From positions 1 through 40,374 of the forward strand of contig OMJJ01000299.1 of assembly GCA_900299305.1 (NCBI GenBank): a DNA stretch of 40,374 nt, read 5' to 3'. A program made the translations under genes and the position numbers. The DNA comes from a bacterium (GTDB lineage Bacteria > Armatimonadota > Chthonomonadetes > Chthonomonadales > Chthonomonadaceae). A model generated the notes under the pieces. That model saw only the letters and a list, made by a program, of their open reading frames with translations. It did not search any database and was not told the DNA's origin. Below are positions 1 to 40,374 of this stretch, piece by piece (the stretch's first letter is position 1; every line of letters starts with the position of its first letter).

Positions 1-137
1 CAAAGAGGAGTATGCGGGATAACAGCAAGAGGCTCTGCATCGCTTTTTGAAAAGATTGTTTGGCAGGGAAGAAGGAAGGGCAGAGCCGTGCGTGGAATCT
101 AGGCGGGACAGATTGAATTTTGAGGAGATAAAACCTT

Positions 138-1436
138 ATGAAAAACCGTCTTTACGGGATATTGGGTTTGATGATGTTCCTCCAGTATGCGGTTTGGGGC
201 GCATGGACTCCGGTGCTAAGTGCTTCACTGGGGGGGCGACTAAACGCAACGGGGGCAGAGATTGGGGGGATATACGGCATCTTGTGGCTGGCGTGTATCA
301 TCACTCCGTTTATTGGTGGGCAGATAGTAGACCGCTATATGCCAAGCCAAATCTTCTTGGGGATTGCGGCGGCTATCTGTTCGGGTAGCGCGTGGATGAT
401 GTCTCAACAGAGTACCCTTGGGGGGCTAGGAACGTGGATGTGGGTGTGGGCGATATTCTACGCGCCAACGCTGGGTATCACTAACGCCATTGTCTTCCAC
501 CACCTTAGCAAACTTCCCCTCTCGGATACAGAGCGAGAACGCGGATTCTCTATTATCCGCACCGCAGGAACCGTTGGCTGGATTGTTTCGAGCATCCTGC
601 TCTACTTCTACCTTAGCGGCAAGCCCCCCGTTCCCAAAGGCACGTGGGCTCCGTTCGAGGAGTTGCAACTGACGGCTATTTTGGGGGTATTCCTCACCAT
701 AGTTGCCTTCTTTGTTCCCAATACCCCGCCTTCCAAAGAGGCAAAAGACCCTTGGGCATTTACGAAGGCGTTTCGGCTGTTTAAGGAGGTTCCCGGCTTT
801 ACGGTCTTTATGATTATCTCCTTTATAGCCGCCACCGAGTTTCAGTTCTACTACCTAACTACGGGTCCGTTTATGGAGCAAGGGCTAAAAATCCCTCACG
901 AGCTTATCTCGCCCTACAAGAGTATCGCGCAGTATGCCGAGATTATCTGTTTGGGAGTCTTTACTCCGCTCTCGCTTCGCAAATTCGGCTTGAAGACCAC
1001 ACTGGTTATCGGTACGCTGGCTTGGCCCCTCCGCTATCTGGTCTTTGCCATGCAGAAACCTATTCCTCTGGTCTTGGCTTCTATGTCCTTTCACGGAATA
1101 GGGTTCGCTTTTGTGTTCGTTACCTCGTATATCTTTGTAGACCGCATCGCCCCCAAAGATATTCGAGCAAGCGCACAAAACCTGTATAACCTTGTGGCGT
1201 TGGGCTTGGCGAGTTATGTGGGTACGCTCTTTTCGGGGCGACTGCAAGACCACTTCACCACCTTTGTACCAGACCCCAAAGACGCTAGCAAAATGATCCC
1301 CGGTGAGGTCAACTGGTCGATGGTCTTTATGGTTCCGGCTGTGGTCACTATCCTCTGCGCCTTAGCCTATCAGCTCTTCTTTAAGGAGCCACCAAAGACA
1401 GACGATGAGGAGAGTGTGCGAGTAGGTTCACACTAG
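138..1436 (+). CDS. MFS transporter, nucleoside:H+ symporter-like
   Basis: 432-aa ORF with about 12 hydrophobic segments; N-terminus 'LMMFLQYAVWGAWTPVLSASL' is typical of NupG/XapB-like permeases. Confidence 0.85.
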   Translation: MKNRLYGILGLMMFLQYAVWGAWTPVLSASLGGRLNATGAEIGGIYGILWLACIITPFIGGQIVDRYMPSQIFLGIAAAICSGSAWMMSQQSTLGGLGTWMWVWAIFYAPTLGITNAIVFHHLSKLPLSDTERERGFSIIRTAGTVGWIVSSILLYFYLSGKPPVPKGTWAPFEELQLTAILGVFLTIVAFFVPNTPPSKEAKDPWAFTKAFRLFKEVPGFTVFMIISFIAATEFQFYYLTTGPFMEQGLKIPHELISPYKSIAQYAEIICLGVFTPLSLRKFGLKTTLVIGTLAWPLRYLVFAMQKPIPLVLASMSFHGIGFAFVFVTSYIFVDRIAPKDIRASAQNLYNLVALGLASYVGTLFSGRLQDHFTTFVPDPKDASKMIPGEVNWSMVFMVPAVVTILCALAYQLFFKEPPKTDDEESVRVGSH

Positions 1437-1459
1437 CCTCGTTCGTGGGCACCTAATAC

Positions 1460-1497
1460 AAAAGGGGAAGAAGTCGAAAACGGCTTCTTCCCCTTTT
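1460..1497. terminator. Bidirectional Rho-independent terminator between convergent genes
   Basis: AAAAGGGGAAGAAG (1460-1473) pairs with CTTCTTCCCCTTTT (1484-1497); inner TCG/CGG pairing with an AAAA loop; A/T tracts on both sides. Confidence 0.85.
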
Positions 1498-1518
1498 ACG
1501 TTGTCTCGCTGGTTTCAG

Positions 1519-3012
1519 CTACATCTTCATCTCAACAGTGTAGCGCAGTACCGTTGTGCTGTTGCCGGGAACCGTGACTGTCCATTGCGACTCATAGGCG
1601 TTCAGGCGCACACTCTTCTCCGATTCTTGTAGTATCTTCCAGTAGCCGCTATAGCCCTGTATCGCCCGAAACGCAACGGAGTGCGCTTTCTGGTTGTGTA
1701 GTGTTACCTCAACAAACTTCTGGACGGTTTTTTTGTCAATTTTTTGGTTTTTCACCAGTTTCCAGTCGGCAAACACATCGAAGGAGCTAGATAGCGTGAG
1801 GTAGACCTTCTCATCCTTGGGAGTATCGCCGATGTTACCTGCCCCAATAAACTGCGCGATACCCTCTTTGTCTGGCTCATACAGGCGAATTGCGCCTTCG
1901 GGAAGCGGTTCTCCTAGTGCGTTATTCTCGGTGTTGTAGAAGGTTAGCCCTACCGCTACGCTACACTTATGATTAGCGGGTTCACCGCCCCACATCCCAT
2001 AGTAACTTTGTAGCGACGGAAAGCGCGTATTGTAGTCGCGAAGCACCTTTACCATTTTGCTACCCAACATCAGAAGGCGGTTCATCTGCTCTTGAACTAC
2101 GGTGGTAGGTGTTTTGACGGCGTAGGAGTGTAGGTCTCCGAGTGCTTGCGGGTTTGCGAAACGCCCTTTTTCTGCATCGTTGGTATCTCTCGCCGCGGGC
2201 ATTTGCCTCTGCATCATCATCTCCTCCCGCATCACCTTCATCTCCATTTTGCCCCCTGCAACGGTAGCACGGTTTGGAGAGCCTGCAACGAGGGTTACTT
2301 TGGCGTTGGGGTAGTTGGTTCCCGTTTTGTTTAGGACGGTTGCCCAACATTCGAGGTTCATGGTGTCCGAATCGGGGGAGAGGGTTCCGGTATAGTCGGT
2401 ACTCCACGAAAGCCCCCGTGTTAGGTAGGAGAATTCGAGATTCGCCGACTGACTGGCGTTACTGGTAGCCTGTAAGGAGACCTGCGGCATAGGGATAACG
2501 TCGGGGAGGGTAGGTACAACCATCGTGCCTTGCGGTTGCACATAGAACTTATCGCCGCTCTGTAGCACGAAACTGCCGTTCTCCCCTGCCATAAGCGTCC
2601 CTTTTTGGGTGTCGGAGGGATAGCCGCTCTGGTTGTAGCGCACCACCTCCACCTCTTTTCCCATATAACGATGGAGCAGAGACTCACCTGTTTTTACGCC
2701 TAAGTCGTAGGCGTGGGAGGTGGTTTGCGGGGTTTGGCTATCGTTGCCTAGCCACCGCAGAAGAATAGACTGCGGGTCGAGTTGGTTGCTTACATCTCGG
2801 AGGTAGAGGTGGTTTTCGCCTTGCTGTAGCGAGTTGGGGCGTACCTCCCGCACCATCCCAAAATCATCATGATAGATAGTGAGGTTTAGTTCTTTGCGCT
2901 CGGTAGCGATAATGCTCTTGGGTACGGCTTGGGTGGTGCTTTTACTGGCATACCAGAGTACGCCCAAAAGTACGGCGGCGGCACAGCCTGCAACCAGTGG
3001 TCTGTTTTTCAT
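1519..3012 (-). CDS. DUF4139 domain-containing protein, membrane-anchored/exported
   Basis: N-terminal hydrophobic segment 'AGCAAAVLLGVLWYA'; 'LEFSYLTRGLSWSTDYTGTL...NAKVTLVAGSPNRA' matches the DUF4139 pattern. Confidence 0.75.
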   Translation of the reverse strand: MKNRPLVAGCAAAVLLGVLWYASKSTTQAVPKSIIATERKELNLTIYHDDFGMVREVRPNSLQQGENHLYLRDVSNQLDPQSILLRWLGNDSQTPQTTSHAYDLGVKTGESLLHRYMGKEVEVVRYNQSGYPSDTQKGTLMAGENGSFVLQSGDKFYVQPQGTMVVPTLPDVIPMPQVSLQATSNASQSANLEFSYLTRGLSWSTDYTGTLSPDSDTMNLECWATVLNKTGTNYPNAKVTLVAGSPNRATVAGGKMEMKVMREEMMMQRQMPAARDTNDAEKGRFANPQALGDLHSYAVKTPTTVVQEQMNRLLMLGSKMVKVLRDYNTRFPSLQSYYGMWGGEPANHKCSVAVGLTFYNTENNALGEPLPEGAIRLYEPDKEGIAQFIGAGNIGDTPKDEKVYLTLSSSFDVFADWKLVKNQKIDKKTVQKFVEVTLHNQKAHSVAFRAIQGYSGYWKILQESEKSVRLNAYESQWTVTVPGNSTTVLRYTVEMKM

Positions 3013-3272
3013 GCGGTGTTTCCCCTTGTAGTGTGCAACGACGATTGAAGCGATACCTTAGCAATTCAGAAGTTAATCTGTATACGGAGGGGTATCGTAT
3101 TTAGGTTCCGTAGCAGAGTCTTCTACCGCTTTAGGTACACGGTATTCCCAAAGGGTTCACAATACAGCGGGGTTTTTGAAATTTTGTCTTATGCTACCAT
3201 CCCTAACAGGAGTTAGCGAGAATGGAGTATACTAACCTCACCTTATCCTCTTTTGTTTAACGAGAGTGTAAA

Positions 3273-4379
3273 ATGCCCGTTTTGTCGGAACTGTTCGGAC
3301 ACGCTTCGGCGCGAAAGGTACTCCAACGCGCTTTAGAATCGGGGAATCTGCCCGGAACCTACCTCTTTATCGGTAATCAGGGGGTAGGTAAGGGAACGTT
3401 GGCACGTACCTTCGCGCAGTCCGCCGCCTGTCTACAACCGCGCCGTGAGCCGTATGAAGCCTGTGGGGTCTGTGTCTCTTGTAGGGAGGCACAACGCGGT
3501 CATCATCCGGAGATTGTCACCCTCTCCCCCGCAGGAGAGCAGATGCAGATTTGGCAGTTTTGGGATAGAGAGAACCGCCCTCCGGGAATACTTACCCATA
3601 CCCTTCCCTACGCCCCCTCATTAGGCAAAAAGCGCGTGTACATCCTCGAACGCGCCGATGCCCTGAATGAATCGGCGGCAAACAGTCTTCTAAAAGTACT
3701 CGAAGAGCCACCCGAATACGCCCTGTTTCTGCTTTTGGCGACCCATACGGCGCGGGTTCTGCCCACCATCCTCTCTCGCTCTCAGACGGTGCGCCTTTTT
3801 GCTTCCCCCGTAGACGAGTTGGCGGAGTACCTAAAGTCCACACTGGGAGTAGAGGCAAACCATGCGGAGGTGCTTGCGGCGTATTCGGAAGGGCGTATTG
3901 GGCAAGCCGTTCGTATGGCGCAACACCCTGAAGTAGAGAGCGAAATAGCCCGAATTCTGGACTTCGCCGAGACCCTCCCAGCCTCGCCACGTACCAGAGC
4001 ATTACGCCTCGCTGAACAGATGCGGAAACTCTCTGGGCAGGTGAAGGCACTACTCGGAGACGATACCCCCACCGAAAACGAGAAAGGCAGTGCCGATGAG
4101 GGTGGTAAAGAGCGCGTAGGCAGACAACAACTCGCGACTATTTTCGATATTCTAGTCGCCTTCTACCGCGACCTGCTCACCTTGAGTGTAGGCGGTGAAG
4201 CGGGAAGGCGCGTGGTAAATCGCGCTCGTATCGCCCAACTGAGCAGTTTGGCACAAAACGGCACTCCCGAACGCTGGATGCAGTGCCTCGATGCTATCCT
4301 CCTAGCACGGCGTTGGCTAGATGCCAATGCCAATATCGCCATGCTCACCGAAGCCCTTACCATGCGGCTACTCGCCTAA
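3273..4379 (+). CDS. holB: DNA polymerase III subunit delta'
   Basis: Walker A 'GNQGVGKGT', Cys cluster 'CLQPRREPYEACGVCVSC', 'LNESAANSLLKVLEEPPEYALFLLLATHTARVLPTILSRSQ'. Confidence 0.9.
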   Translation: MPVLSELFGHASARKVLQRALESGNLPGTYLFIGNQGVGKGTLARTFAQSAACLQPRREPYEACGVCVSCREAQRGHHPEIVTLSPAGEQMQIWQFWDRENRPPGILTHTLPYAPSLGKKRVYILERADALNESAANSLLKVLEEPPEYALFLLLATHTARVLPTILSRSQTVRLFASPVDELAEYLKSTLGVEANHAEVLAAYSEGRIGQAVRMAQHPEVESEIARILDFAETLPASPRTRALRLAEQMRKLSGQVKALLGDDTPTENEKGSADEGGKERVGRQQLATIFDILVAFYRDLLTLSVGGEAGRRVVNRARIAQLSSLAQNGTPERWMQCLDAILLARRWLDANANIAMLTEALTMRLLA

Positions 4380-4579
4380 GTTTCCCCTAAACCAAAGTAA
4401 CCCCCACACCATTTTCTGCCTCCCAAATCGCCCCAAAAGCACAATCCTATAGGTATAAAGATAGATTAAGAAGGTTTAATCTCCATTTAAGCCCCTTTTA
4501 ACCTTTCCTGTTTATACTAGCCCTACACCCTTATAGAGGTGTTCCTTCCTATTTTCGTACTTTTTGAAAGGAGCTTCCC

Positions 4580-5431
4580 ATGAAGCGCAGTCGTTCTGGT
4601 TTCACTCTTATTGAGTTGTTAGTAGTTATTGCCATTATTGCTATATTGGCGGCAATTCTGTTCCCAGTGTTTGCACAAGCCCGTGCCAAAGCGCGTCAAG
4701 CCTCCTGCGTCTCTAACATGAAGCAGATTGGGGTCGGTATTATGATGTACTCGCAAGATTACGACGAAACCCTGCCCGGTAACACCCCCCTAAACATCAA
4801 CGGTATTACCGATGCACGCTGGCCCGCCCCCGCCGTTTCGGCACATAGTGCAGGGTTCTCCGAGCCAATGGGTTGGATGCAGCCCTACGATTCCGCTAAC
4901 CCCGGAACCTACCGAATATGGGCACGTGATATTCAGCCCTACATCAAAAACCTCGCCATCTTCCACTGCCCCGAAACCAAGCCACGCTCTACAGACGGAA
5001 CTTGTGCGGCAGGAGGTGGAACCTGTGAAGTGACCGGACCCAATGAAGGAAATGCAGGTAACGGCAATGTCCTACTCAACGGTATCGTTGCCTCCAAATC
5101 CATTGCGGCTATCTCTGCCCCCGCCGACACCATCTTCGCCCACGAAGTACGAAACTACAACCGCGTAGCACAAGAGAAACCTCGCGGTATCTTAGTTGCC
5201 GGTGAAATCCTGTATACCAACTTCACCAACGGGTACTATGATGTGCTACATGGCGGCGGCGCAGACCTTCTGTTCTGTGACGGACACGCCAAGTGGCAAA
5301 AACGCAGTGCTATCCGCTTCGCACAGTTTGGTGCACCGGTAGAGCTGAACCCGGACAAACCCACCAACGTCGCTCAGGATGATGCAGGTGCCAACGCACA
5401 GACTTCGCTTATCTTTAGAGCAGGCTTATAA
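4580..5431 (+). CDS. Type II secretion-type pseudopilin, prepilin cleavage/methylation domain with H-X9-DG motif (DUF1559-like)
   Basis: '[37 protein letters not shown]' prepilin N-terminus; '[16 protein letters not shown]' fits H-x9-DG; RBS 'aaaggag' upstream. Confidence 0.93.
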
Positions 5432-5454
5432 GGGTTTCTGCTGTACCAACGTTT

Positions 5455-5481
5455 GCCCCTCTCTACCCACTAGAGAGGGGC
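5455..5481 (+). terminator. Hairpin between pseudopilin and AhpD-like gene (terminator/attenuator-like, weak T-tract)
   Basis: GCCCCTCTCTA / TAGAGAGGGGC perfect 11-bp stem, 5-nt loop; followed by 'ttgcctttat', not a clean U-run. Confidence 0.5.
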
Positions 5482-5508
5482 TTGCCTTTATAAAAGGAAG
5501 TAACATTC

Positions 5509-6762
5509 ATGCGTTTACGAACTCTCCTTGCGTTTACAGGAACGGCTCTTCTCCTTACAGGCAGTAGCCTTGCCTACGCCTCCCCTACCCCAAAGATAGA
5601 AGAGAAGAGTGCTTTTGTCGCCCTTGCCCCTCTGGACAGCCCAGTATTCACAAAACTTAGCGGTGAAGGTTGGGACGACCCCAAAACAGGGCGCATCCCC
5701 AACTATCTACGCGCACTCGCCTCTACCCACCCGAACGCCGCTCCCGGTTTAGAGCATCTCTTTAGAACCGTGCTTTGCGGGGGAACCGTCTCCCCCAATG
5801 TCAAACTCGCGATGGGGCTACGTATCTCGCAACTAAATGGGTGTAACTACCTCACGCGCCACCTGTTACGCCTCTCTAAAGTGTTACAAGGCGACCAAGC
5901 GATCAATCCCTCTAGTCCCGCCTACCGTCTTGGTGTACTCTATGCAGAACACCTTACCAAAGCGGTTCGCGGAGTAACAGATAACGAGTTTATGCAGGCA
6001 AGAGGGGTCTTCAACGATGCGGAGATTGTAGAGCTGACCGCAACCACCTGCTTCTTCAACTTCTTTTCGCGTTTCTGTACCGGAGCCGGACTACCCCTTG
6101 AATCGTGGGCTTCCGAATCCCCCAACGGCACTTCTAAAGCAGAGCAGAAAGACCGCCCCCGCGCTCGTGTTACTTTGGCTTCGGATGAAGAGATGGACAT
6201 GGCAGTCACACTCTCCAAACGAACTCCCGACCTAAAGCAGAGTTTGGGCTTCCGAGTCGCCAACTCACAACGCGCGATGCTAAGAGTACCGGATATTGGT
6301 GGCGCGTGGTTTGGGTACTGGCAGAACGTCCGAACCGATGCAAAAATGACCCGCGAGAACCTGCTACACATCTCGTTTGCGGTCTCTACCCTGAATGAGT
6401 GCCGCTACTGTGTTCTTCACCAAGTGGCAGGTCTAACACGGGTAGGAGTATCCGCAAGCAAACTCCAAAATATGCGCGACAGCGATGCGATGCTCTCTCC
6501 CAAAGAGAAGTCGCTGGTAGATTTTGCACGCAAACTAACCTCCTCTCCTCAAACTATCTCCGCTACTGACTACGCCAACCTGAAGGCAGGGACAATGGAC
6601 GACAAAGAGGCGATGGATGCACTGCTACAAACCTGTGCCTTCAACTTCATGAATCGCTTTACCGATGGGCTACGTCTCCCCTCCGAAGACGAAGCCGTGC
6701 ATACCTACCAAGACATCTATGGAGATAAGGCGTACCAAAACTTCTATCAGTACAAACGGTAG
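5509..6762 (+). CDS. Exported tandem-duplicated AhpD/carboxymuconolactone decarboxylase-like protein
   Basis: Signal peptide-like N-terminus; C-terminal half has 'LNECRYCVLHQVAGLTRVGVS' (CxxC...H AhpD-like); N-terminal half has the related 'LNGCNYLTRHLLRLSKV'. Confidence 0.75.
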   Translation: MRLRTLLAFTGTALLLTGSSLAYASPTPKIEEKSAFVALAPLDSPVFTKLSGEGWDDPKTGRIPNYLRALASTHPNAAPGLEHLFRTVLCGGTVSPNVKLAMGLRISQLNGCNYLTRHLLRLSKVLQGDQAINPSSPAYRLGVLYAEHLTKAVRGVTDNEFMQARGVFNDAEIVELTATTCFFNFFSRFCTGAGLPLESWASESPNGTSKAEQKDRPRARVTLASDEEMDMAVTLSKRTPDLKQSLGFRVANSQRAMLRVPDIGGAWFGYWQNVRTDAKMTRENLLHISFAVSTLNECRYCVLHQVAGLTRVGVSASKLQNMRDSDAMLSPKEKSLVDFARKLTSSPQTISATDYANLKAGTMDDKEAMDALLQTCAFNFMNRFTDGLRLPSEDEAVHTYQDIYGDKAYQNFYQYKR

Positions 6763-6898
6763 AAAGCCTCTTATTCACCTCGATTCCCCTGCTGGTTGGT
6801 GTTTTTCTTGCAAAAGAAAGCACCGCTAAGGCAGGGGAAACCTCTGTTTACCGCGAATAGACAGCCAACGAACTCACCTTTGGCGAAAGGCTCTATCC

Positions 6899-7798
6899 TT
6901 GCTCTCTTCTTTGACCCACACACTTATCCGTACCTTGACGGTACTAAGCCTCTCCCTCTTAGGTTCCCTCTGTAGAGCGCAGAGCGACTACCTCGTTCTG
7001 AATCACAAAAACCCCTCTACCTTTGAACAGATGATAGCGGATCTGAGCAAAGCGGATGTAGTAGTCGTAGGCGAAGAGCATGACCATAAACTAGGACACA
7101 AGTTAGAGTTAGAGATTCTGAAAGGGCTACAAGCACGAAACCCCGCTCAAGTCTTCTCGTTAGAGATGTTTGAACGCGATGTACAACTGGTACTAGACGA
7201 GTATCTAAACGACCAGATAAGCCAAGCCAGTTTTCTTGCTGCCTCCCGCCCGTGGGCAAACTACGCCGCCGACTATGCCCCCCTTATTGAGTTTTGCAAA
7301 GCCAATAAGATGCCTGTTATCGCCGCAAACGCGCCCCGCCGCTACGTAAGCGTTGCAAGCCGCAAGGGGCAAAATGCCCTGCTGGAACTGCCGAAAGCCT
7401 CGCTCTCCTACCTCGCCAAACTGCCCTACTCGATGGACTTGCCCGAAGAGTATAACAAGGCACTCGATGCCGTTTTTGGAAATCATGGCAACACGGGAGC
7501 AGGGATGTCCAACATTCCCCCCTTTATTAAGGAGGGACAGGCTCTTTGGGACGCGACGATGGCAGACTCTGTTCTACGGGGTTGGAAGCGTTACCGCAAA
7601 CGTCCTATTATGCAGATAAATGGCTCTATGCACAGCGATTACGGCTACGGGCTGGTAGACAGATTGAGAAAAGCAAACCGCAAACTCAAGGTGAGTGTCG
7701 TCTCTATCAAACGGGATAAGGGGTATCCACAAATAGAGACGGGCAAGTACGACACCATGGGAGACTACGTGATTCTTACGGGGGATGAGCGCAAATAA
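6899..7798 (+). CDS. ChaN family lipoprotein/haem-binding-like protein (TTG start)
   Basis: 'VVVVGEEHDHKLGHKLELEILKGL...VFSLEMFERDVQLVLDEYL' and 'MQINGSMHSDYGYGLVDRL' match the ChaN-like family; signal peptide present. Confidence 0.8.
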   Translation: MLSSLTHTLIRTLTVLSLSLLGSLCRAQSDYLVLNHKNPSTFEQMIADLSKADVVVVGEEHDHKLGHKLELEILKGLQARNPAQVFSLEMFERDVQLVLDEYLNDQISQASFLAASRPWANYAADYAPLIEFCKANKMPVIAANAPRRYVSVASRKGQNALLELPKASLSYLAKLPYSMDLPEEYNKALDAVFGNHGNTGAGMSNIPPFIKEGQALWDATMADSVLRGWKRYRKRPIMQINGSMHSDYGYGLVDRLRKANRKLKVSVVSIKRDKGYPQIETGKYDTMGDYVILTGDERK

Positions 7799-7832
7799 GA
7801 ACAGGGTGTGCCTCCCGAATGGCTACAAAAAC

Positions 7833-7873
7833 AAGCCGCCTCTCCGCGTTCTTTATACACGGAGAAGCGGCTT
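7833..7873. terminator. Bidirectional hairpin terminator between convergent chaN-like gene and helicase gene
   Basis: AAGCCGC-c-TCTCCG ... CGGAGA-a-GCGGCTT imperfect 13-bp stem. Confidence 0.65.
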
Positions 7874-7909
7874 GAATGTCAAATACAGGAAGTAGCCATT
7901 AGGGGCTTA

Positions 7910-9310
7910 CTAGCGTTGTTTCGCCTTAACCCATTCGGGGCGGTTGTCCTTGCGGGAGGAGGGGCGTGTAGTGACCTCCTCTTCGTAGCGCGGGGTACGC
8001 TTGGGAGCGTTTTGGCGTGGTACGAAGGCAGGTTCGGGCTTTGCCGCCTGTCGGTTGGGGCGGTCTGTGCGTTTGGCGGGTTGTGGTTTGGGCTGTTGCC
8101 GTGTACGCGCCGGAGCCACCTTCTCAAAAACGGGACGGTCTTGAGGAAAGGCGGGGGTAAAGCCCATCAGTTCGCGCCGTTCAATCCGTTGCTTGAGTAG
8201 TTTTTCTATGGCGGCTAGGAACCTCATCTCATCCCCACTCACAAGGGAGATAGCGGTTCCCTCACTGCCGGCGCGTCCCGTTCTGCCTATGCGGTGTACG
8301 TAGTCTTCGGGCACGTTGGGTATCTCGTAGTTGATAACGAACGGCAGTTGGTTGATGTCGATACCCCGCGCCGCGATGTCTGTCGCCACAAGGATTCTGG
8401 CACGCCCCGACTTGAAGTCGGCGAGAGCGTTCATACGCTGTACTTGGCTACGGTTGCCGTGTAGAGGAACCGCGGGGATACCGTCTTGGTGTAGTTGTTG
8501 TACCAGTTTGTCTGCGCCGTGCTTGGTGCGCGTAAAGATAAGGGCTTGCTCTATCTTCTCCTCTACCAGCAGGTGAACCAGTACATCACGCTTATTCGCT
8601 TTGGAGGCGAAGTAGACGGACTGCGAGATGAGTTCTACCGCGCTGTTTTGGCGTTCTACTTCGATGTGGGCAGGTGAGTCGAGGAGGCTGTCGGCGAGTG
8701 CCTTTATCTCTTCGCTAAAGGTTGCCGAGAAGAGCAGGTTTTGGTGCTTGTTGGGAAGCAGGGCAAGGACGCGCCGAATATCTTGTACAAAGCCCATATC
8801 CAGCATCCTGTCGGCTTCATCTAGGACGAGGATTTCTACGCGGCTCAAATCGACGGTTCTCTGTTGTACATGGTCGAGTAGCCTGCCCGGTGTAGCAACG
8901 AGAATATCGACCCCGCGATAGAGTTGCATCATCTGCGGGCGAATGTTGACCCCGCCGAAGACGACGGCGGATTTTAGCGGAAGAAATTTACCGTAAGTAC
9001 GCACACTCTCTTCTACCTGCGCCGCGAGTTCACGGGTGGGGGCAAGAATGAGCGCACGAACGGGGCGGCGAACAACGCCGTTGCGCCCTGCGGGTATCGG
9101 TTTGGGCGCGGGAGTGGTGTGGAGCCGCTGTAACAGGGGCAAGGTGAACCCTGCGGTTTTGCCGGTTCCGGTCTGTGCGCCTGCAAGAAGGTCGCGACCT
9201 TCTAGAATAAGCGGAATGGTTTGTGCTTGTACGGGAGTCGGAGTCGTGTAGCCCGCGTCGCGAACAGCACGAAGAAGTTCGGCGCGAAGTCCGAGTTTAT
9301 CGAAAGACAT
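7910..9310 (-). CDS. DEAD-box ATP-dependent RNA helicase, RhlE-like, with basic C-terminal extension
   Basis: '[16 protein letters not shown]', 'PTRELAAQ', '[13 protein letters not shown]', 'LFSATFS', '[10 protein letters not shown]'; C-terminus rich in K/R/P. Confidence 0.95.
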
Positions 9311-9326
9311 TTGTGGTGTGGAATCT

Positions 9327-9372
9327 CCTGAACTCTGCCTGCGACAGCAAAAGTGCTGGAGTCCGGTTCAGG
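9327..9372 (-). promoter_or_regulatory. Structured leader element immediately upstream of the DEAD-box helicase start
   Basis: Outer stem CCTGAAC/GTTCAGG (9327-9333/9366-9372) and inner stem CAGCA/TGCTG (9345-9349/9354-9358), 17 nt upstream of the start codon. Confidence 0.5.
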
Positions 9373-9491
9373 CGGAATTCAAATCGGGTGCAAGGGTCGG
9401 GGTGATTCGGCGAAAAACCCGAAACGGGTGACCGCAAACTGGAGTGCGAGAAACGCGATATATGCACATACTAAATTTTTCAAACACCCCT

Positions 9492-9497
9492 ATTATA
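9492..9497 (-). promoter_or_regulatory. Candidate extended -10 (TGGTATAAT) of the helicase promoter
   Basis: Minus strand reads TGTGGTATAAT; would give a leader of about 170 nt before the ATG at 9310. Confidence 0.5.
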
Positions 9498-9518
9498 CCA
9501 CACTTTGCCCCGATAGGA

Positions 9519-11063
9519 CTAGGGGATTCGCTCGAACGGCGAGTACCCGCCAAAGGACTGCAACACAGGCACGAAGATACGTACACTTCGCGCTTGCATC
9601 TCGACGGTAACGAGTCCCTTTTTACTCGTTATTTTGTCGCCTGTGAGTACGTCTTGTAGTTGCCCCCAACTCAGGATACGCCCTACCCTTGTGGCAAAGG
9701 TCTCCCGAACGGTTTCGTTGGCGGGGTTTACTACTACCAGAACGGTCTGCCCCAGTTTGTCGGTGGTGCGTATGAACGCAAACAGCCCATCCGTATCAAG
9801 AGCATGAAAGTCGCCGTAGCGCAGAGCGGGGTGCGCTTTACGAATCGTGGTGAGTTGGCGCACCCACTTAAGGTCGCTATTGGTATCGTTTGCCAATTCC
9901 CAGCGCATGGGGGCACGGTCTTCGGGGTCGTTTGCGCCTGTCATTCCGAGTTCTGAGCCGTAGTAGATAACGGGGGAGCCGGGAAGCGTGAAGAGTAGTG
10001 CCTGTGCGAGTTTGCGAAGGCTTCTATCGGCGACTACGTTGGCGGCGCGGGGCGTGTCGTGGTTATCTATATGGAGCCATGAGCGTAGTAGGTTTGCTAT
10101 TCCTGCGTCGGTGTTGAGGCGTTCTAGCATCTGCCCAGCACGTCCCCCCGAAATCTCGGTGTTGAGCATATCTATCGCTACTTGCATAGAGTAGAAGTTG
10201 AACACCCCATCTACTGCCCCAAACCACTGTGAGGGGTATCCTGAAATCTCACCAACAACGGCACTTCCCGCTTTGGTTTCGTGGGCGGCTTTGGTTGCTT
10301 CTGCGAGATACTGGGGTCCAATATCGTAAGCAACATCTAGCCGCCAACCGTCGATACCCTCTTTGAGGTAGGTTCTCATAACGGAGTCGGGGGCGTTCCA
10401 GAGGTAGTCTCGCACGGCGGGGTTTTCTAGGCGTAGAGCAGGCATATCGCGTATCCCATACCAAGCACGGTAGCCATTGGGGTAGGAGGTATTAAAGGTA
10501 AACCAGTTGCGGTATTGGCTCTTGGGCGTGTTTTTTGCCTGTAGGAAAAGGGGAGACGTGTTACTGATATGGTTGAAAACGCCGTCTAGCATAATGCGTT
10601 GGTTGCGCTTGTGTACCGCCGAGATAAGATTTTGCAAATCCTGCTTCGTGCCAAACTCTGGGGCTATCGCTTTGTAGTCTTCGGTATCGTATTTGTGGTT
10701 GGAGAGCGATTTGAAGATGGGGGTGAGGTAGATTACATCGGCATTAAGCGACTGAATGTAGTCTAATTTCGACTGAACTCCTTTGAGGTCGCCGCCCCAA
10801 AAGTCGTATACGTGCTGAAACCCGATTTTGGGGTCGTAAGGCGAGGCGGTAGGGAGTTCCGACCAATCGCGTAGTCGGCGCGGCGGCTGAAAGTAGGCTT
10901 TTTTCTGCTCAGGACTTTTGCTAGAGGCAAACCTATCTACAAATATCTGATAGACGACTGCGCCCATACGCCAGTCTTTGGCACGCTCTGCGAACGAGGT
11001 AGGCGCAGGAGGTGTGCTAGGCGTTTGTAGCATAGTAGCGAGTAGGAGGGCAAGTTTCCACAC
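9519..11063 (-). CDS. Exported GH13 alpha-amylase-family glycosidase
   Basis: 'VYQIFVDRF', 'DGVFNH', 'GWRLDVAYD', 'VVGEISG', 'HIDNHDTPR' GH13 conserved regions with D/E/D residues; N-terminal hydrophobic segment. Confidence 0.92.
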   Translation of the reverse strand: MWKLALLLATMLQTPSTPPAPTSFAERAKDWRMGAVVYQIFVDRFASSKSPEQKKAYFQPPRRLRDWSELPTASPYDPKIGFQHVYDFWGGDLKGVQSKLDYIQSLNADVIYLTPIFKSLSNHKYDTEDYKAIAPEFGTKQDLQNLISAVHKRNQRIMLDGVFNHISNTSPLFLQAKNTPKSQYRNWFTFNTSYPNGYRAWYGIRDMPALRLENPAVRDYLWNAPDSVMRTYLKEGIDGWRLDVAYDIGPQYLAEATKAAHETKAGSAVVGEISGYPSQWFGAVDGVFNFYSMQVAIDMLNTEISGGRAGQMLERLNTDAGIANLLRSWLHIDNHDTPRAANVVADRSLRKLAQALLFTLPGSPVIYYGSELGMTGANDPEDRAPMRWELANDTNSDLKWVRQLTTIRKAHPALRYGDFHALDTDGLFAFIRTTDKLGQTVLVVVNPANETVRETFATRVGRILSWGQLQDVLTGDKITSKKGLVTVEMQARSVRIFVPVLQSFGGYSPFERIP

Positions 11064-11148
11064 GGCAGTAGTTCCTTATCTCTTAATGGGTATGGCAGTG
11101 AGCAGTGTTTCGCATTTTGAGAGGCAAAATCCTACCCGATGTTGGTAT

Positions 11149-12168
11149 CTACTTTACTTTCTCGATGGTTCCATGCTTTGCCCGTGAGGTGTCGGCGGCG
11201 TGAATAAACGCCATGATTTCGCGTATCACTGCGTAGTCAATCGGGTTTTTTCCGGTTTTGCACATCTCCACAAAGACCTTTAGCAGTTCTCTATAGAACG
11301 CCGCCCCCTCAATAACAAAGGGGATATTTCCCTTCTCGTAGTGTGCTACAAAGCCGAAGCCGTACTGCCCTGCGCGTATACCCCGCACCGTTCCCACGTG
11401 TCCGCCCTTCCAAACTCCCGTAGCGACCTCTCCTTCGGGGGTACTCGTCATCTGCACCTTTTCGCACCCCGCCCCCATAAGCGCGTAGAGCATCTCTACT
11501 CCATGAATACCGTAGTGTAGCAGTCCGGGGTTGCCCGGATGCAGTTCTGCCGCGCCCCAAACGTCTGCCGAGAGCAGTTTTCCGTACTTGCTTTGCAGTT
11601 CGAGAGCCTCTTTGATTTTGGGGTCGTAGCGTAGTGAGGAGCAGGAGAGCAGAGGAACATGGTACTTTTGGGCGAGGGCTATCATCTTCTCCGCCTCCTG
11701 AACCGTCTCTGCGAAGGGCTTATCTACAAAGACCGGTAGCCCCGCTTTGAAGAAAGGTTCAGCACGTTTGAGGTGACGCTTACCCTGCTGTGATTCAATC
11801 ATCACTACGTCGATTTTGCCAAGTAGGTCTTCGGGCTTGTCTACAATTTCGATACCGTATTGACGTAGTTTTTCGGTGTAGCCGGGAATGCGTTCGGGCA
11901 TGATTTCGGAGTCGCCGGGGCAACCTGCGACCACCTTCGCGCCCTCCACCCACTCCGTTTCCGCAACCCCAACATGGTTGAAGCGTTGGGTAAAGGCTTC
12001 GACGTGAGAGGTATCAAAATCCACCAGTCCTATACGAATCACTTTTGCGGTCTCCTTTTGGCTCTTGGGTTGCGGTGTTGCGCTACTTCCTTTCAGGGGC
12101 ATTCCTACTTGTGTGGTTAGGAGGAGGGTCGCGCAAACACCTATCAGGGTAAAGTGTGGTTTTCTCAT
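11149..12168 (-). CDS. Gfo/Idh/MocA family oxidoreductase-like protein, exported
   Basis: Signal peptide-like N-terminus; 'GLPVFVDKPFAETVQEAEKMIALAQKYHVPLLSCSSLRYDP' motif of the family. Confidence 0.8.
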   Translation of the reverse strand: MRKPHFTLIGVCATLLLTTQVGMPLKGSSATPQPKSQKETAKVIRIGLVDFDTSHVEAFTQRFNHVGVAETEWVEGAKVVAGCPGDSEIMPERIPGYTEKLRQYGIEIVDKPEDLLGKIDVVMIESQQGKRHLKRAEPFFKAGLPVFVDKPFAETVQEAEKMIALAQKYHVPLLSCSSLRYDPKIKEALELQSKYGKLLSADVWGAAELHPGNPGLLHYGIHGVEMLYALMGAGCEKVQMTSTPEGEVATGVWKGGHVGTVRGIRAGQYGFGFVAHYEKGNIPFVIEGAAFYRELLKVFVEMCKTGKNPIDYAVIREIMAFIHAADTSRAKHGTIEKVK

Positions 12169-12254
12169 GGTTTCTTTGTCGGGTCAGTAGGCTGAGATAA
12201 TTTTTTCAAGAGAATATCTGCAATTTTATCTATACTCTATTCCGCAAGGGAGAG

Positions 12255-12548
12255 ATGCCCAATCGTATATCTCTTGGGGAAGGGAATTTGTTACTGTCAA
12301 ACGAAGTGTCTCCGGATTGGAATGTTCTCCTTGCACCGTTCCAATCCCTCTTTAGCAAGGCAGGTTTTCGCTACTTTTGTGCGTTTGTTCGTGTTTTTGC
12401 CCACCTCGACGACAGATTGTGGGTCACGCAAGTCATTCCTGCCAAGCATCTAGAGCGACACTGGACGAACTACTGCCCGTTCTTACACTCTCCTGCATGG
12501 GAGGTAACGAAGACGCAAAGCCAGAAACACAAACATAAACCACTTTGA
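12255..12548 (+). pseudogene. Truncated N-terminal transposase remnant (IS701/IS4-like)
   Basis: 'LLAPFQSLFSKAGFRYFCAFVRVFAHLDDRLWVTQVIPAKHLERHWTNYCPFLHSPAWEV' resembles N-termini of IS701-like transposases; ends abruptly with no DDE domain. Confidence 0.5.
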
Positions 12549-12626
12549 GAGGGGTGATTGTGCCACTACTATAGCGAAATCGCTAAACTACAGTCTACAT
12601 CCTTTTACCAGAAACTAAAGATGCTA

Positions 12627-12653
12627 CGCACTCGCCCTTTTCTATATCTCATG
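12627..12653 (-). pseudogene. Remnant start of a third tandem paralog (MRYRKGR...)
   Basis: Minus strand ATGAGATATAGAAAAGGGCGAG lies 4 nt after the stop of the 12658-13458 gene and matches that gene's own start ATGAGATACAGAAAAGGACGAG; the ORF then diverges and stops after a few codons. Confidence 0.6.
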
Positions 12654-12657
12654 GCGA

Positions 12658-13458
12658 CTACTCTCTGGGGCGTAGGAGTTCCTGTTCCGGCTCTTGTGTT
12701 GACCCCATGATAGGACGAAGCAGTTCGGGAGATACGTTTGGTTCACTAGAAGCACGTAGCAAAACCCGTGCCTCCTGCTCTTTTGCTAGGCGGGTTTTTA
12801 GGATAGGTAAACACCTCTGTACCACAGAAACCAACTCTTTGTAAGGCTCGGCGGGTTCTTTGGTTAGTAGGCGTTCCAGCAGGCGCACCGATTCCTGATT
12901 CCCTACATAGCGTAACGCTTCGATACAGCCACGGCACAAAGCAGTGCTAGGCACACCATCACTATCAAGCAAAAAGAGCAATCGAGCAGGAAAGAGTGCT
13001 TTTACTATCTGGTGCATCCAGTCGATATGCTTGGGTGCGAAAAAAATGGCATCCTCTTCCCTTACTTGCGGCAAAAGCGTTATTAGAACTTGTACTGCTT
13101 TCGGAGTGTGTTTGCCCATACAATCACAAAGTGCCATCTCAATAATAAAGGGGAGTGCGTCTGGTTTTCCCCTACTCTCTACTGCATGGATGACTTTCAC
13201 CGCGACTCGTATCCGGTCAGGGACGCTTATCGCAATTACCCCTCCAAGCCCTGTAAGCACGGTCGAACCGATAGATTTCAATAGACCGTCTGAAGAGAAG
13301 AGTAGCATAAAAGCGACACAGATAAACCCCACAACACCAAGTGCTGCCAATGTCACCGGACCTTTGACTAGAGCGGTGGCATAGTCGGTTTTACTACGGA
13401 GAGCATCTAACTCACTATCCTTTGTATAGAGATTATCTCGTCCTTTTCTGTATCTCAT
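12658..13458 (-). CDS. Two-TM protein with helical domain and LLR-rich conserved tail (paralog B)
   Basis: Homologous to the adjacent upstream ORF: 'SRGKPDALPFIIEM...PKHIDWMHQIV' and the tail 'LLRASSEPNVSPELLRPIMGSTQEPEQELLRPRE'. Confidence 0.75.
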   Translation of the reverse strand: MRYRKGRDNLYTKDSELDALRSKTDYATALVKGPVTLAALGVVGFICVAFMLLFSSDGLLKSIGSTVLTGLGGVIAISVPDRIRVAVKVIHAVESRGKPDALPFIIEMALCDCMGKHTPKAVQVLITLLPQVREEDAIFFAPKHIDWMHQIVKALFPARLLFLLDSDGVPSTALCRGCIEALRYVGNQESVRLLERLLTKEPAEPYKELVSVVQRCLPILKTRLAKEQEARVLLRASSEPNVSPELLRPIMGSTQEPEQELLRPRE

Positions 13459-13463
13459 GGCGG

Positions 13464-14297
13464 CTACTCTTTGGGGCGCAGAAGTTCCTGCTCTGGCTCT
13501 TGGGTAGCCCCCATTACGGGACGTAGTAGTTCCGGAGAGACGTTCGGTTCGCTAGAGGCACGTAGTAAGGTGGTCTGTGCCGTCTGGTGTGCTACACACG
13601 CCTGTATTTCTGGTAAGCACTGCTCTGCTGTGTCGTACAGACCGTTAGAGCGATGAGCAGGAGTGGCGCGGCGCACTATCGCGTTTACTGCCAACAACAA
13701 TTCCGTATTACCTACGTAACGGCACGCCAAGATAATCCCTTTGCTGACCTCTACGTTAGCACTCTCTGGGGCTGGGGCAGAGATAGTATTCATAAGAGTG
13801 CGGTTCATCCATTGAATGTGACGCGGTAGAAAACAGGTGGCTTCATTTGCCGTAACCCGCGATAACAAGAGCTGAAGCACCTGCAATGTGGAGGGTTTTG
13901 ACTTATAGTTTACGGCATCGTTGAGAATAACATCGACTATGAAGGGAGTTGCATCGGGCTTGCCCCGCCTCTCAATATCTAAGACGAGTTCTTCCCCCTG
14001 TTTTCTCCGCTTCCATATCCCATGCACCACTGCAATAGAGATGGCGGGCAAGCAGAGCAAAAAAAGAGCCAACAATATCCCCCAAAACCCTCCCCAATTT
14101 GTTAATTTGGAAGTATCTGCAAAAGAGTAGAGTTGGAGTATGATAAACAATCCAAGCACCCAGGCAACTCCCCATTTTTGAGGGCGTTTTGCGTTTTGTA
14201 TCAGTTTCGCTGTTCGTGTAGCGATAGCCTGTAACTCTGGGTCGCTGTAGGTAACGGGTGCACTCTTCGATTTTGCGGTGGGCTGAAATAGGTTCAT
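13464..14297 (-). CDS. Two-TM protein with helical domain and LLR-rich conserved tail (paralog A)
   Basis: Start placed at MNLFQPT (14297) rather than the ORF-track M at 14375; 'RRGKPDATPFIVDV...PRHIQWMNRTL' and the tail 'LLRASSEPNVSPELLRPVMGATQEPEQELLRPKE'. Confidence 0.7.
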   Translation of the reverse strand: MNLFQPTAKSKSAPVTYSDPELQAIATRTAKLIQNAKRPQKWGVAWVLGLFIILQLYSFADTSKLTNWGGFWGILLALFLLCLPAISIAVVHGIWKRRKQGEELVLDIERRGKPDATPFIVDVILNDAVNYKSKPSTLQVLQLLLSRVTANEATCFLPRHIQWMNRTLMNTISAPAPESANVEVSKGIILACRYVGNTELLLAVNAIVRRATPAHRSNGLYDTAEQCLPEIQACVAHQTAQTTLLRASSEPNVSPELLRPVMGATQEPEQELLRPKE

Positions 14298-14442
14298 AGT
14301 TTTCTCTTCAAAGTGGGCGCGGTTCTCCCTAAGATAACCAAGAAGGCTTGTTAAACAGAGAGATGTACCGTCCAATCACACTCCTCTCAACTTAAGAAGG
14401 GTAGCGGAAGGAGTGAGTGACAAGCATAACGTAACACACTAT

Positions 14443-16605
14443 CTACCGCCATTCAATCTCAAGTCTGTCTCCCGTCGCCATTTTAATCGGTGATTGGAAC
14501 GTAAGCACAACCTCTTGCCCTATAGCCTCCCTAGAGCGAATGCCAATGGGCGCAACTCCCAAACTCACAAGAATACGCGCCTCCTTACTCTCTACCGCGC
14601 TTTTGGGAACCCGCACACTCTGCACTACCAGAACCGCGCCCGCGCCTCCAAAGTGTGCCTTATGCGCTAAAGAGATAAGCCGCTCCACACGAAAACTAAC
14701 GAGGTAGCCCTTAGCACGCGGCTTAAACTCAACGCGCCCCCAAAAGCGCGGCTTTGTTACAGGGATAGTAAGGGTGCGCCATGTTCCCGGTATCTCCGGA
14801 GTAAGCCGTAATATCTGAGATTGAGGGTCGTAATCGAAACCTGCTAGTGCGTTAGGTGTGTAGCCTCCAACGGCTTGTGCCAATGCCGTTCGCAAGGGAG
14901 TTGATAGCGGCTTAGGCGTAGGGAGGTAGGTAAATGCAGAAAGGGTATCGACTTCTAACGGCTTCAAACCCCGCGTTAGCCGCAGCCCCATCTTCAGGGC
15001 GTTAGCAAGTAACTCCTGCTCACTCTTTTCTGCCGATAGCAGGTACTGAGACAAGAAACCCATTGCCCTTTGAATAAAAGGTGAGTGGAATCGTAACGCC
15101 TCCTCATCCTCTGCACCAAACCCATACTGCCCCACCATCAGCACGTAGGCGCAGGTGTTTCGTAACAGAGCAGAAGTCGGTTCGGGAAGGGTAGGAGACG
15201 AAGACGGCTGGAGGCGCGTATATCCCTGCTCCAAACTACCCGTATCCGATGGAAAAGAGCCATCTACCGACTGCGTTCGCGCCAAGCGTTCCAAATTCGC
15301 ACGGCAGAGCGCGGGAAAGTAGTTTACCAGCGTCTCATTCAGGGCAAGCGCGTCATAAGCAGAGGCGAAGTTCGCACCCGCTCGGTTCTCCCCTGCCTCC
15401 CCAACCTCTGCCAGTAGCCCAAGCTCACCCTCTCTTCCATGCGTCAGGTGAGTAGTCAGCGCGGCAACACTGTTCAAAATCTGAGACACAAGGGGGCGCG
15501 GCAAAGTAGACGAGAGTAGGCGGCGTTGTGGCTCCTCCGTAAGCGCAATAAGGTGACGGTACTCCGTAAGCAACTCTTGGGCAGTACGCACCGCAGAGGG
15601 AAACGCCTTAGCCGCGTAGTCGCCATAATCGACCCCCGAAAGCGCAAAATGGTGAGGAACGTGCCAAGCCACCGCAAAAGGAACCTCCGCATAATCCCCC
15701 GGACTAAGCGTAAGGCGCACCGCAATCGCCCCCGCGGGGTGGTTCTTGCCCTCCTCACCCATTCCTGTAGAACCCGATACCGTACCATCACGTGCAAACG
15801 CTTCCCACCAAGGTGGCTGAGGGGCGAGTGTGTTCCAACCCGCCATGCTAATGCTCACCTCTTTGCGCGGGGGGCGCATCAGCAGAGCCATCTCGCCGGT
15901 GGTGTTATCGCGTAAATGTTCTTCAAGGGAGTTCCCCTGAGTAAGCGGAACCCCCTGCATCCTCATTCCGAATATCCCCTGCTCATCCGGTATCGACACA
16001 ACAGACGTACCCGTTCGATTCGAGGTCGTGCCAAGCCTAGCCGTCCCTCCTACCCCCAGCACATTCTCCCAAGAGAGCAGTACGCTCACCTCAACCGGGA
16101 TAGTAGAGGGGTTTTTAAGTTCAAACAGAAACAGCCCTGCCGGAAAGGAGGAGTTCCGCAAATCGTGCGGTATAAGAGGAGAGGCTACCCGCAAACGCAC
16201 CTGTAGCGGCAGAGTCGGGTCTTTTGGGGTGAGAAACGCCTCTGGAAAAAGCCCCTGAAAATCCAATGCACCGATATTGGGGAGCGAATAAGGGGTTTTG
16301 AGGGTAAAGCTACGCGCAGAGATACGCTCGCCCCGCTTTGTCCATATCGCCGCAAAGCAACCGGGAAGGCTTGCAATAGGGCGTTGGGAGTTGTGAGTCC
16401 ATGCACCCTGAGTTATTGCCCCTTCGCTGTTCACCTCAAAGGTTCCTGCGCCCACCCCGCCAATAGGCACACGGTTAAGAAGCGGCGTGGTAAGCAACAC
16501 CCCCTCTTTCTTATCGAAAGGCGGTACTACCTGCCCCTTGCCCTCTTCCAATACTCCCGTAAGTAGCATCAAAAGTAGGTAAGTGAGAAGAGAACGAGAG
16601 TTCAT
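14443..16605 (-). CDS. GH116 (GBA2-like) family protein, divergent, exported
   Basis: 'LLNRVPIGGVGAGTFEVNSEGAITQGAWTHNSQRPIASLPGCFAAIW' resembles the GBA2 N-terminal domain; start reset to MNSRSLLTYLLLMLL (16605), giving an ATGA overlap with the upstream gene. Confidence 0.65.
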   Translation of the reverse strand: MNSRSLLTYLLLMLLTGVLEEGKGQVVPPFDKKEGVLLTTPLLNRVPIGGVGAGTFEVNSEGAITQGAWTHNSQRPIASLPGCFAAIWTKRGERISARSFTLKTPYSLPNIGALDFQGLFPEAFLTPKDPTLPLQVRLRVASPLIPHDLRNSSFPAGLFLFELKNPSTIPVEVSVLLSWENVLGVGGTARLGTTSNRTGTSVVSIPDEQGIFGMRMQGVPLTQGNSLEEHLRDNTTGEMALLMRPPRKEVSISMAGWNTLAPQPPWWEAFARDGTVSGSTGMGEEGKNHPAGAIAVRLTLSPGDYAEVPFAVAWHVPHHFALSGVDYGDYAAKAFPSAVRTAQELLTEYRHLIALTEEPQRRLLSSTLPRPLVSQILNSVAALTTHLTHGREGELGLLAEVGEAGENRAGANFASAYDALALNETLVNYFPALCRANLERLARTQSVDGSFPSDTGSLEQGYTRLQPSSSPTLPEPTSALLRNTCAYVLMVGQYGFGAEDEEALRFHSPFIQRAMGFLSQYLLSAEKSEQELLANALKMGLRLTRGLKPLEVDTLSAFTYLPTPKPLSTPLRTALAQAVGGYTPNALAGFDYDPQSQILRLTPEIPGTWRTLTIPVTKPRFWGRVEFKPRAKGYLVSFRVERLISLAHKAHFGGAGAVLVVQSVRVPKSAVESKEARILVSLGVAPIGIRSREAIGQEVVLTFQSPIKMATGDRLEIEWR

Positions 16606-17444
16606 AGCCGTTGCGCTCCCTTCTTGGGAACCAAAAAGAGTAGCCTCCACCGTCCCACTCCCTCAAACCCAATACGGGTATAGACACGCCCCGCCACTGG
16701 GTTTTCATAGAAGAGGGTGGGGCATTTCCCATCTCGTTGCAGGTCTAAGGAGAGGGCGGTAACACACGCCGCCGCATAGCCCTTGCCCCGCGCCTCTGGT
16801 AAGGTAAAGACTCCCCCTATCATCCCTGCCGCTTTTCCCTCTACATTCATCAGGGCAGAGGAGACGATACGGGCTGGGCGAAAGCGAGTCGCCTCCTCCT
16901 CTACCACAAAGGCGCGTTCTCTCCCGATTTTAGGCTGTAGGTTGGCGCGGCTACGGTACATCGTGCCGGCTACCGCGTAGAGTGCCACCATCCTTTCGAG
17001 GTCGGAGGCGAGTGCGGGGCGTGCCAATGGTAAGGCGGGCGATTGGTACAGAGGGGGTTGGCGTAGAGCCATGTAGAGGCTCTCCTCGTGGGAAGAGATT
17101 TGGTACTTATGCAGATGTGGGCAGAGCGCAGTTACGGTTTCGGCAGTACCGCGTATCCCCATCACACCTACTTCTGCGTCTATCATTTCGGCAAAAAGGC
17201 GGGCACACTCACCGCCAGCATCGACCACTACCACGGTATTGCTAAAGCGCATAAGAACGCCGCGTAGCGCGGTTTCGTTGGCACTAAACGCCCCCCAAAA
17301 CGTTACGGTATCGTGACGAAAGCCGTATCCTTCGATGTTTGTACGTACAGTATCCCACCGCCACGGGTCGGTAGCAAGCAGAGCCGAAAAGAGCAGTGCA
17401 TCCTCCTCTTGTAGTCGGCGAAGCACGGTGGGCAGTCTGCTCAT
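16602..17444 (-). CDS. GNAT family N-acetyltransferase
   Basis: 'GGVFTLPEARGKGYAAACVTALSLDLQRDGKCPTLFYENPVAGRVYTRIGF' GNAT acetyl-CoA binding region. Confidence 0.85.
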   Translation of the reverse strand: MSRLPTVLRRLQEEDALLFSALLATDPWRWDTVRTNIEGYGFRHDTVTFWGAFSANETALRGVLMRFSNTVVVVDAGGECARLFAEMIDAEVGVMGIRGTAETVTALCPHLHKYQISSHEESLYMALRQPPLYQSPALPLARPALASDLERMVALYAVAGTMYRSRANLQPKIGRERAFVVEEEATRFRPARIVSSALMNVEGKAAGMIGGVFTLPEARGKGYAAACVTALSLDLQRDGKCPTLFYENPVAGRVYTRIGFEGVGRWRLLFLVPKKGAQRL

Positions 17445-17457
17445 GGGGCAGGTTTCC

Positions 17458-19113
17458 TCAGTTTTTGCCGTCGGGAGTGGTGGGCGCGGGGGCAGGGGCG
17501 GTTCCGTTATCCGTTTTTGGGGTGGCGTTATCCGTAAGAGGGCGCGGTTCTGGTGTTACCGTGATTTGGTTGGTAACAAACTTGCCGGAGTTATCTCCCA
17601 CCGTAATCGTAAAGGTCATGGGAGCCTCTATGGGGATGGGAACATCCATGGTACCAGAGGCGTGAGTCGATTCGCCTACCGTCCCTTTATCCGAGTCGAT
17701 ACGAAGCGATTTTGAGTAGCGGGTCTGCCATGCGAGTTTGATTTTATCGCCGATATAGACCTTCTTCTGCTGTACCCCAAAGGAGACGATTTCGGCGATA
17801 CAGACATCTTTGGGAACCACCGTCACCTTTATCGACTTATCTACGAACTGCTTCTCGTCGCTACCGACAGCACGTAGTGTATAGATGGTGTCTTTATCTG
17901 CGATGAGAGGGCGAGTCTGCTCATAGGTGAGTAGGCTTACATTGCCGGGGTCTAGTATCAGTTTTGCCGCGCCCTTTACCTGCCATGAGAGAAGGATGCT
18001 GTCGCCCTCATGTACCTTTTCTGCATCTACTTTGAAAGCGGTAATGACGGGTTTGGGGGAGGGGGGCGGTATGGTGACTTTGATGTCTATGGTCTGTTTG
18101 GCGACGGTTCCATCTTTACGGCGCACCTCTAGCACATAGGTAGTCTGAGGTCCTTGAGGGGTTACGGTGATACTGCCGGCGGCAGGAGGGGCGGCAGAGA
18201 TATTTTCGGCGATTTCGGGACCATCGCCCTGCCGCCGTTTTAGGACGAGCGTCTCGAAGTTGGGCTGAACATCCCACGAGAGGGTAACAGTACTTCCCTG
18301 CATAACCTGCGTGGTCTCGGCGTTAAAGTGCAGAATTTTGAGAGGGGGTAGGGGGCGGGGCCAGAGCGCAAAGGCGAGTATCCCGCTTATTAGCACCAAA
18401 GAGAGGAAGATACCGAGTAGCGGTGAGATAAGGCTTCGGCGTTCGAGTTGCCCGTGTGTGTTGCCGGTAGCGTAGGAGGAGCCAGAGGCGCGTACCGATA
18501 CCGTAAAGCCGTAGAGTTTTCCTGCGCCCCACACGGGTACGGTTTTGGGGCGTATGAGGAGAGGGGCTTGTACGGTCTGTCCGGGCTTGATGGTGACGTT
18601 TTCTTGCTCGAACTCATAGGCGCACTCGTCATCGGCATCGTTTGCGTAGAGGCTGAGGGTCTCCTCTTGGTTGCCCTGATTAGAGAGCGAGACTCCAAAC
18701 TCGTTTACAGGTTGGAAGAAGGTTGCGATACCACGCTTGGGGGTAAGCTCGAGTTGGAGGCTACTAAAGGGTTTTACGGTGAGGGTGGCTTGTGCTACTC
18801 CAACGGCTCCGGTCTCCATAGCGCGTACTCTTACGAGGAAGGGGTATGCCCCTGCGTGGTTCTCGCTGGTGCGCTGAATTCGGAAGTTGATAGCCTCTTC
18901 TGCTTGCCCATTTGCATCAAGGTTTACGGCAGGTACGGGGATTCCATACCACTCCACATCAATACCCTCTACCTCTAAGAGAAGGCGGTCTGCGGTCTCT
19001 TGGCGGTTGGTCATGGTGACTCTGAGTTGAGCAAACTCTCCGGGGTCTACGGCGAGATTACTTTCCGAGAGAACCACCACAATTTTTTGCATATCGGCAA
19101 TGGGGGAAGACAT
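17458..19113 (-). CDS. Single-pass membrane protein with N-terminal COG1470/NEW3-like domains and C-terminal Ig-like repeats
   Basis: Central TM 'LISPLLGIFLSLVLISGILAFALWP'; downstream repeats 'ILHFNAETTQVMQGSTVTLSWDV', 'ITAFKVDAEKVHEGDSILLSWQV', 'IVSFGVQQKKVYIGDKIKLAWQT'. Confidence 0.6.
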   Translation of the reverse strand: MSSPIADMQKIVVVLSESNLAVDPGEFAQLRVTMTNRQETADRLLLEVEGIDVEWYGIPVPAVNLDANGQAEEAINFRIQRTSENHAGAYPFLVRVRAMETGAVGVAQATLTVKPFSSLQLELTPKRGIATFFQPVNEFGVSLSNQGNQEETLSLYANDADDECAYEFEQENVTIKPGQTVQAPLLIRPKTVPVWGAGKLYGFTVSVRASGSSYATGNTHGQLERRSLISPLLGIFLSLVLISGILAFALWPRPLPPLKILHFNAETTQVMQGSTVTLSWDVQPNFETLVLKRRQGDGPEIAENISAAPPAAGSITVTPQGPQTTYVLEVRRKDGTVAKQTIDIKVTIPPPSPKPVITAFKVDAEKVHEGDSILLSWQVKGAAKLILDPGNVSLLTYEQTRPLIADKDTIYTLRAVGSDEKQFVDKSIKVTVVPKDVCIAEIVSFGVQQKKVYIGDKIKLAWQTRYSKSLRIDSDKGTVGESTHASGTMDVPIPIEAPMTFTITVGDNSGKFVTNQITVTPEPRPLTDNATPKTDNGTAPAPAPTTPDGKN

Positions 19114-19185
19114 CGCTTGCCTAACCTTCTTATGTAAGCACGGGGCGAGAGCCTGTGGGCGTTCGCTGGGGTGCTGTGTACCGCT

Positions 19186-19258
19186 TTCTTAATTTAAGAA
19201 CGAAATCGGTGTGAATAGAGGTGAGAAGGGTTTTTGACCTCTTGGTTCCTCTATTCAC
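19186..19258. repeat. Two inverted repeats in the divergent intergenic region
   Basis: TTCTTAA-T-TTAAGAA at 19186-19200 and GTGAATAGAGG...CCTCTATTCAC at 19211-19221/19248-19258. Confidence 0.7.
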
Positions 19259-19331
19259 ATTATGGAAGGTAAGCGTTTTTTTGTCAAGGAGTAGTGGGTG
19301 GAGAAAGTTTGGGGGAACTTGCAGGGGGTAC

Positions 19332-19360
19332 TTGCATAGATAGGGTGAGTGGGTTATAAT
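19332..19360 (+). promoter_or_regulatory. Sigma70-type promoter
   Basis: TTGCAT (19332-19337) - 17 bp - TATAAT (19355-19360), upstream of the small ORF at 19439. Confidence 0.7.
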
Positions 19361-19438
19361 GGAAATAAGGGCAATGGGAAATTGTGTGTTGTGTCGATAA
19401 TTTTCTCGTAAAAGCCATTCTTTTTGGGAGGTAGGGTT

Positions 19439-19645
19439 ATGCCGCAGTTTCAACAACAGAAAAAAGGGTTTTCGCGGGTGCGTGTTCTCTCTAAAGATGC
19501 AACCCGCGCCTACCTCCTGATGATTAAGAAGAGTGCCGGGCGCAACCTACAGGCACTGCCGGGAGATATTTTTCAGGTGGATGCCGAGACGCTAAAGGTA
19601 CTAGACGAGAACAACATCTCTTATGAGGTGATTGAGCAGAAGTAA
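19439..19645 (+). CDS. Small conserved-looking hypothetical protein (68 aa)
   Basis: RBS 'gggaggtaggg', ATG at 19439 in the 19424-19645 ORF, good promoter upstream. Confidence 0.6.
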   Translation: MPQFQQQKKGFSRVRVLSKDATRAYLLMIKKSAGRNLQALPGDIFQVDAETLKVLDENNISYEVIEQK

Positions 19646-19712
19646 CGTTGGACTAGGGATATGATTGGAAATGGGGAAGATATTATAGGTACACACATTT
19701 AGGAGGCTTGCT

Positions 19713-21755
19713 ATGAACATTCGGTTTCGTTTTTTGTATAAAAAGAACTCTCTTATTTTAACATCCCTGTTGTGTTTGGGGGCACTGTTGGCACCTTCTG
19801 GTGTTTTTGCACAAGCGGGGCAGACTTGGGTTTGGGGCTACAACTCCTATGGGCAACTGGGGAATGGAAGTGCTACTGAAAGCACTACGGCAGTAAATCC
19901 TAGTAACCTGTTGGGGATAGTACAGGTTGCGGGGAAGTATGGACACGCACTTGCACTCAAGTCAGATGCTACAGTTTGGGCTTGGGGGCTAAACGACAAT
20001 GGGCAGGTAGGAGACGGAACTTCTAATAACCGTTTTACCCCGTTACAGGTCGCAGGGTTGGCTAGTATCATGCAGGTTGCGGCAGGGCACTACCATTCAC
20101 TTGCCTTAAAGTCGGATGGTACGGTTTGGGCTTGGGGGAGAGATGGCGAAGGACAGTTGGGAGATGAGAATGCCCATAACGAAGCCTCTCCTGTGCAGGT
20201 GCATAGTTTGACCGGTGCAGTACAGGTTGCGGCAGGGGAGTTTCATTCGCTTGCGTTGAAGTCGGATGGTACGGTGTGGGCTTGGGGGCATAACTACTAT
20301 GGGCAGTTAGGCAATGGAACCCGCGACAATAAATCGAAGCCTATTCTTGTGCCAGGTTTGACGGGGGTAGTGCAGGTTGCTTGTGGAGCCTCCCATTCAC
20401 TTGCCTTGAAGTCAGATGGTACGGTGTGGACATGGGGGAGGAATATACGTGGACAGTTGGGCGATGGAACGACTACGGATAGATACTCTCCACTTCAGGT
20501 CGCTAACCTGACGAGTGTGGTGTCTTTGGCGGGAGGTGTGTTTACCTCGTTGGTGGTGAAGTCGGATGGTACGGTTTGGGGATGGGGAGACAACAGCGGG
20601 GGGCAGTTGGGAGATGGAACCTACACCAGCCACTCCACACCGATACAGTCTTCTAACCTTTCGGGAGTGGTGCAGGTGGCTGGCGGTTTTTACCATTCGC
20701 TTGCGCTGAAATCGGATGGTACGGTGGCAGGGACAGGATATAACAACTTAGGGCAGTTGGGTACGGGCAATCGTATAGATAGCAACGTGTTTGTACCAGT
20801 ACTCCATGTTACCAATCAGACGTATCTCGCCTCTGGCACGGATTTCGGGATTTCGGTTCAGGCGGCGTACCTGAAAACAAAGGTGAGCGCGAGTACGCTT
20901 ACTCAGCCTTTGGGGAAAGCCCTCTCGCTCTCTGCACGGCTTAGAAACGCTTTGGGGTTGCCGCTCTATCTGAAATCGCTCGATTTTAAGTTGGATGGAG
21001 TTGCGGTAGGCTCGGCGGTGACAAATGGGAATGGGGTAGCGACACTTCCTCTCTCCAATCCTGCACAGTACTCAGTTGGGGCGCATACGGTTTCGGTTTC
21101 CTTTGTGGGTGTACCGCTTCTCCTCTCGGCTTCGAGTGGGTCTGCTACGGTGACGATTACGAAAGCAGACACGAGTCTTAGCATGAAATCGGTAAGTGGA
21201 GTATTTGGGCAGACGAAACCCCTTTCGGCAACTCTGAAACGGAAGACGGATGGGGCATTGCTGAGTGGGCAGACGATAACCTTTAGTATCGACGGTACAC
21301 AAGTAGGACAGGGGACGACAGACGGAACTGGTATTGCCACTCTGAACTACAAGATTGAGGACACGCTTGCGATAGGGGCACATACGCTTACCGCTTCCTT
21401 TGCAGGTGATGGTAGCCATAACCCCTCTAGCCTTAATGGAACGCTTACTACTACGATAGAATCTACCAAGATAACCGCCTCTTCGGTCTCTGGGGCAGTG
21501 GGCTCTGTGGTTAAGTTGATAGGGAAACTAAAGCGGAACTCTGATGGCAAGTATCTTGCTGGGAAGACGCTTAGTATCTCTGTTGACGGTATGGATGTGG
21601 GTACGGTGGTCACTGATGCGAATGGGGTTGGGACGCTTTCTTACACGATACCGAGTGGTTTGGCGGTTGGGGTACACACGGTAAGTTATGCCTTTGCAGG
21701 GGACACTCAGTATTCGGCAAGCGCGAACACGACGACTACGCTGACTGTGAAGTAG
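19713..21755 (+). CDS. Exported RCC1-repeat beta-propeller protein with three C-terminal Ig-like (Big_3-type) repeats
   Basis: Seven units of 'LALKSDGTVWAWGxNxxGQLGDGT...' followed by three about 95-aa 'G..LSATLKR..DG..LSGQTITFSIDG..VG...TDGTGIATL' repeats; signal peptide. Confidence 0.9.
   Translation: MNIRFRFLYKKNSLILTSLLCLGALLAPSGVFAQAGQTWVWGYNSYGQLGNGSATESTTAVNPSNLLGIVQVAGKYGHALALKSDATVWAWGLNDNGQVGDGTSNNRFTPLQVAGLASIMQVAAGHYHSLALKSDGTVWAWGRDGEGQLGDENAHNEASPVQVHSLTGAVQVAAGEFHSLALKSDGTVWAWGHNYYGQLGNGTRDNKSKPILVPGLTGVVQVACGASHSLALKSDGTVWTWGRNIRGQLGDGTTTDRYSPLQVANLTSVVSLAGGVFTSLVVKSDGTVWGWGDNSGGQLGDGTYTSHSTPIQSSNLSGVVQVAGGFYHSLALKSDGTVAGTGYNNLGQLGTGNRIDSNVFVPVLHVTNQTYLASGTDFGISVQAAYLKTKVSASTLTQPLGKALSLSARLRNALGLPLYLKSLDFKLDGVAVGSAVTNGNGVATLPLSNPAQYSVGAHTVSVSFVGVPLLLSASSGSATVTITKADTSLSMKSVSGVFGQTKPLSATLKRKTDGALLSGQTITFSIDGTQVGQGTTDGTGIATLNYKIEDTLAIGAHTLTASFAGDGSHNPSSLNGTLTTTIESTKITASSVSGAVGSVVKLIGKLKRNSDGKYLAGKTLSISVDGMDVGTVVTDANGVGTLSYTIPSGLAVGVHTVSYAFAGDTQYSASANTTTTLTVK
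19826..20780 (+). repeat. 150-bp in-frame tandem repeats encoding the RCC1 units
   Basis: 'aa(g/a)tc(g/a)gatg(g/c)tac(g/a)gt' anchors recur with gtc/atc at 19961, 20111, 20261, 20411, 20561, 20711: spacing exactly 150 bp. Confidence 0.9.
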
Positions 21756-21824
21756 CCCCCTATCCCCCAACCCTTTTCCCCCGTTTGACAACAGGAGAAA
21801 GGGGAGAGTAGGTTTTGTCATCTG

Positions 21825-21858
21825 AAAAGGGTCTGCCACATTTGGCAGACCCTTTTTT
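21825..21858 (+). terminator. Rho-independent terminator
   Basis: AAAAGGGTCTGCCA-CATT-TGGCAGACCCTTTTTT, perfect 14-bp stem, 4-nt loop. Confidence 0.9.
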
Positions 21859-21950
21859 GCATACTTGTACAGGAGAAACTTTCTTGTACCTAGAAACTAA
21901 CCTCAACATAAAACTACCCCGTTTTTTGGGGAAAAGGAGCAACCTAAGAG

Positions 21951-22952
21951 ATGGCAAAACTACGCTGGGGCATTTTGGGGGCTGGGAAGTTTGGGGGAAC
22001 CTTTGCGCGGGGGATTCAAGCCTCGCAGACGGGGGAACTGATTGCGGTGGGAAGTAGGACACAGGAGAACGCAGAGCGGTTTGGGGAGGAGTTTGGAGTT
22101 CCGCGCCGTTATGGCTCCTACGAGGCTCTGCTGGCAGACCCGGACGTGGATGTGATTCATATTTCGCTTCCCAATAACCTCCATGCGGAGTGGACGCTCA
22201 AGTGCGCGGCGGCAGGGAAGCATATCCTCTGCGAAAAGCCCTTCACGGTGAACCATGCGGAGGCGGTGGCTACTTTCGAGAGGTTGAAGGAGTATCCGGT
22301 CTTCTTTATGGAGGCGTTTATGTATCGTACCCACCCACAAACCGCCAAACTGCAAGAGTTGATACAGGGGGGCGCGATTGGGGAGGTACGGCTTATTCAG
22401 GCGAACTTCTGCTACAACATGGGGACGAAGTACGAGAATATCCGCATGAGAAACGATGTCGCAGGGGGTGGCATTATGGACGTGGGTTGCTATACGGCGA
22501 GCATGGTGCGCCTTGTTGCGGGGCAAGAGCCTATCGAAGTGAAGGGGACGGCGCATATCGGAGAGGTGTCGCGGGTAGATGAACAGGCGACGGCAAGCCT
22601 CAAGTTTCCTTCGGGGGCGGTGGCGAATATCGCGTGTGCTACGCAGGTGGGTGCGGATAGCGAACTACGGGTATGGGGTTCTGCGGGGAGCATTCGCGTT
22701 CCTAATCCTTGGTTCCCTACTGAGGGCGAGAACCGCATTATCCTGCATAAGTCTGGAAGCGACCCGCAAGAGATTGTGGTTGTGGGCGGCACTCCCCTTT
22801 ATGGCATAGAGACGGATACCGTTGCGAAGTACATCGACAGACGCGAAGCCCCCTCTCCGTGCATGACATGGAACGACACGCTTGGCAACATGGCGACCCT
22901 CGATAAGTGGCGCGAGAGCATCGGGCTTGTCTTTGATGTGGAGAGAGTGTAA
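21951..22952 (+). CDS. Gfo/Idh/MocA family oxidoreductase
   Basis: '[19 protein letters not shown]', '[20 protein letters not shown]', '[20 protein letters not shown]'. Confidence 0.92.
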
Positions 22953-22954
22953 CT

Positions 22955-24133
22955 ATGAAAATCACCAAAATAGAGACCCACGTCTGCCACGCTCGTATGC
23001 GGAACTGGGTATTTGTGAAGGTAGTTACCGACCAGCCGGGGCTATGGGGTTGGGGTGAAGCGACCCTTGAATGGCATACCCGTAGCGTGGTAGGGGCGGT
23101 ACAAGACCTCGAGTCGCTTTTGATTGGGGAAGACCCTACTCGCGTGGAGTACCTTTGGCAGAAGATGTTCCGTCAACATTTTTGGCATGGTACGGGGGTG
23201 GTTCGGGGAACCGCGATTAGTGGTATCGACATCGCTTTGTGGGATATTGTAGGGAAGGTGCATGGTGTGCCGTGCCATCGGCTATGGGGTGGTCCGGTAC
23301 GAGACTATATTCGCCTGTACTGCCACTTGGGGGGCGGACGCATGGAAGATTTTTATGAGACCGACCCCGCAGACGCAAGCCGCTTTGGAGAACTGGCACA
23401 GGCGGCGGTGGAGGACGGTTTTACGGCGTTTAAGTCTATGGCGGTTCCTTGGACAATGCCTTTGGAGGGGTTACGCCCTATAAAGTACGCCGAGAAGTGC
23501 GTTGCGGCGATGCGCTCTGCGGTAGGAGACGACATCGATATTATGGTGGACTGCCATGCGCGTCCGTCGCCGCGTATGGGCTTGATGTTTGCGAAAGCAC
23601 TGGAGCCTTATGGTCTTTACTGGTTTGAAGAGCCGTGCTGGCCCGAAGTAGTGGACGATATGGCTCTTATCCAACGCGCCGTTGTCACCCCGATTGCTAC
23701 AGGGGAACGCCTCGTTACCCAACACGCGGTAAAGGAGTACTTGGAGAAACGTGCCTGCTCTGTGTTGCAGTGCGACATTACCCACGTTGGGGGACTCTCG
23801 GAGATACGGCGTATTTCGGCTATGGCGGACGCTTACCGGGTGTCGCTTGCGCCGCATAACCCACAAGGTCCGGTGAGTACTGCCGCGTCGTTGGAGTTTG
23901 GGTTTACTGCACCCTCCTATATTATCTGCGAATCGGTGCATAGCGACGTACCTTGGCGGCAAGATATTGTTTCGGAGGGCTATACGGTGGAGAAGAAGGG
24001 CAGAATCGTGCGACCTAGTGAACGTCCAGGATTGGGTATCGAAATCAATGAGGCAGAGGTCGCCAAGCACCCGTTCGAGCAGGAACTCCTGCAAGCCGTT
24101 ACCTATCAAGATGGGGCGGTAGGAGACTGGTAG
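22955..24133 (+). CDS. Mandelate racemase/muconate lactonizing enzyme family (acid-sugar dehydratase-like)
   Basis: '[24 protein letters not shown]', '[11 protein letters not shown]', '[10 protein letters not shown]', 'TGERLVTQ', '[34 protein letters not shown]'. Confidence 0.92.
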
Positions 24134-24135
24134 CC

Positions 24136-25533
24136 ATGCCAACAGAGACACCACAACCGTTTGCACACGCAGGATTTGAGGGGAAAATTGGGGTAGCCCG
24201 CGCCGACATCACTCCGCCTATCGGTATCTATGCGCGGAACTGGGGGGCGGCGACCCACGATGTTGCGGAGGGGGTGCATCGCCCCCTTACGCTTACCGTT
24301 CTCACAATACAGGATGTACCCGAAAACCCTCCTTTTGTTCTTGCTACCGCCGATTTGGGCTGGTGGCGCACTCCCGAAGACGAGTATTTTGTGCGGGGGG
24401 CAGTCGTGGAGGGGTTGGGGATACCTGCCTCTCAGGTGATGCTGAACCTTACGCATACGCACTCCGGTCCCGCGCTCTGCCTTGAGGACGCGGACAAGCC
24501 AGGCGGTCATCTGATTGCGCCTTACCTACAAGCGTTACAAAAGGCATTCCAGAGTACCACTGCTCATGCCCTAGAGACGGCGCAACCGGCTACCCTCGAA
24601 TGGACGTATGGCAAGTGTACCCTTGCGAAAGAGCGGGATTTACCCGACCCAGACGCTGACCGCTACCTCACGGGGTTTCATCCGAATACTCCTGCGGACG
24701 ACACGTTACTTGTGGGTAGAATAAGTGATACTAATGGTAAATACTTGGCAACAGTGGTTAATTACGCTTGCCACCCCGTTACGTTGGCGTGGCAGAATCG
24801 CCTCCTCTCTCCCGATTTTGTGGGGGCGATGCGCGAGACGGTAGAGGCAAACACTGACAACGCGCCTTGCCTGTTTTTGCAAGGGGCTTCGGGGGAACTT
24901 GCCGCACGAGAGACCTACACCACTACGGAGATAGCCGATAATCAGGGGAGGGAACTGGGGTACGCGGTTCTCTCTGCCCTTATGGGAATGTTGCCGCCTC
25001 GTACAAGGTTGCGCTATGCGGGGGTAGTGGAGTCGGGTGCGCCGCTTGGGGTGTGGGAGCGCGAACCGACCTCCTACCCTAATAACTTGAGTGCAACCCA
25101 AGTTCCGGTGCTGTTTGGCTTGCTGTCTATGCCTACCCTTTGTGAGATAGAAGAGCAAATCGAAGCATCGACGGATAGGTTTCTTACGGAACGCCTGAAC
25201 CGTAAGCGGCGTATTCGGCGTGCTGTAGGGAACGGGGACGTTACGACCATGCCTTTGTGGGTTTGGCAGGTGGGAGGCTGTCTTCTTATGGGGCATCCGA
25301 ACGAAGCCTATTCTGCCCTGCAAACGGAGGTTCGTACCTATTTTGCACCTCAGCCGGTAGTGGTTATGAACGTTACGAATGGGCATTTTGGCTACCTCCC
25401 CCCCGACCCTCTCTATAACGAGGACATCTATCCGGTGTGGCAGACTCCCTTTGGGCGAGGTGGGCTAAACCGCCTCATAGAGAGCGCAAAGGAGGCGGGG
25501 CAACGCCTGTTATCGGAGGAGGTAGACGGTTGA
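24136..25533 (+). CDS. Neutral/alkaline non-lysosomal ceramidase N-terminal-like protein
   Basis: 'IGVARADITPPIGIYARNWG', 'NLTHTHSGPAL', 'NYACHPVTLAWQNRLLSPDF', 'LFLQGASGELAAR'. Confidence 0.75.
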   Translation: MPTETPQPFAHAGFEGKIGVARADITPPIGIYARNWGAATHDVAEGVHRPLTLTVLTIQDVPENPPFVLATADLGWWRTPEDEYFVRGAVVEGLGIPASQVMLNLTHTHSGPALCLEDADKPGGHLIAPYLQALQKAFQSTTAHALETAQPATLEWTYGKCTLAKERDLPDPDADRYLTGFHPNTPADDTLLVGRISDTNGKYLATVVNYACHPVTLAWQNRLLSPDFVGAMRETVEANTDNAPCLFLQGASGELAARETYTTTEIADNQGRELGYAVLSALMGMLPPRTRLRYAGVVESGAPLGVWEREPTSYPNNLSATQVPVLFGLLSMPTLCEIEEQIEASTDRFLTERLNRKRRIRRAVGNGDVTTMPLWVWQVGGCLLMGHPNEAYSALQTEVRTYFAPQPVVVMNVTNGHFGYLPPDPLYNEDIYPVWQTPFGRGGLNRLIESAKEAGQRLLSEEVDG

Positions 25534-25757
25534 GGCAGAGTGTTGTAGGGAAGATTCTTTGGAAGGCGGGGCAGGATTCTGATTTCCGCCGCCGATTTTT
25601 GGCAGATATGGGGAACGCTTTGGCAGAAGAGGGGTTTATTTTGAGTGATGAGGAGATGCACACCTTACGGGAACATAGCACCGCTTTTCTCTATCTCGAA
25701 GACCGTTTCGCGCAGGAGCGTATTCTTTCTATAGCGCGTTCTCAGTATCGACGGTAG
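25530..25757 (+). CDS. 75-aa protein, candidate NHLP/Franean1_4349-like leader-type peptide
   Basis: TTG at 25530 with SD 'ggaggagg' about 7 nt upstream, overlapping the preceding stop; 'VGKILWKAGQDSDFRRRFLADMGNALAEEGFILSDEEMHTLRE'. Confidence 0.5.
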   Translation: MRQSVVGKILWKAGQDSDFRRRFLADMGNALAEEGFILSDEEMHTLREHSTAFLYLEDRFAQERILSIARSQYRR

Positions 25758-25788
25758 CGAGTGAGAGAAGAGAAAATCTTTTTAGATA

Positions 25789-25819
25789 GGGAGACACTGT
25801 GACAAGTGTCTCCCTTTTT
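25789..25819 (+). terminator. Rho-independent terminator ending the 21951-25757 operon
   Basis: GGGAGACACT-gtgaca-AGTGTCTCCC-TTTTT. Confidence 0.9.
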
Positions 25820-25823
25820 GCTT

Positions 25824-26114
25824 TTAGGGTTCTAGAATGGTCGCTACTCCGATTTCGGTAGCGATTTTTAGAAACTCGTCGGCGTTGGTGGGAATGGGGA
25901 GGGGTTTGGGCGGCTTTACTTCGCTGTTGTACCGTTTTACTATCTCCTGCATGAACATCTGATTGCTCATACTGCGGAGGAGGAGTTTCATGGCAAAGGG
26001 AGATTTGTCGTGGACTTTGCCCTTAACGATAGTAACGATTTCTTCGGCAGTTTTGGCTTGCACGGTTTCGTCTACCTTTATCAAACTGTGACTAACGTGA
26101 ATGTGTACCTTCAT
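25824..26114 (-). CDS. Hypothetical protein (96 aa)
   Basis: ORF on the same strand as and 12 bp from the neighbouring CDS; no recognised motif. Confidence 0.55.
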   Translation of the reverse strand: MKVHIHVSHSLIKVDETVQAKTAEEIVTIVKGKVHDKSPFAMKLLLRSMSNQMFMQEIVKRYNSEVKPPKPLPIPTNADEFLKIATEIGVATILEP

Positions 26115-26126
26115 CTGTCCTCTTCT

Positions 26127-27296
26127 TTATCCTATTTTGATGGTGGGCGGGGCGGCGAAGTTGAGGTAGTGGTCGTTGACTTGTGCCTCGTGAACGTCGC
26201 CTGTATGCAGTATCATACGATAGTGAAACGAGAGAGTTTCACCTGAATTCATATCGTGCGCCCCATTTTTTGCTTTGTTGGTGTAGTAGGAGTAGCCGAA
26301 CGGGTTGGCGGTCATTAGCCCGTAGTTGCGAACGTGCCAGTGGGTAGGGTAGCGAAAACTGAGAGGGTGGTCGCAAACAGTTATCCCCACCTTTTGTCCT
26401 TGTACCGTGCCGCTATAGTCGCACCAGTGCGCGGCTTTCCCCCATGTGTCTCCCTCGTTAATGCCGTTGTAAGAGTTGGTGATAGTTCCCTTTGGTGCAT
26501 CCATAGCGGTTGCTACCCGCACCGAGAGAATACCTCCCTCTTTGGTGTCTCCAAAATGTACGTCCCCATAGTTTGCGGTGAGGTGAATATCGAAATCAAG
26601 TAGGCGTAGGGGGGCGGCAGTGTTCCATACCGTTACAGTGAGGGATTCGTCGAGTACGGGGGTATGCTCTGCCGTCGTCCATACGCTTTGTGCCTGAAAT
26701 CTTCCAAACACGCTACCGCTCTCTATCTTCTCGAATGTTTTATGCTCGGTGTGTCCATGTCCCTTCTGTTCGCTCCAGTTATCGGTGTCGTTTACCTCTC
26801 CGTAAGCAATCCAGATAGAGCGGTGATGGGGGTGGTCGTGTTGCTCGTTGGGGGCATCAGGAATCATGGGGTAGGCACGGGTAACGGGTATGCCGCCCGA
26901 CACATGGACGGGGTAGAAGTAAGGACGTGCCTCTACATCGCGGTAGATGTAGCGGGTTATGAGGTCACCGTTTTGTTGGATACGGAGCGCGTTCTCTGTG
27001 TCGGGCTCTACGAGGATGTGAGGGGTAGGGGCTTCGCTAACCGCTGTTATCTGATAGGTGCGCTTCTCGCCTTTTGCTAGGAACGGCTCTATATAGCCGT
27101 AGGTACTCCCGCCGAGTGGTTGCAGGGGAAGTTCTGTTCCGTTTTCGGAGCGTAGCACATAACTTCCCTCTGGTAGCGAGTCGGAGAGGGTAAAGGTTAG
27201 GGGACACTGCACACGGTCATGGTATCCCGCGTCGATGGTGAGAGAAGGAGGTAGAGAGAGCATCTTTCTGAGTACCTTTAGGAGAGGGTTTCGCAT
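26127..27296 (-). CDS. PmoA/DUF6807 family protein
   Basis: 'ARPYFYPVHVSGGIPVTRAYPMIPDAPNEQHDHPHHRSIWIAYGEVN' and 'THWHVRNYGLMTANPFGYSYY' typical of the family. True start may be 27263 (MLSLPPS). Confidence 0.85.
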   Translation of the reverse strand: MRNPLLKVLRKMLSLPPSLTIDAGYHDRVQCPLTFTLSDSLPEGSYVLRSENGTELPLQPLGGSTYGYIEPFLAKGEKRTYQITAVSEAPTPHILVEPDTENALRIQQNGDLITRYIYRDVEARPYFYPVHVSGGIPVTRAYPMIPDAPNEQHDHPHHRSIWIAYGEVNDTDNWSEQKGHGHTEHKTFEKIESGSVFGRFQAQSVWTTAEHTPVLDESLTVTVWNTAAPLRLLDFDIHLTANYGDVHFGDTKEGGILSVRVATAMDAPKGTITNSYNGINEGDTWGKAAHWCDYSGTVQGQKVGITVCDHPLSFRYPTHWHVRNYGLMTANPFGYSYYTNKAKNGAHDMNSGETLSFHYRMILHTGDVHEAQVNDHYLNFAAPPTIKIG

Positions 27297-28096
27297 TTTT
27301 TGAGATGAGCAAGCCCTTCCCGCGCAATGGTGATAGGGTCGGGAGAGTAGTCGAAGACTTCGATGCTGATGTACTTGTCGTAGGCAGTCTCTTTCAATGC
27401 CCGTAGGATGGGTAGGAAGTCGGTGTCTCCGAAGCCGGGTCCGCGGCGGTTTGCGTCGTTGGCGTGTACGTGACCGATATACGGGGCGAACTCGTGAATG
27501 AGTGCGTCGAGGGGCTTGCCTTCGCTGGAAGCACTCTTTACATCGAATATGGTGCAGAGTTGGGGGTGATTAAACCGCTTTACGAGGGTAACTGATTCTT
27601 GTAAGGTAAGAATAAAGTTGGCTTCGGGTGGCGGTAACGGCTCTAGGCAGAGGCGGATACCGTGCTTTTCTGCCTTTACAAGTGCGGGTTCAAGACAGGC
27701 TTGTAGCCGCTGTATGGCGGTCTCGGCGGTTTCGTCGGGGGCGATACGCCTTTGGGCAGGGGAGCCTAGCACCATCACTTTTCCGCCGAGGTCGTTGCAG
27801 AGTTCGACCAACTCCGCAAGGTAGAGGGCGGTCTCTTGGCGTACTGCATCGTCTGCGGTGGTAATAGAGAGTCCTTTGGGTGAGACGAGAAGCCAGTGTA
27901 GCCCTGTTACCTCTAGCCCTGCGCGTTGGGCGGTTTTCGCATACACGTTGCGGGCATGGGAGGAGATAGCACGGGCATCTTCGGAGAGGGTGAAGGGGGC
28001 GACCTCTATGCCCTCGTAGCCGAGTTCGGCGACCTGTTGGCAGGTCTCTGCCCAGCCCCAACCCTGAAAAGTTTCGTTACAGATTGCGTATTTCAT
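27278..28096 (-). CDS. Sugar phosphate isomerase/epimerase (AP endonuclease-2 TIM barrel)
   Basis: 'LGYEGIEVAPF', 'LCLEPLPPPEANFILTLQESVTLVKRFNHPQLCTIFDVKSASSEG', 'IGHVHANDANRRGPGFGDTDFLPILRALKE', 'SIEVFDY'. Confidence 0.88.
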   Translation of the reverse strand: MKYAICNETFQGWGWAETCQQVAELGYEGIEVAPFTLSEDARAISSHARNVYAKTAQRAGLEVTGLHWLLVSPKGLSITTADDAVRQETALYLAELVELCNDLGGKVMVLGSPAQRRIAPDETAETAIQRLQACLEPALVKAEKHGIRLCLEPLPPPEANFILTLQESVTLVKRFNHPQLCTIFDVKSASSEGKPLDALIHEFAPYIGHVHANDANRRGPGFGDTDFLPILRALKETAYDKYISIEVFDYSPDPITIAREGLAHLKKCETLS

Positions 28097-28234
28097 AGTA
28101 CGCTTAGTTTAGACGGGGGCGGGGGGATTTCCTTCTTTTAGGGAGTGAGGGGGTCTTCTATCTTCTTCAGATATTGCTGTTCGGTAACATCCATCATCAT
28201 ATACACTATTTTGCAACTCCATCCTCTCCAACAT

Positions 28235-28921
28235 CTACGCATAGTCGGGTCGAACGGTATAAGGAATCGGGTCGGGGATACCCGCTTGCTGGAAGCCACG
28301 CAACCGTAGAGCGCAACTATCGCACACCCCGCAAGCCGCCTCCTCGCTCTGATAACAGCTCCATGTAAGATGAATAGGGGCGTTTAGGGCGACCCCTTGC
28401 CGTATAATTTCGGCTTTTGTGAGTAAAATAATAGGAGTCTCTATGCGAATGTCGCCTTTTGCCGTCCCCACCCTAATCACCTCGTTAAAGGCGGCGTAGT
28501 ATTCGGGGCGGCAGTCGGGATAGCCGCTACTGTCTTCATACACCGCACCAATGTAGAGATGCGTCGCCTCTATCACCTCTGCCCACGAGACCGCGATAGA
28601 GAGCAGGTGCGCGTTTCGGAAGGGAACGTAAGAGGTAGGTATCTCTTTGCTTTCGAGGTCGGCGGCAGTGACGGGGATGCTCTTATCGGTAAGGCTACTG
28701 CCCCCAATCGCGGCGAGATGTTCGATAGAGCAGATAAGCCGTTGCGAGGCAGGAACTCCGTAGTGGTCGGCAATCGCCCCAAACGCCTGTAGTTCTCTCT
28801 GCTCGGTGCGTTGTCCATAGTTGACGTGCAGAAGACACAAATCTAGCCCCGCGGCGTGTGCTATCGCCGTCGTAACACAAGAATCCATACCGCCTGAAGT
28901 GAGTACAATCGCTCTACCCAT
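28235..28921 (-). CDS. queC: 7-cyano-7-deazaguanine synthase
   Basis: '[14 protein letters not shown]', '[16 protein letters not shown]', '[14 protein letters not shown]', C-terminal Cys cluster '[24 protein letters not shown]'. Confidence 0.95.
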
Positions 28922-28929
28922 AAACTACT

Positions 28930-29763
28930 ATGCCACCTTTAGAACCCGAAACTACCCCTCTCGCTATCCCCGTTCACATTGGTACGATGGGATGGAGCTA
29001 TGACGATTGGGTATCCACATTTTACCCCGCAAACACCCCTTTGCGCGAATCGTTGACTTCCTATAGCCGTGCGTTTTCGGCGGTAGAGATAGACAGCACC
29101 TTCTACGGCACTCCCCGCGAAACGCAGGTACTACGCTGGTATCAGTCTACCCCTGCCCACTTTGTGTTCTGCCCCAAAGTTCCGCGCCTCATAACCCACG
29201 ATGCCCACCTCAAAGACGTGGATGCTCCCATCGCCGAGTTTTTGCGGGTGATGGCGAACCTTAAAGAGAAGCAGGGGGCGATTCTGTTTCAGTTTCCGCC
29301 CACATTTACCCGCGCCGAGCTGGGGAACCTAGAGGCACTGCTCCCCAAACTTGCCGAACTGGGAACGGGTACGGAGCGTTTTGCGATGGAGTTTCGCCAC
29401 CGCTCTCTGATTGGTGAAGACGTTTCGCAACTGCTTTCCGAGCATAACGTTGCGCTTGCCTCCGCCGATATTGTGAATATGCCCCGCCGTTTCGAGGTAA
29501 CGTCTCATTTTGTCTATCTGCGGCTTATTGGGAAACACGGGCAGTACGACCACCATAGGCACACCCAAACCGACAAGAGCGAACACCTCACACGTTGGGC
29601 GAACGTGCTACGCCAACAGCAGTCACGGTTTGAGTGTGCCTATATCTTTTGTAACAACGACTACGAGGGGTACTCTCCCACAACGGTCAACCGCCTAAAG
29701 TCGTTGCTGGGCTTGCCTGTTACAGAGGCTACTACCACCGAGGTACAGGGAAGTCTGTTTTAG
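28930..29763 (+). CDS. DUF72 domain-containing protein (YecE-like)
   Basis: 'VHIGTMGWSYDDWVSTFYP', 'FSAVEIDSTFYGTP', 'FCPKVPRLITHD', 'FAMEFRHRSL', 'VYLRLIGKHGQY'. Confidence 0.92.
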   Translation: MPPLEPETTPLAIPVHIGTMGWSYDDWVSTFYPANTPLRESLTSYSRAFSAVEIDSTFYGTPRETQVLRWYQSTPAHFVFCPKVPRLITHDAHLKDVDAPIAEFLRVMANLKEKQGAILFQFPPTFTRAELGNLEALLPKLAELGTGTERFAMEFRHRSLIGEDVSQLLSEHNVALASADIVNMPRRFEVTSHFVYLRLIGKHGQYDHHRHTQTDKSEHLTRWANVLRQQQSRFECAYIFCNNDYEGYSPTTVNRLKSLLGLPVTEATTTEVQGSLF

Positions 29764-29769
29764 ACACGC

Positions 29770-30771
29770 TTACGGGTTTGGAATGGGCGTTTCATCCTCT
29801 GCTTCGGGGAGGGTTGCAAGCTGTTGTGTGATAGGTGCAACCGCCGAGAAGTGGGAGGAGGTCGCAGTAACAACGGCTTTTTCGATGTTGCCTCCTACGT
29901 TCGCGCTAGGGTCGAGGGCGCGTAGCATATCCCCTACCGCGCATACCAGTTGCCCGTTTACTAATTTCCCTGTCGCTGTTCCCCCATTGGGTAGGGTGAT
30001 GGTGGGAGTGGGAGTAGCGGAGTAGGTGAAGGTAATAGGCGCGTTATCTAGTACGAGGTGTGCCAAGAAAGAGCGGGCTGGTGAGACAATACGCCCCTCT
30101 TCTGAAAACCACATCGGGGTATCTTTTGGTAGCGCAACTCCATTGATAAATACCGTTGGAAGCGGCTTTTGTGCCTGAAGTTGTAGTAGCGAGTTGATGT
30201 TGATAAGCCAGTAGGTCGCTTCGTTAGGGAAGAGACTATAGGTGTTATCGCGGTAGGTGTCCCAGTTCGGTTGCTTTACTACTTGACACCCTGCGCTATA
30301 CTCTCCTACCGTGTTACTCACTCCGCCGTAGTGGAGGTCGATAGAGACCGTCACCACGTAGACCGTCTTTTCGGCGGGGTCTTGTACGCCGTTTTTGTTT
30401 TTATCGCGCCAGCAGTGAACGTTTTGCCCCTTCCAAGCGTGAGGCTCTTTTTTGTGCGACCCTTTTACAAACGTGTAGTGACCCTCGATAACGTGGGCGC
30501 ACCCCAACGCACTGTTCTCTGGGTGAATAGTGTAGTAGCGTCCGGGGTCTACCGAGCCGATATAGGCGTGTCCGTTCTCGCCCACCATGTACCCGATGGT
30601 ATCATCGTAGGCATCTAGGTTTTGGGCTTGCGGGGTGATGGTAAGTGACCCCGCCGAAACGGGTACGGCTCCGCGTACCCCAAAGAGAAACTTATCGGGT
30701 AGGGTTTCACCAAAAAGGTGGTCGTAGAGTTGAGATAAAAGGGCGCGGGTAAGCGTGATTTGTGTAGACAA
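29770..30771 (-). CDS. Hypothetical two-domain protein: S-x-G-C-containing N-terminal domain plus copper-amine-oxidase stalk-like C-terminal domain
   Basis: 'VSIDLHYGGVSNTVGEYSAGCQVVKQPNW' and 'PTVFINGVALPKD...LVNGQLVCAVGDMLRALD'. Confidence 0.6.
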   Translation of the reverse strand: MSTQITLTRALLSQLYDHLFGETLPDKFLFGVRGAVPVSAGSLTITPQAQNLDAYDDTIGYMVGENGHAYIGSVDPGRYYTIHPENSALGCAHVIEGHYTFVKGSHKKEPHAWKGQNVHCWRDKNKNGVQDPAEKTVYVVTVSIDLHYGGVSNTVGEYSAGCQVVKQPNWDTYRDNTYSLFPNEATYWLININSLLQLQAQKPLPTVFINGVALPKDTPMWFSEEGRIVSPARSFLAHLVLDNAPITFTYSATPTPTITLPNGGTATGKLVNGQLVCAVGDMLRALDPSANVGGNIEKAVVTATSSHFSAVAPITQQLATLPEAEDETPIPNP

Positions 30772-30796
30772 GCGGGTTTCCTCCTATCGGGCGGGG

Positions 30797-31048
30797 TTAG
30801 GGTTGCTTCTCTTCCCCTGTAATCATATTTTGGCACCATTTTGTTGCCAAGTTTCTAAAAGGGGCAATAAGAGCCAGACCGGGCAGGGCGCACAGCGGTA
30901 CCACTAAAAACAGGTTGATGTGAGACTTTGTACTCGGTGGGAGGGTATTCAAAACGACTAGCAGTACTCCAAAGCCCCCAAATGCCCCCGTAAGAAACCC
31001 CACAATAGAGCCAAACCACCGTATCAGTTTGTCTTCGAGTGTGTTCAT
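30797..31048 (-). CDS. Small two-TM hypothetical protein (83 aa)
   Basis: Two hydrophobic segments 'GFLTGAFGGFGVLLVVL' and 'LFLVVPLCALPGLALI'; 25 bp upstream of the next CDS on the same strand. Confidence 0.55.
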   Translation of the reverse strand: MNTLEDKLIRWFGSIVGFLTGAFGGFGVLLVVLNTLPPSTKSHINLFLVVPLCALPGLALIAPFRNLATKWCQNMITGEEKQP

Positions 31049-31077
31049 AATCGCTCCTTATCTATCATCCAATACGA

Positions 31078-31114
31078 AAACTCCCTCCTACCCGTTTCAG
31101 AGAGGAGGGAGTTT
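31078..31114 (-). terminator. Rho-independent terminator downstream of recA
   Basis: AAACTCCCTCCT (31078-31089) pairs with AGGAGGGAGTTT (31103-31114); minus strand continues with a T-tract. Confidence 0.8.
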
Positions 31115-31131
31115 ACAGAAGGCGCAGAGGG

Positions 31132-32187
31132 CTATTCGTCTTCTTCGGTTGCCGCTACATTGACGACATCGGTGCTTTTTTGGCGGATGCGCTCTTCAAT
31201 CTCCACCATTACGCTCTCGTTGTCCTCTAGGAAGGCACGGGCGTTTTCGCGTCCCTGCCCAAGCCGCCTGTCTCCAAAGGAGAAGTAGGCACCGCTCTTC
31301 GTTAGGATACCCATATCGACTCCCATATCAAGAACGCTACCAGAGCGGGAGATACCTTTACCAAACATAATATCGAACTCGGCGGTTCGGAAGGGGGGCG
31401 CAACCTTGTTTTTTACTACTTTGACTTTTACCCGTGCGCCTATGGGGTCGGTTCCGTTTTTAACGGTTTCGCTACGGCGCACCTCTAGGCGAACGGAGGC
31501 ATAGTACTTGAGGGCAAGTCCGCCGCTGGTGGTTTCGGGGTTGCCAAACATCACGCCGATTTTCTGCCGTATCTGGTTGATAAAGATGGCGGCGGTGTTG
31601 GTACGGTTGATGCTACCCGCGATTTTGCGGAGGGCTTGCGACATAAGACGGGCATGGATACCGACGTGAGAGTCACCCATATCTCCTTCTAGTTCCGCTT
31701 TGGGTACGAGTGCGGCAACCGAGTCGAGGACAATCACGTCTATCGCGCTAGAGCGAACGAGTGCGTCCATAATCTCCAGTGCCTCCTCTCCCGTAGTGGG
31801 CTGAGAGATGAAGAGGTTATCCACATCGACCCCTAAGTTACGGGCATATTCGGGATCGATGGCGTGTTCTACGTCTACGTAGGCACAGATTCCGCCAGAT
31901 TTCTGTGCTTCTGCGATAACATGGAGGGCAATAGTAGTCTTACCAGAGGATTCTGTACCGTAGATTTCGGTGATACGCCCGCGGGGAACGCCTCCCACTC
32001 CCATCGCTATATCGAGGGCAACGGAGCCAGACGAGATAGCGTCGATGTTGAGGCGGCGGGATTCGCCCAAGCGGACGACACTGCCTTTTCCGAACTGCTT
32101 TTCAATGTTTCCCAAAGCCATCTCAAGGGCTTTGACACGTTTGGGGTCGGCGGTGGATTTGGTCTCCACCTTGGTTTCTGTAGCCAT
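31132..32187 (-). CDS. recA: Recombinase RecA
   Basis: '[48 protein letters not shown]', '[20 protein letters not shown]'. Confidence 0.99.
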
Positions 32188-32210
32188 AGTAGGTTATACT
32201 CCTTGTTCTT

Positions 32211-32294
32211 GCGCCCGTGGGCGCGTCTCGTGAGGACGCAGCGACATCCCATCGGCAAGTGCCCTCTTCTCTGCTCACGTAGATTTCAGAGAAG
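32211..32294 (-). promoter_or_regulatory. Hairpin-rich recA leader
   Basis: GCGCCC-GGGCGC (32211-32224), GCGTC/GACGC (32223-32239), CTTCTCTG/CAGAGAAG (32266-32273/32287-32294) just upstream of the recA RBS. Confidence 0.4.
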
Positions 32295-32419
32295 CCAAGC
32301 AGGTGCCAATTTACCATTCAAGGTGAGGGTGTGGGTGGCCTCCGGCATCATAGTCTTACTTTATCAAACGGCGATACGCTAGGCAGTAGCGGGTACTGCT
32401 AGGAAACAACAACCTCTGT

Positions 32420-32794
32420 TCAAACATACTCTTCAAACAGCTCGCAAGGGCGAACTTCCATGCCTCCGCCGAAGTAGTGTCCCAAATGGGCACTTGGGTG
32501 AAGGGAAGCAGTTTCTACTGCCTCTTCTATGTTCTCCGCTTCGACAACGAAGAACACACCAACTTGCTCTTGTGTGGATTGAAAAGATCCTTCAGTTACT
32601 AAAGGCTTCTCGGTGCTAGGTCGAATACTTTTCCAAGTCTCTGGATCGGTAAAACAGACAAGGAGCCGTTTTTTGCCACTCGCGTTGAGTGCCTCGTCGT
32701 ATGGCTTACAGGCATTCGGAATTGCCTCTAGCTCTTGTGGGGATAGTTGGGCAACCTTCTGTGGGTCGTAGTAGCAAAAACAGATAAATTTCAT
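32420..32794 (-). CDS. YCII/DGPF-domain protein
   Basis: 'MKFICFCYYD...TEGSFQSTQEQVGVFFVVEAENIEEAVETASLHPSAHLGHYFGGGMEVRPCEL'. Confidence 0.75.
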   Translation of the reverse strand: MKFICFCYYDPQKVAQLSPQELEAIPNACKPYDEALNASGKKRLLVCFTDPETWKSIRPSTEKPLVTEGSFQSTQEQVGVFFVVEAENIEEAVETASLHPSAHLGHYFGGGMEVRPCELFEEYV

Positions 32795-32903
32795 GAGGTT
32801 TCCTTCCCTCGCAACATCTATAGAGATGGTTAGTCGAAATCTTATTCCAAACTATCTACTACACCCAACTCAAACAAAGCGGCAAATAGTCCTCAACATA
32901 CTA

Positions 32904-33389
32904 CTAAGTTGCGGTACAAAGGTTAGAGTAGTATTCCAAAAGCACCTCTATATCGAAGGTTTCAGGGTCTTTTGGCTTAAATACAGTCTCCTGTTGTCCA
33001 AAAAAGACAAAGGGATTTGGTAGCGGCAAAACTTCGGTGCAGAACTGTAGATTTCTACGCTCTATCTCTGCAACGGCGGAGAATAGGAGATGGTAAGCGG
33101 TGGTCAGTAGTACATCTGCTTTCTCCGCTGTGGAGTGGTAGTTTTCGTTCGAGAACGCCTCTACCAAACCGAAAGCAAGAGGCATAAGCCGCTCTGTTAC
33201 CACATTTTCCGCCAAAATCCGCGACTTCAAGATATAACAGAGCCAAGCATCGGTCATCATCTCAAAGAGCAGTGACCATCTATCTTCTGCGGGTAAGCCC
33301 TCTATCTGCATCAGTGCTATCTGTAGCTCTTGGCGAGCCTGAAAATCTTCTGCGGTTGCTTGATAGAGCGGCACATTAGAACGCTTCAC
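32904..33389 (-). CDS. Hypothetical helical protein (161 aa)
   Basis: Intact ORF in an otherwise gene-dense region; no recognised motif. Confidence 0.55.
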   Translation of the reverse strand: MKRSNVPLYQATAEDFQARQELQIALMQIEGLPAEDRWSLLFEMMTDAWLCYILKSRILAENVVTERLMPLAFGLVEAFSNENYHSTAEKADVLLTTAYHLLFSAVAEIERRNLQFCTEVLPLPNPFVFFGQQETVFKPKDPETFDIEVLLEYYSNLCTAT

Positions 33390-33421
33390 AAAGTTCTCCT
33401 AAAGGTTTCTATTTCTTAAAA

Positions 33422-34660
33422 CTAAGACGATAGGGCGCGTAGCCGTAACATATTGAGGGCGGTCTGAGAGGCACGGTAGCGTACAGTACCGCGTCCCCCT
33501 ATGTAGTACGCTTCATCGACTTCACACCCGCCGGGATAGGCAACGGCAAGGTAGACTAAGCCCACCGGTTTCTGGGCAGTACCCCCTTCGGGACCAGCGA
33601 TACCTGTTATCCCTACGCCGTAGGTTGTGCCAAAGCGGTTCCGAATCCCTTCTGCAAGGGCTTGCGCGACTTGTGGGCTGACCGCTCCATGCGCCTCTAT
33701 CATCTCGGTAGGGACGTGTGCGAGGTCGGACTTTGCGGCGTTGCTATAGACGATACCTCCTCCCATAAAGACCGCAGAACTCCCTGCAATGTCGGTTATC
33801 CGTTGTGAGAGTAGCCCACCAGTACAACTTTCGGCAGTGGCTACCGTCTCTCCGCGTTCGGTAAGGAGTTTTACGACTGCTCTCTCTATGGGGTCGTCGC
33901 CCTCCGCATAGATAGCGGTTCCCAAGCGGGCATAGATAAGGGCGGCACGCTCTTCTATCAGGGCATCGGCTTGCTCTGCGGTGTCTGCTTTTGCGGTAAC
34001 GCGCAGATGCACCTCTCCCACTTTCGCATAGGGGGCTACGGAGGGGTTGGAATCGAGCATGAGGTCTTTTACAATCTCTTCTACGAGGCTCTCCCCTACC
34101 CCCGCAATGCGGAGTACCTTCGAGCGAATCGTGCCGATATTGCCTGTTCTTTGGCGTAGGTAGGGAACAACGTGATTATCTACCATCGGGATAAACTCGT
34201 TAGGTGGTCCGGGAAGCGCGATACCCGCTTTGCCATTTTTCTCGAAGAGGAGACCAGGAGCGGTTCCGTTGGGGTTGGCTATTGCTCTGCCGTCAGTGGG
34301 AACCATCGCCTGACGCAGATTACTCTCCAAAACAGGCATATTGCGCTTTAGGAAGAAGGCGCGTAGCCCATCGGCAATCTCTTCATCGAATTGGAGGGTA
34401 TCCTCAAAGGCAAGCGCAAGACCGTCGCGGGTGATGTCGTCCATCGTGGGACCTAAGCCCCCAATGGTAATGACTACATCCGCAGAATCGAGGGCAGAGC
34501 GCAGTGCCGCCAGTAGCCGCTCCATGTTGTCGCCCACCGTAACACGGCGGTAGACGCTAATCCCCAAATCAGAGAGAACCCGTGCCAGATAAGCGGCATT
34601 GGTGTCTACTATCTGCCCCAAAAGGAGTTCGGTTCCTACCGAAAGAATCTCTGCTCGCAC
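33422..34660 (-). CDS. cinA: CinA family protein (competence/damage-inducible; NMN amidohydrolase-like)
   Basis: GTG start; 'AEILSVGTELLLGQIVDTNAAYLARVLSDLGI', 'TIGGLGPTMDDITRD', C-terminal 'TVATAESCTGGLLSQRITDIAGSS'. Confidence 0.95.
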   Translation of the reverse strand: MRAEILSVGTELLLGQIVDTNAAYLARVLSDLGISVYRRVTVGDNMERLLAALRSALDSADVVITIGGLGPTMDDITRDGLALAFEDTLQFDEEIADGLRAFFLKRNMPVLESNLRQAMVPTDGRAIANPNGTAPGLLFEKNGKAGIALPGPPNEFIPMVDNHVVPYLRQRTGNIGTIRSKVLRIAGVGESLVEEIVKDLMLDSNPSVAPYAKVGEVHLRVTAKADTAEQADALIEERAALIYARLGTAIYAEGDDPIERAVVKLLTERGETVATAESCTGGLLSQRITDIAGSSAVFMGGGIVYSNAAKSDLAHVPTEMIEAHGAVSPQVAQALAEGIRNRFGTTYGVGITGIAGPEGGTAQKPVGLVYLAVAYPGGCEVDEAYYIGGRGTVRYRASQTALNMLRLRALSS

Positions 34661-34692
34661 GTCGTTGTCGCCTCCGTAAATGTATATACAGA

Positions 34693-34722
34693 ATTATACC
34701 TCTATTTGATTCGGCACTGCAA
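34693..34722 (-). promoter_or_regulatory. cinA promoter
   Basis: Minus strand TTGCAG (34722-34717) - 18 bp - TATAAT (34698-34693). Confidence 0.6.
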
Positions 34723-34745
34723 GCACAATATCAAGCGGTAGGTAA

Positions 34746-34937
34746 TTCACCTCACCCCGCCTCTCCTTCGCAAGGAGAGGAGCCTTCCGGCTATTATGAA
34801 GGTAGAATGACCGATGGTTAAAAGCATTTTGAGAGCGCATTATCCTGCATGAAAAGACCTGAGAACCGTGCGCCAAACTTCCCTATATCCGACCAGAAAG
34901 ATTCCTCTCCTTGCGAAGGAGAGGTTAGGTGAGGTGA
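34746..34937. mobile_element. MITE-like element with 35-bp terminal inverted repeats
   Basis: Left end TTCACCTCACCCCGCCTCTCCTTCGCAAGGAGAGG (34746-34780); right end CCTCTCCTTGCGAAGGAGAGGTTAGGTGAGGTGAA (34903/4-34937) is its reverse complement at all but about 3 positions; no ORF inside. Confidence 0.65.
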
Positions 34938-34948
34938 AAGAGCAGAGC

Positions 34949-35827
34949 CTATCCAGCCAACCATCTATCCAGTACCACAAACACAAATAGGCTTACGCTG
35001 ACCCAGCCATTCAACGTAAAGAAGGCGAGATTGACCTTACTCAAATCCTCTGGTTTCACAAGGCTCTGCTCCCATATAATCAGCCCACTCACCACTGCAA
35101 CTCCCGCAAAATACCAAGCGTGTAGCCCAAACCCTACCCCAATATAGAACAGTAACCCCAACATCAGTAGGTGCATGAGGCGCGAAACTCGTAGTGCGTT
35201 CGCTTTGCCAATACGTTTTGGAAGAGAGAAGAGATGCGGGTTTTGCGAATCGAACTCGTAGTCTTGGAGGGCGTAGATAATATCGAAGCCCCCTATCCAG
35301 AGCATAACAACTAACCCCAAGAGAGTCGGTAGCAGGTGAAACTCCCCGCGCACTGCTATCCATGCCCCCAATGGAGCCAAACCGATAGCGAATCCCAAGA
35401 CAAGATGACATAACGATGTGAACCGTTTGGTATAGGAGTAGCCCAATAGAAACACCAGTGCCACCGGAGAGAGGGTGATGCAGAGCGGATTGAGTTGCCA
35501 CGCAGACACCTCGAATAGCCCTAACGCAACTGCCAAAAAGAGAACGACCTGCGAACGGGTGAGGATACCTGCGGGGATATGACGGCTTGCAGTACGCGGG
35601 TTCTCTCTATCTATGTGCGCGTCTGCTAATCGGTTAAACGCCATTGCGGTGCTACGCGCCCCTACCATCGCCATCAGTATCCAGAAGACCGTGCGCCCCG
35701 AAAGCAGATTGGGTAGCCCCCGTGCCGCGAGTAGCATACTGATAAGCGCAAACGGAAGGGCGAATATCGTATGCTCGAACTTCACCATCTCTAAAAGTAG
35801 CCGAATTTTGCGTAGCGCACTGCCCAC
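34949..35827 (-). CDS. ubiA: UbiA family 4-hydroxybenzoate octaprenyltransferase-like (menaquinone/ubiquinone prenyltransferase)
   Basis: 'MAFNRLADAHIDRENPRTASR' (NDxxD-like) and 'DIIYALQDYEFDSQN', polytopic membrane protein. Confidence 0.9.
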   Translation of the reverse strand: MGSALRKIRLLLEMVKFEHTIFALPFALISMLLAARGLPNLLSGRTVFWILMAMVGARSTAMAFNRLADAHIDRENPRTASRHIPAGILTRSQVVLFLAVALGLFEVSAWQLNPLCITLSPVALVFLLGYSYTKRFTSLCHLVLGFAIGLAPLGAWIAVRGEFHLLPTLLGLVVMLWIGGFDIIYALQDYEFDSQNPHLFSLPKRIGKANALRVSRLMHLLMLGLLFYIGVGFGLHAWYFAGVAVVSGLIIWEQSLVKPEDLSKVNLAFFTLNGWVSVSLFVFVVLDRWLAG

Positions 35828-35830
35828 TCT

Positions 35831-36430
35831 TTAGTCCTCCTCTACCTGCCACTGCGGAACCAGTTTCTGCTCGATGCCTAACTGTTGTAGAATACGCGCC
35901 GCCAAAAAGTCCACCAAATCGTCCAAACTTTGCGGTTGATGATAGAAGCCCGGTGCGGCGGGAAGAATGGTAGCTCCTGCCTCTGCGAGTTGTGTCATGT
36001 TGCGGAGGTGTATCAGGTTCCAAGGGGTTTCGCGGGGGACAAGAATCAGTTTGCGCCGCTCTTTCAGGCAGACATCTGCCGCCCGTGTGATGAGGTCGTT
36101 GCTAATACCGTTTGCAATGCGCCCTGCCGTCCCCATAGAGCAGGGAACGATTACCATGCCGTCGTGCTGAAAAGAGCCGCTTGCGGGTGGAGAGAAGTAG
36201 TCGCGTTTATCTACAAAGCGAAGCACGGGGGTATCTATGCCTATCAGTGCCTCTGCGGTAATGTTTTGGGGGTGAACGGTGCGCCCCGTCTCTAGTTGAA
36301 TCACTTGGAGAGCCTGTTCGGAGAGAGCCACATAGATTTCGGAGTAGTGCTGAACGGCGATTTGCAGAAAGCGGATAGCGTAGGGTGCGCCGCTCGCACC
36401 CGTGATTGCGACGACGAGTTTGCGCTTCAT
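35831..36430 (-). CDS. ubiX: Flavin prenyltransferase UbiX
   Basis: 'KLVVAITGASGAPYAIRFLQ', 'VIVPCSMGTAGRIANGISNDLITRAADVCLKERRKLILVPRETP'. Confidence 0.95.
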   Translation of the reverse strand: MKRKLVVAITGASGAPYAIRFLQIAVQHYSEIYVALSEQALQVIQLETGRTVHPQNITAEALIGIDTPVLRFVDKRDYFSPPASGSFQHDGMVIVPCSMGTAGRIANGISNDLITRAADVCLKERRKLILVPRETPWNLIHLRNMTQLAEAGATILPAAPGFYHQPQSLDDLVDFLAARILQQLGIEQKLVPQWQVEED

Positions 36431-36432
36431 AG

Positions 36433-37041
36433 TTACGAACTCCGAACCGAAGAGACGAGTGTCGAGAAGTCACCCACTCCATGGGGTGAAATGAGACGTG
36501 ACTTGAGCAAGTAGCCCGTCGCTTCCCGTAAAAGTATGAGGTCGTGGGCAGGAAGGCGTTGCTCACAGACCATCTTAGAGAAGAGGTCTCGCCCTGTAAT
36601 GATTCCTGCGGGGTCGTGTCCGATGGGTTCTAGTGCTTTTACAATTCCGGCATAGACCCCCATGTAGGTAAAGGGGTGTGGGTAGTTACGCCCTACAATC
36701 TGCGAAGTATACTCTACTTTGAGGGCGGCAAACAGTTGGTAGTCGGGTTTGAGGTGGGCACGCGCCTCTTCGTAGACCTCACGAGAGAGCGCGTCGGAGT
36801 AGGATTCTCCATGCTCCAAGCGTCCGCCGGGAAACCCAAATATGCCTCTTCTATCGCGTACTACGAGCACTTTACCGCCAGAAAATGCGATAACATGGAC
36901 AGAGGTAGTGGGTGCATCTTGCGGGAGTGTAGCGCATCGGAAACCGGTCAGGCGAACGGGTTGCTCTCCCCAGTGCATCTCTTCTACAAAGAGGGGGGTA
37001 AGCGTATTGGTAGGTACTCCGTTCTCCTGATTCTGGCTCAT
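36433..37041 (-). CDS. NUDIX hydrolase
   Basis: Nudix box 'GRLEHGESYSDALSREVYEEARA' (terminal G of the consensus is R). Start placed at 37041 (MSQNQ), ATGA overlap with the ubiD stop. Confidence 0.85.
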   Translation of the reverse strand: MSQNQENGVPTNTLTPLFVEEMHWGEQPVRLTGFRCATLPQDAPTTSVHVIAFSGGKVLVVRDRRGIFGFPGGRLEHGESYSDALSREVYEEARAHLKPDYQLFAALKVEYTSQIVGRNYPHPFTYMGVYAGIVKALEPIGHDPAGIITGRDLFSKMVCEQRLPAHDLILLREATGYLLKSRLISPHGVGDFSTLVSSVRSS

Positions 37042-38495
37042 AGTCCTAGTTTGCTCCATATCGAATCGATTTTTGTTTTGACTTCGGGCGACATCTCAAT
37101 CACGTCGGGCCATTCGCGTTGAAAGCCCTCCGCAGGGAGTTTGCGGGTGCAGTCGAAGCCGACCTTCGAGCCGAAGCCCAAACTACGGGAGGAGTGGTCT
37201 AATACATCTATGGGACCCCGCACCACGCACATATCGCGCTCTGGGTCTATATTATTCCCCAAACGCCATAAACACTCCTGCGTGTTCTGTACGTCTACGT
37301 CGTCGTCAAAGACAAATATCATTTTGGAGAACATCGCTTGCCCCAAACCCCATAGGGCGTGCATCACCTTGAAGGCGTGACCGGGGTACCGTTTTTTGAT
37401 GGAGACAAACACGATGTTATGAAAGATACCCTCTAGTGGGAGGCTCATATCCACTACTTCGGGTACGGTTAGCTTGAGGAGTGGAAGGAAAATGCGCTCT
37501 GTGGCTTTGCCTAGCCAGCCATCTTCCATAGGAGGTCGTCCTACAATGGTAGTAGGGTAGACAGGCTCTTTGCGGTGGGTAATGGCTGTTACCTCTAAGG
37601 CAGGGTAGTCATCTGCTAGTGAGTAGTAGCCAGTGTGGTCGCCGAAGGGACCCTCTCTGCGTAGTTTGAGGGGGTCGATTTTGCCCTCTATCACGATTTC
37701 CGCGTCTTCGGGAACCTCTACATCTACCGTTTTTGCTTGTACTAAATGTACGGGCTTCTTGCGTAGAAATCCCGCGAACAACATTTCGTCGATACCGGGA
37801 GGCAGGGGGGCAGTCGCAGAATAGGTAAGGGCGGGGTCGCCCCCTAAAACCACCGCGACATCTATCTTTTTGCGCTGTTCGGCACTGATACGGGCGTGTT
37901 CTGCGCCCACCTTGTGCAGTTGCCAGTGCATCGCCGTAGTACGCTTATCAAAAACTTGAATACGGTACATTCCTACGTTGCGCTTGCCGTTGTTGGGGTC
38001 GTGGGTAAAGACGAGGGGGAGCGTGATGTAGCGTCCGCCGTCTTGGGGCCAGCAGTGCAGAATAGGAAACTTATCGAGGTCTATATCGCTTCCTTGTAGC
38101 ACTACCTCCTGACACCGCCCGTCGCCTTTATCGTGGCGCGGGGGCATTTTGGAGAGTACTCCTAGTTTGGGAAGCAGTTCGCGCATGGAGTTTACAAAGC
38201 CTTGCGGAACCTCTGGCTTGAGTAGGCTGGCTATCTCCTCTGCAACCTCTTCTATATCGCCTACCCCCAACGCCATGCTCATTCGCTTGCGAGAGCCGAA
38301 TACGTTGATGGCAAGGGGGACAGTCTTCGCGGTGGGACGCTCGAAGAGGAGTGCTTTCCCTCCATTGGGTTGCTTCATAACCCTATCCGCAATTTCGGTT
38401 ATCTCTAAATAGGGGTCGAAAGGTTGCGCGATACGCTTCAACTCTCCAACACCTTCTAGTACGGATAAAAACTCTTGAAAGTCACGATACGCCAT
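37038..38495 (-). CDS. ubiD: UbiD family decarboxylase (menaquinone-type)
   Basis: 'GDGRCQEVVLQGSDIDLDKFPILHCWPQDGGRYITLPLVFTHDP', 'REGPFGDHTGYY', 'FDDDVDVQN'. Confidence 0.95.
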   Translation of the reverse strand: MAYRDFQEFLSVLEGVGELKRIAQPFDPYLEITEIADRVMKQPNGGKALLFERPTAKTVPLAINVFGSRKRMSMALGVGDIEEVAEEIASLLKPEVPQGFVNSMRELLPKLGVLSKMPPRHDKGDGRCQEVVLQGSDIDLDKFPILHCWPQDGGRYITLPLVFTHDPNNGKRNVGMYRIQVFDKRTTAMHWQLHKVGAEHARISAEQRKKIDVAVVLGGDPALTYSATAPLPPGIDEMLFAGFLRKKPVHLVQAKTVDVEVPEDAEIVIEGKIDPLKLRREGPFGDHTGYYSLADDYPALEVTAITHRKEPVYPTTIVGRPPMEDGWLGKATERIFLPLLKLTVPEVVDMSLPLEGIFHNIVFVSIKKRYPGHAFKVMHALWGLGQAMFSKMIFVFDDDVDVQNTQECLWRLGNNIDPERDMCVVRGPIDVLDHSSRSLGFGSKVGFDCTRKLPAEGFQREWPDVIEMSPEVKTKIDSIWSKLGL

Positions 38496-38598
38496 ACGGA
38501 CGGGCTACCCTCTCTTTTGGAAATGGTTGTTTATATGAGATAGCAGAGTATACACGCTAGAAGAGTTGTTGTCAAACACTTGAGAAATACCCCTTGTG

Positions 38599-40374
38599 TT
38601 AAGAGAGAAGCCTTACCTCTAGACTTCCGCCTGACGCTACCTGTGCGCCATACGTAAAGTGAATTGTGATAGCGTCTTGGGTAGTTTCAAGGTGATAGGG
38701 AATCTCTTCGCCATCTTGCCACACAACAACCCGTTCCTGCTGGGTATGAGGTAGAGCAAGCGACTTGAGTTCTAGGTTCCCCCACTGTGCTTCTAGGCGT
38801 ACTGTTACCGCTTTCGGTTCACTTTCTATAGACGCAGAACCCCACGCTGTAGCAGTAATAAAGAAGGCACGAAAACTATCCCCTGAGATACGTGGCGCAA
38901 TGCTCATAGTAGCGGTAGAGGCATCATAGCGGTATCCGCAAGCGGCTTCTAGCAGTGTCCAACTCGACATGGCACGGGCGTAGTGGTCACCGCACTCTAT
39001 GTCGTTCCAAGGGCTTCGGCGTGAACCATCATAACGGCTACGTACCGCTCTTAGGATAGCCACCGCCTCCTCTATCAGCCCCTCGAAGATACATAGCCCC
39101 GCAACCTCGTACTCAATGCCTGTCCAAATCTCATCGGAGTAGAGGGTGGGTATCTCTGGTCGTCCTCCGTGGGGCCAAGAGCAGATAACAATTCCGGGTT
39201 CGTCGTCCGAAACAAAGACGCGGGGTATCTGCTTATGCCCTACGAAATTACCTCTAAAGTTGTATTTTAGGATACTGCGAACTGCGGTGTGTACGTGTTC
39301 TTTGGATAGCACATAGCCTAACCCCAAACTGTGCGCCCACCACTGACCAAAAAGGTGGTCGGAGTGACAGCCCTGCCCGTAGTTCTGTTCGGGGTGCTTT
39401 TCGGGGTCGTAAACCTGAATCCAGTACTCCCCTTTCCAGAGCATCTCGTCGTAGTTTTGGCTTCCTTGCTCAAAACGCGCATGGTACTTTTGCGCTAGTT
39501 CGGGGTCGCCTTGCAGGTACGCCATCTCCTCCGAAGCGCGTAGCGCGGCGAGGTAGAGCGTCCCAATAAAGGTGTTCGGACCAAAAACGCTAATGTCGTA
39601 GGTGTTGGGTTGCTCGCCCCGAATCACGCCGTCCCCCTCGTCGTCATGCAGGGTCATCACGTGTTCCATCGCGACCTTCACCTTTTTCCATGCGCGTTTT
39701 AGCCACTCTGCGTCGGGGTTGCGCTTATGTTCACGGTAGACCTTGAGTACCATACTCAGCAGACCATCCAAAGCGGGTTTGTCGGGACCGCCGATGGTGC
39801 GCTCCCATGCGCGGGGAAGATACATGGGGAGTACGACGCGGTGAGGAAGGTAGCCGGTAGAGTGGAGTTGGTGGTACAGTTCCGTTTCGCGCATACTCCG
39901 CTCTAGGTTTGGGAAGAGTGCCGAGAGGGTCATTTCGTATGCAAAGACGTGGGTACAGTTCATGGGGCAACAGCCGCCGGTGGACTGCCAGCCCGTACTC
40001 GCTCCATGACAGCCCTCGAACGCATGGAAACGCCCGTCCTCCGTCCAAAGACAGGTAGGGGTTCGGATGATGGATGCCTGTGAAGAGACGGTATCTAGGA
40101 GGGGGTAGGGTAGAGTACTGTGGAAAAAGGTATCTCGGAAGCGGTGAGTTACGCTATCAAGGGTAGCGAAGTTATCTCGTACATACTCCGCAACCGCCGT
40201 CGCACTCGCGAAACGTTTGTTATAGGCGTTGCCTTGCCAAAAGAGGCTTTTGGGGTCTTCTATACCGCTGTACCACTGCCCCCAACTTACATAGCGGTTG
40301 GGAAAATACCATGCGAGTATAAAAGTGATATCTTTCTCTTCTTGGGGTTCTAAGCGGAGGGAGGCAGTAACAGC
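38599..40374 (-). CDS. GH116 beta-glucosidase/glucosylceramidase-like (GBA2) catalytic domain, N-terminus cut by window edge
   Basis: The frame stays open past the ORF-track start (39963) to the window end; upstream translation reads '...LWTEDGRFHAFEGCHGASTGWQSTGGCCPMNCTHVFAYEMTLSALFPNLERSMRE', followed by 'DDEGDGVIRGEQPNTYDISVFGPNTF'. Confidence 0.88.
   Translation of the reverse strand, partial: AVTASLRLEPQEEKDITFILAWYFPNRYVSWGQWYSGIEDPKSLFWQGNAYNKRFASATAVAEYVRDNFATLDSVTHRFRDTFFHSTLPYPLLDTVSSQASIIRTPTCLWTEDGRFHAFEGCHGASTGWQSTGGCCPMNCTHVFAYEMTLSALFPNLERSMRETELYHQLHSTGYLPHRVVLPMYLPRAWERTIGGPDKPALDGLLSMVLKVYREHKRNPDAEWLKRAWKKVKVAMEHVMTLHDDEGDGVIRGEQPNTYDISVFGPNTFIGTLYLAALRASEEMAYLQGDPELAQKYHARFEQGSQNYDEMLWKGEYWIQVYDPEKHPEQNYGQGCHSDHLFGQWWAHSLGLGYVLSKEHVHTAVRSILKYNFRGNFVGHKQIPRVFVSDDEPGIVICSWPHGGRPEIPTLYSDEIWTGIEYEVAGLCIFEGLIEEAVAILRAVRSRYDGSRRSPWNDIECGDHYARAMSSWTLLEAACGYRYDASTATMSIAPRISGDSFRAFFITATAWGSASIESEPKAVTVRLEAQWGNLELKSLALPHTQQERVVVWQDGEEIPYHLETTQDAITIHFTYGAQVASGGSLEVRLLS

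Follow-up and report, generated by a model that had tools for sequence, protein, structure and literature searches.

The locus described here raises the question of why two neighboring proteins with strongly diverged bodies should end in almost the same C-terminal sequence. It lies in a window of 40,374 nt, by which we mean the entire stretch of bacterial DNA that was analyzed, and consists of two minus-strand genes at 13464..14297 (gene 1; 277 aa from its ATG, or 303 aa from an alternative upstream TTG at 14375) and 12658..13458 (gene 2; 266 aa), separated by an intergenic gap of 5 nt. Over 34 codons their tails are 91% identical at the amino acid level, whereas their bodies share 28% identity.

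Architecture of the gene pair and its family

Both proteins follow the same plan. Two hydrophobic segments, read from the sequence by hydropathy, form a probable membrane hairpin (14022..14171 in gene 1 and 13219..13362 in gene 2, both minus strand). These are succeeded by a HEAT-like helical core domain (13578..13916 and 12769..13122, minus strand) and lastly by the tail, which is LLRASSEPNVSPELLRPVMGATQEPEQELLRPKE in gene 1 (13467..13568, minus strand) and LLRASSEPNVSPELLRPIMGSTQEPEQELLRPRE in gene 2 (12661..12762, minus strand), each with three LLR units set apart by E/P-rich spacers. All of this agrees with the preliminary description, which had reported two adjacent genes 5 bases apart, a pair of N-terminal hydrophobic segments ahead of a helical domain, and near-identical tails of three LLR units upon diverged bodies. 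In an AlphaFold2 model of gene 2, the hydrophobic segments are helices of low confidence. Because positively charged residues lie on either side of the hydrophobic pair in both proteins, the positive-inside rule predicts that their N- and C-terminal ends should both be cytoplasmic. The core domains match our core profile A8 (E 7.8e-27 for gene 1 and 9.4e-30 for gene 2) and the tails match our tail profile A1, with both genes having contributed their own sequences to both profiles. The two genes also fit the definition of what we term the triple-LLR family, i.e. a HEAT-like domain followed by three LLR-type units located 11–17 and 13–17 residues apart. Upstream of the pair, a GH116-type glycosidase gene is found at 14443-16650 (PF12215 N-terminal domain, E 3.4e-43), and no RNA element was found in the region of the gene pair.

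The two window proteins themselves score poorly as HEAT proteins. Gene 2 reaches 17.6 bits against HEAT_2, which is below the Pfam cut-off of 27.7, and gene 1 yielded no HEAT match in the Pfam search. Many family members do match HEAT models: HEAT_2 is matched at E<=0.001 by 34 of the 67 members from other genomes, and scores above its cut-off are reached by certain relatives, among them L124 and L139. AlphaFold2 modeling of gene 2 from an alignment of 8 sequences placed successive helices at about residues 101-238, mostly at pLDDT 70-95 but with lower confidence in a loop at 159-166, while a single-sequence model had a pLDDT of 45.6. The best folds retrieved from the PDB by Foldseek were alphaRep (a designed HEAT-like protein), HEAT and armadillo proteins, none of them significant (E >= 0.17), and a PDB sequence search with the tail and the body found nothing.

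Across the family, a cross-validated HMM places the HEAT-like domain directly N-terminal of the tail for 113 members out of 116; the domain profile was built from family members, and the coupling of domain and tail within the own genome is accordingly a description and not an independent test. The only clear core-domain gene of that genome with no recognizable tail is C20:2582-2908, and in the third C27 copy the tail occupies another frame. The HEAT ORF and the tail are in different frames at L121:1587-3196 (G000:C179) and L142:6667-7482 (C27), which could reflect frameshift, assembly error or decay. Membrane-like segments, as judged from hydropathy only, are present in 88 of 116 members. The core domains themselves are diverged: across their last 110 residues, non-neighbors have a mean identity of 26%. 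The tail had previously been envisaged on different bodies, which holds for a few fusions only, since those 113 proteins carry variants of a single HEAT-like domain. In one of these, an arrestin-like Spo0M body lacking the HEAT-like domain ends in the tail (L173; PF07070, 8.9e-17), and in three others (L139, L185 and L186) the tail separates HEAT repeats from an FGE-sulfatase domain and is internal, with about 250-330 residues beyond it.

Anatomy and distribution of the tail

The triple motif was found in 111 of 120 unique tail proteins sampled, and 302 of the 333 units are exactly LLR. Spacing is similarly regular, with 13-14 residues between units 1 and 2 in 99/111 tails and 14-16 residues between units 2 and 3 in 107/111. 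The residues following unit 1 are mostly AS, PA or PS and those following unit 2 are PA or PV. In most cases (79/89), the tail ends no more than 15 aa from the C-terminus. This pattern is not a product of chance, since 95 of 122 family ORFs contain it, compared to none of 767 non-family ORFs or 122,000 shuffled C-termini. The spacers are rich in E (16%), P (12.5%), A, S and D with few bulky hydrophobics, and the tail as a whole is hydrophilic with a net charge of -2. In the 8-sequence AlphaFold2 model it forms no helix or other secondary structure at a pLDDT of about 46-50, although such low confidence from so shallow an alignment is no proof of disorder. Taken together, the spacers are acidic, Pro-rich and probably disordered.

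Far from being confined to the window pair, as the preliminary description had already considered, the tail is abundant in its own genome, where an initial search located 32 places and a profile of 28 tails located 37 (E <= 0.01). Same-genus genomes contain 35, 11 and 41 such places, and other genera of the order contain up to 41. Among 291 Armatimonadota genomes, many of them fragmented MAGs, the tail profile matched 27 of 31 Chthonomonadales genomes vs 4 of 260 others in the phylum, a comparison in which diverged tails from elsewhere may be under-counted, as the profile was seeded from the own genome. Of the four matches outside the order, three have the full triple motif and the other (G272) is a doubtful, partial profile alignment. 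Phage, plasmid and viral collections gave no match. The 266-aa gene 2 protein matched nothing among named genomes, while a subfamily alignment matched three named MAGs. The triple-LLR family is thus a lineage-specific, Chthonomonadales-centered group of paralogs comprising dozens of previously unnamed, scaffold-like bacterial proteins.

Protein constraint and DNA homogenization

Two forces could account for the resemblance between the window tails, namely selection upon the protein and copying of the DNA, and evidence for both was obtained. The tails differ at 19 of 102 nt, 16 of these differences being silent, in close agreement with the earlier estimate of about 20 in 100, mostly silent. With a tail pN of 0.04 and pS of 0.60, compared to a body pN of 0.51 and a pS of 0.67-0.76 that is close to saturation, the tail pair is old, is under purifying selection and has undergone no recent conversion. 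To this extent, the earlier proposal of a protein-constrained tail that was not recently converted holds for the window pair. However, the similarity does not stop with the coding sequence. The tails belong to a 132-nt direct repeat with copies that are 83% identical, in which copy 1 (13437..13568, minus strand) spans the gene 1 tail, the 5-nt gap and the first codons of gene 2, while copy 2 (12631..12762, minus strand) spans the gene 2 tail plus 27 nt past its stop codon. Those 27 nt, which extend the similarity beyond each stop, contain 3 differences and are less diverged than the silent sites within the tail. In copy 2 they form part of a vestigial gene start (12605..12652, minus strand; ATG AGA TAT AGA AAA GGG CGA ..., or MRYRKGR...) that meets a stop after 15 codons and has no gene behind it. 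As the repeat passes the stop codon and the corresponding stretch in copy 2 is no longer a gene, this segment was copied as DNA.

Several other arrays bear the signature of local homogenization, namely a pS that is low in the tail alone (tail value first): 0.26 vs 0.69 in a C27 tandem pair, 0.27 vs 0.74 in C250, 0.24 vs 0.64 in G003 C539 and 0.45 vs 0.79 in C128. The tails of tandem neighbors in these arrays have therefore been homogenized at the DNA level, and gene conversion or co-duplication probably contributes to the near-identity of neighboring tails, which is not purely a matter of protein constraint. Mean tail identity is 0.76 for pairs on the same contig but 0.48 otherwise, and among paralogs the correlation between tail and body distance is weak (rho 0.14). 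The arrays also turn over. At G000:C236:9029-9130 (L120), a lone, near-identical tail persists on a decayed gene as a pseudogene remnant adjoining an intact family member; given this decayed tail and the homogenization seen within arrays, it is evident that arrays are being born, converted and lost. A 90-bp non-coding element is found at just two places in the genome, window 12267-12356 and G000:C236:9225-9314, in copies that are 94% identical, each adjoining an LLR family member or remnant.

Comparisons between species place a further limit on the earlier description, which had called the tail hyper-conserved. That term is suitable solely for tandem neighbors, as orthologous-looking pairs have tail and body identities of 0.58 vs 0.63 (C186/G001) and 0.51 vs 0.66 (C317/G001); some other cross-species pairs, whose orthology is less certain, have the better-conserved tail, as in C255 vs G001 with values of 0.70 and 0.36. 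Across species, then, the tails of orthologs vary at least as much as their bodies, and the LLR anchors and their spacing alone persist.

From these results, one might suppose that gene conversion and tandem duplication are the main source of the likeness between tails, and that the tail was inherited like any other C-terminus and has little function of its own. The low tail-only pS of the C27, C250 and G003 C539 pairs, the 27 nt of similarity past the stop, the greater likeness of same-contig tails and the gene turnover evident from the C236 remnant and the vestigial start in the window would all be expected in that case. Conversion within arrays does not, however, explain why distant families and single copies dispersed through the genome keep the anchors and their spacing, nor why the window tails have a pS near that of the bodies and yet only 3 replacement differences. 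We therefore regard this explanation as quite unlikely.

A candidate docking function and its relation to known systems

The most likely reading, to which we give perhaps an even chance, is that the tail is a trivalent docking peptide by which a membrane-anchored HEAT-like family engages a shared cytoplasmic partner. This reading derives from the presence of three invariant anchors at a near-constant pitch on diverged HEAT-like bodies, from which they have moved onto a few others. Presumably, a small alpha-helical HEAT-like domain would usually be held in the inner membrane by its N-terminal hydrophobic segments with both protein ends on the cytoplasmic side, where a flexible, acidic tail could present three Leu-Leu-Arg-(Pro/Ala) anchors at intervals of about 14-15 residues. 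The anchors may then bind repeated sites on a common cytoplasmic partner, with a hub protein and the groove of a second HEAT solenoid as candidates, and specificity would differ among members through their diverged bodies. We infer the cytoplasmic location, disorder and docking of the tail from the anchors, the predicted disorder and the distribution of charges, and in this respect the docking portion of an earlier suggestion, namely a docking, sorting or proteolysis tag on the cytoplasmic face, is plausible. The occurrence of the tail on a Spo0M body and between HEAT and FGE-sulfatase domains suggests a portable module. The near-absence of correlation between tail and body distances among paralogs, and a replacement divergence far lower in the tails of the window pair than in their bodies, also favor docking. 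On the other hand, the tail could simply be inherited together with the HEAT-like domain, as the sampled fusions number 4 and three of these still include HEAT repeats, and the observation that, from one ortholog to another, the tail spacers vary at least as much as the bodies also speaks against docking. A more elaborate version, in which a private docking code allows one hub to gather dozens of HEAT adaptors and a few Spo0M/FGE proteins while recombination in arrays keeps local tails alike and bodies diversify, is conceivable, but rather improbable.

The genomic neighborhood offers little guidance regarding a partner. Among the 61 neighbors scanned, which are diverse, there was no recurrent gene that would name a pathway, and those found repeatedly were MFS (4), TIM-barrel isomerase (3), PSCyt/DUF1549-DUF1552 (2 each) and MoxR (2). 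PSCyt-type genes adjoin the family at C119, C64, C178 and one G008 locus, which may be meaningful, and at several loci in two genera (L128, L143, L133 and L182) a family gene has a planctomycete-type PSCyt/PSD1 (DUF1549/DUF1553) or DUF1552 gene as its neighbor. The lack of a constant outside partner gene nearby is compatible with self-assembly, in which the LLR tail of one member would insert into the HEAT-like groove of another to create a membrane-bound polymer or network and the partner would be the family itself. Extended peptides are common ligands of HEAT solenoids, nearly all members combine the tail with a HEAT-like domain, and even LLR spacing would suit a repetitive surface. Nevertheless, the Spo0M protein carries the tail without such a domain, and the domains have diverged while the anchors are invariant, so that self-assembly seems unlikely to us.

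Bacteria are known to mark proteins for Clp-type proteases by C-terminal tags, and a tail that is C-terminal, probably flexible and common to many proteins might similarly serve as a signal for regulated degradation or processing, read by a protease adaptor. However, known C-terminal degrons are short and terminal, whereas here three spaced units are kept as the extreme end varies, and the FGE fusions have the tail well inside the protein; accordingly, we consider a proteolytic role very unlikely. A short motif of fixed spacing in dozens of diverged proteins of one order argues strongly for a common binding partner, and identifying it would bring to light a scaffold system in a phylum that has received little study. 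The arrays additionally provide an example, in bacteria, of gene ends that are homogenized between neighbors while the remaining gene diverges.

As the preliminary description had surmised, this architecture does not correspond to a described system in the sources consulted: HEAT proteins are known, and their order-centered expansion with a triple-LLR tail is not described in Pfam, NCBIfam, PADLOC or the papers searched. PADLOC matches were limited to generic HEAT or HEAT-linked models, the open papers searched contained nothing relevant on the motif or on HEAT proteins in Armatimonadetes, and the portions of the Chthonomonas calidirosea genome paper reached by keyword do not mention the tail family.

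Among known systems, PEP-CTERM-type tags also place one C-terminal signature on many paralogs of a single genome. Such a signal has a C-terminal transmembrane helix followed by basic residues, whereas the family tail has no terminal hydrophobic helix or basic cluster and is instead acidic, Pro-rich and predicted to be cytoplasmic.

The cargo-loading peptides of encapsulins are short and flexible, frequently lie at the C-terminus and in some cases are repeated. The tail shares these features as a linear motif, and it might conceivably direct its carriers into a protein compartment. We nonetheless view this as extremely improbable, because no encapsulin (PF04454) was found above the Pfam cut-off in the own genome (assembly missing 5%), and the carriers are mostly membrane proteins. 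The only weak PF04454 match, at C200, is a phage capsid whose neighbors resemble terminase, portal and protease genes, and the locus (G000:C200, L252) is a probable prophage.

FGE-sulfatase domain proteins occur in bacterial conflict systems (eLife 2020 e52696, PMC7159879), which the family resembles in that a few tail proteins are fused to FGE-sulfatase and a MoxR ATPase adjoins two loci. In contrast to those systems, most family loci are without other components, there is no consistent MoxR operon, and no STAND, caspase or vWA partner was present among the neighbors scanned. The MoxR-type AAA ATPase genes are located directly upstream of family genes in two species of the genus (L144:5490-7291 and L194:7934-11273).

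Lastly, proteins of the HEAT_2 (PF13646) and HEAT_PBS (PF03130) families resemble the triple-LLR family in that many members match these models and the model of the window protein suggests a fold of helical repeats, whereas the window proteins are distinguished by their sub-cut-off scores, an added membrane hairpin and the triple-LLR tail.
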